From: Pseudobacteriovorax antillogorgiicola
GTDB taxonomy: Bacteria > Bdellovibrionota_B > Oligoflexia > Oligoflexales > Oligoflexaceae
Direction of reading: 5' to 3'
Length of the DNA: 64,000 nucleotides
Assembly: GCF_900177345.1 (NCBI RefSeq)
Contig: NZ_FWZT01000027.1
Coordinates: 1-64,000 of the forward strand
Shown piece by piece: positions 1 to 64,000 of the stretch (its first letter is position 1; every line of letters begins with the position of its first letter). A program made the position numbers and the translations under genes. The notes beneath the pieces were generated by a model. That model made no database searches and was not told where the DNA came from. It saw nothing but the letters and a program-made list of their open reading frames with translations.

Positions 1-7860: not shown

Positions 7861-8706
7861 ATGAAGAGCCTTTTTGCTTTGATTGGCACCATTTTCTTAA
7901 CGTCATGTGGAACCGAAACCCAATTTTCTGAGCTAAACGACGGCACCAAAGGAAATATCGATCAAGAACTGCTCACGACCATTGAAGTTGATGCTCCTAT
8001 TGCGGAACCTGAATCTGAAGATCCTACTGCTCCGGTTTCTGAACTTGTAGTCGATAATGATTTTACAGATCCTAATCCTGACCATGATGATCAATCACAG
8101 ATTGAAAAACCAGCTGATGCTCCTGCTCTTCAAATTCTCAATCCAGCTTCTCCCAACAGTGAGTTCGGGGACAATATCTTGGTGAACGGTGATTTCAGTT
8201 ACCCTAGTATCAACAAATCTTGGGACCTTATTCACACCAATGATATTGATAAAGACCTATTTGGTTGGGACTTTTCGTTTAGCAACGAACAGGCTTGCGG
8301 AGAGGCTTATAAAGCGTCCGAGCAAGGCTCTTGGATCGAAATCCAACGTTTCACCCCGAACCAGCATGTGGAACTTGATAGCCATTGTTTAACGGATGTA
8401 AAGATGTCTGAGATGAAAACAAACTTAGTGATCAAGCAATCAGTTGAAGTTGTAGACGGAGTCTATGAGATCTCGTTTCGTCACAAATCCCGACGGAGTC
8501 CTACTGGAGGCGAGAACAGCCTGCAATTTTCTATTAATGGCCAGGTGATTCCTGTCTCCGTTACGGATCGATGGGATCACACCACAGTGACGATCAGCAT
8601 CGAAAACATCGAATCCCTAGAACTTGCCTTTGAAGACCTGGGAGCGGCTGACACCTACGGAATACTTCTCGATGACGTAAGCATCCGCGAGGTACGTGTA
8701 CACTGA
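7861..8706 (+). CDS. lipoprotein with carbohydrate-binding-like domain
   Basis: ATG 7861 follows GGAGG (within 7850-7854). The signal ends in LTSC, with lipidated Cys at residue 16. A linker rich in Asp, Glu and Pro (residues 25-95) leads to a C-terminal beta-sandwich (about 103-280) with NILVNGDF, a Trp-rich strand (DLFGWDFSF), LVIKQSVEV and the closing GILLDDVSI. This layout matches CBM4/9-type and DUF642-type modules that bind polysaccharide. It likely holds a surface glycan-binding domain on the outer membrane. A strong terminator follows, so it is a single-gene unit. Confidence 0.65.
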   Translation: MKSLFALIGTIFLTSCGTETQFSELNDGTKGNIDQELLTTIEVDAPIAEPESEDPTAPVSELVVDNDFTDPNPDHDDQSQIEKPADAPALQILNPASPNSEFGDNILVNGDFSYPSINKSWDLIHTNDIDKDLFGWDFSFSNEQACGEAYKASEQGSWIEIQRFTPNQHVELDSHCLTDVKMSEMKTNLVIKQSVEVVDGVYEISFRHKSRRSPTGGENSLQFSINGQVIPVSVTDRWDHTTVTISIENIESLELAFEDLGAADTYGILLDDVSIREVRVH

Positions 8707-8771
8707 TACAGAGATTCCCTCTCGCTGAGAGGCTTGACTTATCACAAGCCAAAGACCTTATTTCTTCCTTG

Positions 8772-8802
8772 GGGTGCCTATACTCACTATAGGCACCCTT
8801 TT
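8772..8802 (+). terminator. Rho-independent terminator
   Basis: An 11-bp perfect inverted repeat GGGTGCCTATA (8772-8782) / TATAGGCACCC (8788-8798) with a 5-base loop and TTTT. It ends the lipoprotein transcript before the sensor kinase gene. Confidence 0.8.
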
Positions 8803-8856
8803 CCTATCGGCCTTCATTTATACTAGCAGTATCAGAAGCCATTTAGCAGGACCCAC

Positions 8857-11439
8857 GTGAAGTCTTCAGCGCAAAAGATTCGTAATCGAATGCAGGTCAT
8901 GATCGTTGCCCTAGTCCTTTCCATCGTTGGGGTAATGGTTTCACGATTTACATACAATTACATTGTCGATATCGCTAAACAAGACTTCGTCTCCGATACC
9001 GCTGTCGTCAAAGAAACTCTCTCTACAGTTACCGAACGACTTGTCACTACGACAAGGGGCTTACAGCGATTCATCACCCTACTTCCTGAGCTCAATCCCA
9101 AAAACTTTTCTCAGGTGACTGATGATGTGGTTTCCAACTACCCATTTGTGTTTTCGATTACCTACTACGCTAAAGTCGATCAGAGCGAGCGTCGGGACTA
9201 TGAAATCCGAATTTCGGATCTCTACGATGACAACCAAGGGTTTGTTGCTACATCTTCTGACGACAGCAGTGAAATCGTTTCAGCTGAAACAAGTGATGAG
9301 TACTTAGTCACCTACCTTTCCGATTCCATGCACCGAGACTCCGTATACTTTGGCTGGGATTTACTCTCAGACAAGAGCCAACGCCCCATCGTAGAAAACG
9401 TACTCCAAAATCAAAAAGCAGAGGTTTCCAACCCGTTCCTGATGGAAAATGGCGACACGGCGGTGGATGTTTATCTACCCATACTTAAACCAAGCTCGCC
9501 ACCTCAGATTCGCGGAATTCTTGGTATCACAGTATTGATCCCGCAACTGCTTGGCAGCGATGATCTTCGCAAGAACTTCACCACAACCGTACATGTGCCA
9601 CTGTGGGGCCAAGCCGAGAAGCAAAACATCTTCCGATCCCTAGATCGTTCCCCAGAGGGAATTCGACAAGTTGATATGGCTGTCAGTGATGTTGAAGTTC
9701 CGATTTTCGATCATGGCGTTCTCTTTCACTTTGAAAAAGACATCTACTTCAGCAACCTCAACTACTCTCTACTCATCCTCGTCGTTCTAGGCAGCATCCT
9801 TTTTGTAGTTCTCGGCATCTATTTAACGATTACCAATCAGCGTCTAAAACATAGCTTGCTTAAGATCGAGGCTATTAATGAAGGCCTAGAGCAAACGGTT
9901 CAAGAACGCACCAAAGACCTAAAAGCAGCTCACCTTGAAATCGAAGAAATGCTTGATAATCTCGACGGCGCGGTCCTTGTCATTCAAGACGATCACACCA
10001 TCGCCAATCGCTACTCAAAAGCCAGTGAGTCGATTCTAAACATTGATAAACTTGGGGGTAAGTCGATCTTTGAAACCCTTTTCAAAGACATGACAAAAGA
10101 GAATGAAGGCCACTCCAAGCACCTTTTCACCTTGGAAAACATCATCGGTGCAGACAGCTTCCAGTTCACAATCTCTCAATACGATCTCAAGTCTGAAATT
10201 AGCTTTAAGAAAGTCGTAGATGGAGTCGAACAAGAAAGGATTTTCAATATCCGCTATGCTCCACTATTAGATGACCAAGGCACTATACGTCGCATGTTAT
10301 TGGTTGTGACTGATGTCACTGATCTATTGAATCTACAGCGAGACTTGGAGCAGCAGCAAAAAGCCGCCGGGGCCAGAACTGAAGCGATTCAAGAGATGCT
10401 ATCCGCACCTCGCCAAGTTTTAGATTCATTTATGGTTGAGTCGGAGCAAAGATCCCTAGAAATATTAGCCATCTCACCTGACGATTCCAGCTATCAGGAT
10501 CGTAACAAGTGGATTCCGATCTTTAGAGAACTTCATACGATGAAGGGTGGAGCACGATTCGCAAAACTTAACGTCATATCTGGGCACATTCACCAGATTG
10601 AAAGTGATCATGAGGCGTTGAACGATCCCCAAACGACCATTGACAAGCCGGCTGTTGAAAGATTTTGCCAGGACTTTGAAGAATTCCATAAGGTTTTCCT
10701 TGTTTACCTTAACCTCTATCGTGAGATCTTCTCGTCACAAGATCAATCCAACCAGTCATTGAATTCTGTCCTGCGATGGCTACGTTCTGGTCGTGAACCT
10801 GAATCAGTCGCAGACGCTCTAGAAGCGATGCAGGCTGGGGAGTTCTTCAGCTTCGATGAGCTTTATGCAAGCTTCGGCTCCATGGTCGACGATGTTGCTG
10901 GTGCGCTGAGCAAATCGGTTACCCTCAACCAGGAGCCACAATTCCTATTTTTACACCAATCTCTTGAAGCGCCACTTAGAGATTGCATGACTCATGCAAT
11001 TCGAAACGCCCTCGATCATGGCTTGGAAACCTTTGAAGAAAGAGCATTGACGAATAAGCGTGGCATGGGCCAACTTTGGCATTCTTATGAAAGCTCAGAC
11101 TCATCTATCACGCTAAAGCTCCATGACGATGGCCGTGGTATCAATACCAAGAAAGTTCTGAGCCTGGCTCAGGAAAAGGGCCTTGTAGACTCCGATGCAA
11201 ATCTGAACGATTCTGAAATTCTTGAGTTATTGTTCCATTCAGGATTTTCTACCAAGCAGGAAGCCACTGACATTAGCGGCCGCGGCGTTGGCCTTGATGC
11301 TGTGAGAGCCAGCCTGGAAAAGTTCCATTGCCAAGTCTACTTGGAAAGTTCACCTGGTAAAGGAAGTGCTACCTGCATCAAGATTCCTATGAATCTTGTG
11401 TATAATAAGAATCATCTTCCACTACAAAAAATTTCATAA
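8857..11439 (+). CDS. CHASE-PAS-HPt-CheA-like sensor histidine kinase
   Basis: The 860-residue protein starts at GTG 8857. Domains in order: transmembrane helix about 15-36; CHASE-type extracytoplasmic sensor (about 60-260); second transmembrane helix about 305-327; short coiled coil; PAS-like domain (about 365-480); an HPt-like helical bundle with phospho-acceptor His560 in ELHTMKGGARFAKL; and a C-terminal HATPase with N-box HAIRNALDHG, G1 DDGRGIN and G2 SGRGVGLD. The HPt-plus-ATPase arrangement is that of CheA, but the CheW-binding P5 and CheY-binding P2 domains are absent and there is no receiver domain. It is probably a membrane CheA-like kinase that phosphorylates a response regulator elsewhere. 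The bufferin-like gene follows after nine bases. Confidence 0.85.
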   Translation: MKSSAQKIRNRMQVMIVALVLSIVGVMVSRFTYNYIVDIAKQDFVSDTAVVKETLSTVTERLVTTTRGLQRFITLLPELNPKNFSQVTDDVVSNYPFVFSITYYAKVDQSERRDYEIRISDLYDDNQGFVATSSDDSSEIVSAETSDEYLVTYLSDSMHRDSVYFGWDLLSDKSQRPIVENVLQNQKAEVSNPFLMENGDTAVDVYLPILKPSSPPQIRGILGITVLIPQLLGSDDLRKNFTTTVHVPLWGQAEKQNIFRSLDRSPEGIRQVDMAVSDVEVPIFDHGVLFHFEKDIYFSNLNYSLLILVVLGSILFVVLGIYLTITNQRLKHSLLKIEAINEGLEQTVQERTKDLKAAHLEIEEMLDNLDGAVLVIQDDHTIANRYSKASESILNIDKLGGKSIFETLFKDMTKENEGHSKHLFTLENIIGADSFQFTISQYDLKSEISFKKVVDGVEQERIFNIRYAPLLDDQGTIRRMLLVVTDVTDLLNLQRDLEQQQKAAGARTEAIQEMLSAPRQVLDSFMVESEQRSLEILAISPDDSSYQDRNKWIPIFRELHTMKGGARFAKLNVISGHIHQIESDHEALNDPQTTIDKPAVERFCQDFEEFHKVFLVYLNLYREIFSSQDQSNQSLNSVLRWLRSGREPESVADALEAMQAGEFFSFDELYASFGSMVDDVAGALSKSVTLNQEPQFLFLHQSLEAPLRDCMTHAIRNALDHGLETFEERALTNKRGMGQLWHSYESSDSSITLKLHDDGRGINTKKVLSLAQEKGLVDSDANLNDSEILELLFHSGFSTKQEATDISGRGVGLDAVRASLEKFHCQVYLESSPGKGSATCIKIPMNLVYNKNHLPLQKIS

Positions 11440-11448
11440 GGAACCATC

Positions 11449-11811
11449 ATGAAGAAGTCTCTGTTAATGGCGGCCACAGCTGGCCTTGCATTGGGCGTTC
11501 AAAGTTTGGAGCCAGCTGAGGCAGCACCTCCAAAAAAAAAGAAAAGTGTTGAGTGCTTTGGAGTGAACTCTTGCAAAGGGAGTGGATCCTGCTCCGTAAA
11601 TCAAGAGCAGATTGATGCAGCTCAAAAAACTTTCAAAGGTAAGTACAAGAAGTCTGCAACTTATGCTTGTAAGGGTAACAACGCTTGCGGTGCACCTCAC
11701 CACCTAGCTTGGGTGAGTAAGCCGAAGAAAGAGTGCCTATCTGAGGGCGGCTTCTACTTTATGAAAACCGAGAGTGGCAAGCTCAAGGTTAAAGGCAAGA
11801 AAAAGAGCTAG
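11449..11811 (+). CDS. bufferin (BufA2)-like Cys-rich secreted protein
   Basis: A 120-residue exported protein: signal peptide to about AEAAPP, a lysine run, then repeated Cys motifs CFGVNSCKGSGSC and ACKGNNACG and a closing KECLSEGGFYF. This is the pattern of BufA2-type bufferins (CxGxNxCKG ... CKGxNxCKG ... C...GG), periplasmic Cys-rich peptides. Bufferins with modified cysteines bind copper. The usual maturation genes, a DUF692/MNIO enzyme (bufB) and a bufC-like partner, are not in the window. The gene starts nine bases after the sensor kinase and is probably co-transcribed with it. The CKG spacing is wider than usual (an insert of about 30 residues between the two motifs), so function may differ. 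Confidence 0.65.
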   Translation: MKKSLLMAATAGLALGVQSLEPAEAAPPKKKKSVECFGVNSCKGSGSCSVNQEQIDAAQKTFKGKYKKSATYACKGNNACGAPHHLAWVSKPKKECLSEGGFYFMKTESGKLKVKGKKKS

Positions 11812-11998
11812 ATCATATGGGGAGCCCTAGCTCCCTCACTAACTCCCTAAGCTACCGCAATAATCAAGTTTTCCGACATGAAATACCCCATTCGCAGAAT
11901 TGCGAAATTCTTTCCAAGCCGGCTAAATACCTAAAAACTCGTAAAAAAAGGAATCTGCCCTCAGATATTCCGACAGAAGTCTTGGAAGGAGGTTGAAC

Positions 11999-12130
11999 GT
12001 GACAGAGAAAAAATTTTCTTTGGAAGAATCAATCTTGATTCAAAACTTGATTAAGAATATCGAGGAGGATGATCGCAGGATAGAGAAACAACAGAAAGCT
12101 TATATAGAGAAACCAGTGTTTAAAAACTAA
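11999..12130 (+). CDS. 43-residue small protein
   Basis: GTG 11999 follows an excellent ribosome binding site, AAGGAGG at 11986-11992, with six-base spacing, and the frame runs 43 codons to TAA at 12128-12130. The peptide is highly charged (11 Lys, many Glu/Ile) with MTEKKFSLEESILIQNLI at the N-terminus and likely forms a helix. No family is recognised. It ends at a hairpin shared with the convergent thioredoxin gene. The ribosome binding site is the main evidence that it is translated. Confidence 0.55.
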   Translation: MTEKKFSLEESILIQNLIKNIEEDDRRIEKQQKAYIEKPVFKN

Positions 12131-12136
12131 GTTCCA

Positions 12137-12156
12137 GCCCCATCAGCCGATGGGGC
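12137..12156. terminator. hairpin between convergent genes
   Basis: An 8-bp perfect stem GCCCCATC / GATGGGGC with a 4-base loop lies between the 43-residue ORF and thioredoxin. There is no long T run on either side, so termination is possible but not assured. Confidence 0.45.
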
Positions 12157-12166
12157 CTCCATCACT

Positions 12167-12493
12167 TTAGAGTGATTCATCAATCATTTTCTGCAAGCTT
12201 TGCGGTGGTTGTGCACCAACAACAGAACTAGTGATTTCACCGTTCTTGAACATAGCTAGGTAAGGAATCGATCGTACACCATACTTGGCAGAGATTTCAG
12301 GATTCTCATCAACGTTTAGTTTAGCAATGGTCACTTTGCCTTGGTATTCTTCGGCAAGCTTTTCCAAAGCGGGACCAATCGAAACACAGGGGCCACACCA
12401 AGGAGCCCAGAAATCTACTAGTACAGGCTCATTGGCCTTCAATACCTTCTCTTCAAAATCTGCTTCGGAAACCGCTTTTGTATAAGTACCCAT
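12167..12493 (-). CDS. trxA: thioredoxin
   Basis: The 108-residue protein has the full thioredoxin fold with the redox motif WCGPC (Cys33 and Cys36), the buried Asp in LVDFWAPW and the cis-Pro in RSIPYLAMF (Tyr where Thr is usual). It reduces disulphides of cytoplasmic proteins such as ribonucleotide reductase, with electrons from thioredoxin reductase. Length and motifs are those of ordinary TrxA. AAAGG precedes the ATG. It is separated from the opp operon by 80 bases that hold its own candidate promoter. Confidence 0.93.
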   Translation of the reverse strand: MGTYTKAVSEADFEEKVLKANEPVLVDFWAPWCGPCVSIGPALEKLAEEYQGKVTIAKLNVDENPEISAKYGVRSIPYLAMFKNGEITSSVVGAQPPQSLQKMIDESL

Positions 12494-12529
12494 AATATTT
12501 GCCTTTAATCGATTTGTTCGTCATTGCAC

Positions 12530-12563
12530 TTTATAAAAGTAATGCTCATCTTCCTGATGTCAA
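12530..12563 (-). promoter_or_regulatory. candidate trxA promoter
   Basis: On the minus strand a perfect -35 TTGACA (12558-12563) is followed by a weak TACTTT/TATAAA-type region about 16-22 bases on. The fit of the -10 is poor, so this is tentative. Confidence 0.35.
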
Positions 12564-12573
12564 GGCCAGACTT

Positions 12574-13482
12574 TTAGTCTACCAGTTTTGGATCGAGAGC
12601 ATCACGTAACGCATCGCCTATCACATTGAGGGCGTAAATAATGAGAAACATTGCCACTGTTACGCTCAATAGAGGCCACCAAATACCATTGACCAATTCA
12701 CCACTTGCATCCTGGATCATGGTGCCCCAACTAGAGCCATCTTGAACTCCAACACCCAAGAAAGTCAGAATTACCTCTGACTTGATCGCATTGAGTGTGC
12801 TGAGAGATGCTGTGATAATAGCAAGATGAAAGATATTCGGCATGATGTGCTTAAACATGACTCGTCCATCTTTACCACCAAGTAAGTTGATCGCTAGGAC
12901 ATATTCACGGCTCTTATGTTTCATGACTTCACCACGCACCAATCGACAAAGCCCAACCCAACCCACGGCTCCCATGGCGACACAGATCGAGAAGACCCCT
13001 TTACCAAGTACATAGGAAATACCAATCACAAGAAGAATGTAGGGAATCGACGCTAGAACTGAATACGCCCAGACGATAAATGCATCCACCTTGCCGCCGT
13101 AGTATCCCGAGATCACGCCGAAGAGCAGGCCTAGAGGAATTGAAATCGCAGTCACCGAAATGCCGATGGTCATGGCAGTTTTAGTGCCTGTAAGTACCTT
13201 ATATAGGATCGAACGACCAAAAATATCAGTGCCGAGTAGCTTGGCCCATGACAAAGACGGAGCCTCATAGGATTCACCAACCCGTTGCTGAAAGTCAGGC
13301 AGCAAGTTGAGATAACCCAAAATTGCAATCAGCAAGTAGAGTAGAGTCACTGCAAAGCACAGGACTACAAACTTCTTCTTCATAAGTTTCTTGATGGCCC
13401 GCTGCCCTAGGCTTTCACCAACTCGGTGGCTTGCCTCTTCTGCGGCTTCAAGGTTGCTTGAAATGCTAGCTGTCTCGCTCAT
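12574..13482 (-). CDS. oppC: oligopeptide ABC transporter permease OppC
   Basis: The 302-residue inner-membrane permease has an N-terminal transmembrane helix preceded by a long cytoplasmic tail (about 35 residues), then the GTDIFGRSILYKVLTGTK motif that marks the OppC/DppC subfamily. A binding-protein-dependent transport motif region follows (about 200-235) and five more helices. It pairs with OppB to form the channel for peptides. Last gene of a five-gene minus-strand operon; nine bases after oppB. Confidence 0.9.
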   Translation of the reverse strand: MSETASISSNLEAAEEASHRVGESLGQRAIKKLMKKKFVVLCFAVTLLYLLIAILGYLNLLPDFQQRVGESYEAPSLSWAKLLGTDIFGRSILYKVLTGTKTAMTIGISVTAISIPLGLLFGVISGYYGGKVDAFIVWAYSVLASIPYILLVIGISYVLGKGVFSICVAMGAVGWVGLCRLVRGEVMKHKSREYVLAINLLGGKDGRVMFKHIMPNIFHLAIITASLSTLNAIKSEVILTFLGVGVQDGSSWGTMIQDASGELVNGIWWPLLSVTVAMFLIIYALNVIGDALRDALDPKLVD

Positions 13483-13491
13483 CCGTCTCTC

Positions 13492-14424
13492 TTAGTTAAG
13501 TTGTACCCGAGGATCTACATAGGCATAAAGAATATCTGTGACTAGATTGAATAGGGAGTATCCAATAGCAATCAGCACTGTTAAGCCCTTGATCACTGGG
13601 AAGTCACCGTTATTAATAGCTGTGATAATAATGTCCCCAATTCCTGGAATGGAAAAGAACCGCTCCATAAGGAAAGCTCCAAGAAGCAAGAAAGGAATAC
13701 CTATCACAGTATAGGTGATAATAGGAATCATAGCGTTTTTCATCACATGCTTGAAGAGAATGCGATAGGGGGTACAGCCCTTTGCAAAGGCTGTGCGGAC
13801 ATAATCGGCCTTAGTCTCGTCCAAGAAAAAGGTTCGATACATCCGAATATCAGGGCCTGCACTGACAACCATAATGACCAACCACGGCAATAGGAGATAC
13901 GGGACCGCTCCAAAACCAGGTTCGTAGCCATTAATGGGAAACAAATCCCATTGATATGCCAGAATATACTGGAAGGCTAGGATATACACCAAGTAGGAGA
14001 TACTCATAGCCCCCACAAATAAGAATGTCGAATAGCGATCAATCCACGACCCTCGATAGAAGGCGATCAAGATCGCAATCGACACGTTAATCAGCACCCC
14101 CATAAAATACGGAGGCGCTGTAAGCGACAGAGACACCATTGCTCCGTCGGCAAACATGCTACTGAGCTTGTCACCCGTGCTGAATGATCTGCCAAAATCA
14201 AACGTCACAATTTGCTTCAAGAAGATTCCGTACTGTACATACAGAGGCTTATCTAGATTCCATTCAGCGCGTAGCTGCTGAATCGCTTCTTCGCTGGCAT
14301 GATTGCCAAGCTTAACGCGCACGGGATCTTCACCCACAGTTGTAAATAGTACGAATACGAGAACCGAAACCCCCAGCAAGATCGGGATCATCTGGAGTAG
14401 GCGTCTGATAATATAAGTCAGCAT
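13492..14424 (-). CDS. oppB: oligopeptide ABC transporter permease OppB
   Basis: The 310-residue permease begins MLTYIIRRLLQMIPILLGVS, the classic OppB/DppB opening, followed by TTVGEDPVRVKLG and the EAA loop region near AFAKGCTPYRILFKHVMKNA. Six transmembrane helices are visible. It forms the heterodimeric channel with OppC. It follows the binding-protein gene after 15 bases. An extra hydrophobic loop near residues 105-190 contains several Tyr and Phe residues. Confidence 0.9.
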   Translation of the reverse strand: MLTYIIRRLLQMIPILLGVSVLVFVLFTTVGEDPVRVKLGNHASEEAIQQLRAEWNLDKPLYVQYGIFLKQIVTFDFGRSFSTGDKLSSMFADGAMVSLSLTAPPYFMGVLINVSIAILIAFYRGSWIDRYSTFLFVGAMSISYLVYILAFQYILAYQWDLFPINGYEPGFGAVPYLLLPWLVIMVVSAGPDIRMYRTFFLDETKADYVRTAFAKGCTPYRILFKHVMKNAMIPIITYTVIGIPFLLLGAFLMERFFSIPGIGDIIITAINNGDFPVIKGLTVLIAIGYSLFNLVTDILYAYVDPRVQLN

Positions 14425-14439
14425 GGCGAGAACAACCTC

Positions 14440-16209
14440 TTACTTTAGATTCAAATACTTGTAAGGAAACTCAACCATCATGTTACGTTTCATATTCGCA
14501 ACATTTGGCTGATACAAACCGAATGACAGAGGATTGAAAACCAAAAGTACAGGAACTTCCTCTTTGATAATGTCATTCATTTGTTTGAATAACTCAAAAC
14601 GCTCTGGCCCATTAGGCATAAAGCGAGACTTTTCGTAAAGGGCATCGTACTTAGGGTTATTGAAGTTGCCATCGTTCGGTCCTGGCGCCTTATTCTTGCT
14701 ATAAAGCAGCTGGTAGAAGTTTTCAGCATCAGGATAATCTGCGCCCCAGCCAGCATCGGCAATCTGGAAGTTGCCAGACTCAGTACGCTTCAGGAAGTTC
14801 GAGAAGGTTTGGAAATTACCGTTCACCTTGATACCAATCTTAGCCCAGTCAGCTCTAAAGTATTCGAACTGCTGTCGCGAGTCCTTGTTTGTAGAGCGGT
14901 ACTCAACAGTAATGGGTGGTAGACCCTTACCTTCAGGGTAGCCAGCTTCTTTTAGCTTCTGTTTCGCCAACTCAAGGTTTTGCTTATACCAGGTGGCTCC
15001 GGTGACTTTTTCGCTGCCGTTGATTGTGACAGGCACGATGCTATTGACGGTAAGTCCGCGACCATTATGCATCAGGTCGATAAACCCTTCAGGATTCATG
15101 GCAAGAGCAATCGCTTGTCTAAGGGCCTTGTTGCTACCAACAAGCTTATCTTCCATATTAAACTTCATATAGAAGGTAGAGACATAGGGTTCAGTATACA
15201 TTTTGAACTTTTTATCCCACTCTCCTGTGAGATGGAATTTGCCGTCCTTATCTTTATAAGCCATGTTGCTAAACTCATCTTTGTTCATAGCAATCCAATG
15301 TAACTGGCCTTTTTTGAACTTGAGCATAGCAGGCTGGGTTTCTTCGATAAGCGGCAGGTGGACCTCATCGATAAGAGGCAGTTGCTTGCCAGCATCAGCC
15401 AAGAGGCCAGCTTCCTTGTCCCCTGGATCTCCCTCTGTGGGGTAACGACCATGGTAGCGAGGGTGCTTCACAAGCACATGCTTGCCACGACGAGAGTAGG
15501 TTTTCATATAGAAGGGACCTGTTCCCACTGGATTCTTGGGGAAGTCCTGACCATATTTTTCTACCGCTTCTTTCGGAACGATAGATAAGCCACCAAATGC
15601 GAATGGATAGAGAGCGAGTGGATTGTCGAAGGTAAACTTCACAGAAACAGTAAAGTCATCGACCTTTTTAACTCCAGCAATATCGAGCTTGCTGTAGTCG
15701 GTTTTATCTCCAGCTTTACGAGTCGCTTCGCGGAACTCATCCATGCCTTCCACATAACCCTCGATCAGCACGTAGCTCAGGGTATTAACATTGGCGTCTG
15801 CAAAGCGCTTGATGGAATAAATCACATCGTCGGCTTTCATTTGGCGGCCTTTGCCCCCTGGGAAAGCTTCGTTATCGTGAAAGTAAACATCATTCCGCAA
15901 CTTGAATAGGTACGTGACACCATCCTTCTGCTTAACCGGCATTTCGGTGAGCAGGTTAGGCTCCATCTGATAAGGTCTTTTTAGGTACGAGTACTTAAGT
16001 AAGGCGTCATAGAGATTTTGCACCATCTGATGAGACGCTTGATCGAATTGCTGCATCGGATCAAGTGATCGCTCTGCCGATGTGCGAAGATGATAGAGAA
16101 TCTTGCGACCATCTTCCGATTTGGTCGTTGCTGTTTCCTTCTTTGTACAAGCAGCTACACCAATGACTGCTGCTAGTGCGAGAGCTAATTGTCCTCTTAA
16201 AAACCTCAT
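14440..16209 (-). CDS. oppA: oligopeptide-binding lipoprotein OppA
   Basis: The 589-residue solute-binding protein of the SBP_bac_5 family has a lipoprotein signal ending VAAC (Cys21). Family landmarks are LRTSAERSLDPMQQFD at the N-terminus, DDVIYSIKRF, VGTGPFYMK, ALRQAIALAMN and GWGADYPDAENF. It captures peptides in the periplasm and delivers them to OppBC. Its ATG overlaps the oppF stop by ATGA, showing tight coupling. It is somewhat longer than E. coli OppA because of inserts near residues 255-285. Confidence 0.9.
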   Translation of the reverse strand: MRFLRGQLALALAAVIGVAACTKKETATTKSEDGRKILYHLRTSAERSLDPMQQFDQASHQMVQNLYDALLKYSYLKRPYQMEPNLLTEMPVKQKDGVTYLFKLRNDVYFHDNEAFPGGKGRQMKADDVIYSIKRFADANVNTLSYVLIEGYVEGMDEFREATRKAGDKTDYSKLDIAGVKKVDDFTVSVKFTFDNPLALYPFAFGGLSIVPKEAVEKYGQDFPKNPVGTGPFYMKTYSRRGKHVLVKHPRYHGRYPTEGDPGDKEAGLLADAGKQLPLIDEVHLPLIEETQPAMLKFKKGQLHWIAMNKDEFSNMAYKDKDGKFHLTGEWDKKFKMYTEPYVSTFYMKFNMEDKLVGSNKALRQAIALAMNPEGFIDLMHNGRGLTVNSIVPVTINGSEKVTGATWYKQNLELAKQKLKEAGYPEGKGLPPITVEYRSTNKDSRQQFEYFRADWAKIGIKVNGNFQTFSNFLKRTESGNFQIADAGWGADYPDAENFYQLLYSKNKAPGPNDGNFNNPKYDALYEKSRFMPNGPERFELFKQMNDIIKEEVPVLLVFNPLSFGLYQPNVANMKRNMMVEFPYKYLNLK

Positions 16210-17210
16210 CCTTGGTCTGCCTCCTCTTTAATTTTTTCAGCAAAATGACAAGCCACTTGATGGTCGTCGTTACCTGCTACTTTTGTGAGTCTAGGTAATT
16301 CGTTGATACATCGATCCGTAACGTATTTACATCTGGTATGAAAAGGACAACCAGAAGGCGGGTTTGTAGGACTTGGCACCTCCCCTTCCAAGATCTCAGA
16401 GTGTTGAATGCGATCTGGATCAGGAACAGGGACTGATGATAACAGAGCCTTCGTATAGGGGTGCATGGCATTGTCATAGATATCGTCGGAACTAGCTAGT
16501 TCGACGATACGCCCCAGATACATCACCGCGACTCGGTCGGAAATATACTTCACTACGGTTAGATCGTGCGAGATGAAAACATAAGTCAGGTTCAGAGTTT
16601 TTTGTAGCTCAATCAAGAGATTGAGAACCTGAGATTGAATCGATACATCAAGGGCGGAAACAGCTTCATCACAAACAATAATGCTCGGGTTTAATGTCAA
16701 GGCCCTGGCAATACCGATCCGCTGTCGCTGACCGCCGCTGAATTCGTGCGGAAACTTATTGATGTCTGATACGCGAAGACCAACAACCTTCACCAGCTCT
16801 TTGACTTTCGCCAAACGCTCTTCGGCGCTTCCACCCATTCCATGGAGGATAAACGGTTCTTCAAGAATATCACGAATTGTCATACGGGGGTTGAGCGAAG
16901 CGTAGGGGTCTTGAAAAATCATTTGAATCTCGCGACGGAGTCGCATCAGACCATCGCCTTTGAGATGTGCGATATCATCACCGCGAAAGTTCACGGACCC
17001 TTGGGTTGGTTCGTATAGTCTGACGATGGTACGCCCGAGAGTCGATTTACCACAACCTGACTCGCCCACCACACCAAAGGTTTCACCGGCGTGCAATTCA
17101 AACGAGACATCGTTCACTGCATGCACCTTGCCAACGGGCCGCCGAAACACGCCTCCCATAATTGGAAAGTGCATACTCAAGTTTTTTACTTCTAATAGAG
17201 TTTCACTCAC
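16206..17210 (-). CDS. oppF: oligopeptide ABC transporter ATPase OppF
   Basis: The 334-residue ATPase has Walker [10 protein letters not shown], signature LSGGQ-type FSGGQRQRIGIARAL, Walker B SIIVCDEAVSALD and the switch His in FISHDLTVVK. The C-terminal oligo/dipeptide domain carries the Cys cluster GCPFHTRC ... C, typical of OppF/DppF, which can bind an iron-sulphur cluster. It powers peptide import with OppD. It lies three bases after oppD. Confidence 0.92.
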   Translation of the reverse strand: MSETLLEVKNLSMHFPIMGGVFRRPVGKVHAVNDVSFELHAGETFGVVGESGCGKSTLGRTIVRLYEPTQGSVNFRGDDIAHLKGDGLMRLRREIQMIFQDPYASLNPRMTIRDILEEPFILHGMGGSAEERLAKVKELVKVVGLRVSDINKFPHEFSGGQRQRIGIARALTLNPSIIVCDEAVSALDVSIQSQVLNLLIELQKTLNLTYVFISHDLTVVKYISDRVAVMYLGRIVELASSDDIYDNAMHPYTKALLSSVPVPDPDRIQHSEILEGEVPSPTNPPSGCPFHTRCKYVTDRCINELPRLTKVAGNDDHQVACHFAEKIKEEADQG

Positions 17211-17213
17211 GGT

Positions 17214-18197
17214 TTACTTTCCTCCCACTTCGTAACAAGCAACCTTGTGTCCACTATCACCTAGAGAAGTAAACTCTGGAGTTTTCTTAAAGCATTCTTC
17301 TTGAGCCAAATGACAGCGGGTATTGAAGCGACAACCTTGGGGAAGATTTTTTAGACCAGGTACGGTGCCCTCAATCGTGAAAAGCTTATTATCTTTATGG
17401 TCGTCCAAACTTGGAATCGATTTCAGGAGGCCCTTGGTGTAAGGATGCGAAGGGTTCTTAAAGATATCTCTTACGGGACCGTACTCGACAGCTTTTCCTG
17501 CATACATCACCACCACATGATCTGCCACCTCGGCAACCACACCCAAATCATGGGTAATGAACATGATCGAGGTGCCTTTTTCTTCCTGAAGACGCTTCAT
17601 CAAGCGGATAATTTGAGCCTGAATCGTTACGTCCAGGGCTGTTGTCGGCTCGTCTGCAATGAGTAGGCTCGGCTCACAGGCAAGAGCCATAGCAATGACG
17701 ATACGTTGCCGCATACCACCGGATAATTGAAATGGATATTCATCAATACGCTTTTCCGGGGCTGGAATACTCACCAACTTCAGCATGCGCAAAGCCTCTT
17801 GCCTAGCTTGCTTTCGGCTCATGCCGCGGTGAATTCGAAAGACCTCACCAATCTGTTCACCAATCGTGTAAACAGGATTCAGTGCTGTCATGGGCTCTTG
17901 GAAAATCATCGATATCTTATTGCCGCGAATGGCTCTCATCTCTTCTTTTTTCAACGCGGCCAGGTCTGTGCCATCAAATAGTATTTGGCCACCATCGATT
18001 TTACCGTTGGCCTCTTGCACCAAGCCCATAATCGACATTGCTGTTACAGATTTACCGCAACCTGATTCGCCTACAACGGCAAGGGTTTTTCCTTTTTCGA
18101 CCTGAAAGCTCACCCCATCTAGGGCACGGATACGCCCATCCTCTGTTTTGAAAGAGGTCTGGAGTTGATTCACTTGCAGAAGAGCTGCTGATTCCAT
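17214..18197 (-). CDS. oppD: oligopeptide ABC transporter ATPase OppD
   Basis: The 327-residue ATPase has Walker A GESGCGKS, signature [15 protein letters not shown] (the OppD/DppD form), Walker [13 protein letters not shown] and HDLGVVAE. The C-terminal [15 protein letters not shown] cluster matches the family. First gene of the operon; AGGAAG precedes its ATG. The order D-F-A-B-C differs from the usual A-B-C-D-F, with ATPases first. Confidence 0.92.
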
Positions 18198-18466
18198 ATG
18201 TGTCTTCCTGCCATTTATACATACTTGGCGATATAGATGCTATCTCTTCTAATCTATTTCGCCCAGTCTTGCAATTAGGATGCACGCCACAACCTCTACA
18301 TTGACGCACCCTAAGGAGCCTTACTTAAACGGATCTTTACGATTTTCGCAAGCAGCTTGGCAGGTTGAATCCTAAGCAAAAAAATGTGCGTCAGAAATTA
18401 GGTAGCAAAACCCAAGAAAAACCGATAAAAAAGATTTGCACCGAGCCCACCGCACGAGGAGATACC

Positions 18467-19726
18467 GTGAGCCCGCAAAACTTGCTTATTCTATTTGTCG
18501 GACTTCGTCTGTTTCAACATCTTTGTGAGCGCTATCTCGCCCATCTGAACCGCTCCTTCTACGAAGACCCTAAACGTCGAGAAGAGGCCTGTCAGGCACT
18601 CAATATAGCCGCTGATGATATGGAAAAGACGCTACAGTACTCACGGGACAAAAACCGTTTCGGAGCGATCAACAGCTGGGTCTCTACGATAATAACACTC
18701 GCATTCCTAGTTTTGGGTGGCTTGGGTTGGGTGGAAGGCATGGCTCAAAGCCTGTCTGATAGCTTGGGCATGGGAAGCATCGTGACTGGCCTTGCCTTCT
18801 TTGGCATTATCACGCTCTTGTCTAGCCTACTGAGCATTCCCTTCGAGCTTTATCATACCTTCGTTCTAGAAGCCAAACACGGCTTCAATCGACAGTCGAT
18901 GAAAGGCTTTTGGCTCGACCGCGTGAAAGGTTTGGTCGTTGGCTCCATTCTCGGTGGTGCTTTGCTTGCAGTTCTACTCTGGATTATGGCTAGCATGGGC
19001 AATCAATGGTGGATCGTAGCCTGGCTTGTAGTATTCGGGTTCAGCTTGCTGACTGTTTGGCTGTACCCCACCGTCCTAGCCCCTCTATTCAACAAGTTCT
19101 CTCCCCTGGATGAAGGAGAGCTTAAAGACAAAATTTTTACCTTAGCAAAGAAGGTTGAGTTCGAAGCAGACGGCATTTCTATCATGGACGCGTCAACTCG
19201 CTCATCACATGGCAATGCCTATTTTACAGGTGTGTTCGGCAAGAAGAAGATTGTCCTCTTCGATACCCTGGTAAAATCCATGTCGACCGACGAAATTGTC
19301 GCGGTCTTGGCTCACGAGCTAGGCCACTTCAAACTTCATCATATTCGCTGGAGTTTGATCCGAAGCTTCTTTATGACTGGCTTCATGTTCTTTTTGATCA
19401 GCTTGGCCCTTCCCGTAGAGAGCTTGTATCAAGCGTTTCATCTGGACGGTATCAGCGACTACGGTGCGCTCACCATGTTCTCCCTATGGTTCGGACCAAT
19501 TGGCTTCCTCATCCAGCCTTTGAGCAACTTTATGTCACGACGCAACGAGTTCGCCGCCGATGCTTTTGCCCTCAATAATGTGGCAGATAAAAAGCTATTG
19601 GGCGATGCCTTGCTCAAGCTACGAGAGAATAGTCATGTTATGCCTATTTCACACAGAGCTTTCTCGACGGTATATCACTCGCACCCACCTCTTCTTGAGA
19701 GATTGAAAGCAATGGGTTACATTTAG
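18467..19726 (+). CDS. M48 family (Ste24-type) membrane metalloprotease
   Basis: The frame extends upstream to TTG 18365, but GTG 18467 follows GAGGAG (18456-18461) with five-base spacing and starts just before the first transmembrane helix. The 419-residue product has the CAAX-protease-like N-terminal part of several membrane helices, the FELYHTFVLEAKHGFN motif of Ste24-type enzymes, the zinc site HELGHFKLHH and the third ligand Glu in EFAADAFAL. Family members cleave membrane or misfolded proteins; in bacteria, which do not prenylate proteins, they act in envelope quality control. The lexA gene follows after 36 bases, so the two may be co-transcribed. Confidence 0.87.
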   Translation: MSPQNLLILFVGLRLFQHLCERYLAHLNRSFYEDPKRREEACQALNIAADDMEKTLQYSRDKNRFGAINSWVSTIITLAFLVLGGLGWVEGMAQSLSDSLGMGSIVTGLAFFGIITLLSSLLSIPFELYHTFVLEAKHGFNRQSMKGFWLDRVKGLVVGSILGGALLAVLLWIMASMGNQWWIVAWLVVFGFSLLTVWLYPTVLAPLFNKFSPLDEGELKDKIFTLAKKVEFEADGISIMDASTRSSHGNAYFTGVFGKKKIVLFDTLVKSMSTDEIVAVLAHELGHFKLHHIRWSLIRSFFMTGFMFFLISLALPVESLYQAFHLDGISDYGALTMFSLWFGPIGFLIQPLSNFMSRRNEFAADAFALNNVADKKLLGDALLKLRENSHVMPISHRAFSTVYHSHPPLLERLKAMGYI

Positions 19727-19762
19727 AGTCGAGTCGTCATTTCGAATCGCCAGGAGATCGCC

Positions 19763-20422
19763 TTGGATAAGCTGACTAGCAAGCAACAGAAGGCTTTTGA
19801 TTTTATCAGACATCACACCGAGTCAAAGGGCTACTCGCCAAGTTTGCGAGAGCTTTGCCATTTCATGGGCTATAAGGCAGTCGGTTCGGCCCAGGACGTG
19901 ATTGCTTCTCTCCGCAGAAAAGGCTATCTGGAGCTGGCAGCGAAACAGAAAGCTCGCACCTTGATCATTACGAGCCAAGCCAAGAGAAAGTTCACGACCA
20001 CAAGAGTCGAGGAAGATTTTGATACCATATCGATTCCCCAACTCGGCTCGGTACCCGCTGGCCTGCCCGTTGAGGCTATTCCAGATGCCGCCGGCTCACT
20101 CAAAGTTTCGCCCTCACTTCTTCCCAGACCAATGCCTCCTCGCCACAAGCTATTCGCTTTGCAAGCTTCGGGCTTGAGTATGATCGGCGCTGGTATCCTA
20201 GATGGTGACTGGTTGATTGTAAAAAGCCAAGAAGAAGCGACCCCTGGCTCCATTGTGGTTGCCCTTGTGGATGGCGATGCGACGGTTAAACGCTTGATGC
20301 AGGACCAAGATAAAGGCTGGTATCTTAAGCCAGAGAATGTCGATTTTAAGCCAATTTTTGCCTCTGATAATGAGTTTCAAGTTATTGGCAAAGTGATCGG
20401 TCTGCAACGAACGGTTTTCTAA
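19763..20422 (+). CDS. lexA: LexA repressor
   Basis: TTG 19763 follows AGGAG with six-base spacing. The 219-residue protein has an N-terminal winged helix (TSKQQKAFDFIRHH ... SPSLRELCHFMGY) and a C-terminal S24 peptidase domain. The self-cleavage bond is Ala99-Gly100 in SVPAGLP, and the catalytic pair is Ser139 (GLSMIGAGI) and Lys176 (ATVKRL). LexA represses DNA-damage genes until RecA filaments trigger its cleavage. The recognition helix is unlike that of E. coli LexA, so its operator will differ. The imuA-imuB-dnaE2 cassette, a standard LexA target, is 2.7 kb away. No clear LexA site is seen directly before lexA. Confidence 0.9.
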   Translation: MDKLTSKQQKAFDFIRHHTESKGYSPSLRELCHFMGYKAVGSAQDVIASLRRKGYLELAAKQKARTLIITSQAKRKFTTTRVEEDFDTISIPQLGSVPAGLPVEAIPDAAGSLKVSPSLLPRPMPPRHKLFALQASGLSMIGAGILDGDWLIVKSQEEATPGSIVVALVDGDATVKRLMQDQDKGWYLKPENVDFKPIFASDNEFQVIGKVIGLQRTVF

Positions 20423-20448
20423 AGCCGACCTGACCTCAACACGGTAGC

Positions 20449-22455
20449 CTAGCTAACCTTAACAGCAAGCAAAGAGCGATCGTCTTCAAGACGAAAGTCC
20501 TGACCGATCTCATCCAAGGCTTGATGGATACCATCCACATCAAGCTCTTGCTTTCCTTCAAGGTATCTGAAAAGCCGCTTGAATGCCCGCGAGCCTTCCA
20601 TATAGCCATCCGTAAAGGTAAATGCATGTGTAGTTTCATCAATCTGAAGCCTTTGGCTGACAATCTTATGATTCAACGATAGACCTAAAGAACTGCTCCG
20701 CAGAGGCAGATACTGTGCACCCGATGCTTTGATTAAAAACCAGCCTGGTGAACCAGCATTGTAAAAGGTAACATCACCAGAATCACGAAGAGCAACCGCT
20801 GCACAAGTCGTTGTAATTTGCTGATTGAATAGAATAGCCAGCCGTTGATTGATGCGCCCCAGAGCATCTTCCAGGCTTAGATCAAGCTTTTCACACTCAC
20901 CCAGGATACCTATGATCACAGCAACTGGGATGGCTGCAGAAGGCCCTTTGCCAACCACATCGCCTAAGATAATACGCTCTTCGTTTGGATTCACATGCCA
21001 CACATATAACCAATCACCACTCATCTCCTGAGCAGACTCATACTTCATACCTATAGTATAGGCTTGAAAATTCATCCTCATTTTATCTGGCAACAAAATT
21101 TCCTGAACTGCCTTACCGAGGTTCAAACGTTCTTCTAACTTGATCTTCTTATTCTCCTGCTCCAGGCGCAGAGATTTTTCTGAATAATAGTCTTTTTCAA
21201 TTTGAACTTTAATAAACTCACTCCCTAAGCGCTCATGCACATAGAATATCAAGCCAGAGCCAAGAAATCCTACAATAGGCAAGAACCAGGCAACGACGAT
21301 ACTGTGATAGCAGAACAGATAGACACTGATTATAAAGTAGAGCGAGGCAAAAAGCAGGGAAAGCCCCCAAAATTGAATGGGTCCAGACTTCAACCCCAGA
21401 AAAAGGCCCAGCAGACACAAGATCACCACCAAAACATCGTCATGATCAAAGGTCTTAAGCCAGGTTCCTTGTATGGCCGAGTCTGCTACGGTAGCGACTA
21501 AAAAGCCTGCTGGAATCTCACCGAAAGGGGCACCTTCAAAAAAGGCCGTTGATCCAGTATAGAAATTAAATAAGACAACGACCACATCTCCTTCGCTAAC
21601 ATTCTTTTCTGCATCCCCGTTTCGCGCACGTTTGATCATAGAGCGCATACTTTTTGAAATGCGGTAGTAATCGATTACCGGGCGATGGTTGATGATCGAT
21701 GCTCCCTTGCGCGTCATTGGAACCTCGTGGCCGTTCACATAAAGCTCACCATCCATGAGCTTGAGATCATGACCGGCATAAAGGCCAAGATATGGCACCA
21801 GATAATCCTTGCGATAGAGCACCATGGGGAAGAACGTACCATCATCATTCTGCTTGATGTGCCCAACTCCATTGAATGCTCCCTCATAGGCAGAAGCATA
21901 GCCATAGGCAATCCCCGACTGCTTCTGAAACTTAAATTTTTTAGGGTCATGTTCGGCGCCTCCAGGATATTTACTGAAACGATACTGGTCTGTTTCTAAA
22001 TTCAGCTCCTGGCGATAGGCAATGCTACGATAATTAAAATAGGAGCCTGAGTAGATCGGCACATCGATCTTGGCCAGACGATCCAACCAATAGTCTGCTT
22101 CGGGGCCTTTAGGGGTCTCTCCAAACAAGCGATCCAAAATAATCACTTTGGGCTTCTTGCGAGCAATATTTTCTACCAAGAGCACAAAGTCTTTTAAGCC
22201 AATCTCGTTGTCCCCTAAAAAAGCCACCGACTGATCGTCTAAGGCAAAGATCTTCAGTTTTGGAGACAAGGGAGGCGTCTGCTCAAGGCGATTGCGAAGA
22301 ATGAAGTCTACCGGGTGAGATATATAGGTTTGGATGGATGATTTAAGAAAACTCGTTTGCACTAGCAAGAGCACACTGATCCAGAAAATCCATAGGAGAA
22401 TAAAAACTCTCATGGAAGTGCGGCTGTTGCCTGCTTTTTGAGCGTCTGTCGACAC
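20449..22455 (-). CDS. CHASE2 sensor - SpoIIE/PP2C phosphatase
   Basis: The 668-residue protein starts at GTG 22455. Order: a short cytoplasmic tail and transmembrane helix (about 17-37); an extracytoplasmic CHASE2 domain (about 45-340, with KLKIFALDDQSV and VIILDRLFGE); three transmembrane helices (about 345-420); a coiled coil; and a SpoIIE-type phosphatase domain (about 440-668) with MSGDWLYVW, LGDVVGKGPSA, YNAGSPGW and FTDGYME. The metal-binding Asp residues are kept. Such proteins dephosphorylate anti-sigma-antagonist proteins in partner-switch systems in response to an outside signal. No anti-sigma gene is adjacent, so the target is elsewhere. Confidence 0.88.
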   Translation of the reverse strand: MSTDAQKAGNSRTSMRVFILLWIFWISVLLLVQTSFLKSSIQTYISHPVDFILRNRLEQTPPLSPKLKIFALDDQSVAFLGDNEIGLKDFVLLVENIARKKPKVIILDRLFGETPKGPEADYWLDRLAKIDVPIYSGSYFNYRSIAYRQELNLETDQYRFSKYPGGAEHDPKKFKFQKQSGIAYGYASAYEGAFNGVGHIKQNDDGTFFPMVLYRKDYLVPYLGLYAGHDLKLMDGELYVNGHEVPMTRKGASIINHRPVIDYYRISKSMRSMIKRARNGDAEKNVSEGDVVVVLFNFYTGSTAFFEGAPFGEIPAGFLVATVADSAIQGTWLKTFDHDDVLVVILCLLGLFLGLKSGPIQFWGLSLLFASLYFIISVYLFCYHSIVVAWFLPIVGFLGSGLIFYVHERLGSEFIKVQIEKDYYSEKSLRLEQENKKIKLEERLNLGKAVQEILLPDKMRMNFQAYTIGMKYESAQEMSGDWLYVWHVNPNEERIILGDVVGKGPSAAIPVAVIIGILGECEKLDLSLEDALGRINQRLAILFNQQITTTCAAVALRDSGDVTFYNAGSPGWFLIKASGAQYLPLRSSSLGLSLNHKIVSQRLQIDETTHAFTFTDGYMEGSRAFKRLFRYLEGKQELDVDGIHQALDEIGQDFRLEDDRSLLAVKVS

Positions 22456-22519
22456 GGCCTCTGATCCTGCTTTTTCTGGTATTTTCAGCAGTTTCTCATC
22501 GACATTCTAAGATTTTTCT

Positions 22520-23065
22520 TTATGTTTTTGGCAGACCATATTTAGCGGCAAAGAAGCCCGCAACAAAGCCAAACAGATGAGCCTCCCACGAAATGAACGG
22601 CGAGAGCGGTAAAACCCCCACAATGGTACCGCCCCACAGAATCATAACCGCCATAGAAACTAGGATGTGTTTGAACTTTCTTTCGAAAAAACCAATAAAG
22701 ATCAAATACGAGAAAAGACCAAAAACAAGGCCTGATGCCCCTACATGATTTCCCTCGCGAGCAAAGATCCATGTAAGCAAACCCTGCACAACCATCATAT
22801 AAAGCACAATACTGCCGGTGGCGCCGCGGGCGACCCAAGAAAAAATAATGCCAAAAATGATCATCCCAGTGGTGTTAGCAATCAAGTGATTCCAACCGCC
22901 ATGGATAAAGGGGGAGGTGAAAATTCCTATCAAGCCCCACATCTCACGGGGGTATAGGCCAAATTGAGCAAGGTTGGGATAAACCAGACTTAAGATAAAG
23001 CCAAGCCACATCAACACAATTAGCTTGATCACAATACTATAGGATGCACGACGGCTCGGAGACAT
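22520..23065 (-). CDS. rhomboid family intramembrane serine protease
   Basis: The 181-residue membrane protein has about six helices. The catalytic Ser lies in GNHVGASGLVFG, with the Asn/His of HLIANTTG in the second helix and the catalytic His in WEAHLFGFVAG near the end. Rhomboids cut transmembrane helices of partner proteins inside the bilayer. The size is that of the compact bacterial core type. GAGG precedes the ATG. It stands alone, divergent from the imu cassette. Confidence 0.88.
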   Translation of the reverse strand: MSPSRRASYSIVIKLIVLMWLGFILSLVYPNLAQFGLYPREMWGLIGIFTSPFIHGGWNHLIANTTGMIIFGIIFSWVARGATGSIVLYMMVVQGLLTWIFAREGNHVGASGLVFGLFSYLIFIGFFERKFKHILVSMAVMILWGGTIVGVLPLSPFISWEAHLFGFVAGFFAAKYGLPKT

Positions 23066-23118
23066 AGGACCTCATAGGCAAAAGATTGCGCCGATTCAAA
23101 AAGATAGCATCTGCGCCA

Positions 23119-23162
23119 TTGACAAGAAATCTGAAAACCAAGTACCATAATTTTGTATGGTA
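23119..23162 (+). promoter_or_regulatory. imu cassette promoter with palindromic operator (candidate LexA site)
   Basis: A perfect inverted repeat TACCATA (23143-23149) / TATGGTA (23156-23162) with a 6-base centre lies 15 bases before the imuA start. TTGACA at 23119-23124 could be the -35, and the -10 would then fall on the left arm (TACCAT, 18-base spacer). A repressor on this site would block transcription. LexA is the obvious candidate from pathway knowledge, but no second copy of the site was found before lexA. Confidence 0.5.
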
Positions 23163-23177
23163 TTTGAGAGGTGTATG

Positions 23178-23846
23178 ATGAGTTCGGGCCAAATGTCAGA
23201 TAATAACAGTAAAAGCATGCAGTTAGATAATAGTAACCACTCCTTTAGCAGCGGTAGTGGTCTGTCTAACGCAGCTCAACTGGCCACCCAACGTCTTCAT
23301 TTACCGTCTTCGATCTCGCAGGTGAACCAGGCGCTCGAAGGTGGCCTTCGCTGGGGAGAGCTGTCCGAATGGGGATCTCCCTGGGGCTCTGGCGGGCGCG
23401 AGCTTATCATCCGCTTCTTATCCCCCCTACATCAAGCTTCGCAGGAACCTTATTGGTGCCTGTGGATCCAAGGCCAGGAAGGCGTGAACGTTTACCCACC
23501 GGCCTGGGAAGCTAAGGGGGTGAACCTCAAGTACATTCGCTTTACTAAGAGCTTGAACCCTATCAAGGATTTGAAGCCTGTCTTTCTAAATCCATTTTTC
23601 AAGGTGATCGTGCTCGACTGTCCCCAGCAACTCAGCGCCGAAGACTGCCAATTTCTGAGTCGCCAAGCACGCTGCCACCGGCAGTCGATTATTTTGATTC
23701 GCAACTATTTTTTGAGTCCTAAAAAAGGCAATGTCTGGGCAAAGCTACGTCTCAACTGTTGGCACAATCACTTGCATAACCAGTTCTACTTGAAAGTCGT
23801 AAAAGGTCTCTCGCCACGGCAGGCTGCCTTTCGACTTGAGCACTAA
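23178..23846 (+). CDS. imuA: ImuA-like protein of SOS mutagenesis cassette
   Basis: ATG 23157 is possible, but GAGAGG at 23166-23171 directs starts at 23175 or 23178; 23178 gives 222 residues. The sequence follows the ImuA (SulA/RecA-like) layout: GALEGGLRWGELSEWG, a P-loop-like position with WGSGGRELII, WIQGQEGVNVYPPAWEAKGV, and LDCPQQLSAEDCQFL. The Walker lysine is absent. ImuA partners with ImuB and DnaE2 in error-prone lesion bypass. It is followed by imuB after 12 bases. Divergence is high but position and motifs agree. Confidence 0.75.
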   Translation: MSSGQMSDNNSKSMQLDNSNHSFSSGSGLSNAAQLATQRLHLPSSISQVNQALEGGLRWGELSEWGSPWGSGGRELIIRFLSPLHQASQEPYWCLWIQGQEGVNVYPPAWEAKGVNLKYIRFTKSLNPIKDLKPVFLNPFFKVIVLDCPQQLSAEDCQFLSRQARCHRQSIILIRNYFLSPKKGNVWAKLRLNCWHNHLHNQFYLKVVKGLSPRQAAFRLEH

Positions 23847-23858
23847 AAGGAGCATGCT

Positions 23859-25331
23859 GTGATGAAACAAGTTCTATTATTTCCAGAACTCGACCAACCC
23901 GAGTTGAACTATGAGCAACTTTTTTTGGCAATCGTTTGCCGCCGCCAAGACGATAAACTCTATAGTAAGCTTGCGGAACTTTCCCCCAAGGTGATGCCTT
24001 GGGTTGATGGCATTTATCTTGTCGACTTAGGATTCTGCAGCAACTACTGGAAAACCTTAGCCGCTCAAAGTCGACGCGAATGCATCGACTTATGGAAGGA
24101 GTTACTCCAAAAGTCACTTCCAGACAACAGCTACTATGGGGCTTTAAGTCCACATCCATGGCGCAGCTTACTGCTTGCATACACTCTAGAAGAAGTTGGT
24201 ATGAAAGGCTTATTTCACATTGATGGCATGCAGGGGAAAAATATATTTCCTCACGTTTCGTGGGAGCTATGGTGGCGAACTGCGGAGGAGCTAGGTGAGA
24301 ATAGCATCAAGCAAAAGCTGATGACATCAGCTCAAAGGCAAAAATTTAGGCAAAACCTTCGCAAGATGCAGATCGCTATGAAGCGTCTAGCCTGCCAAAA
24401 ACCGATTCACATTCAACATATGCAGCCTCCGCAAATGAAACGTCGCTACGGTGATATTATTTGCGATTTGTGGGCATGGTCTTATCATAATAAGCAAAGT
24501 CAAATGATAGATTCATTAGAAACGACCGATCGCTTTCCGTGGCAAGACTATACCCCAGAAGAAAAGCCTAGAATCAAAAGAAATTTAGACTTTCCACTTT
24601 TGGAGTGGAGTGTCATTGAAGAACTTTTGCGCGATGATCTCAATTGTATTTGTCTCTCACCTTCTTTTAACGAAGGTCAGCATATTATGAGTTTGGAGTG
24701 GCGATTGGTCCTTCACGATTTATCTGAAGTAACCATCCCTGTGTTTTTTCGAAACCCCCATCATCTCCACGACGAAACCCCACATCAACGGACCGCGCTG
24801 CTCCAGATTCAGTATCAGTTCGAAGAGTACCAGCGTTCTTGCCAAGACCGCTACCAAGAGGTGGAGCAAGTGCCGCCACCAATCGTGTCATGGGTTCTTG
24901 AAATCAAGCACTGCCTAGCCAGAACCCCTAGCCTCAACCACCTTTTTGATGAGCACCAACCCGAAACTCAGGATTTGTTTCGCTTGGAAAATCAAGTGGC
25001 GGCTCCCCTGACCTCTTATCAATTAGTGGATCACTGGGTTCCAGAAGATTCTTATAAAATGAATCATCAGCCAGGAGAGACAGGGCTCCAAGTAACCGAT
25101 AGTAGCCTGGCCTGTAAGAGGCCTCTATTTACTTACCGAAAACCACAGCCCTTCAAGCAAGGAAGGCAGGGAGGAATGTGGAAATTCACCGAACGAACTA
25201 TGGACAAATGGTGGCTGTCGCAGTCCCAGAATGTCCGGAGAGATTACTACCAATATGTCCGGGAAGACGAAAAGTATTGGGTCTTTCGCGATATAAAGGG
25301 GCATTGGTATATTCATGGCATATTCGCTTAA
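23859..25331 (+). CDS. imuB: ImuB-like divergent Y-family polymerase homologue
   Basis: AAGGAG (23847-23852) lies before GTG 23859 (ATG 23862 is an alternative). The C-terminal part is diagnostic for ImuB: RPLFTYRKPQPF, then WKFTERTMDKWW, RRDYYQYVRED and KYWVFRDIKGHWYIHGIFA. The N-terminal polymerase region is strongly diverged (LVDLGFCSNYW where a Y-family motif is expected), and the catalytic acidic residues cannot be found. Known ImuB proteins are catalytically inactive and recruit DnaE2 to the beta clamp. No classic clamp-binding QLSLF motif was spotted. It overlaps dnaE2 by 17 bases. Confidence 0.78.
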   Translation: MMKQVLLFPELDQPELNYEQLFLAIVCRRQDDKLYSKLAELSPKVMPWVDGIYLVDLGFCSNYWKTLAAQSRRECIDLWKELLQKSLPDNSYYGALSPHPWRSLLLAYTLEEVGMKGLFHIDGMQGKNIFPHVSWELWWRTAEELGENSIKQKLMTSAQRQKFRQNLRKMQIAMKRLACQKPIHIQHMQPPQMKRRYGDIICDLWAWSYHNKQSQMIDSLETTDRFPWQDYTPEEKPRIKRNLDFPLLEWSVIEELLRDDLNCICLSPSFNEGQHIMSLEWRLVLHDLSEVTIPVFFRNPHHLHDETPHQRTALLQIQYQFEEYQRSCQDRYQEVEQVPPPIVSWVLEIKHCLARTPSLNHLFDEHQPETQDLFRLENQVAAPLTSYQLVDHWVPEDSYKMNHQPGETGLQVTDSSLACKRPLFTYRKPQPFKQGRQGGMWKFTERTMDKWWLSQSQNVRRDYYQYVREDEKYWVFRDIKGHWYIHGIFA

Positions 25332-28300
25332 GAATATCCCTTGGGTCGAATGGATTTGTCACTCTAACTTTAGCTTTTTAACAGGTGCTTCTCATCCCGA
25401 AGACTACATTCTTCGAGCTAGTGAGTTGTCTTACCGCGGCATTGGAATCTGTGACTACGATGGTCTCTATGGAGTGGTGCGTGCTCATCGTCAATGGGAA
25501 ACCATGGGCAAGCCACTCAAACTGATCATCGGCGCAGAAGTTCATCTTGCACCTCACCATAAGCTACCGATCACACTACGGGATAGCTTAGTCTTAAAAG
25601 CATCTAGCTATGAAGGGTATCAAAATCTTTGCGTTATCCTTAGCCGCGTTCATCACCAGAGCAAAACGGAAGGCTTTATAACTTTAGATGACCTAGCTAG
25701 CATGCCCGTTGTCGATCTGGTCTGCATCCAACCCATGCGTGGTATCATCAGGCGGGAAGGTGTGCCTGCTGCACGAGAGCACTACTACAAGCTCAAAGAA
25801 ATTTTTGGTCAGAGGCTTTCTCTTACAGTCAGTCGCCACCTGAACCCTGCCGAAGATCGCTGGATTGAGCCGACTCTAGCCCTTGGTCAAAGCCTTGAAA
25901 TTCCCATTCTTATGAGCCAAGACGCATTTTTTCACCGGCCTCAAGAAAAAGATCTCTGTGATGTGGTACAGGCCATCCGCCTCAATAAGACCGTTGCCGA
26001 ATCAGTGCCTCATATGTTTGCTAACGATGAGCGGTCCCTTCATAACTTAAATGAACTTCATGCCCGCTACCATGAGCTACCTTGTTTTCACGATGCTCTG
26101 GCTCATAGCCTCGACCTGCTCGATAGCTTCCAATTTGATCTGCGAGAACTCAAGTACTCTTACCCTCAAGAGATGATACCTGATGGTTTTACATCGCAAA
26201 GCTATTTGGAGCACCTCGTCTGGGAAGCTTTCGAGACGTATGCATCCTGCAAAGATCATCTCCGAGATGTGATTCGCAAGGAGCTGCAACTGATTCGCAT
26301 TCTGGAGTTTGCTGACTACTTTCTCACCGTCTGGGATATTGTTCAATGGGCTCGCAAGAAAAATATTCTATGTCAGGGTCGAGGCTCAGCGGCAAACTCA
26401 ACTGTTTGCTTTATGCTTGGCATCACTTCGGTAGATCCATCTCTCTTTGAACTGCTATTCGAGCGCTTTTTAAGCCTTGAGCGCGGCGATCCACCGGATA
26501 TTGACGTAGACTTCGAGCACGAACGCCGGGAAGAGGTGATCCAATACATTTATGAACGCTACGGCCGCCCTCGCGCTGCTATGGTAGCAAATGTCATAAC
26601 CTTTCGTAGCCGTGGCGCGATTCGCTCTGTGGGTAAGGCCTTAGGCATCAGCGAACACACACTCAGCGCTGCGGCAAAGTCTCAAGAAGACATTCACTCC
26701 TATCGAAAGTCACCTGGTCAGCGTCTGGAAAAGTTGCAGCAGGAAGAGGGGCGCGATATCCCCTGGCAGCTATGGAGCAACTTATCAGAACGCCTTAAGG
26801 GCTTTCCCCGGCATATGGGTCTTCACTCTGGAGGCTTTATCATCAGCCAGCACCCCCTTGATAGCATCGTGCCTCAGGAACCCGCTACTATGGAAGGACG
26901 AACCGTAGTCCAGTGGGCAAAGGATGATATTGAATACCTCAACCTCTTCAAAATTGATGTATTGGCTTTGGGCATGCTCACAGTGCTGAAACGCTGCATT
27001 GAAATGGCAAAGAGCCATTATCAGAGAAATCTATCCCTAGCAGAGATTCCCCAAGGGGATGAAGAAACCTATGCTATGATTCAGCGGGCAGAAACCGTCG
27101 GCACCTTCCAAATTGAGTCTCGGGCCCAAATGTCGATGTTGCCACGACTCAGGCCCAAAACATTCTATGATCTCGTCGTCCAGATTGGAATTATCCGCCC
27201 TGGCCCCATCCAAGGAGGTTTAATTCACCCCTTTTTGCGCCGCCGGGATGGGCTGGAAGAGGTTATTTATCCCCACCCCAAGCTCAAGCCAATCCTAGAG
27301 CGAACCCAAGGGGTGCCTATCTTCCAAGAACAGGTGATGCGGGTGGCCATGGCCGTTGGCAACTTTAGCCCAGGAGAGGCCGACCAGCTGCGCAAGCAGA
27401 TTGGATCTTGGTCCATCAATAAGAATATGGGGCCACTGATTCAAAAGCTTGAGCAAGGTATGAGGCAGAACGGGATCAAAGAGATATTCGTGCAGCAAAT
27501 CATCGGCCATTTACGAGGCTTTGCCGACTATGGATTCCCCGAGTCTCATGCGGCCTCTTTCGCTTTGCTTGCCTATGCCTCATCCTACTTTAAATGCCAC
27601 TTGCGAGAGGTTTTCTATACATCTTTGATTAACTCTCAGCCCATGGGTTTCTACTCAGTTCATGCGCTTCTTCAATCAGCACGTCGCGAAGGGAGTATCA
27701 TCCGGCCCATCTCTTTAAATCAATCTCAATGGCTTTCAACTTTGGAGCATATTGAAGGAGATCAGTTTGCCATACGCCTAGGCTTTCACCTGGTCCGCGG
27801 ACTATCCAAAAATGGTGGCCAAGCCCTTCTTCAATTGCGTGAAAAACATGGCACTTGGTCCGATCTATACAAATACTTGCAGCAGAACCCTTTAAATCGC
27901 TCGGATCTGACAGCTCTTGTTGCGGCTGATTCCTTTGCAGACCTAGGCATCCCAAGAGCTGAAGCTCTATGGATCGCCGAAGCAGCTCCTTTCGCAGATT
28001 TGGTGGAAGAGGACTTGCAGGCACGCCTCCCTAAAGAAGATGCCTTTAGTAAGATTGAAAAAGATTTTGAAGCATTCTCCACTAGTTTAGGCGAACACCC
28101 CAGCTCTCTTATTCGGCGCCAGTACTGGAACTATGCTATTCCTATCCATGACCTGACACTCGCACAAGACCTTAAGAGCTTGATCCCGAATCAGACCGTT
28201 TACGTTTTTGGTATGGTTTTGGTTCGCCAAAGTCCACTTACAGCAAAGGGCATGATTTTTTTCACTCTTGAAGATGAAACAGGTTTTATAAATCTAGCCT

Positions 28301-28533
28301 TCACGCCACCGATCAGCAAACAATATAGTGAGATCATCAACCGTCAGGGTTTCATTTGCATCTCTGGAAAGCTTCAGTCTGTTCAAGAGGGGCACTCCAT
28401 CTTAGTGCGCAAGGTATATCCTGCTCATAGCAGCCCTAAGGTGATCGACCTTAAAAAGCTGAGAGCGATCCACAATACAGAAGACAGTCCAGCTAGCCGA
28501 AAAACTCTACAGAGGGCACGCAACTACATGTGA
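25315..28533 (+). CDS. dnaE2: error-prone DNA polymerase III alpha subunit (DnaE2/ImuC)
   Basis: The 1072-residue C-family polymerase has an N-terminal PHP domain (ICHSNFSFLTGASHPEDY, with CDYDGLYG in place of the usual TDHDG, so metal ligands are partly lost), polymerase acidic residues in PDIDVDFEHERREEV and FKIDVLALGMLT, helix-hairpin-helix segments and a C-terminal OB fold (YVFGMVLVRQSP ... FFTLEDETGFINL). The C-terminal tau-binding tail of DnaE1 is absent, as expected for DnaE2. It carries out mutagenic translesion synthesis with ImuA and ImuB after SOS induction. Third and last gene of the cassette. Confidence 0.92.
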   Translation: MAYSLKNIPWVEWICHSNFSFLTGASHPEDYILRASELSYRGIGICDYDGLYGVVRAHRQWETMGKPLKLIIGAEVHLAPHHKLPITLRDSLVLKASSYEGYQNLCVILSRVHHQSKTEGFITLDDLASMPVVDLVCIQPMRGIIRREGVPAAREHYYKLKEIFGQRLSLTVSRHLNPAEDRWIEPTLALGQSLEIPILMSQDAFFHRPQEKDLCDVVQAIRLNKTVAESVPHMFANDERSLHNLNELHARYHELPCFHDALAHSLDLLDSFQFDLRELKYSYPQEMIPDGFTSQSYLEHLVWEAFETYASCKDHLRDVIRKELQLIRILEFADYFLTVWDIVQWARKKNILCQGRGSAANSTVCFMLGITSVDPSLFELLFERFLSLERGDPPDIDVDFEHERREEVIQYIYERYGRPRAAMVANVITFRSRGAIRSVGKALGISEHTLSAAAKSQEDIHSYRKSPGQRLEKLQQEEGRDIPWQLWSNLSERLKGFPRHMGLHSGGFIISQHPLDSIVPQEPATMEGRTVVQWAKDDIEYLNLFKIDVLALGMLTVLKRCIEMAKSHYQRNLSLAEIPQGDEETYAMIQRAETVGTFQIESRAQMSMLPRLRPKTFYDLVVQIGIIRPGPIQGGLIHPFLRRRDGLEEVIYPHPKLKPILERTQGVPIFQEQVMRVAMAVGNFSPGEADQLRKQIGSWSINKNMGPLIQKLEQGMRQNGIKEIFVQQIIGHLRGFADYGFPESHAASFALLAYASSYFKCHLREVFYTSLINSQPMGFYSVHALLQSARREGSIIRPISLNQSQWLSTLEHIEGDQFAIRLGFHLVRGLSKNGGQALLQLREKHGTWSDLYKYLQQNPLNRSDLTALVAADSFADLGIPRAEALWIAEAAPFADLVEEDLQARLPKEDAFSKIEKDFEAFSTSLGEHPSSLIRRQYWNYAIPIHDLTLAQDLKSLIPNQTVYVFGMVLVRQSPLTAKGMIFFTLEDETGFINLAFTPPISKQYSEIINRQGFICISGKLQSVQEGHSILVRKVYPAHSSPKVIDLKKLRAIHNTEDSPASRKTLQRARNYM

Positions 28534-28537
28534 AGCC

Positions 28538-29566
28538 TTAGCCCTGCTCAAGCCGGGCTAATGAGTGCGCTACAAGTGCTCCCATCGAATCGCACTTCAA
28601 AAATTTATCGTCTTGATAATGATCGCTCATTTGTTGGCGCAGAGACAATACATTTTCATAAGGAGCAACCATATCTGATCGCATCACATTGAGCAGTTGA
28701 TCCAAACGAAAGGCTGCGGAATGAGCCCGACTTTTAATCAAAGCCCGCTCTTCCTTTTGATACTGATCAACGGATTCAGGGCTTAAAAAGTCCATAACGA
28801 CCTTCACGTAGTCGCTATTTTGGACGAAAAACTGGGGCAGGTAGACTTTCTTAGTTGGCTCATAACTTTGTTGATCAAAGTCTATGCAACGAATTCGGTA
28901 AAAATTTTCTTCAAAATCCATGGTAATATCCACCACAAAGTTGGCTGAATGCATATCCCCCAGCAGACGCAAAAAACAGCGTTCATTGAACTTCACAAAC
29001 TCCTTTGCCACCCGCACCTTATTCGTATCCTTAGCCATCAAAAAACGATTCGCGAACACATCCCCTGGAATACCGTAAATATGCTCTTCTATAAGAGTAT
29101 TTTCGAAGAACATAAAGCCGATGCGATTAGGGGACAGAATATGCTCAAGCTCTAGCCCGTAGATCCGCGATGCATCCGCCTCTTTCACATAAAAGTAGTC
29201 AAAATTTTCATTGAGAGTATTCATGATTCTAATACGGAAGGGTTTGGTATTGCCATAAAGACAAAGATCCACCCGATCGACCACCAGATGCTGGCAAACC
29301 TTAAGATTACCGTCGGCCCTTAGAAAAGCATAGATTTGAAGTAAGCCATCGTGAACTTCCTGCTGTTCGCCCTGGGGGTAATTGACTGTAACCCAGAGAG
29401 TATCATCACCATTCTTATCATAAAGAGCGAAAGAGTCTGAAAACCGCAGTAAGTCTTCATAGTGAACTGCTAATCGACAGCCCCGATTGAACGTGCGCAG
29501 ATAGCGATCGAAAGACTCCGAAACTCTATAGGTATCTTTCTTGCGACTGATGAGCTTCTTCTTCAC
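28538..29566 (-). CDS. kinase-fold-like protein of unknown function
   Basis: The frame extends to 29602, but GTG 29566 is chosen because AGGGGG (29571-29576) precedes it. The 342-residue product has in its middle LLGDMHSANFVVD followed 20 residues later by IRCIDFDQQSYEP. These resemble the catalytic (HGDxHxxN) and metal-binding (IDFD/E) motifs of aminoglycoside phosphotransferase/HipA-type small-molecule kinases. No glycine-rich ATP loop is obvious. The C-terminal 100 residues are helical. A PilZ gene lies 46 bases upstream and is probably in the same transcript, hinting at c-di-GMP-linked control. The true activity is unknown. Confidence 0.5.
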   Translation of the reverse strand: MKKKLISRKKDTYRVSESFDRYLRTFNRGCRLAVHYEDLLRFSDSFALYDKNGDDTLWVTVNYPQGEQQEVHDGLLQIYAFLRADGNLKVCQHLVVDRVDLCLYGNTKPFRIRIMNTLNENFDYFYVKEADASRIYGLELEHILSPNRIGFMFFENTLIEEHIYGIPGDVFANRFLMAKDTNKVRVAKEFVKFNERCFLRLLGDMHSANFVVDITMDFEENFYRIRCIDFDQQSYEPTKKVYLPQFFVQNSDYVKVVMDFLSPESVDQYQKEERALIKSRAHSAAFRLDQLLNVMRSDMVAPYENVLSLRQQMSDHYQDDKFLKCDSMGALVAHSLARLEQG

Positions 29567-29612
29567 ATTGCCCCCTACGATTATGTAGGAGCATCCTAGC
29601 AAAGATCATCGC

Positions 29613-29987
29613 TCAAGACGACATCTTATGCTTCTGAATCAAGTAGCGTTGCTCGCTCATGATCCGAGGTAGAGGCAGGCCAGGCGCTTTGGCAAAGCGA
29701 ATAGAAATCTTACGTCCATCGATGCGCATGACACGACCTAATACCGGCTCGCCTCCACGATGGCTAAATTGGATAAAACCTTGAATTGTTTCATTCGGTA
29801 AGAAAGACATGCCTGGCTCTAGAAGAAAGCTACAGCCTCCTTCAGAAATATCTAGAATGAGATACCTTTTACTGTCTGTCTTGAGAATGGGGTGCTCCCC
29901 GTGAGGGTACACAATGCGGAAAAATGCACGTTTATTTTTTTGAATAGCGGAACGATTTGCGGTCATAACTTTGGTCCTCCCGCTCAC
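29613..29987 (-). CDS. PilZ domain protein
   Basis: The 124-residue protein is a single PilZ domain: KRAFFRIVYP supplies the arginine pair of the RxxxR loop, followed by YLILDISEGGCSFLL, the (D/N)xSxxG motif. PilZ domains bind cyclic di-GMP. This one stands free in the cytoplasm and likely acts by binding a partner. It is upstream of the kinase-fold-like gene. Confidence 0.85.
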   Translation of the reverse strand: MSGRTKVMTANRSAIQKNKRAFFRIVYPHGEHPILKTDSKRYLILDISEGGCSFLLEPGMSFLPNETIQGFIQFSHRGGEPVLGRVMRIDGRKISIRFAKAPGLPLPRIMSEQRYLIQKHKMSS

Positions 29988-30052
29988 CGTATCGGAAAAA
30001 CCTTGTTTAGACTTAAGCTCCTGAAAGACATGTAAGATTTACCACTAAAGCA

Positions 30053-30074
30053 AGAAAAGCCCAAACCCTGGGCT
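30053..30074 (-). terminator. terminator after ammonium transporter gene
   Basis: On the minus strand a 6-bp stem AGCCCA/TGGGCT (30058-30063 and 30069-30074) is followed by TTTTCTTG. It lies between amtB and the PilZ gene, so the two are separate units. Confidence 0.5.
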
Positions 30075-30148
30075 AGCAGGATCAGGGCTTTGGAGTTTCC
30101 AAGAATACGAAACTAGCATTCTAATCATAAACGACAGCACATCGAACG

Positions 30149-31543
30149 CTATATATAGGCGACCTCTTTAGAGTCAGCAGTCACGCCCTCTTTTTTCTCG
30201 GCCTTCGCTTCTTCACTTTCCTTTTGCATCATGAGATACAAGCCACGGTAGGCTGAAAGACCATGCTCATGATGGTCGAGGCCAACCCTCTCAACCTCTT
30301 CACTTACCCGGATGCCCGTTGTTACCTTAAGCAAGTAGAACATACCGAAAGCAAAACCAAACGAGAAAAGACCAATCGCAACAACTCCGATCAGCTGACT
30401 CATAAACTGAGCTGTTGAGGCCAATTCACCAAAGAGCCCCACTGCTAAAGTTCCCCAAATACCACAAACAAGATGAACTGATACGGCACCAACGGGATCA
30501 TCAATTTCCATACGATCCAAGGTTAGAACAGAGCCAACTACCAACATACCTGCAATCAGTCCTATAGCAGCTGCCGACATCACTGACATCTGATCTGCTC
30601 CAGCTGTAATACCAACAAGCCCAGCAAGAGCGCCGTTAAGAACCATTGTGAGGTCAAGGTGCTTGATAAAGAATGAAGTAGCGATCATAGAACCGATAAT
30701 ACCTGCTGCCCCTGCAATCGAGGTGGTTACAAATACCTTAGAAACAGCCCCGGCATCCGCAGAAAGTACAGATCCACCATTAAAGCCAAACCAACCGAAC
30801 CAGAGCAAGAAAACACCGATCGTAGCAAGAGGCATGCTATGAGGATAAATCGGCTTGATCACACCCTTACCTAGATACTTTCCAAGTCTTGGGCCTAGCA
30901 GAATCGCACCTGCAAGAGCTCCCCAGCCACCAACACTGTGAACAAGGCTTGAACCGGCGAAGTCATAGAATGGCGTCGATAGAGTGTCCAGAAAACCTCC
31001 GCCCCACTTCCACATTCCAACGATGGGATAGCAAATTGCAACGAATACCGTGGAGAACATAATGAACGAACTTACCTTAATTCGCTCTGCAACAGCGCCT
31101 GAGACGATGGTCGCGGTTGTAGCAGCAAACATGGCTTGAAAAATAAAGTCTGTCCAGTAGGTGTAATTCTCATTGTACGCAGTGGTCAACCCCTGGGCAT
31201 CAGTCCCCACACCAAAGCCCGCGAAGCCAAAGAACCCCCCTGCAAATTCTGCCCCTGGATACATCAAGTTGAAGCCAATGGCTGCATAGCTCAACAAACC
31301 AATGGCTAGCACAGCTACGTTTTTAAATAGGATATTAACCGCGTTTTTCTGCTGCGAAAGACCAGCCTCTAGTGTTGCAAAACCCAAGTGCATCATGAAC
31401 ACTAGCGCTGTGGCAATGAGAATCCATAGATTTCCAACGCTGAAAGCTATCGTCGTATCGGCCGCTAAAGCCGGCTGCGATAAAGTCAATGCCAGAAGCC
31501 ATGCTCCTGCCCATTGCAGAGACTTCTTAGTTAAGAGCTTCAT
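30149..31543 (-). CDS. amtB: ammonium transporter
   Basis: The 464-residue membrane protein has a signal-like first helix (residues 1-27, cleaved after LALA) and then 11 helices. Family marks are FWLILIATALVFMMHLG-like opening, the VHSVGGWGALAGAILLGPRLG segment with the first channel His, and SVHLVCGIWGTLAVGLFGE with the second His. It conducts ammonium/ammonia across the inner membrane. The C-terminal tail is extended and Lys/Glu-rich. No glnK/PII gene is adjacent, which is unusual since amtB-glnK are commonly linked. Confidence 0.92.
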   Translation of the reverse strand: MKLLTKKSLQWAGAWLLALTLSQPALAADTTIAFSVGNLWILIATALVFMMHLGFATLEAGLSQQKNAVNILFKNVAVLAIGLLSYAAIGFNLMYPGAEFAGGFFGFAGFGVGTDAQGLTTAYNENYTYWTDFIFQAMFAATTATIVSGAVAERIKVSSFIMFSTVFVAICYPIVGMWKWGGGFLDTLSTPFYDFAGSSLVHSVGGWGALAGAILLGPRLGKYLGKGVIKPIYPHSMPLATIGVFLLWFGWFGFNGGSVLSADAGAVSKVFVTTSIAGAAGIIGSMIATSFFIKHLDLTMVLNGALAGLVGITAGADQMSVMSAAAIGLIAGMLVVGSVLTLDRMEIDDPVGAVSVHLVCGIWGTLAVGLFGELASTAQFMSQLIGVVAIGLFSFGFAFGMFYLLKVTTGIRVSEEVERVGLDHHEHGLSAYRGLYLMMQKESEEAKAEKKEGVTADSKEVAYI

Positions 31544-31737
31544 AGAGATTCTCCTCGATCTTTGGTTGATTCGTGAACTTAATCCAGAATAGCAACAACG
31601 ATGCCAAGGCTATGAAAACTCTCGAAAACGGATTATAACGCTCGCATTATTCGCAACTTAGGGACTAAACCTGGGAAAGCTTTTCATACATGTTTAAGGA
31701 AAAAAAGCAACAATTGTGAAGTCTAAACAGAAGAACT

Positions 31738-32580
31738 CTACTTCTTCGTAGGTTGAGGTATTGAACCTGTTTGCACCTCCCGAGTCGTTGGTATGCGGAT
31801 GATAAGGGAGTTATGCGCAACTGAACGCAAAACAGGCTGAAACTTGACATAATAGAAACCCCAGGAGGCAAGCTGACTTCGAAAGAAGTTTGATTCCACT
31901 GTAGCGGGGAAATCCATTTCATTACGTAAGATCGGCTTATCATCATCTTTGTTCCAGTGCGCAAAAATCTGACTGCCTGCCAGATCCGTGGGTGGAATCT
32001 GCATAAAGCGTTTAGGGGGCGAGCCTGGTGACGCTAGTAACGATGCTTGGGAGTGATGCATATGATAACGTCCCAGATAGGTGCGGCGTCCATAAAGATA
32101 CTTCCAGCAAATTTTTTTAGTTGCCTTAGGAACTTCCAATATTAACTGAGAACTCATCCTGAGATTGAGAGCCATCTTTGCTTCCAACTTGACGATTCGA
32201 TTGGCTGTAAGCTCTTCTCCCAGCTTGATAAAGCGATCGGTAAACAGATAGCGATGCACCTGAATAGCACCCGTCTTCATAAATAACCTACACGCACCAA
32301 GCCGAATTGTAAGTCGCGATGGGGGGCCTTGGTATGCTCCGTAAGGAAGCGACTTAAATCGACTCACAGACTTCCCAATCGCAAATCCTACCGGGAAAGA
32401 AGACTCGAATTTGATAGCTTGGGTGCTTTTCTCTAGATCTTTATAATAGTCACTCTCTTCAACTCGATCTTTTTCCTTGCCGCCATCTAGAGTGAAGTTC
32501 ATATCATCGGCAATCGTTTTCTTCTTTGGCGAGCAAGAAACCACGACCAGAGCTGATACAAGCCAATAAATCCAAGCCAA
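31738..32580 (-). CDS. lipoprotein of unknown function
   Basis: A 280-residue protein with a lipoprotein signal ending VVSC (Cys16), then a charged linker (KKKTIADDMNFTL) and a mostly beta, basic middle (RLTIRLGACRLFMKTG, LRMSSQLILEVPK). Towards the end are WGFYYVKFQPV and LIIRIPTTREV. No family recognised. It lies 61 bases downstream of the large pseudokinase-phosphatase gene and may be co-transcribed with it. Confidence 0.55.
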   Translation of the reverse strand: MAWIYWLVSALVVVSCSPKKKTIADDMNFTLDGGKEKDRVEESDYYKDLEKSTQAIKFESSFPVGFAIGKSVSRFKSLPYGAYQGPPSRLTIRLGACRLFMKTGAIQVHRYLFTDRFIKLGEELTANRIVKLEAKMALNLRMSSQLILEVPKATKKICWKYLYGRRTYLGRYHMHHSQASLLASPGSPPKRFMQIPPTDLAGSQIFAHWNKDDDKPILRNEMDFPATVESNFFRSQLASWGFYYVKFQPVLRSVAHNSLIIRIPTTREVQTGSIPQPTKK

Positions 32581-32641
32581 GATCTTGCCCCTCTTGTCGT
32601 CCTAGTTTTCTTGAAACAGCACTTACTATCATATCATCACA

Positions 32642-35600
32642 CTATCCTGCTTGCTCAAGATCGGTTGCTGACCGCACCTTACATGAACCGATTTTCAATA
32701 CTATAAATGTGCAGTCATCATCTAATTGCTGCCCTTGCCACGTATCTTCCACCAAATTTTTTATTTTGTTTCGCACAAATTCAGCGCTTTCTCCATGACT
32801 AATCAGCCGATTAATCTGCCTGAGACTTAAGGTTTTCCCACTTGGTCCCGGTTGTTCGATGAGACCATCGGTATAGAGAAAAAAGATATCATCAGAAACA
32901 ATGGGCCCCTCTTCATAGCCAAACTGTGGATCATCTAGCCCCAATGGAGTACCTCCTTTAAGCAGCAATCCATGACCTCGGTTCCCCACCCGAAGAATAC
33001 TGTTGTGACCGGCGTTCAAGTAGTGAAAACTACCTTCGCGCAGATCAAAGCAAATCATTGCCATGGTCATTAAACGAGCCCCATCTGCCCCACAAACCGA
33101 CACCACATGATTTAGTTTACTAGCTAGAGAGTTCAGAAAATCCTTAGGTGGAATACGACTAATATCTTCACCCGCTGCGAATGCCATATGACTAGCCCCT
33201 GCAACCGCACCCGTAACCAAGGCAGACCCAACTCCGTGCCCAGTCACATCACCTATGAGAAGATAAAGCCTCTGACTTTCCTCATGAAAAAATGTGCTAA
33301 ACCAGTCGCCCCCTACTGTCTCTGCTGCCTGATAGTAGCTAGCTAGAAGAGTATCACCAAAGCTAGACCGTGATGAAAGTAGGGATCTTTGGATGACTTG
33401 GGCTGTTTCTGCTTCGATGGCTTCCAACCTCTTAAGGGATGTCACATCTCGAATGGTCACCAGCACTTTAAGCATGTCGTCATCTGCATTCAGAATCGGC
33501 GCCCAATCTAAATCAAGATAGCGTATATTATCTTCGGATAGGTGGAACGTCATTTCATGCACTAGAGAGTAGGGGTCGAGATCGCGACTGCGTATCATGT
33601 CTGAAATAGCTAGCCTGATTTGTGGGCTTACATCACTTTTTTGAAACAGAATATCGATTGCATTGCGACCTACAAACGATTCAACCCCTAAAATATCTCC
33701 GATGGAAATCGAGCACTCCGCAGTAACAGAAAGATCAGATGCGTTAAAAATCAAAATCCCTTGATTGATATGCTCAAGGATGGCTTTAATATCTCCTGTT
33801 TTCTCATAGACTCGTCGCTCCATATCCTCGGAAAGATTCATATATCCCATAAGTGCTGAAATCTGGTGAGAAAGCAGGCTCGCCAAACGAAGGTGATGCT
33901 GATCAAAAGCTCCACCCACATGATCATTCTCCAAATAAAATACTCTAACAAGCTGACCATAATGGATAACAGGTATCACGAGGATTGACTGTCGATCGTC
34001 TGGGCTATCCACAATCGGCTTCAAACTTCTAATCACTTGATGAATTCTCACATTAGTTGACAAGGTACTTTCCTCTAAAGAAAGATTGGGAAATGTCTTC
34101 TCGCCATGTATTTGACTATAGCGCAGCACATGCTCGCCAGTGCTACTATCACGCTCTAGAAGGTGTCCTTGATTGGCGCCAACTGTGGTTTTGAGAAGCT
34201 CAACTGACCTTTCTACAAAGTCTTGTGAATTCAGCTTTTCGGAGAATGTCCTTTGAGCTTGTTCCAAGATATCGATATCAATATCGCTCTCATCTCGGTG
34301 GTTTGATTTTTTGCTCGCAAGCCCGGCATGATCTACTAAATCCAGATCGGTTGGGCTTTGCCCACGCAAATAAGCTGAAATACCTGAAGCTCCAATGGCT
34401 TCCCAGGAACGAATTGCCTCACGAAGATGGTACAAGCTGAGTTGTTCCAACCCCATATCTTTGGTCATTCTAAAGGCCATTGTATGAAACTGTGCCGTCG
34501 GCTCTAAGCCACGGGTCGATGCAAAGATCTGAAATTTCTCTAGAGACTTCAATCGATCCATATTGGATCTTTGTAAAGATGGCTCGAACAAAGATCGAAA
34601 TCGATCCAATACATAGGGCTTATACTTGACCCACTTCTTCAACTTCGCTTCTATATGCCATCGATACAATCGAACTTGAAAACTCCTTGGCTTGATCTTT
34701 TGATATTCAAGACAAATAAGAAGTGAGAAGCTATAGATATAGGGCTCTGTTAAAATGGATACAATTGACTTTCTCAACCTAATTGCCTGACGCACAGCCT
34801 CAAATGCCTTCTCAAAGTTCCCATATAGATAATTCAAATACAATTCACCAAAATAGAAATATGCTCTATTGGTATCCGTTTTTAGATTTTGGAATAGATC
34901 ATCAGAAGATATCTCGGCTAGGCTCAAGTTCGGGTCTCGTTCAGAACTACCTAAACTTGTATGAATCGCCTTAGTTAAAAGAGTTGCATAGTAGTATTCG
35001 CGGTTGAGACTATTCTTGATCCTATTGATCGATCGTTCAGTAACTGCTGAAGCAAGTTCAAAATCATTCACCACAAAATAGAACATCATATATACAGCCA
35101 CTGATTCGGCAAGTTGATCCCCCGCCTCCCGACTAAGGTGAATCAGTTCTTCATAGTGTTTTTCTAGGTCATGAAAAGGAACATACCAATGATGTATCAG
35201 CACCACGTAACTATACAGTGAACGACTTTTTAGAAATAAAGAATCAATCTTTTCGATCTCTTGAGGAATCAATTTCGCAACCCGAGTCGCCAGGCGATCA
35301 AAGCCAATAAACCTAAGTGCCGCATAGACACCACACATACTATATGCAAGCTCTTCCGTACGGCCTTTCCGAAAACTCAAGTTGAAGCTAAGAAAGGCAA
35401 CATAACTCGCCATTTCTGGTTTATTCAGCATATATGCATTCAGTCCCAAAGACATCAACGCTTTCTGAACTAAGCTAGATTGTTGCCTTTGTTCAGCGGA
35501 TGGGATAGGCAAACGATCTAGCTTAGAAAAGCGAAAGATATTCCTAATACCACGCATAAGCTCGAATCCAAGTTTAATAGGATTCACCGCCTTTGCAACA

Positions 35601-38113
35601 CGATAACCAAGAATACTCAAGCAATGGGACAGGCTCTCCAATGCGAGATCCATGTGAAAAAGGTTCTCGTAATGGACTCCCCTCAAGTAGTAGAGATCTG
35701 CCTCCTCATTCCGACTATGCTTCTGCTTTAAAGCTTGATCGAAATTCTTCTCAGCCAATGTGATATTTTTATCAAAAAAGGCTACATCCATATAGTGCTT
35801 ATAGAAGTCGAAAAGCACACTATGAATTTCAGATTGAATTGAGGGAATAATCGAATCAGCAACACCTAAAAAGCCTAGGGCTGCTTCAAAGGCTCCCGAT
35901 TTTTTGGCCTGCTTCGCTGCCTCCAAGTTTAGCCTATAGACTCGCTCTCGCTCATCCAGAGCCTCCACCAGGTCGATAGCCTTGTTGTAATGCCTAACTA
36001 GTTTGACCCTGTGCTTATCTCCTGAGTTATCCCAAAAAAGTCTCGCCACCTTCAAATGAAGCCGGCCAAGCTCTCTACCTTCAATCATCTCGTAGGCCGC
36101 TTGTTGAATCCGATCGTGCAGGAAGCGATAGACAATCTCATCGTTATCATTTGCGAGGTAGATAGCATCAGAAAGAGGTATTAGGACTTGGTACTCAATA
36201 GCTTTCGATAAGACATCGGCCACCTGCAAACGGCTAGCACCCTTGATAATCGCTAAATCTGAGAGAAGAAACTCTTGCCCAAGTACGGAACCGATCTTAA
36301 GTAGGCTCTGCATGTCTTCTGAGAGGGATCTTAAGCGTTTTTGAACCAAGTCGATGACATTATCGCTCACATCGAACTGATAGAGAGCGTTCATATCGTA
36401 TTGCCACTGGCCCTGCTGTTTGTCGAATACAATCAGACCTTCATTATGAAGCCTTTCAAAATACTCTCTTGTAAAGAAAGGATTGCCGTGAGCCTTGTCG
36501 AATATCAACTTCGCAAGTGAATCAACATCACTACGATGAAGCGTTTCCTCCACAAGAGAAAGGATTGCTTCAAAGGACAGTGGTTCCATCAAAACATGAT
36601 CTTTTTGCTCACTGGGAACGTCTCTTATAATCTGAAAGATTCTATGGTCTTCTAGAATCTCATCCTCACGAAATGAAACAATGACAAGGATATAGAGATC
36701 TTCATTGGTTTTAAAAATCAGATCGATCACTTGAAGGGTTGCCGCATCTCCCCATTGCACATCATCAAAGAAGATAACAAGGGGGTGCTGACGGCTGGCA
36801 AGTGAGGCAAAGAACTTCATCAAGGTGTTATCATGTCTCATCTGTGCTTCTTGTGGATTCAATTCTTGAAGCACAGGTTGTTTGCCAATAATAAGCTCGA
36901 AAGAGGGGCATAAATCTAGGATAATTTGGCCGTTAATACCGAGGCTCTCTATCAAATCTGACTGACAATCTCTGAACGATGAAGCATCGAAGCTCATGAT
37001 GTGTTGTACAAGACGCTCCAAGGCTTGCTTCAAAGCACTGAATGGCACCGATCGATCAAATTGATCGAATTTCCCAGCAATGAAAATACCTTCTTCATTC
37101 AGTTCCGTGAACGCAAGCTCCTCCACCAAGCGGGATTTGCCGACACCGGATGGCCCCTCAACCACCAGAAGCTGCCGATCTCCCGAACGTGCTTTTCGAT
37201 AACTTGACCGCAACAATTCTACTTCTCTATCACGACCCACCAAGGAATGGGGAATCACAAAAGACTGAGATATATCACGCCGAGCGATGGGAAAAGGCTC
37301 CATCATGTCCTCGGGAGACAGATTCATAAGATGGCTTAGATCCCACAAAATTCCAAAAGAGCTTTGATAGCGATCTGCCCGATCCTTTTCCATAAGCTTG
37401 CGAACAATTTTATCGAGGCTGGGAGGTAGAGCGGGCACCAAGCTCGACATGGAGGGTGGGTGTTTAGCAATATGGGCATGAAGTAACTGTACTTTATCAC
37501 CTTCGAAAGGCAGTCGAGATGTAAATATGTAATAGAGCAACACCCCAAACGAGTAGAAATCTGAGCGGTAGTCAGTTTCACGATTGATGCGACCAGTTTG
37601 CTCTGGCGATACAAACGAGGGATCGGGACTTCCCGCTAATCCTGACTCTTGATCCTGAGGGTTGAGGGACTTGCAGACTCCAAAATCAACTAAACTAAGC
37701 TCCAAACTTTCAGCTTGTACCAAAATACTTTGTAAACTCAAGCCACCCAGAATAAACTGGGCCTGGTGAGTAAATTCAACGGCTTTACAGATATTGATCG
37801 CTAGCTGGATCTTTTGCTTCAAATTAATCTTGCGACTGCTAAGAAATTCTTTAAGTTCACAGCGACCTAGATCTCTGAATAGGATTGCAAGGCCACCCGG
37901 AACATTGAGCACTTTTATTGCTGGCGCTAGGGACTCTGAACGTAAGCTCGATATCACCCTAAATTCGGCTTTACATAGGTCTGAAGAAACCGCAGAGGAT
38001 CGATAAGTTTTGAGTAAATAGTCTTTGTTTTCAATACGATGACGCATCCGCACCAGTTTCCAGGATGCGGTTTCAGTAACCGTTGATTGAAACAGTAAAT
38101 CTTCGTAGTTCAC
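32642..38113 (-). CDS. pseudokinase - NTPase - GAF - PAS - SpoIIE phosphatase
   Basis: An 1823-residue cytoplasmic multidomain protein. Order: Ser/Thr-kinase-like domain (1-265); AAA/STAND-type NTPase (about 290-560; Walker A GPSGVGKS at 320-327, Walker B LVIFFDDVQWGD); helical TPR-like region (about 600-1250); GAF-like domain (about 1300-1450); PAS domain (about 1470-1590); SpoIIE phosphatase (about 1605-1815, with GGDWFSTFF, LIGDVTGHGVGSA, NAGHNSIL and FLYTDGLIE). In the kinase domain the catalytic loop HRDLKPSN is replaced by LGGLSLQS (122-129), although Lys35 and DFG (143-145) remain, so it is likely a pseudokinase. It probably links a sensed or assembled state to dephosphorylation of an anti-sigma-antagonist protein. 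Confidence 0.87.
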   Translation of the reverse strand: MNYEDLLFQSTVTETASWKLVRMRHRIENKDYLLKTYRSSAVSSDLCKAEFRVISSLRSESLAPAIKVLNVPGGLAILFRDLGRCELKEFLSSRKINLKQKIQLAINICKAVEFTHQAQFILGGLSLQSILVQAESLELSLVDFGVCKSLNPQDQESGLAGSPDPSFVSPEQTGRINRETDYRSDFYSFGVLLYYIFTSRLPFEGDKVQLLHAHIAKHPPSMSSLVPALPPSLDKIVRKLMEKDRADRYQSSFGILWDLSHLMNLSPEDMMEPFPIARRDISQSFVIPHSLVGRDREVELLRSSYRKARSGDRQLLVVEGPSGVGKSRLVEELAFTELNEEGIFIAGKFDQFDRSVPFSALKQALERLVQHIMSFDASSFRDCQSDLIESLGINGQIILDLCPSFELIIGKQPVLQELNPQEAQMRHDNTLMKFFASLASRQHPLVIFFDDVQWGDAATLQVIDLIFKTNEDLYILVIVSFREDEILEDHRIFQIIRDVPSEQKDHVLMEPLSFEAILSLVEETLHRSDVDSLAKLIFDKAHGNPFFTREYFERLHNEGLIVFDKQQGQWQYDMNALYQFDVSDNVIDLVQKRLRSLSEDMQSLLKIGSVLGQEFLLSDLAIIKGASRLQVADVLSKAIEYQVLIPLSDAIYLANDNDEIVYRFLHDRIQQAAYEMIEGRELGRLHLKVARLFWDNSGDKHRVKLVRHYNKAIDLVEALDERERVYRLNLEAAKQAKKSGAFEAALGFLGVADSIIPSIQSEIHSVLFDFYKHYMDVAFFDKNITLAEKNFDQALKQKHSRNEEADLYYLRGVHYENLFHMDLALESLSHCLSILGYRVAKAVNPIKLGFELMRGIRNIFRFSKLDRLPIPSAEQRQQSSLVQKALMSLGLNAYMLNKPEMASYVAFLSFNLSFRKGRTEELAYSMCGVYAALRFIGFDRLATRVAKLIPQEIEKIDSLFLKSRSLYSYVVLIHHWYVPFHDLEKHYEELIHLSREAGDQLAESVAVYMMFYFVVNDFELASAVTERSINRIKNSLNREYYYATLLTKAIHTSLGSSERDPNLSLAEISSDDLFQNLKTDTNRAYFYFGELYLNYLYGNFEKAFEAVRQAIRLRKSIVSILTEPYIYSFSLLICLEYQKIKPRSFQVRLYRWHIEAKLKKWVKYKPYVLDRFRSLFEPSLQRSNMDRLKSLEKFQIFASTRGLEPTAQFHTMAFRMTKDMGLEQLSLYHLREAIRSWEAIGASGISAYLRGQSPTDLDLVDHAGLASKKSNHRDESDIDIDILEQAQRTFSEKLNSQDFVERSVELLKTTVGANQGHLLERDSSTGEHVLRYSQIHGEKTFPNLSLEESTLSTNVRIHQVIRSLKPIVDSPDDRQSILVIPVIHYGQLVRVFYLENDHVGGAFDQHHLRLASLLSHQISALMGYMNLSEDMERRVYEKTGDIKAILEHINQGILIFNASDLSVTAECSISIGDILGVESFVGRNAIDILFQKSDVSPQIRLAISDMIRSRDLDPYSLVHEMTFHLSEDNIRYLDLDWAPILNADDDMLKVLVTIRDVTSLKRLEAIEAETAQVIQRSLLSSRSSFGDTLLASYYQAAETVGGDWFSTFFHEESQRLYLLIGDVTGHGVGSALVTGAVAGASHMAFAAGEDISRIPPKDFLNSLASKLNHVVSVCGADGARLMTMAMICFDLREGSFHYLNAGHNSILRVGNRGHGLLLKGGTPLGLDDPQFGYEEGPIVSDDIFFLYTDGLIEQPGPSGKTLSLRQINRLISHGESAEFVRNKIKNLVEDTWQGQQLDDDCTFIVLKIGSCKVRSATDLEQAG

Positions 38114-38246
38114 TCAGTTGCCATAGATACATTGAATCTCTTCAAGTATTCGGCATATCATGATTTTTCTTAACAAAAAGTGGTGTTCGTAAGGTATTTA
38201 GAGGCCACCACAAGAGCCTAGCCTCAAGAAAATATGGAGACTTCGC

Positions 38247-39752
38247 TCAAGCAGATATTTGACGACAGAATAAGAAACCATCAGCGACCAACTTACTAGC
38301 ATCACGATCAGCGCTATGAGTGCCAGGCCCATTATTCATGCCCAGAAAACAAACGACTGAATCACTGAGATACTTTATCTGACGCACTTCACTACGTCTG
38401 ACAGAATTCACCGGCAGACTGATCTCTTCGACTAACTCGCCGTTGATTTTAGCCACGAACAACCTGCCTCCCGATATGCTCAAACCAGCGGGGTTTTGCC
38501 GCCAATTACGCGACCCTCCGAAATACAAACCATGCTCAGGTACGAAACCCATAGCTTGGATCACAGAAGAGCCTTCCATAAAGTTGATATATTCAGCCTT
38601 TTCTCCTAGCTCTATATAGTGACTGCGGGACCTTCCTTGCTCACCATTAGCATAGAAACGAGCCATCCCCCCAAGGTAGATCCGATCAGATGTCACCTCA
38701 AGGGATAGAAAGAGAGAATCGCTCGAAAATGCTACAGCCTGAGCCTTAACAAGTTCACCTGAGGAGTCTACTTGGTAAACATTAACAGTTCGCTCACCTT
38801 CTGCTGGCTCACGACCGTAGATCTCTAGTTGCTGCTCAAAATAATCGGCACGCTCTTCTCGCTCCCAAAAGCTTGATAAACTTGCCACAACAATGGTGCC
38901 GTCTTCCCGAAAACTCCCAAATATTAGATATGGATTACTTAGCTGCTTGAGAACATCAAACGAACCGCTTGTCATACCCTTTCGTATCGCTCTAAGAGAG
39001 GCTGAAACGGGGGTCACTGATAGAGACAAGAGATTTTTCTCTTGAATTTCAAAGCGTTCGGTGTAAGGCACTCCAGTTGAAGTTCTAGCAACGAGAGCCA
39101 CCTGATTGCGCCAGCTAATGACACGCGACACATCGGAAGTATCCCAACTGGGTTGGTAGGTAAGTGCAAAAGGCTCTGAATCTTCTGGACTAAGCTCTGG
39201 GAAGTTTTGCTCACTCTTTGTCACATGAGATATCGTCACTTTGCCTTCGGTAATATCGACTTTAAAGATAAAGTGTTTAAAGTTTCTAGCAGTAGCCTGG
39301 GTAGCTGATAGCCAAAAGCCGTTTCCTCTTTGCGAATCTCTAGCAATATCTGTTAGATAGTAGTGACTAACTTTCAAATTGTCGTCTATTACACTTCGAT
39401 CTAGCCTGGTGTTGGTGCCATCACTGTGAAGTAGAAGTACTTCCCTAGGCTGATCAAATAGGTAGGAGCCACCTTCACTAAGCTCGTGCTTTTCAGCCAA
39501 GACAGCTAGAAAGTTCTGCTGGGTAGGAACCATTTTCAAAGGAGCATAACCTTCGATCTGCCAATCCTTGTTCTTCCATGAGAGTCCATTCGGTTTAAAA
39601 AATTCATTTTCAGGGGTGGGCACATCACCAGGGTTCTGGTTGCGCTGCTGTATCGAGGTTGGGGGCTCCTCCGGGGAGTTTTTTGAGTTTGCCTTACACC
39701 CGAAAGCTGAAATAAATATAAGAGAAAAGGTCGCTACAATATTCACTCGCAT
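38247..39752 (-). CDS. lipoprotein, possibly beta-propeller-like
   Basis: The frame extends to 39836, but ATG 39752 follows GAGGG (39760-39764) and gives a lipoprotein signal ending AFGC. The 501-residue product has a disordered Asn/Pro/Glu-rich linker (about 20-45) and then about 450 residues of repeated beta segments such as FLAVLAEKHELS, RIYLGGMARFYANG and GLYFGGSRNWRQ. The regular pattern suggests a propeller fold, but no named family was recognised. Likely outer-membrane anchored. It is a single-gene unit. Confidence 0.5.
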   Translation of the reverse strand: MRVNIVATFSLIFISAFGCKANSKNSPEEPPTSIQQRNQNPGDVPTPENEFFKPNGLSWKNKDWQIEGYAPLKMVPTQQNFLAVLAEKHELSEGGSYLFDQPREVLLLHSDGTNTRLDRSVIDDNLKVSHYYLTDIARDSQRGNGFWLSATQATARNFKHFIFKVDITEGKVTISHVTKSEQNFPELSPEDSEPFALTYQPSWDTSDVSRVISWRNQVALVARTSTGVPYTERFEIQEKNLLSLSVTPVSASLRAIRKGMTSGSFDVLKQLSNPYLIFGSFREDGTIVVASLSSFWEREERADYFEQQLEIYGREPAEGERTVNVYQVDSSGELVKAQAVAFSSDSLFLSLEVTSDRIYLGGMARFYANGEQGRSRSHYIELGEKAEYINFMEGSSVIQAMGFVPEHGLYFGGSRNWRQNPAGLSISGGRLFVAKINGELVEEISLPVNSVRRSEVRQIKYLSDSVVCFLGMNNGPGTHSADRDASKLVADGFLFCRQISA

Positions 39753-40342
39753 GGCTATGCCCTCATTAAAGACGATAAGCTCAAAATAGTAGGCAGTATG
39801 AAACTCGATGTAACAACTGCAGACAAGATAACTCATCTAGACCATGATTGACTAACAATATTGCAGTATTGTCGAGGCTCGAAAGAGATGTATCGATGAG
39901 AGCTCCTGCTTGATACCCTAAGATTCGTCTTCAAGCTTTGCTCAGCCCCCATTAAATAGACCTATACATCAGTCACTCACTTGCTCTTCTTGCGGGATGC
40001 CAACCTTGGCAGAAGATTATCAGAAACTAAGACAGAGTCTCTTCGGCTGAAATATTTCTTCAATAAGTTTAATATGTTAAATAGCCAAGATAGAAATCAT
40101 CCGCAATATCACGGCAGTCCTCAAATCTTTGCTATGACCATTAGAATAGGCCTCGTCAGCGTCAATAAGGCACATGCTGTGACAAAAGCTATACTCGCTA
40201 TGTCCTATGTGGTACTGAGTAGAGGATATTTTGAATGAGACTTCACAAATAGTCTGGCCTGAACAAACTATCGAGCTTTAGAAGCACGAAGCTTGGCATT
40301 TGCAATAGCACTGATGTTTGGGCTTCTTTTGGAGTAGCGACT
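39753..40342. other. intergenic region, divergent promoters
   Basis: A gap of nearly 600 bases between divergent genes. An 85-codon plus-strand frame (39981-40238) has no good ribosome binding site and looks random. No repeat or RNA gene was recognised. Promoters for both neighbours must lie here. Confidence 0.4.
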
Positions 40343-41632
40343 ATGAAACTAACCAGCTTATTGGTAGGCATCGGCCTTTTTCTCTCCTCCTGTGGATCTA
40401 CTGATTCGGCACCAGAGCTTTCCTACGAAACGAACAAGCAAGCCGATATCCAGCAGATCAAACGAGACTACCAAAACTTTGATCTTGTAGCTTCAGATCA
40501 AGACACCGTTTTTCGGTCCATCGATCTCTATAATGCAATTGAAAATTTGCAAGAAATTAAGTCAAACCCAATTATAGCCGTCATAGACGCCAGGTTTGAC
40601 ATCAATCAAAGAGGCATTCGGGAGCGCATCTGGCAAGCCCCTCCCGGGATCGATACACGATGTAGTGGTAGCACCAATGGCTGCAATACTTCGATGTACG
40701 AATTGAACGACTCCCAATATGGCAATGACAATTTTGAGTTAGGTTCAGGCTTTTGCTCCTTTAGCGATTCAGCTTGTTATCATGGAACCGCTGTAGCGGG
40801 TTTGGCAGTAGGTTACGAAACAGGGTTAGAAGTGCTTGGAGTCTGTCCCGTATGCGAACTACTCCCTTTACGGGTGGCAGACGATAATGGCGATATAAAA
40901 GATGAGGCAATTATCGGAGCTCTTCGATATATTTCAAACCTAAAGCAGCAAGGGGTTCCTGTTCGTGTCATCAACTCTTCATTTGGCAAATTTATTGACT
41001 CCGAAAAAGTCGCCTTGTCTATAAAAGAGTTGCCCGGAATTCGAGACACCTTGATTGTAGCCGCAGCAGGCAACGAAAATACTTCCCGACGATCCTATCC
41101 AGCTGGTTTTGAAAACGTCATTTCAGTAGCAAGTGTCGATCTATTCACGAATCGAAAAAGTGTGTTTTCGAACTATGGTTCATGGGTCGACATCGCTGCA
41201 CCCTCTGGTGTCTCCAATCAATGGCTGGATGGTATCAGCGATAGCTTTCGCCTTGATGGTACGAGCTTTTCAGCCCCTCTCGTGTCAGGAGTGGCTGGGC
41301 TTGTCTTATCCCAAGAACCGGAACTAAAAGCAAAAGATCTCAGAGCAAGACTTCTAGCCACTGCAGATGCTCAGGCTCTATATGGCCAAGGTAAGAATCC
41401 AGCCTACTTAGTAAGCACCGATGGTCAGCAAGTTCCAATGCTAGGCACAGGGGTTGTCAATGCCAATAATGCTGTCACAGGAACTATCACCGCCACTCCT
41501 CAAGCAGAGAAACAAATCAAGGCCATGTGCGGAGCAATCGGGATTCATTCTTCGTCCTACCTTGGACTACTTCTATTAGTTCTTGGGCCCTTTGTGATAA
41601 CCCTTAGAAAAGGTGACTCCGATGCAGCGTAG
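40343..41632 (+). CDS. subtilisin-like (S8) lipoprotein protease
   Basis: The 429-residue protein has a lipoprotein signal ending LSSC (Cys17). The S8 triad is Asp82 (AVIDARFD), His148 (CYHGTAVAG) and Ser308 (GTSFSAP), with the oxyanion Asn in AAAGNEN (Asn244). Several Cys pairs (residues 107-145, 168-171) suggest disulphides in the exported enzyme. After the domain there is a hydrophobic C-terminal helix (SYLGLLLLVLGPFVI) and a short KGDSDAA tail, like a membrane-sorting tail. GGAG precedes the ATG. The barrel-like protein gene overlaps its end. Confidence 0.87.
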   Translation: MKLTSLLVGIGLFLSSCGSTDSAPELSYETNKQADIQQIKRDYQNFDLVASDQDTVFRSIDLYNAIENLQEIKSNPIIAVIDARFDINQRGIRERIWQAPPGIDTRCSGSTNGCNTSMYELNDSQYGNDNFELGSGFCSFSDSACYHGTAVAGLAVGYETGLEVLGVCPVCELLPLRVADDNGDIKDEAIIGALRYISNLKQQGVPVRVINSSFGKFIDSEKVALSIKELPGIRDTLIVAAAGNENTSRRSYPAGFENVISVASVDLFTNRKSVFSNYGSWVDIAAPSGVSNQWLDGISDSFRLDGTSFSAPLVSGVAGLVLSQEPELKAKDLRARLLATADAQALYGQGKNPAYLVSTDGQQVPMLGTGVVNANNAVTGTITATPQAEKQIKAMCGAIGIHSSSYLGLLLLVLGPFVITLRKGDSDAA

Positions 41633-42743
41633 TTTGATAAAATTATTACTCCTCTTTAGCAGCACAGCGTTCGCAGAAACCAGCCTAGAAAGCTACGAAC
41701 TGCTATCAATTCCCGATAGTCGCGTTGGTTGGTTTTCCAATATGGGCAGTCACTACAAGAATACGTCTAGCCAGTCTCCGACCGAGGATAGAAGCTTCAA
41801 AGGATCTGCTGACGAAACGATAACCCCTTTTGTGAAGCTAGGCCTAGACTATTCATATCTAGGGCTAAAATATACCCGCCTAGAATTTCAGTATGGCTAT
41901 CAGTTTGCTATGAGCGACAACGGCTCGCAATGGGCCGAAGGATTAAATCTAGATGCTTTGAACCAGAGGGTATTGAACAGATCTCATCACCTAGGAGCTA
42001 CTGGGACCTACCAATTACATGACTTTGAGCTGGGCCTGGAAAGCTATTTAGTACTGGCGAGATCTGGCCTGAACACGCTCTCAACCAGCGATGGTCAAAG
42101 CAAACTTGAGTCTAGAAGCACTGAGAGGTTTTCTGTCTATCCACAACTGAGCTACCGCTGGCTCGACCATCGTTTCTCAATTAAATCAGTACTGATGCAA
42201 GATTATAACGAAGTGCTAGAGTACCTTTCGTTTAAGACTTTCGGAAACGATAACTTATCTCTCGCACTTGCCCATGAGTTCACCTTTCGCTACGGCCTCA
42301 CAGTGCAGTCGGAGTTGCTAAGTGTCGACTACACATTCAATGACCCCTTGCTCAACAGAACACGGCAAGCCATTCAAATATCTCTTAGCCAGCCATTCAT
42401 GAAGGATCTTCTCGCTCACCTTCAGCTCGCTTTGTTTCGTGACGAATTTTCCGCAGGTAGATTTGAAAGCCAGGTGAACACAGGACTTGGCACCAATGGC
42501 ATATCCCCAAGCCTCATAAAATCCGATCGCAACGATCAGGGTCAGCTACTTGCCGTTGGCTTAAACTGGAACCTGAAAGGACTGGAGTTATATAGCAAAC
42601 TACAATACATCAATGTAGACGCTGATAGTCAGGCCAACGACATTCAAAGCAATGAGGTTATGTTTGGGATCAACTTTGGGAAGCGGCTCCATAAAGACCA
42701 ATCGCTGATGCAGGACCTCGTCCGCCTAAACACTAGCTACTAG
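41622..42743 (+). CDS. outer membrane beta-barrel-like protein
   Basis: The frame allows GTG 41613, but ATG 41622, after AAAAGG, starts a good signal peptide (MQRSLIKLLLLFSSTAFAETS). The 373-residue product shows alternating polar and aromatic strands throughout (FVKLGLDYSYLGLKYTRLEF, FELGLESYLVLARS, LYSKLQYINVD), which is typical of a 12-16-strand outer membrane barrel. It lacks a recognisable family. Its start overlaps the end of the subtilisin gene, so the two are co-expressed; the barrel could be a substrate or partner of the protease. Confidence 0.6.
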   Translation: MQRSLIKLLLLFSSTAFAETSLESYELLSIPDSRVGWFSNMGSHYKNTSSQSPTEDRSFKGSADETITPFVKLGLDYSYLGLKYTRLEFQYGYQFAMSDNGSQWAEGLNLDALNQRVLNRSHHLGATGTYQLHDFELGLESYLVLARSGLNTLSTSDGQSKLESRSTERFSVYPQLSYRWLDHRFSIKSVLMQDYNEVLEYLSFKTFGNDNLSLALAHEFTFRYGLTVQSELLSVDYTFNDPLLNRTRQAIQISLSQPFMKDLLAHLQLALFRDEFSAGRFESQVNTGLGTNGISPSLIKSDRNDQGQLLAVGLNWNLKGLELYSKLQYINVDADSQANDIQSNEVMFGINFGKRLHKDQSLMQDLVRLNTSY

Positions 42744-42801
42744 CTACTAGACCAGGACTTAGCTCTTAAGGATTTGCTTCACATCAGAGCTCTCCGGACA
42801 C

Positions 42802-42832
42802 AAAAAAAGGGTCTCTTCGTGACCCTTTTAAA
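42802..42832. terminator. bidirectional terminator
   Basis: A perfect 8-bp stem AAAGGGTC (42806-42813) / GACCCTTT (42821-42828) has T runs on both strands (TTTT on plus; seven T on minus). It can end both the barrel-protein transcript and the tRNA-Pro transcript. Confidence 0.8.
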
Positions 42833-42867
42833 ACTTCTGCTATAAAATACAGCTACTGATTTTTTTA

Positions 42868-42892
42868 ACCATCACATGAGTTGTGTGATGGT
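42868..42892 (-). repeat. inverted repeat pairing with the tRNA-Pro 3' end
   Basis: A perfect 9-bp inverted repeat: ACCATCACA (42868-42876) and TGTGATGGT (42884-42892). In the minus-strand transcript, one arm begins at the tRNA discriminator base and includes CCA, so the trailer can fold back onto the tRNA 3' end. This probably affects 3' processing. Confidence 0.6.
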
Positions 42893-42965
42893 CGGACCGA
42901 CTGGATTCGAACCAGCGACCCCACCCCCCCCAGAGGTGTGCGCTACCAGACTGCGCTACGGTCCG
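42889..42965 (-). tRNA. tRNA-Pro (GGG)
   Basis: A complete 77-nt cloverleaf on the minus strand, with encoded CCA. The acceptor stem CGGACCG/CGGTCCG is perfect, D-arm GCGC/GCGC, anticodon stem CACCT/GGGTG (last pair U-G), loop CTGGGGG with anticodon GGG, and T-arm GCTGG/CCAGT with TTCGAAT. C1-G72 and G37 are proline identity features. The anticodon region has eight G in a row. Confidence 0.93.
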
Positions 42966-42980
42966 ACTTGGACTGATATT

Positions 42981-42986
42981 CTTATA
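42981..42986 (-). promoter_or_regulatory. candidate -10 box of tRNA-Pro
   Basis: On the minus strand TATAAG lies 16 bases before the tRNA 5' end. No good -35 box is visible at 16-18 bases upstream, so the call is weak. Confidence 0.3.
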
Positions 42987-43147
42987 TGCCTAGGTTTCAT
43001 AAGTAAATATTTTTTTTCGATTTTGGCCAACTTTTATAAGATGTGCCAGGAATGCTTCGACAAGTTTTTGACAGACTGCCATATGAGTACATTCAAGGTT
43101 AAACTCAAAATAGGCTATGGTGCAACCATGTATGGATAGCGGAACGC

Positions 43148-44362
43148 ATGATAAAGCCCTGTCTCATCCGAGTTATTGCCATAATATTAGTGACATTCTC
43201 TACGAGCGTATGGGGAAAGGTGAAATTTTATAGTTTTCCCGTACCTACAGAAGTCAGTCATCAGGTAAAATTTTGGCATAGTATATTTGCACAGTATCAC
43301 GGCCACCATTCTGTGATTCATGATCGAGACTTACCGAACATCGTCATCGACGTCATCGATTTTCAGGTTTTCGCCCAGCGTTTCAACCAAGGCTATCCCT
43401 ACGAACGAAGTGATCAAAAAAGAATCCGACGCAAGTACATCGAGCGCTACGAATTAGCTATCCAACGATTCAAGGAAGAGGGGCGGAAAGCTGTAAGACA
43501 TGGGCTGATGGAAGAACGAATTTTGAAAGTCTATAGTCAGCATGATGAAGGACTCGCACACCTCTTCACACGGCCTGTAAACCTTAGGGTTCAGACGGGT
43601 CTTGCTGATGAATTTCAAAGAGCCGCTGAAAGATCAAAAAAATATTTGCCTTACATGGAAGACATCTTTCGAGAGCACAATATTCCAGTTGATCTCACGC
43701 GGCTAGCGTTTGTGGAATCGATGTTTAACGAACGAGCCGTATCGAAAGTAGGTGCTTCGGGGATTTGGCAATTTATGCCAGCCACAGCCAGACGATTTAT
43801 AAAGGTGAATCGCTACATTGACGAGCGAAATTCACCCCTTAAAGCCTCTCTCGCTGCTGCAAAGTACATGGGTACAAACTTTCGTCGCCTAAAAACATGG
43901 CCATTAACCATCACTGCCTACAATCATGGAGCAGGTGGCGTTCGACGAGCTATGCGTCGCCTCAGAACCAACGACCTAGGTAAGATCATCCGTCACTACC
44001 GCCATCGAACATTTGGGTTCGCCAGTAAAAACTTCTATGCTGAATTCCTAGCTGCAAATATTGTATATAAGCAAAAGTACCGCCAAGACTTTGACAATCG
44101 GAACCCCTTAGAAATTGAACGACTGAAGATCAAGCAAAGAGTCACACTCAATGAGCTGATTCAAAAGACACCACTCGACGAAGAAACGATCAAAAAATTC
44201 AATTTTTGCCTCAAGAACCAGGCTTTCCACCGCTACCGAAATCGCCCTTTGCCAAGAAATTTTGAGCTTATCATACCTAAAACTATGGCCCGTGCTGTAG
44301 AGCGTGATATTCAAGAAATCGCTCGCATGTCGCCTCGTGAAAAAAGGAGATATCGGCTATGA
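43148..44362 (+). CDS. lytic transglycosylase (MltD/SLT type)
   Basis: The 404-residue protein has a signal peptide (to about VWG, residue 23) and a central SLT domain (about 160-300). The catalytic Glu190 is in RLAFVESMFN, followed by GASGIWQFMPATAR and the AYNHGAGGV motif. It cuts peptidoglycan glycan strands to anhydro-muropeptides. The C-terminal segment (RVTLNELIQKTPLDEETIKKFN) has a LysM-like layout but is poor. The N-terminal 150 residues are basic, with many Arg and Tyr. First gene of a tightly packed envelope operon; its stop overlaps the next start (ATGA). Confidence 0.87.
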   Translation: MIKPCLIRVIAIILVTFSTSVWGKVKFYSFPVPTEVSHQVKFWHSIFAQYHGHHSVIHDRDLPNIVIDVIDFQVFAQRFNQGYPYERSDQKRIRRKYIERYELAIQRFKEEGRKAVRHGLMEERILKVYSQHDEGLAHLFTRPVNLRVQTGLADEFQRAAERSKKYLPYMEDIFREHNIPVDLTRLAFVESMFNERAVSKVGASGIWQFMPATARRFIKVNRYIDERNSPLKASLAAAKYMGTNFRRLKTWPLTITAYNHGAGGVRRAMRRLRTNDLGKIIRHYRHRTFGFASKNFYAEFLAANIVYKQKYRQDFDNRNPLEIERLKIKQRVTLNELIQKTPLDEETIKKFNFCLKNQAFHRYRNRPLPRNFELIIPKTMARAVERDIQEIARMSPREKRRYRL

Positions 44363-45075
44363 AGTTCGTTCTTTTAAGCCTCCTTCTCATTGCTTATCAA
44401 ATGTCGTTTGCCAGTTCAAAGAAAGTCGAAGACGTAGATAGCATTCTCGATCGATTAGAACGAAAACTTATGGAATCTAAACAAGAATCGTTTCTGCTGA
44501 ACGACAATTGGAACAAACCCCTTCGTCCACCAGCGAAGACAAACTACTCCTATAAAAAAACTACGATCAAACCAGTCCTACCATCGGGAGAGAAGCTTCA
44601 AGAAGTGAGCATGGCAATCGATAAGATCGATCGCGAGGTGAAGCGCTTAGGCGCTGATATGGAGCGTCTAAAGCAGATTTTAGGACAGCAAATTGAACAT
44701 GAATCGCTGATCGAAATCGCCACTGAACTTCAGGCACCAAAAGAGAGTATCCTTCGTGCACTTACAATTCATCTCGACGACTACCAGATCTATCAACTCA
44801 ACCCAGACGTTGGCCTATGGGCTCCAAGAACAACCGTACCTATCTATTTCGGACCTCTAAAACCCGGAAAGCATAAAGTTCGCATTGAGGGGCGGGTTGC
44901 TCGTGTTATCAGTGAGAATATGCCTATCGATGATAATATGTTCAACACTATCGAACAAGAGTTCACCATTGACGTTCCCAGTGGAGTCTTCAAAAAGGGT
45001 TTCAAAATAGCCATTGAGAAACCTGGAGATAAACGTTTTAAAACTAAGGCAAAGATTATTGAATACAATCTCTAA
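44359..45075 (+). CDS. periplasmic protein, Glt-operon-like
   Basis: The 238-residue protein has a signal peptide (MKFVLLSLLLIAYQMSFAS), a coiled coil about residues 75-115 and a beta-rich C-terminal domain (about 130-238) with LTIHLDDYQIYQLNP, VPIYFGPLKPGKHKVRI and FTIDVPSGVFKKG. This domain resembles the small beta proteins next to TPR genes in myxobacterial gliding-motility clusters; the resemblance is from memory of layout and not a firm assignment. The next gene begins inside its 3' end. Confidence 0.5.
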   Translation: MKFVLLSLLLIAYQMSFASSKKVEDVDSILDRLERKLMESKQESFLLNDNWNKPLRPPAKTNYSYKKTTIKPVLPSGEKLQEVSMAIDKIDREVKRLGADMERLKQILGQQIEHESLIEIATELQAPKESILRALTIHLDDYQIYQLNPDVGLWAPRTTVPIYFGPLKPGKHKVRIEGRVARVISENMPIDDNMFNTIEQEFTIDVPSGVFKKGFKIAIEKPGDKRFKTKAKIIEYNL

Positions 45076-47320
45076 AATCCTAGTAGTGTGCCTTTCCCTG
45101 CTCAATAGTCCAGTGAGTTTTTCTGAATCTCCGGAAAAGGAGCTAAAGCTTGTTCTAGGAGAATTTGAGGAGTTGAGCTCCCATATCACGACTCTGGAAC
45201 CCATCTCACACCATCAGGGCCTAAGCCCCTACCTTACATCAGCCCAACTTGCACTTGAAAAAGCAAAACAAAGCTACACGCAAAAAGAATACATCGCTGT
45301 CATCCGCAATCTTAATTTTTACCTCAACACCATGCAACAACCTCCTGATCATGACTACCTCACGGCACAATATCTGCTAGGATCGTCTTACCAGACCCTT
45401 GGCCAGGTGAGAAAAGCAATGCGAGCCTATCAAAGATTCCTAGCTGCATTTGTTACCGCAGAGGAAAAACGCAATCCAGCATTGATTCCCGTTTTGCAAA
45501 ATCTACTTTTAATGACAGGGCGATTATCAACACAAGAACAGCAAAGAATTCGAAACCTCATTTCATCCATTTCATCTCTTGAGCTTCCTACACTGGAAAT
45601 GTCTCGCATCTACTTCTATTTAGCCTTAACGGCGAAACAGGAGAGAGATAGCTTTTTCGCTGAAAGGCTATTTAAAAAAAGCCTCAAAACAAGCCAAGAC
45701 TCGCGGTTAAGCGCCGAAAATCTCTATTTTTCTGCCATGATTCCATTCCAAGCTGGCGACTACGAAACGTCTCAAGCACGCTTTCAAAAAATAATTGCCA
45801 TGAGTGCTCCAGAAGCCTTTCAATATCGCAACTACTCATACCTCAACTTAGGTCGTATTGAGGCGATCCGGGATCATTTTCAAACAGCTCTAAGCTACTA
45901 CAACCGGGTTGATCCAAAGTCTCTAGCGAAAGGGGATGCCATTTACGAATCGGTTTTCGTACATTTTAAAGCTGGTCAGTATGAAGAAAGCCTAGTGTCC
46001 GCCATATCATACGTTCAAAACTATAAGAATCGCGCCCAAATAGAACGGATCAAACACCTGATGGGCTATCTGGAAATCAAGATCGGTCAAACTAATGAGG
46101 CCGATCAATCTCTCGCTAAGCGCTATCAGGCGATCCAAAAGTTTGAACGTTGGCTACGAACAGATGTTTCTGAAAAGCCGGCAATAGGCCGAGCGGATAT
46201 TATTGAGATTCAAGACAGAGGCCAAATAGTTTCTCCTCCACCACCAGTATTTACCAAAGCAGAAAATCTTTTCTCTCGGATCAACTTGCTTCAGAGTCAG
46301 CTCAGCGACATACGATCAGAGATTCGTTCGAGTATTTTTGCACTTGGTCAAATGACACCTAGGGATTTCAATCCTAGTTGGTATCAGCAATCTCATCAAA
46401 CGATAGTTTTAGCAGAACGAGTATTTTCACTGAGCGATCGACTCCTAGCACTAGAGAAAGACGCGTACTCTCAACACATCAGTCCCAAACTAAAGATTCA
46501 GCTGGATCGCTCCTTAGACCGACGACGAACACTCAAAAAGAGTTATCAAGACTTTCTCTATCATAGAGGCCGTTGGCAATCCTGGGTTACTTTAGCTGAC
46601 TTCTCAAGCCAACTACGGAACATCCATAATCAACTTTTCCAGAGACTCGCCAAAATACGCGCCTTTGAGCACCTCAACCGAGACCAACAGCATCATGATA
46701 TTACAGAAGAGATGCTATCCCGCGGGGAACGACTCACTCAGTCCATCCAGCGAGCCCTGGAAATCGTGCGCAGTCGATCGATCCGAGATATCGCCAATCA
46801 ATCCCATCATATGGGTGTTTACAAATTTATTTTAGATTACTCCCAAATAACTTATGAAGAATCTTTGCTCATGCAGGTGATTCGCGACCAGTATCATACC
46901 CCAGCCGAGCAGCATCTTTCTCAGGATGCATTATATGCCTGGCAAAAGTGGGAGTTTCTGGTCAAACAGCTATTCAATCAGAACCGAAGCCTCGATCAAA
47001 AAATTCGAATTTTCCTAACTCTAAAACTCAGCAAGCTAGACGAATCCATAGAAGTCTATGAGACAAATCAACGAGCGTTGAACAATTTGCGTCAAACCCT
47101 AGAAGAGGCCTTGGGAAAAGATATTGGTAATCTCTTAGCACACTATCGAACCGCTATAGAAGAAAAGCGCTCTGAAATCATGAAGTGGAAGGCTGATAAT
47201 CAATGGGCTTCCTACACCAATATCACTGCAAAGCGACGAAGATCGGAAACAGAGCAATCCAAGATAGAAGCAAAAATGGAAGAGGATCTAAAAGATCTAG
47301 AGTATGAGGTAAAGCAATGA
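45059..47320 (+). CDS. long periplasmic TPR protein
   Basis: The frame opens at TTG 45014, but TTG 45059, after AAGG (45046-45049), starts a proper signal peptide (MNTISKILVVCLSLLNSPVS). The 753-residue product has TPR-like helix pairs in the first half (AQYLLGSSYQTLGQVRKAMR, FFAERLFKKSLK, FQAGDYETSQARFQKI) and a largely coiled-coil, charged second half. It overlaps the upstream gene by 17 bases and the next by ATGA. Such proteins form scaffolds in the periplasm; link to the Glt-type gliding machinery is inferred from operon context. Confidence 0.6.
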   Translation: MNTISKILVVCLSLLNSPVSFSESPEKELKLVLGEFEELSSHITTLEPISHHQGLSPYLTSAQLALEKAKQSYTQKEYIAVIRNLNFYLNTMQQPPDHDYLTAQYLLGSSYQTLGQVRKAMRAYQRFLAAFVTAEEKRNPALIPVLQNLLLMTGRLSTQEQQRIRNLISSISSLELPTLEMSRIYFYLALTAKQERDSFFAERLFKKSLKTSQDSRLSAENLYFSAMIPFQAGDYETSQARFQKIIAMSAPEAFQYRNYSYLNLGRIEAIRDHFQTALSYYNRVDPKSLAKGDAIYESVFVHFKAGQYEESLVSAISYVQNYKNRAQIERIKHLMGYLEIKIGQTNEADQSLAKRYQAIQKFERWLRTDVSEKPAIGRADIIEIQDRGQIVSPPPPVFTKAENLFSRINLLQSQLSDIRSEIRSSIFALGQMTPRDFNPSWYQQSHQTIVLAERVFSLSDRLLALEKDAYSQHISPKLKIQLDRSLDRRRTLKKSYQDFLYHRGRWQSWVTLADFSSQLRNIHNQLFQRLAKIRAFEHLNRDQQHHDITEEMLSRGERLTQSIQRALEIVRSRSIRDIANQSHHMGVYKFILDYSQITYEESLLMQVIRDQYHTPAEQHLSQDALYAWQKWEFLVKQLFNQNRSLDQKIRIFLTLKLSKLDESIEVYETNQRALNNLRQTLEEALGKDIGNLLAHYRTAIEEKRSEIMKWKADNQWASYTNITAKRRRSETEQSKIEAKMEEDLKDLEYEVKQ

Positions 47321-50300
47321 AATTAGTCTTCATCATACTTATTATGAGTGTGGCACCTATCACTAGTGCTAGTGAAGCGATTCCTAACCCCGAAAGCGTT
47401 CGTGCATACAAGCACTTTTGGAATAGCTTTGACCAATACGAGGCAAGTCGCGTTTATGACTCTAAAGAAACGATTAGTCAGGCCTGGGATCAACTAAAGC
47501 AAGAGTACCATGTTACAAAGCGCTCCATGTCAGAGCAGCAACTCACAGCCTTAAAGCGGGCTGCTGAAAAATACCGGAACCATATTGAAGAGCACAGCCG
47601 TGCAGATAATATTCCTTACGTTCTGCTAAATCTCGCTCAAATACTAAATAAGATTGCCAATCACTATCAAGAATTTGATGTCACGGCAGGAACTCAATAT
47701 CGTTCCGAAGCTCTTGAGGTACTATCTGACATTAGCAAACGCTTTCCACGTTTTGAAAAACGCGAGGAAGTTCTATATTTAAAAGCCGTCACTCTAGCCT
47801 CTATTGATCAAAAAGAGTCTGCGTATACAGTATGGAAACAACTCGCTAAGATTGCGAGAAAAACTCTATTCGGCGCACATGCCCACGTGGCAATAGGGGA
47901 CCATCTATTTAATCAGGAAAAGGCGATTCAGGCACTTAAGAGTTACGATAAGGCACTCAGGATCATGAAAATCTTGAGTGCAAGTAATATAGACTATGAA
48001 CTACTTAGGATTCAATATCGCATTGCCTGGGCAGCTTATCGATCCGCTGAGCTAGGCCGGTGCATCTCAACAGCCATTGAAATACTCCAGCCAGGTCGCC
48101 CTATGGGAAAGTTATCAATCAAGGATAACATCGAGCAAGACGCCATGGAACTCATTGGGGATGCTCTCTACGAGAAGAATGACATGATGTATACTCAAGC
48201 TACCCTTGGTAGAAAGGTTCTTCGCAACTATTCTAGTGGAATTGCCTTAAGAATACTCAAGCGATACCTATCCGGTCAGATTCATACAGATATTATCGAT
48301 CTTGGTGAATTCATCATTGATCGATTCCCAAGAGCGATGCATTTACCAGATATCCTAACGATCCTCGCAGAATCCTACGGTGCTATTGAAAACGAAGAAC
48401 GGCGGTTAGAGGCACTAGAAAAGCTGTCCTTACTTTTACCTAGGAATAGCCTGTGGCGATCACAATATCGCCACCGCTTTGAAGTGATCAAAAACATGGA
48501 AATCAAGGCCCTTGCAGCCAGCCAACTTCTTGCGGCTCACTATTATCGGCTTGGCATGATCAACGCGTCAGTCTCTAGTTTTCAAACTGCAGCATCTTAC
48601 TATCATATCCTTGTAGAATTTAATCAAAACCATAGTAAGGCTCATGAGTGGCTACTACGCCAAGCAAATGCCTACTATTTTTCATCTCACCTAGGTGAGG
48701 CAAAAAAAATATATGAGTCACTTATCAAAGATAGAAAGGTTGACCAAAAAAACCTTCAGTTAGCCTCATACCAACTCGTCCTGAGCTATGAGAAGATTTG
48801 GCGACAAGAGTTTGGTCGAAGCTTGGAAAAAAATCAGAAACCCTACCAGGACCCAATCGTACTACAGCACTTGAGAGACTTTGAGACTGCTGCAGAAGCA
48901 TTTTCCAATCGATTTCCAACGTCGCGCTTCAATATTGAAGGTCTGCTAAGGGTAGCATCAGCCAATCGAGACATGCAAAGACTTAAGAAAGCCAGCGAAT
49001 ACTGGCGCAGGGTTCTGATCTCGCAACCAAGTGCTGATCAACGAGCCCTTGCCATCCGTGGTATCGTCTATCAGAAAGTCCAATCTGGCGATCATGACGA
49101 TATCATAGAGACGGTGACTCGCTATCTCAAACTAGAAAAATGGTCACAGATCGGTAGAAATCTAGGACGCGAGCTACAGGGCATCCTATCACAAGCGGTA
49201 AGAGATGCTAGCGATGATTTAAATTCCAAAGGGCAAGTTTTTGAAGCTGGTCAATTGCTGATCAAGATAGCGGAAGACTTTCCTGGGTTGCCACAGCGAG
49301 ATGTATTATTTCGAGATGGGGTTTACATGCTCGCTATCGCTGGTGATTGGGCTACGGCTCTAAAGCTCTGTGATATGGCGTTAAACCAGAAGTCTTTCCG
49401 ATATAAGGGTGATATAGCCTATCTGAAGGGCAGGTCCTTGGAATATCAGATGCGCTTTAAGCTAGCCGCCACCGCGTACCTGAAAATGGGTCGTCGCTTC
49501 CCAAAGCACTCTCGGGCTGGTATCGCACTGGAGCGAGCGAGCACACTTGCTCAAGCCGAAGGAGACATTAAGGTCGCCGCTGATGCCAGCGTTCAGCTAG
49601 CTAAACTGCAACGAGGAAAGGCTAAGAAGCATAAGTACTACACCCAAGCAGCCCAATACTATACAGACATAGCCGACCATCAAAACGCTCTTCGATATGG
49701 CAATGTAGCGCTCAGCACCGCCTCCTCACGGGAGCAGAAACTAGGAATAAGACTTTTAGTTGCCAAACAGAAGTATGCCTTAGGCTCCGAATCTCTCGCC
49801 TTAAAAGAGTATAAAGTCATCAGCAAGGATGTTCAAAGGCAAAAAGACAAGATCGACTTTGAAGCCTATAGCCGAGTACTAGGAGAAGCAAGCTTTCTAC
49901 TGGGAGAAGAACAGCGAGAAATTTTCGTCGACTTCAAGATCAGGGAGCGTCAAGGGCATTGGACTCACAATGTGAAAGAAAAAGTAGAACGTTTCGAAAG
50001 GCTTTATGCAGCCTACAGCACTTCTATAAAATCAGGCCATCCTACATGGGCTAGTCAATCCCGTTACTATTTGGGACAATCAGCTGAAAACTTCAGCCGC
50101 GAGATAAATGAAGCTTTGATGGCAGATGACAAGCTCAAGTCAGGAACCCGGAAGCGCATCAAAAATCATGCTATTCGTTTTCAACAGCTAGCTAAACAGT
50201 TCTATAGCGAAAACATCATGGAAAGAAATCGAAAGCCAAAAGACTATCGCCATAATCCTTGGGTTAAAAAGTCAATGATCAAGCTAGCAGGCTTCCACGA

Positions 50301-50379
50301 CAATAAACTACTCCGAATCAATGACGAAAAACTGCCATATTCAATGGGAACCCTTATGCCACAACAATGGAGTATGTAG
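47317..50379 (+). CDS. large TPR protein (GltD-like candidate)
   Basis: The 1020-residue protein has a signal peptide (residues 1-18, ending SASEA) and TPR repeats over nearly its whole length, for example ALEVLSDISKRFPRFE, AIQALKSYDKALRIM, ASEYWRRVLISQP and AATAYLKMGRRFPKHSRAG. Size, export and position before a TPR lipoprotein resemble the Myxococcus GltD (AgmU)-GltE (AglT) pair, which forms periplasmic gliding complexes. This is inference from architecture and gene order only. An alternative is a general envelope assembly scaffold. Confidence 0.6.
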   Translation: MKLVFIILIMSVAPITSASEAIPNPESVRAYKHFWNSFDQYEASRVYDSKETISQAWDQLKQEYHVTKRSMSEQQLTALKRAAEKYRNHIEEHSRADNIPYVLLNLAQILNKIANHYQEFDVTAGTQYRSEALEVLSDISKRFPRFEKREEVLYLKAVTLASIDQKESAYTVWKQLAKIARKTLFGAHAHVAIGDHLFNQEKAIQALKSYDKALRIMKILSASNIDYELLRIQYRIAWAAYRSAELGRCISTAIEILQPGRPMGKLSIKDNIEQDAMELIGDALYEKNDMMYTQATLGRKVLRNYSSGIALRILKRYLSGQIHTDIIDLGEFIIDRFPRAMHLPDILTILAESYGAIENEERRLEALEKLSLLLPRNSLWRSQYRHRFEVIKNMEIKALAASQLLAAHYYRLGMINASVSSFQTAASYYHILVEFNQNHSKAHEWLLRQANAYYFSSHLGEAKKIYESLIKDRKVDQKNLQLASYQLVLSYEKIWRQEFGRSLEKNQKPYQDPIVLQHLRDFETAAEAFSNRFPTSRFNIEGLLRVASANRDMQRLKKASEYWRRVLISQPSADQRALAIRGIVYQKVQSGDHDDIIETVTRYLKLEKWSQIGRNLGRELQGILSQAVRDASDDLNSKGQVFEAGQLLIKIAEDFPGLPQRDVLFRDGVYMLAIAGDWATALKLCDMALNQKSFRYKGDIAYLKGRSLEYQMRFKLAATAYLKMGRRFPKHSRAGIALERASTLAQAEGDIKVAADASVQLAKLQRGKAKKHKYYTQAAQYYTDIADHQNALRYGNVALSTASSREQKLGIRLLVAKQKYALGSESLALKEYKVISKDVQRQKDKIDFEAYSRVLGEASFLLGEEQREIFVDFKIRERQGHWTHNVKEKVERFERLYAAYSTSIKSGHPTWASQSRYYLGQSAENFSREINEALMADDKLKSGTRKRIKNHAIRFQQLAKQFYSENIMERNRKPKDYRHNPWVKKSMIKLAGFHDNKLLRINDEKLPYSMGTLMPQQWSM

Positions 50380-50380
50380 T

Positions 50381-51568
50381 ATGTTCAGAATACTCTGCCT
50401 CGCCCTTGCCCTAAGCTCCTGTATTAGTGATCACCAAGAAGACACCCTAGATATACCACTGTCTCCTAGCAGGGAAGATTTACCAAAGAGCACAGCATCT
50501 CAGCTGGTTGCTGTTAGTAAAGAAGACCTTAATCCTGAAAAAGTCATGGCTTGGCAGCACTTTTTTAAACCGGATCCTGATCAACGTAAACGACAGCAGA
50601 TCACTAAGAAAATTTCCAACAGTGAAAAGAAGCCAGACCTCAAGCTAGATGAGGTGCTTGAGCTTGCGCGAAACCAAAAATCAATCGGCCAGCTTGTTAA
50701 GGCCGAAACTCGCTATCGTGAGGTCTTAAGGCGTCACCCGGAGCATCTAGATGCTCTGATAGAACTAGCTCAAATATATTTGCTCCGCAGCCAAGTTGAG
50801 AAATCTTTCGACTATATTGTTGCCGCCAAGAGAATTCTAGCAGATCAAGAAAAGCCAAAAAAGATTGATCTATTTAAATACAAATACACTTTATCATTAG
50901 GCCTCCTCCAAAGTCATAGAAAGGATGAAGGCCATAGAATTCTTAGTGAACTGATCAGCGATGACCCTAAGTTTACTCATGCCTACATAGCTCTCGCAGG
51001 GTCCTACTTGGAAGATCATAAGCTTGATATGACTGAATTTATCGCCAAACGTGGCTTGGATCACCTTGAAGACCAGCCTGAACTGCTCAATATTTTAGGG
51101 ATCGTGGCATCCCAAAGGGGACAATATCGAAAGGCTCAAAGCTATTACAACCAAGCTCTCGAAAAATCCCCCCACCTCGTTTCAGCGCTGGTTAATCGGG
51201 CAAATTTATCCATTAATAAGGGACAGTATAAGAGCGCAGAGATTGACCTTCGGAACGCCATCAAGCACAACCCATATCACACCAATGCTTATATCTCCCA
51301 GGGCATCTTATTCAAGAAAATGGGTCGCTACACATCTGCAAAGGTTTCACTGCAAACAGCTCTCGATCAAAATCCTGAAAACGCCTTTGCTCGCTACAAC
51401 CTGGCTGTGCTGATGGTCGACAAATTCGATGATAAAAATACTGCTTTAAGATTGTTTTATGAGGTTCTCCAGTCCAATGAACAGACAGCAGAAATCAAAG
51501 AACTCGCGAAAGTACAGATCCAAGGACTCAGGGATAGCCGACTCTCGATGGAAAGTAAGAACATGTAA
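50381..51568 (+). CDS. TPR lipoprotein (GltE-like candidate)
   Basis: ATG 50381, after GGAG (50369-50372), begins a lipoprotein signal ending LSSC (Cys14). The 395-residue product has a disordered start (to about 90) and then some eight TPR repeats (KAETRYREVLRRHPEHLDAL, AQSYYNQALEKSPHLVSAL, AKVSLQTALDQNPENAFARY). TPR lipoproteins such as PilF/PilW and GltE hold outer-membrane machines together. The preceding large TPR protein gene ends one base before its start. Confidence 0.65.
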   Translation: MFRILCLALALSSCISDHQEDTLDIPLSPSREDLPKSTASQLVAVSKEDLNPEKVMAWQHFFKPDPDQRKRQQITKKISNSEKKPDLKLDEVLELARNQKSIGQLVKAETRYREVLRRHPEHLDALIELAQIYLLRSQVEKSFDYIVAAKRILADQEKPKKIDLFKYKYTLSLGLLQSHRKDEGHRILSELISDDPKFTHAYIALAGSYLEDHKLDMTEFIAKRGLDHLEDQPELLNILGIVASQRGQYRKAQSYYNQALEKSPHLVSALVNRANLSINKGQYKSAEIDLRNAIKHNPYHTNAYISQGILFKKMGRYTSAKVSLQTALDQNPENAFARYNLAVLMVDKFDDKNTALRLFYEVLQSNEQTAEIKELAKVQIQGLRDSRLSMESKNM

Positions 51569-51666
51569 TTATTGATTTTTTAATTTTGAAAGGCGTGTTT
51601 TCTAAACACGGTCTAGAATTTGACGAAAAGTCACTATCAGAGAAGTATTGTTCCTTAGGAGTACTT

Positions 51667-52203
51667 ATGACAATCCAGGACCGCACGTACAATCGGACCT
51701 CGCATATTCTGGTCGTTGACGACGATGATACTCTTCTCAAGTTTTTTAAAATTCATCTCAACAAATTTTTCTCTCGGGTCATCGTTGTAAAAAATGCCAA
51801 GGAAGCCATAGAAACTTTGAAAGACAAAGAAATCGATCTCGTGATCAGCGATATCAAAATGCCTAGGATGGACGGGATTCAACTCATGAAAAAGGTTAAA
51901 AACCATGACCCGTCCATCCCTGTCTTTCTAGTCAGTGGAGCACTTCTCAATGAGACTCAGCAAACTGCGATCGATACCAAAGCGGATGGCTATCTAAAGA
52001 AACCATTCGGGATTGATGAGCTACATGATTTCATCGATCGTGGAATTCAAGTGCGCGACGCCTATAAGGAACTTCTAGACATCATTCAAGATAAGAAAAA
52101 GTTTTTAGAACTAATCCAAGGCAAGCGACAGCTTCGATTTATAAAAGACGAAGAGCAGCGATCGCGAGCACAAGAAATTATGGATCACCTTAAAGCCAGC
52201 TAG
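51667..52203 (+). CDS. single receiver-domain response regulator with helical tail
   Basis: The frame is open from 51586, but ATG 51667 follows AGGAG and starts just before the domain. The 178-residue protein has a CheY-like receiver: acidic pocket VVDDDD, phospho-acceptor Asp in LVISDIKMPRMDG, Ser in LVSGA and Lys in LKKPFG. The tail (about 135-178) is a charged helix (KKKFLELIQGKRQL), not a DNA-binding domain. It is probably a single-domain or protein-interaction regulator and may control the operon just upstream, 98 bases away. Confidence 0.85.
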   Translation: MTIQDRTYNRTSHILVVDDDDTLLKFFKIHLNKFFSRVIVVKNAKEAIETLKDKEIDLVISDIKMPRMDGIQLMKKVKNHDPSIPVFLVSGALLNETQQTAIDTKADGYLKKPFGIDELHDFIDRGIQVRDAYKELLDIIQDKKKFLELIQGKRQLRFIKDEEQRSRAQEIMDHLKAS

Positions 52204-52251
52204 CATAGATCTTGGATAAGCATTACGACTCGCTTACCTAGATAAGTGCAT

Positions 52252-53007
52252 TTAGAAATTTACTTGGCTCATTAATTCTGAATCAGTCCCAGACCTCCCG
52301 AGGCTTTCCATCGCCCGAAGCAGGTGAATCCCGTGCCATGACATCAACCGACCATCAATCTTAAAGGGCTCCCCCTTAAGCTCACACTCCTCAAAACACT
52401 GTTTCATCTGGCGCTTGCGAAAAGGAAAGGGTTCAGAGGAAAAGAACACGATGTCAGCCTTTAGGTCCCGCAATGCAGCTGCATCCAATGCGGGATAACG
52501 TTCACTACTCTCGACAGCATTCTCATAGCCATAAATCTCAAGCAGCTTCGATATATAGGTATCACGACCGACCACCATATAGGGATTTTGCCAAATCAAA
52601 TATACAAAGCTACCACGTTTGCCATTCGACTGAACCTGGCTCAAGCGAGCTTCAATTTCTTCAGCAGTCTCTACTATCAACTTACTGCAAGGCAAAATTT
52701 CTGCCCAAGATCGAAGCATCGGCACGACATCATAGGGCGACCGAGGGAAGTCTTCCACTAGCTGGTATTCAGCGGCTAGGACACGAATGTCCTGGCGTCG
52801 ATTTTCTTCAGTATTCACAAAAACGAGGTCAGGCTCTAGGCTTCGGATCAGATTCAGATCAGGATCCTTGGTGCCCCCTACAAGCTGGCATTGCCGATGT
52901 AAGTTTGGAGGCTCCACACAAAAGCTTGTACATCCAACAATTTGATCCTGGTAGCCAAAAGCACAGAGATTTGCCGAGGTGCTGGGCACGAGACTAACGA
53001 TCCTCAT
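52252..53007 (-). CDS. BtuF/helical-backbone metal receptor-like binding protein, no signal peptide
   Basis: The frame extends to 53202, but ATG 53007 overlaps the stop of the upstream gene by ATGA and begins directly at the domain (MRIVSLVPSTSANLCAFG). The 251-residue product matches the class III periplasmic binding protein fold: GCTSFCVEPP, VGGTKDPDLNLIRSLEPDLVFVN, and a long backbone helix. Such proteins bind B12, haem or iron-siderophores, but there is no signal peptide, so it would act in the cytoplasm. No ABC permease or ATPase is adjacent. Confidence 0.7.
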   Translation of the reverse strand: MRIVSLVPSTSANLCAFGYQDQIVGCTSFCVEPPNLHRQCQLVGGTKDPDLNLIRSLEPDLVFVNTEENRRQDIRVLAAEYQLVEDFPRSPYDVVPMLRSWAEILPCSKLIVETAEEIEARLSQVQSNGKRGSFVYLIWQNPYMVVGRDTYISKLLEIYGYENAVESSERYPALDAAALRDLKADIVFFSSEPFPFRKRQMKQCFEECELKGEPFKIDGRLMSWHGIHLLRAMESLGRSGTDSELMSQVNF

Positions 53008-53435
53008 GGTGTGCGAACCAAGCGAAAGGAGAGGGCAGCAAAGTGACTTAATAACGCCAACAGTGCCAAGGAAAGACCAACCCCGACCAAGATGCCTGTG
53101 GGATCTAGCGTATCGGTAGGGCCTGCATAAGCTCGCGCCATCATTCCAGGCCCCATAGCCATGGTACCGCAGAAAAAGCAGAAGGTTTGAACCCACTGCC
53201 AACTGAAAGGCAGCCTTGTGTAAGGCAAGGTGAGACCCATTAGAATATGTATGCTTGCAAACAAGTTGGTGTGACCGTGAGAACTTTGCATCAAAACAGA
53301 CTGCCAGGAATCCAGTAAGGTATTGTCCCTCAAGTAACCTTCGGTCAAATCAAAGGCTATAAAACTTCCCGATGCCGCCGCAAAGAACAGCACACCAAAG
53401 CCAATCACCATATTTACCAGACCCACTCTAGACAT
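53004..53435 (-). CDS. four-helix membrane protein
   Basis: The 143-residue protein has four hydrophobic helices (about 7-28, 55-75, 80-100, 112-138). The second contains several His (SSHGHTNLFASIHILMG), which could bind haem or metal. No family recognised. It lies six bases after rppH and overlaps the BtuF-like gene by four bases, so all three share one transcript. Confidence 0.5.
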   Translation of the reverse strand: MSRVGLVNMVIGFGVLFFAAASGSFIAFDLTEGYLRDNTLLDSWQSVLMQSSHGHTNLFASIHILMGLTLPYTRLPFSWQWVQTFCFFCGTMAMGPGMMARAYAGPTDTLDPTGILVGVGLSLALLALLSHFAALSFRLVRTP

Positions 53436-53441
53436 AGGAAT

Positions 53442-53891
53442 CTATTCCTTAATCAGTGAAAAAATTTCGAAGCCTTTCTCGTAAGCTTCCTTCTTCCAAG
53501 CAACTATATCACGCATGAGCTCTGCGGGGTTTTTCCAAGACAGGCTAGCAAATTCCTTATCTGACTTTTCAATGGATGGCTCCGCGTCTTGCAAAAACTC
53601 CAGTAAAAACCACTTCTGTCGCTGCCCCCGGAATTTCTTAGCTATGGGTGCTTCAAGATCTTCGGGAAAGTCGTAGTGTATCCAGTCTTGCCCTTCTCGA
53701 ACCACCCTTACCCTGTCAGTTCCGATTTCTTCTCGCAGTTCTCTCAAGAGGGCTTCTTTAGGGCTTTCACCTGGATCAATCCCCCCTTGAGGCAGCTGCC
53801 AGACACCAGCGCGATCGTCACGTTCTCCAGCGAAAACTAGGCCATTCTCACCAACGATGACAGCAACCACACAGTCCCGATAGTTTCGCAT
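53442..53891 (-). CDS. rppH: RNA pyrophosphohydrolase (Nudix)
   Basis: The 149-residue protein has the complete Nudix box GGIDPGESPKEALLRELREEIG, preceded by WQLPQG, and the RppH-type FRGQRQKWFLLEF. RppH removes pyrophosphate from the 5' end of mRNA, starting RNase E-dependent decay. The ending FEIFSLIKE is slightly shorter than in E. coli RppH. First gene of a three-gene minus-strand operon. Confidence 0.88.
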   Translation of the reverse strand: MRNYRDCVVAVIVGENGLVFAGERDDRAGVWQLPQGGIDPGESPKEALLRELREEIGTDRVRVVREGQDWIHYDFPEDLEAPIAKKFRGQRQKWFLLEFLQDAEPSIEKSDKEFASLSWKNPAELMRDIVAWKKEAYEKGFEIFSLIKE

Positions 53892-54008
53892 CCCACTCTC
53901 CCTACATTACAGCCACGACAAATCTAGACCAAGGCATAATTGACCTACCAAATGCTGGTATCATACTACATGAAGGACATAGCGACCACCTTGAAACGGG
54001 AGCTTAAG

Positions 54009-54596
54009 ATGAACTCTATGATCATAATGTTTTTGTTTCTAATCATGAGTCAAAACTCATTTGGAAGCATTAGCATAGGCTTATCAGGGGCTACTTCAAC
54101 ATCAAACTACAGCCTCGAAACTCAAAAAAGCTCTATCATCAGTGGCAATATATCCTTGGCTATAGCTTCATTCTTACGGATCGGCCTCACTCACCGACGC
54201 TCGTTTGTAGAAAAATCCGGTTTACGCAAAGAAGCGACTGATACTTCAACGCTATATTATGAGTTTGAAGACAATACAGATATCGTAACCAACTCCATCG
54301 ACCTAACTGCCATCTTATACCATGGCCGAGTCTCACCTTTTGTTTTTGGTGGAGTGGCCCGGAGAGACTACTTTACAGAGGTTCGCTACCCAGGCAGTAC
54401 CACGAAGTTTCGGGAAACCCTCAAGGCCGTTCCTAACTACGGACTGGGCATAGCCATTCATCTAAATCGTCATTTTAGATTAAAGATTACGCAGACATAT
54501 ACCCCTGGAGTCCGGGTCGACCTAGTCGATGGGCAGGAGGTGAAGGAAGATGTCAATGATACCTACACTCAAATTGGGGTGAACTACGCCCTGTAG
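54009..54596 (+). CDS. outer membrane beta-barrel protein (OmpW/OmpA-like)
   Basis: The frame opens at 53940, but ATG 54009 follows GGGAG and starts the signal peptide (MNSMIIMFLFLIMSQNSFGS). The 195-residue product shows eight amphipathic strands typical of a small barrel (ISIGLSGATSTS, FLRIGLTHRRSFV, NYGLGIAIHLNRHFRLK), ending in YTQIGVNYAL with an aromatic near the C-terminus. Exact family and cargo unknown. Confidence 0.65.
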   Translation: MNSMIIMFLFLIMSQNSFGSISIGLSGATSTSNYSLETQKSSIISGNISLAIASFLRIGLTHRRSFVEKSGLRKEATDTSTLYYEFEDNTDIVTNSIDLTAILYHGRVSPFVFGGVARRDYFTEVRYPGSTTKFRETLKAVPNYGLGIAIHLNRHFRLKITQTYTPGVRVDLVDGQEVKEDVNDTYTQIGVNYAL

Positions 54597-54661
54597 AGTT
54601 CAAAAAGCCCTCAAACTTCTCCCAGAACAACCGATAAGCTCATAGAACCGCTGAGGATTTT

Positions 54662-56479
54662 ATGAGCCCCATCACAGCAACGATCATTGCTATAGCCGGC
54701 ATCCTTTTAGCTTATGGCTTTTGGAGTGTGATCAACACTCATAATGCCACCAATGCTCGCCGCCGCCGGCAGCGAAAGTCTGATCGCATTATCCTCACAA
54801 GGCAGCAGAAAAAAGTCTACCAAGAAGCTATTCGCTACTATAAGCAAGGCAACCTTAAAACCTCGGCACGGATGCTCGAATCGCTCAACATGACCCGAGA
54901 AGCGATCAACATTTTAGAAAAGGGTCGCCATATCCATGAAGCGGCTGCGCTTTTGATGAGAATTCATCGCCCCAATCGAGCAGGAATTATCTATGCAAGA
55001 CACAAGATGTGGAAGGAGGCGGCCGAATGTTTTAAAAAGGCGAATATGCCTGCGGAAGTAGCACAATGCTGCAAGAAAACTGGGGATATTGCGACAGCTG
55101 TGGTCTACTACTTGGAAGCAAAGGACTACGAAAATGCCGCAGAATGCTTTGAGGAGCTTGGCAAGCATCGAGAGGCTGCCCGACTCTTCACCAAGTTGGG
55201 GCAACACCAGAAAGCCATTCAACAATACAAACACTTGATCGACAAAAACCCTCAAATTGAGTCCATCGACTTTAGTGATTCAGAGATCAACGTCATTATT
55301 AACTATATCGCCAGCGAGAGTATGGATACTCGGCTTGCTGATGTTTTAGTTATAAAAAATCGTATTGTCGAAGTGATCTGCCGACTGATCAAGAAGAATC
55401 GACTTGAAAAGGCCATAACGATTTACATGAAAAGCACTGCTGATATAGGGCCCGCACTAATTGAATTCGATGGCTTCGATAAGGATGACCACTTAAAGCT
55501 TAGCGAAGTGTTTTTTAAATCGGGTGCCTACGAATATGCAGGAATGGTTTACGAGCGGATGGAGCTTTTCGAGCAAGCTGGAGATTCGTTCAAGCTTCAA
55601 GAAGACTTTGAGCGCGCCGCTTACAATTACGATAGAGCTAAACTATCTGAAAAAGTAACAGCCATGAGGATTGAAATTGCATCCAGAGGCCCCGCGGCAC
55701 CAAAACCTACACCTGAAAAGGAAAAAAGTGACAATGAAGCCGATGAACGATTTCGTATCGAGAAGACAACTTCGGACTTTCGGCAGATTGAAGATACAGC
55801 CGAGCTAGATATCGAGGGTAAACAAGCTAAACTAGCTATTCCTTTACCCAATGCAGCGATCAGAGGCTTGATTATGGATTCTCCTGCTATTAAACATGAG
55901 CATCAGAGTCCACCTCCCGTTTCCATGTCGTTGGATGACGACGACGAGGAGGGAACAGAGCCCTTGGGGCTGCCTCAGATTCCATCACCACCTAATAGCC
56001 ACAAGACCATTGATGGCGAGCCAGTAGATGGAATCGATTGGACTGGATTTCATGAAGCCAAGTTTATGCTTGATTTAAGCACTGAACAGCAAAACAAATT
56101 TAAGTCCTATGGCAGTATCAAGAGATATGAAGATGAAGAAACAATTCTCGATTATAAAGACGCACCGGCAGGAATCTTTTTCATCCTAGAAGGTCAGGTT
56201 TCCGTTTATAAGCTCATTGATGGTGTTGATCTACATGTTGATACAATGAAGCCTGGTGAGACCATCGGCAAGCTCTGGCTTTTCATCGATCGCCCCAGCA
56301 ACGTTAGATTTATTGCTCAGGACTCATGTTCCCTGTTCAGTATAAAGCGCAGCGACTTTATGGAAGTATTGGATAAGGATGGAACGATCGCGCGTAAACT
56401 CTACAAACACTTCACCACAACCTTGATCGAGAAGCTGATAAGTACCAGTAATATGGACGATAATTTGGAGGCATCCTAG
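54662..56479 (+). CDS. membrane-anchored TPR protein with cyclic-nucleotide-binding domain
   Basis: The 605-residue protein has a transmembrane helix at residues 5-24, then cytoplasmic TPR-like repeats (about 45-340; for example ARMLESLNMTREAINILEKG, GDIATAVVYYLEAKDYENAAE), a low-complexity Pro/Asp linker (about 345-455) and a C-terminal cNMP-binding domain (about 475-600) with GIFFILEGQVSVYKL, PGETIGKLWLF and SNVRFIAQDSCSLFSI. The phosphate-binding cassette is weak, since the Arg of the usual RxA motif cannot be placed with confidence. It may sense cyclic nucleotide and steer an assembled complex. GAGG precedes the ATG. Confidence 0.72.
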   Translation: MSPITATIIAIAGILLAYGFWSVINTHNATNARRRRQRKSDRIILTRQQKKVYQEAIRYYKQGNLKTSARMLESLNMTREAINILEKGRHIHEAAALLMRIHRPNRAGIIYARHKMWKEAAECFKKANMPAEVAQCCKKTGDIATAVVYYLEAKDYENAAECFEELGKHREAARLFTKLGQHQKAIQQYKHLIDKNPQIESIDFSDSEINVIINYIASESMDTRLADVLVIKNRIVEVICRLIKKNRLEKAITIYMKSTADIGPALIEFDGFDKDDHLKLSEVFFKSGAYEYAGMVYERMELFEQAGDSFKLQEDFERAAYNYDRAKLSEKVTAMRIEIASRGPAAPKPTPEKEKSDNEADERFRIEKTTSDFRQIEDTAELDIEGKQAKLAIPLPNAAIRGLIMDSPAIKHEHQSPPPVSMSLDDDDEEGTEPLGLPQIPSPPNSHKTIDGEPVDGIDWTGFHEAKFMLDLSTEQQNKFKSYGSIKRYEDEETILDYKDAPAGIFFILEGQVSVYKLIDGVDLHVDTMKPGETIGKLWLFIDRPSNVRFIAQDSCSLFSIKRSDFMEVLDKDGTIARKLYKHFTTTLIEKLISTSNMDDNLEAS

Positions 56480-56556
56480 CCCCTCCCTGGCATAGAAACT
56501 GCATTTAAAAACAGTATGATGTTGCTGAGCTGATCTTGTTGCCAATGGAGATTGCT

Positions 56557-56778
56557 ATGAACCAGATGATCTGCTTTCGTCATCCCGAATATGCTGGAGA
56601 CGAAACACCTGAACTAAAATGTCAATGCTGTTGTAAGATTTACGTGGACCGCATCCGCGAAGAAAATCATAGGAAAAAAGTTGATATCGATCAGTGGCTT
56701 ACTGAGAAGTCTCGGTCCAATCCGAAGCTTCGAGTGGCTCGGATTCAAACGACCCAATACTGCCCGTTTTCTTGTTAA
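56557..56778 (+). CDS. 73-residue Cys-rich small protein
   Basis: ATG 56557 is preferred over an upstream start because GGAG (56547-56550) lies six bases before it. The product starts MNQMICFRHPEY and has a Cys cluster LKCQCCCKIY near residue 27 and a closing YCPFSC. The spacing could bind zinc or iron. The basic middle (ENHRKKVD) follows. No family recognised. It is followed by a hairpin. Confidence 0.55.
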   Translation: MNQMICFRHPEYAGDETPELKCQCCCKIYVDRIREENHRKKVDIDQWLTEKSRSNPKLRVARIQTTQYCPFSC

Positions 56779-56783
56779 TTAAG

Positions 56784-56805
56784 AAGGGCCAGCAACCTGG
56801 CCCTT
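56784..56805. terminator. hairpin between convergent genes
   Basis: A perfect 8-bp stem AAGGGCCA / TGGCCCTT with a 6-base loop. There is no strong T run on either strand, so it is a possible bidirectional terminator only. Confidence 0.45.
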
Positions 56806-56830
56806 AGGAAAATCTATAAAAGCAAAGCTG

Positions 56831-58015
56831 TTACATCATTTCGACAATCACGCCACTAGCTTCACCTCCTCCGATACAAAGAGTCGCCAAGCCTCGCTTA
56901 CCACCAGTTTGCTTTAGAGCATTGAGAAGAGTCACCAGAATGCGCGCGCCGCTGCAACCAATAGGATGACCTATTGAAACTGCTCCTCCATGAATATTCA
57001 CTTTACGTGCATCAATTCCAATATCTTTCATCGCGGCCATAGTCACAACAGCGAAAGCTTCGTTTATTTCCCAAAGATCGATATCGTCCTTGCTAAGCTC
57101 TGTCTTTTTGAGAAGTCGTTTGATACAACCGATCGGAGCCGTTGTAAAATGAGCCGGATCATGGGCAAAAGAAGCTTGACCAACAACCCTCGCAATCGGT
57201 GTGAGTCCTTTTTCCTGAGCTGTTTTAAGGTCTGTCATGACAAGAAGCGCCGCACCGTCGTTGATGGAGGATGCGTTGCCCGCCGTCACAGAACCCTCTT
57301 TATCGAAAGCAGGCCGCAATGCTGGAAGCTTATCTAAATCCACAGAGAACGGCTCCTCATCTACCTCGACCGTAACCGTTTGTTTCCGCTGTTTTACTTC
57401 AACGGGTACGATTTCCTCTGCGAAAACACCTGACTCTACCGCTTTACGGGCTCTGGTATAGGACTCCAAAGCAAATCCATCTTGATCCTCACGGCTGAAC
57501 TTATACTCTTTCGCGCATATTTCACCGCAATTACCCATTGCTACATCGTTATAGGGATCCCATAACCCATCCCACTGCATGGAGTCTTTAGCTTCAACCG
57601 AACCAAAACGGTATCCAGCCCGGGCGTTCATGAGCAAGTGAGGAGCCAATGTCATGTTTTCCTGGCCACCAGCAAAAACAATCCTAGCATCTCCGAGACG
57701 GATTGCTTGGTCAGCAAGCATCACAGCCTTCAGACCACTTCCACAAACACGGCCTACGGTTGTAGCACAAACGGAGTGAGGCAGGCCTCCGTACAATGCT
57801 GTCTGCCGCGCTGGAGCTTGCCCAACACCAGACGTCAGCACGTTGCCCATGATGATCTCATCGACCTCTTCGCCTTTGATATTGCTATTTTGCAGGGCAT
57901 CTTTAACCAAGGCAGCACCCAGTCTGGGAGCGGGAACTGATGCAAATGCGCCACTCATTTTACCAACCGCGGTTCTCTTAGCGTAAACAATCACGGTGGG
58001 ATTGTCTTGATTCAT
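56831..58015 (-). CDS. acetyl-CoA acetyltransferase (thiolase)
   Basis: The frame extends to 58048, but ATG 58015 follows AAGGAG with six-base spacing. The 394-residue protein is a full thiolase: active Cys in GRVCGSGLKAV, WEINEAFAVV, the catalytic His in GGAVSIGHPIGCSGARI and the second Cys in LCIGGGEASG. It condenses two acetyl-CoA to acetoacetyl-CoA or works in reverse in beta-oxidation. No partner beta-oxidation or polyhydroxybutyrate gene is adjacent, so direction of use cannot be told. Confidence 0.9.
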   Translation of the reverse strand: MNQDNPTVIVYAKRTAVGKMSGAFASVPAPRLGAALVKDALQNSNIKGEEVDEIIMGNVLTSGVGQAPARQTALYGGLPHSVCATTVGRVCGSGLKAVMLADQAIRLGDARIVFAGGQENMTLAPHLLMNARAGYRFGSVEAKDSMQWDGLWDPYNDVAMGNCGEICAKEYKFSREDQDGFALESYTRARKAVESGVFAEEIVPVEVKQRKQTVTVEVDEEPFSVDLDKLPALRPAFDKEGSVTAGNASSINDGAALLVMTDLKTAQEKGLTPIARVVGQASFAHDPAHFTTAPIGCIKRLLKKTELSKDDIDLWEINEAFAVVTMAAMKDIGIDARKVNIHGGAVSIGHPIGCSGARILVTLLNALKQTGGKRGLATLCIGGGEASGVIVEMM

Positions 58016-58162
58016 GTTGAACTCCTTCACTGTTTGTCGATATGCCACAAATACTTATCAAATTCATTCAGAATTCTGCGACTAAATCATAGCCAATTCG
58101 ATCCCGTTAGGCTATGTTGATCCGAAATTTTAGGCACCCCCTGTCTGGAGGCTAATTCCTAC

Positions 58163-59275
58163 ATGCGTAAATGCTCACTAGTTTTAACAGACGGCAGCCG
58201 CTTTACAGGAGATCTCATAGGAGCACCTCTTCGTGCAAGTGGCGAGTTGGTTTTTACCACAGGAATGGTCGGCTATAGTGAAGCCATCACTGACCCTTCC
58301 TACTTCGGTCAAATCCTTTGTTTTACTTACCCCCTCATTGGAAACTATGGAATCCCTAATCCACCAAAGGATTTAAGCTTACCGATACCACGTGGATTCG
58401 AAAGTATCAAACCCCAGGCTGCAGCTGTTATACTTACCATCGATAGCCCTGAAGCCTTCCATTGGAATAGTTTCCACACCTTGGACGATTGGCTCAAAGA
58501 GCATGGGGTACCAGGGATTATAGGACTCGACACAAGACACCTGGTACACCTGATTCGATCCACCCCTAATATCCTTGGTCGAGTCGAACCCGATGATGAA
58601 CAAGGCTATCGCGATTACGGCCCCGACCTCACCCCCTCCCACCCCACAGCTTTTTTTGATCCCGGCATGAACAATATTGTTTCCGAAGTTTCCACCAAAG
58701 AACGTGTCGTACTTGGTGAGGGAAGCACGCGAGTTGCCGTGATTGATTGTGGTGTAAAGTGGAATATCATTCGGCAATTTTTGGAACATGATTGCCAGGT
58801 CGAACTGATTCCTTGGGACACAGACTTAAACACGGTCGACTGTGATATGTGGCTAATATCCAATGGTCCCGGCGATCCTACCCGCACAGGTGATTTAAGG
58901 CAGCGGGTCGCAGAACTGTTTGAGCAAGACAAACCTATCCTCGGCATATGTTTAGGACACCAGATATTATCCCTAGCTGCTGGCGCTACCACTAGACGCA
59001 TGGCTTACGGTCATCGCAGCCACAACCAACCTGTCTATCAGGTAGGAACTCGTAAAGGCTTTATCACTAGCCAAAACCATGGCTACGTTGTGGAAGACAA
59101 CTCCTTACCGGATGACTGGGAAGTTTGGTTCCGTAATGTCAACGATGACACCATCGAGGGCATTCGTCACAAATCCAAACCTTTTAAGAGCATCCAGTTT
59201 CACCCCGAAGCCTCTGGGGGACCACGAGATACCGCCTGGATTTTTGAGAACATTCTTGCCGAGGTCAAAAAATAA
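58163..59275 (+). CDS. carA: carbamoyl-phosphate synthase, small (glutaminase) subunit
   Basis: The 370-residue protein has an N-terminal CarA domain (LTDGSRFTGDLIGAP, FTTGMVGYSEAITDPSYFGQ) and a class I glutamine amidotransferase domain with the active Cys in LGICLGHQILSLAAG and the His/Glu in QFHPEASGGPRD. It makes ammonia from glutamine and passes it to CarB. GGAGG lies 11 bases before the ATG, longer than usual. Stop and carB start overlap by one base (TAATG). Confidence 0.94.
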   Translation: MRKCSLVLTDGSRFTGDLIGAPLRASGELVFTTGMVGYSEAITDPSYFGQILCFTYPLIGNYGIPNPPKDLSLPIPRGFESIKPQAAAVILTIDSPEAFHWNSFHTLDDWLKEHGVPGIIGLDTRHLVHLIRSTPNILGRVEPDDEQGYRDYGPDLTPSHPTAFFDPGMNNIVSEVSTKERVVLGEGSTRVAVIDCGVKWNIIRQFLEHDCQVELIPWDTDLNTVDCDMWLISNGPGDPTRTGDLRQRVAELFEQDKPILGICLGHQILSLAAGATTRRMAYGHRSHNQPVYQVGTRKGFITSQNHGYVVEDNSLPDDWEVWFRNVNDDTIEGIRHKSKPFKSIQFHPEASGGPRDTAWIFENILAEVKK

Positions 59276-62200
59276 TGCCGATGATTAAAGAGTTAGCGTC
59301 ACTAGGACGAGCACCAAAAGTTCTACTTCTGGGTTCTGGCGGGCTTTCTATTGGCCAAGCTGGTGAGTTTGACTATTCAGGAACACAAGCCATCAAGGCG
59401 ATGAAGGAAGAGGGTATCCATGTTGTGGTCATCAACCCCAATATCGCCACAGTCCAGACCAACCCTGAAGAGGGGACTAAAGTTTACCTTTATCCTGTTG
59501 AGTTAGAATGGGTTGAAAAAGTCATCGCCATAGAGCGCCCCGATGCCATCATCGCTGGCTTCGGTGGTCAAACAGCTCTAAACTGCCTGATGGAGCTTGA
59601 CGATGCTGGAATCCTAGAAAAATACCAGGTAAGGAATCTAGGAACACCAGCAGCAATCCTTCGCATGACAGAGGATCGCGACGAATTTGCTCAGAAGATG
59701 AAGTCCATCAATATGCCTGTTCCTGCTAGCTTCGCTTGCAATACAGTAGACGAGGCGTTAGAGGCGGCCGATAAAGTCGGCTATCCCGTCATTCTCCGGG
59801 CTGCTTATGCACTTGGTGGTCTAGGAAGCGGTTTTGCCAATGATAAAGAAGAGCTGCAAGCCTTAGCTCAACCAGCCCTAGCATCATCGCCCCAAGTTTT
59901 AATCGAAAAATCTTTGAAGGGTTGGAAAGAAGTTGAATATGAGGTGATGCGGGATTCTGAAGGGAATACGATAACCATATGTAATATGGAAAACTTCGAT
60001 CCCCTTGGGATTCACACCGGCGATTCAATTGTGGTTTGCCCAAGCCAGTCTCTTTCTGATGATGAGTATCAAATTCTCAGAAATGCAGCTTTGAAAATCG
60101 TCGATTCTCTTGGCATCATTGGTGAGTGCAATGTTCAGTACGCGCTCGACCCACACTCCTTAGAATTTTACATCATTGAAGTGAACGCACGATTATCACG
60201 ATCCAGTGCCTTAGCAAGTAAAGCATCGGGATATCCTATTGCCTATATCGCTGCAAAAGTAGTCCTAGGTTATGATCTTCTAGAGCTAAAGAACCCAGTT
60301 ACTGGCATTACCTATTCGTTCTTTGAACCTGCACTCGATTACGTCACTATAAAAATGCCTCGTTGGGATCTCCTCAAGTTCCAAGGCGTAAGTCACGACC
60401 TAGGTTCAACAATGAAATCGGTTGGCGAAGTGATGTCCATAGGCAGAACCTTTCCCGAAGCCTTACAAAAGGCAACAAGGATGGTTACCGAAATTGCTCA
60501 AGGCCTTTCCATGCTGCGCCCCGCATTGAACGACGATGAGTTATCGGAGGCCTTATCACGACCCACTGATACTAGACTCTACGCTGTAATCGAAGCTCTG
60601 CGTCGCGGTTGGAGCATCGACCAGGTCCATGACCTCACAGGTATTAACCAATGGTTTCTGTACCAAACAAAGCGAATCACCGATGCCGAAGCTAAGATTG
60701 GCGAGATCGGTGCAAAGATCGATACATCTTTCGAAGCGAAGCCTTTTGTTCAACAAGCATTTTTAAACACTTCAGAAGACACTTGGCGGCAGTGGAAACT
60801 GCTCGGTTTCGGTGATGAGCAGATCGCAGCAATAGCCTTTCAAGCAGCTGGGAAAGAAGTTTCCGGTCGCGAGATACAGCAAGCATCTCTTGCCATCCGA
60901 AAACTTAGGATCGAGCTAGGCATTCGCCCTGTGGTTAAAAAAATTGATACCACAGCTGGTGAGTACCCATCGCCATCGAACTACCTCTACCTATCTTACG
61001 GCGGCGTTTTTGATGATCCATTGCCGGATGATAACAAGGTGTTCTCTGCAGTGGTTCTAGGTGGTGGTTCCTATCGCATCGGAACTTCCGTGGAATTTGA
61101 CTGGTGCGCTGTAAGTTGCAGCCGAAAGCTTCAAGAATCTGGCTGGCGGAGTATCATTGTAAACTGTAACCCAGAAACCGTATCTACAGATTACAACAGT
61201 AGCGACCGGCTATACTTCGAGGAATTGAGTCTCGAACGCATCTTAGACATCTGCGATTTTGAGCGACCTGTAGGGGTTGTGGCTAGTATGGGTGGTCAGC
61301 TACCCAATCGTCTTGCCAACCCTCTCTCTGACGCTGGGATAAAACTTCTTGGCCATCGCCCTGACACCATTGATACAGCAGAAGATCGTAGCCGATTCTC
61401 GGCTCTACTTGACGAACTCAACATCGGTCAGCCTCGTTGGATTGCCGCTCGCACCCAAGAGGAAGTCAACGCCTTCGTCGACAAGGTCGGCTTCCCCATT
61501 TTGGTAAGACCGAGCTACGTTCTATCTGGTGCTGCCATGAATGTGGCCTATGATGCTGACTCTCTTAACTCTTGTCTTGCCGAAGCGGTCGACCTTTCCC
61601 CGGATCATCCGGTTGTGATTTCGGAGTTTGTAGAAGGGGCTCGGGAGATCGAGCTCGATGGAGTTGCTAAAGAAGGTGAGATCTTAACCGCCATCGTCAG
61701 TGAGCATGTTGAGAACGCCGGCGTTCACTCTGGTGATGCCACCATGGTGGTGCCAGCGCAGAAACTCTATGTAGAAACGGTAAGACGAGTGCGTAGGGCC
61801 GGCCGTAAGATCGCAAAGGGTCTGCGACTCAACGGACCATTCAATATGCAGTTCCTCGCCAAAGAAGGTGAGATTAAAGTGATTGAGTGCAACGCTCGGG
61901 CAGCTCGCTCGTTCCCGTTTGTCTCTAAAGCCGTTGGCCTTAACCTTGCTGATGTTGCTACCGACGTCATGATCGGTGGTAAGCCCAACCTGAGCCGCTT
62001 CAACGAAGACGATCTCGACTACGTCGGTGTGAAAGCTGCCATGTTTAGCTTCAAGCGACTCGGCGGCGCCGACCCCATCCTAGGAGTCGAAATGGCCTCC
62101 ACCGGTGAGGTTGGCTGTATTGGTGAAGATTTTGATTCTGCTCTCTTGCTTGCCCTGGAAGCTTCTGGGGTCCACCGCCCTAAAAAAGGCGTCCTAGTAA

Positions 62201-62592
62201 GCTCAGGCTCAGAAAAGGAAAAGCTCCGCTTCCTGCCTGCGGCACAAACCCTCCAGAAGCTGGGGATGCCCCTCTATGCAACCAAAGGCACGGCTCAGTA
62301 CCTTAGGGAGCACAACATAGAAGTAACCGCCCTAGACTGGCCCGGGGAGGGTGATCAGGATGTCATCAAGGCTATCAAAGAAGGCTTGGTAGACTTTGTC
62401 ATCAATATTCCCAAGAGTTCCCAGCGGAAAGAACTAACCCGAGGATCTCAAATACGTCAGGCTGCTGTGCGATTCGGCTGCTCTCTCCTGACCAACATGG
62501 AAAAAGTGACTGCTTTTGTCCAGGCACTAGACCGATGCGAGGACTTTGTAGCAAAGCACGAACTGCTTGTTCTGCCAGATTACCGCGCCTAG
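59275..62592 (+). CDS. carB: carbamoyl-phosphate synthase, large subunit
   Basis: The 1105-residue ligase has two homologous ATP-grasp halves: the first opens LLLGSGGLSIGQAGEFDYSG and the second VVLGGGSYRIGTSVEFDWC. Both have the ATP-grasp residues (RAAYALGGLGSGF; RPSYVLSGAAMNV). The final 150 residues are the allosteric MGS-like domain (KKGVLVSSGSEKEK). It makes carbamoyl phosphate for pyrimidine and arginine synthesis. It is slightly longer than E. coli CarB. A strong terminator follows. Confidence 0.94.
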   Translation: MPMIKELASLGRAPKVLLLGSGGLSIGQAGEFDYSGTQAIKAMKEEGIHVVVINPNIATVQTNPEEGTKVYLYPVELEWVEKVIAIERPDAIIAGFGGQTALNCLMELDDAGILEKYQVRNLGTPAAILRMTEDRDEFAQKMKSINMPVPASFACNTVDEALEAADKVGYPVILRAAYALGGLGSGFANDKEELQALAQPALASSPQVLIEKSLKGWKEVEYEVMRDSEGNTITICNMENFDPLGIHTGDSIVVCPSQSLSDDEYQILRNAALKIVDSLGIIGECNVQYALDPHSLEFYIIEVNARLSRSSALASKASGYPIAYIAAKVVLGYDLLELKNPVTGITYSFFEPALDYVTIKMPRWDLLKFQGVSHDLGSTMKSVGEVMSIGRTFPEALQKATRMVTEIAQGLSMLRPALNDDELSEALSRPTDTRLYAVIEALRRGWSIDQVHDLTGINQWFLYQTKRITDAEAKIGEIGAKIDTSFEAKPFVQQAFLNTSEDTWRQWKLLGFGDEQIAAIAFQAAGKEVSGREIQQASLAIRKLRIELGIRPVVKKIDTTAGEYPSPSNYLYLSYGGVFDDPLPDDNKVFSAVVLGGGSYRIGTSVEFDWCAVSCSRKLQESGWRSIIVNCNPETVSTDYNSSDRLYFEELSLERILDICDFERPVGVVASMGGQLPNRLANPLSDAGIKLLGHRPDTIDTAEDRSRFSALLDELNIGQPRWIAARTQEEVNAFVDKVGFPILVRPSYVLSGAAMNVAYDADSLNSCLAEAVDLSPDHPVVISEFVEGAREIELDGVAKEGEILTAIVSEHVENAGVHSGDATMVVPAQKLYVETVRRVRRAGRKIAKGLRLNGPFNMQFLAKEGEIKVIECNARAARSFPFVSKAVGLNLADVATDVMIGGKPNLSRFNEDDLDYVGVKAAMFSFKRLGGADPILGVEMASTGEVGCIGEDFDSALLLALEASGVHRPKKGVLVSSGSEKEKLRFLPAAQTLQKLGMPLYATKGTAQYLREHNIEVTALDWPGEGDQDVIKAIKEGLVDFVINIPKSSQRKELTRGSQIRQAAVRFGCSLLTNMEKVTAFVQALDRCEDFVAKHELLVLPDYRA

Positions 62593-62600
62593 ATACGCAC

Positions 62601-62632
62601 AAAAAGCCTAGGTTTCATACCTAGGCTTTTTT
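62601..62632 (+). terminator. carAB terminator
   Basis: A perfect 13-bp inverted repeat with a 5-base loop (62601-62613 / 62619-62631; core GCCTAGGT) followed by T residues. It is one of the best terminators in the window and also has an A run for the other direction. Confidence 0.85.
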
Positions 62633-62655
62633 CTTGAAAAGGCCAAGAGATTCGG

Positions 62656-62684
62656 TTGACAATTACTAAGGAAGTCTCTATTAA
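62656..62684 (+). promoter_or_regulatory. tRNA-Met promoter
   Basis: TTGACA (62656-62661), 17-base spacer, TATTAA (62679-62684). It ends 18 bases before the tRNA 5' end. This is the clearest sigma-70-type promoter in the window. Confidence 0.7.
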
Positions 62685-62702
62685 TTAAAGCCCTCAAGCT
62701 GT

Positions 62703-62779
62703 GGCGAGGTAGCTCAGTTGGTTAGAGCGCAGGATTCATAATCCTGAGGTCACGAGTTCAATTCTCGTCCTCGCTACCA
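62703..62779 (+). tRNA. tRNA-Met (CAT), elongator
   Basis: A complete 77-nt cloverleaf with encoded CCA. D-arm GCTC/GAGC, anticodon stem CAGGA/TCCTG with loop TTCATAA, T-arm ACGAG/CTCGT. The acceptor GGCGAGG/CCTCGCT ends in a G1-U72 wobble. It lacks the C1xA72 mismatch of initiator tRNA. An Ile2 (lysidine-modified CAU) tRNA is the alternative, but the D-loop AGTTGGTTA is like elongator Met. Confidence 0.9.
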
Positions 62780-63026
62780 CTAAACTCCCAATATAATTAG
62801 ATAAATTTTTCCTTAAGAGACATATCTTTATGGCGACCTAGGACTAACTTGGTTCTAGTAGGTTCTAATCTAAAATAGAGCTATTCTACTTTCAAACAAG
62901 TTATCTTTCGACATAGACTCCCCTCTTAGTTCGCTTCAAAAAGAAATTCAAGGCTTTAACAAAATCTGATAATCTTGAAAGACTACAGACTAGTAATAGT
63001 AGAAAGTACATGCTAGAGGAGCTTTT
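62780..63026. other. junction between tRNA-Met and accessory gene
   Basis: A 247-base, visibly A+T-rich stretch. No gene or clear promoter for the next gene. If an island inserted at the tRNA 3' end, its left attachment site would be in 62760-62790; the second copy would be beyond the window. Confidence 0.35.
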
Positions 63027-64000
63027 TTGAGTTCATCGTTTTCTGCAACAGATGCCGCATTAGGTTATCTCTACCAAGTTAGAGTCGCCCTTTTCCTCTC
63101 CCTAAATAAGCTAAAACAAGAAGACACCTTCACAGTTAGCATAGAAACACTTGATGATGTAACTTTTGGCACCAATGCAGGTACTCCTACTGAATTACTA
63201 CAAACGAAACATCACATGAAGTCTGCTGCTTCATTAACTGATGCAAGCCCAGATATTTGGAAAACACTTCGCATCTGGTTTGAATTAAAAAGAGATAGAA
63301 GTATCTCTAGCGCAACAAACTTGTTTTTAATGACAACAAGTTCAGCGTCCGACAGTTCAGCGGCTTGCCTACTAAAAAAAGAGAAAAGAAATGTTCGCTT
63401 AGCAAGGGAACTATTAGATGCCACTGCTAGAACGTCAACTAATGAGAAGAATAAACGAGCATATGAAGTCTACCTTGATAGCACTCCAGAAGAGAGAGAG
63501 TCAATATTAAGTAAAATGGTCATTATCGATTGTTCCTCAAATATAAGCTCTCTTGACCAAGAAATACGCGACGAAATCTATTGGGCTGCACGAAGCGAGC
63601 ACCTGGAGCAATTTCAAGAGAGATTGGAGGGTTGGTGGTTTCGAAGGATATTAGGACAATTATCCGAACCAGGATCAGACTGGGTAGGGTCTGTAGAACT
63701 GGAGTCACAAATGTCAGACTTAAGAGATCAATTCAAAACCGATTCACTCCCTATTGATGACGACTTACTAGATTTTACTCTTGATGAAGGTATAGAAGAA
63801 ACTCATGCAAGCTTTGTTTTCGTAAAACAATTAAATCTAATAAGCGTAGGAAAACGAAGGGTAGCTCTAGCAATACGAGACTACTACAGAGCCTATGAGC
63901 AAAGGTCAAGATGGATACGCGATGATCTCATTATCGATATTGATCTTAGAAAATACGAAAAAAAGCTTTTGGATGAATGGGAAATTGTTTTTGAGTCTAT
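63027..64000 (+). CDS. Cap4-like nuclease / ABC-3C-like defence protein (cut by window end)
   Basis: TTG 63027 follows AGAGGAG (63015-63021), and the frame is open for 324 codons to the window end, so the 3' part is missing. Residues about 5-65 resemble the Cap4/DUF4297 dsDNA-nuclease domain: ATDAALGYLYQVRVAL, then VSIETLDDVTF and ELLQTKHH, giving a restriction-endonuclease-type set of Glu40, Asp44, Glu56, Gln59 and Lys61. The later part (RDYYRAYEQRSRWIRDD, YEKKLLDEWEIVFE) resembles C-terminal modules of ABC-three-component systems. Such proteins act with an ABC ATPase in phage defence or DNA conflict. Codon use (many AGA, ATA, CTA) differs from carB. Its partners would be just outside the window. 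Confidence 0.65.
   Translation, partial: MSSSFSATDAALGYLYQVRVALFLSLNKLKQEDTFTVSIETLDDVTFGTNAGTPTELLQTKHHMKSAASLTDASPDIWKTLRIWFELKRDRSISSATNLFLMTTSSASDSSAACLLKKEKRNVRLARELLDATARTSTNEKNKRAYEVYLDSTPEERESILSKMVIIDCSSNISSLDQEIRDEIYWAARSEHLEQFQERLEGWWFRRILGQLSEPGSDWVGSVELESQMSDLRDQFKTDSLPIDDDLLDFTLDEGIEETHASFVFVKQLNLISVGKRRVALAIRDYYRAYEQRSRWIRDDLIIDIDLRKYEKKLLDEWEIVFES

Follow-up and report, generated by a model that had tools for sequence, protein, structure and literature searches.

The window analysed here, bases 1–64000 of the 105,557-bp contig C27 in a 7.3 Mb draft genome (G000), ends within a gene that begins shortly after a tRNA gene. This arrangement raises the question of what the gene encodes, whether it opens a defence island, and how such an island came to lie there. 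The initial annotation had read the gene as a Cap4/DUF4297-like nuclease continuing into an ABC-3C part, and had placed to its right the remaining genes of the system, an SMC/ABC ATPase gene among them, and a second copy of the 3′ end of the tRNA. Reading of the contig was continued past the end of the window, and the features found are collected in Table 1.

Table 1. Features of the tRNA-Met locus on contig C27
Feature	Position	Strand	Length	Remarks
tRNA-Met(CAT)	62703..62779	+		ARAGORN; putative integration site
Left repeat copy (attL-like)	62741-62781			3′ part of tRNA-Met
Ribosome-binding sequence GAGGAG	63015..63021	+		5 nt upstream of the lmuA TTG start; read from sequence
lmuA, part in window	63027..64000	+	codons 1-324 of 400	predicted Cap4-type PD-(D/E)XK nuclease domain and start of CTD7
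lmuA, whole gene	63027-64229		400 aa	TTG start; open to the window end
lmuC (MC3)	C27:64226-64720		164 aa	beyond window; 4-nt overlap with lmuA
lmuB (DUF3732)	C27:64717-66660		647 aa	beyond window; 4-nt overlap with lmuC
IS	C27:66711-68387 (L005:6711-8387)			beyond window; 50 bp after lmuB
Right repeat copy	C27:68782-68822			beyond window; two mismatches

Setting and composition of the locus

The tRNA-Met(CAT) gene is directly preceded by carAB, and the carB–tRNA-Met linkage is kept in relatives. The gap from the end of the tRNA gene to the start of lmuA is 247 bases, as originally noted, and is non-coding. Promoter and terminator scans stayed at chance level. The DNA of positions 63027–64000 had been described as A+T-richer, and its G+C content is indeed 39.1%, whereas the remainder of the window averages 45.5%; among 974-bp windows taken from that remainder it ranks at the 0.6th percentile. 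The claim of AGA/ATA/CTA-rich codons held for two of the three: AGA accounts for 43% of the arginine codons in lmuA compared with 9% in carB, and ATA for 43% of the isoleucine codons compared with 14%, but CTA was not raised (22% of the leucine codons compared with 21%). The A+T-rich DNA and the atypical codons count in favour of the island reading.

Genes and domains of the lmuABC operon

The translation of the last ORF contains both peptides quoted in the annotation, IETLDDVTF and ELLQTKHH. These features of the original description go well past what chance would give. Pfam analysis of the full protein revealed a CTD7 ABC-3C domain, the expected C-terminal docking domain of LmuA, at residues 265–386 (4.9e-43), whereas the match to Cap4_nuclease (5e-4) reached 20.6 bits against a gathering score of 26.2 and was thus sub-threshold; the nuclease part of the original reading was borne out instead by active-site residues that are invariant and align with the mutated lysine of solved LmuA, and by fold matches to LmuA and CBASS Cap4. 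The two genes to the right encode LmuC, which matched PF20131 MC3 (2.6e-46), and LmuB, which matched PF12532 DUF3732 (1.3e-53) and is the SMC/Rad50-like protein expected next door, a zinc-hook ABC ATPase. CTD7, MC3 and DUF3732 all scored above the Pfam gathering scores, and PADLOC recognized LmuA (1.1e-67), LmuC (2.1e-9) and LmuB (5.6e-144). As judged from these profile matches, lmuABC is a complete, ordinary Lamassu-Cap4/ABC-three-component operon, a system of a known kind.

Sequence motifs of LmuB comprise a Walker A motif GASKSGKS, a signature GSGEN, a Walker B motif LDQPSQ and a zinc hook CPLC, a feature that many but not all members of the family have. Wherever the Walker B motif was recognized among LmuB relatives, its glutamine was present (105/105), and a CxxC occurred in 78 of the best 80 among at least 565 genome relatives. 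Lamassu and ABC-3C were treated as one superfamily in a 2023 review (PMC10586767), which described the LmuA–LmuC–LmuB composition, the zinc hook and a change of the Walker B glutamate to glutamine, all of which are present in lmuABC here. Among solved Lamassu proteins in the PDB, sequence matches were obtained for LmuB (9hqu, 6e-62; 9ny5, 1.3e-53), for LmuA (9nxx, 6.2e-14) and for LmuC (9uxh, 9ny5 and 9hqu, at 0.006–0.03).

Active site and fold of LmuA

In an alignment of 68 LmuA sequences, E40, D43, D44, Q59 and K61 were invariant. K61 is aligned with the lysine that was changed from K to A in the variant chains 9ny1 (compared with 9nxx) and 9hqx (compared with 9hqu), and the effector LmuA is, on its sequence, a Cap4-type nuclease with an intact predicted active site. 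When the AlphaFold2 model of LmuA (pLDDT 94, pTM 0.83) was compared with PDB folds, LmuA chains from Salmonella and Vibrio took the top 18 places, and structures of CBASS Cap4 and DUF4297 came next. The whole-chain TM-scores to the LmuA chains were mostly 0.33–0.51 with a large rmsd, which in the model probably reflects a differing angle between the two LmuA domains.

The nuclease domain, being of the Cap4/DUF4297 kind, would also fit a CBASS effector or a HerA–DUF4297 system. The operon, however, lacks a SAVED domain, a CD-NTase and a HerA ATPase, the NCBIfam profile DUF4297_antiphage scored 12.9 bits, its cut-off being 300, and the C-terminal part of LmuA is CTD7 with MC3 and DUF3732 as partner genes. 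Such an identity is exceedingly improbable, and both CBASS Cap4 and HerA–DUF4297 were rejected on the gene content of the operon.

Comparison with solved systems

The Salmonella enterica Lamassu system (PDB 9hqu, 9hqx and 9hr5) likewise consists of LmuA, LmuC and LmuB, with a Cap4-type nuclease carrying the catalytic lysine and a DUF3732 ATPase with a CPxC zinc hook (CPMC there, CPLC here) and the Walker B motif LDQPSQ. It differs in its host and locus and is distant in sequence (LmuB E 6e-62), LmuA aligning in two separate stretches only. The Vibrio cholerae Lamassu/DdmABC system (PDB 9nxx, 9ny1, 9ny5, 9nyg and 9uxh–9uxl) shares the three components and the active-site lysine, and its LmuA can be aligned across nearly the full length, although the solved LmuB of the V. 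cholerae group (u169872) is without a CxxC at the hook position, where CPLC is found here. From the ABC-3C systems defined by the Pfam families CTD7, MC3 and DUF3732 no difference was found; all three families are present here.

Predicted mechanism

Directly observed are the genes and the order in which they stand, their domains and catalytic motifs, the matching fold and the repeat. A likely mechanism can be proposed around them. LmuB would dimerize via its zinc hook and, together with LmuC, would keep LmuA inactive. When LmuB encountered the DNA of a phage or plasmid, in the form of ends or unusual structures, LmuA would be freed, and the free protein would form a tetramer and cleave double-stranded DNA at its Cap4 PD-(D/E)XK site, so that the infected cell would be killed or arrested (abortive infection). 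We infer the DNA sensing, the release and tetramerization of LmuA and the abortive outcome from the homologous systems of Salmonella and Vibrio whose structures are solved, the PDB titles of which refer to an LmuACB nuclease sequestration state, a DNA-bound LmuACB and a DNA-bound LmuA tetramer; besides these titles, the proposal draws on the 2023 review (PMC10586767) and on general background. The island itself would have been inserted by a tyrosine integrase that has since become absent from inside it, an integrase origin that we likewise infer for the direct repeat.

Borders and contents of the island

The foreseen second copy of the tRNA 3′ end does lie to the right, in a direct repeat of 41 bp with 39/41 positions identical (95%; E 1.2e-10 in the whole genome). 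The island between the two copies is ~6.1 kb long and holds lmuABC, one IS and ~400 bp without a convincing gene. The IS has 42-nt imperfect terminal inverted repeats and encodes a DDE transposase of 516 aa whose N-terminal part carries CxxC pairs. It did not reach the NCBIfam cut-offs for IS66, IS256 and ISL3 and was absent from ten relatives, and a 5′ remnant of it lies at C47:16144–16365; possibly it represents an undescribed IS group. There is no integrase between the repeats, and a search of the host's own genome with PF00589 detected none on contig C27. This missing integrase is the only unusual point of the island.

Directly to the right of the island lie genes for a DUF4382-like lipoprotein, a DUF4423 regulator and a protein with a β-lactamase fold. 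A syntenic empty site with this right-hand flank was sought in relatives via the DUF4423 regulator and none was found, the regulator family being many-copy: this TIGR02147-like regulator has ~20 matches in the window's own genome and many in relatives. PADLOC, run on six genes right of the island and two left of it, detected no defence family, and Pfam gave no named defence family further right, with the possible exception of a caspase-domain protein ~8 kb past the repeat. That protein (650 aa, Peptidase_C14 3e-15) belongs to a row of genes outside the island at C27:76060–79927 (L005:16060–19927), which consists of a Sigma-70-like factor, an unknown gene, the caspase-domain protein and another unknown gene. 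Because the scanned neighbours are not defence genes, the locus is a single-system mini-island and does not open a larger defence island. The initial annotation was thus right about a tRNA-bounded island carrying a defence system, but the element is compact, 6.1 kb with a single system rather than several. Taken together, we are highly confident that the locus is a complete Lamassu-Cap4 system with a predicted anti-phage function and the mechanism predicted above, and that it forms the sole cargo gene set of an island at the 3′ end of tRNA-Met. Counting against this view are the sub-threshold Cap4_nuclease match, the low whole-chain TM-scores, the missing integrase and the two mismatches in the right copy of the repeat.

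Origin of an island without an integrase

Elements at comparable sites bear on how the island lost, or never carried, an integrase. In a genome of a sister genus (G001), a tyrosine integrase (PF00589, 2.9e-12) and genes of phage- or plasmid-like character come after the same carB-linked tRNA-Met. The 3′ end of this tRNA recurs there as a 45-bp repeat (100% identical) on another contig, beside chromosomal-type genes. The presence of this different, integrase-bearing element suggests that the carB-linked tRNA-Met is probably an integration hotspot. An Elusimicrobia locus (L061) has the order tRNA-Met, integrase (judged from a C-terminal HxLRHT motif), two genes and LmuABC, and a genome of the same class as the host (G044; L028:2786–12202) has a tRNA-Arg, a tyrosine integrase, a Schlafen-AlbA protein, a divergent LmuABC and AbiEii/AbiEi, and ends on the far side in a tRNA-like repeat of 19 bp. 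In a gammaproteobacterial MAG (L064:3555–12136), Dsr1 (5.2e-151) and LmuABC are flanked by a tRNA-Ser 3′ end on one side and a 43-bp repeat on the other, again without an integrase; the LmuA and LmuB of this MAG are 55% identical to those here.

The island may have decayed, an IS-linked deletion having taken the integrase from the right end and left the three defence genes intact but stranded. This agrees with the IS lying so close behind lmuB, with no target-site duplication seen at its flanks, and with the gene-poor ~400 bp left before the right repeat; yet no integrase remnant was found when these ~400 bp were searched for one, and in both G001 and the Elusimicrobia locus the integrase stands on the tRNA side, which here is the non-coding gap. 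We judge the chances of such a decay to be evenly balanced. A non-autonomous (cis-mobilizable or ‘hitcher’) element, moved by the integrase of another element at the same tRNA att sites, would leave the same borders. The L064 relative, also integrase-less between its repeats, speaks for such movement, as do the tyrosine integrases of the host's own genome, one of which is 40% identical to the integrase using tRNA-Met in G001. That related integrase, on contig C10, adjoins tRNA-Arg rather than tRNA-Met, however, and the two cases, here and in L064, could both be decay. We consider this origin unlikely. The island resembles the CIMEs (cis-mobilizable elements), which are att-bounded elements having lost their integration genes (PMC5704250), in its att-like repeats at both ends, its position at a tRNA 3′ end and the absence of an integrase within, but differs from them in that mobilization is only a candidate here and that no ICE or IME was seen in tandem. 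Decay by way of a deletion linked to the IS offers the simplest account; movement in trans may have occurred, but is based on two cases.

A broader proposal is that this Lamassu lineage travels on small integrase-less, tRNA-bounded defence cassettes moved in trans by same-site integrases of other elements. Its instances are the tRNA-Met island here and the tRNA-Ser locus with Dsr1 in the unrelated genome of L064, and we regard it as quite doubtful. Several loci of the system's own 11-member clade have a tRNA close by (a post-hoc count), and there was no clear general tRNA enrichment beside the trio, few of the best 80 loci having a tRNA close by. An Acutalibacter locus (L132:5324–15340) carries LmuABC flanked by repeats, in which the 3′ end of a tRNA-Thr and a complete second tRNA-Tyr are included; genes resembling a serine recombinase and a tyrosine integrase also lie within. 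At two other loci (L063:5386–11941 and L066:2576–11959), LmuABC lies beside or within type I restriction-modification-like operons, with HsdM/HsdS-like genes just upstream (by eye).

Distribution and significance

LmuB relatives are encoded by at least 565 candidate stretches in genome contigs, and the trio was complete in 78 of the 80 best of these. The hosts of the trio include Elusimicrobia, Accumulibacter, Phycisphaerae, Chloroflexi and Methanosarcina, among others, and even hosts that are very distantly related have LmuB proteins 52–55% identical to that here, a sign of horizontal spread. Plasmid sequences contributed 89 records matching LmuB, and on many plasmids the operon is annotated, its three genes being named ABC-three component, middle component and DUF3732; relatives of LmuB were found in 36 IMG/VR contigs. 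Around the host, LmuB was present in 2/96 of the genomes searched, that of the window included, and the other copy is 28% identical; this rarity likewise favours the island reading.

The locus adds an intact Lamassu-Cap4 operon from a lineage in which the system is rare, with one other, distant copy among the 95 relatives searched. Borders without an integrase, seen twice among the close relatives of the system, give a modest clue to the way in which single defence systems move.
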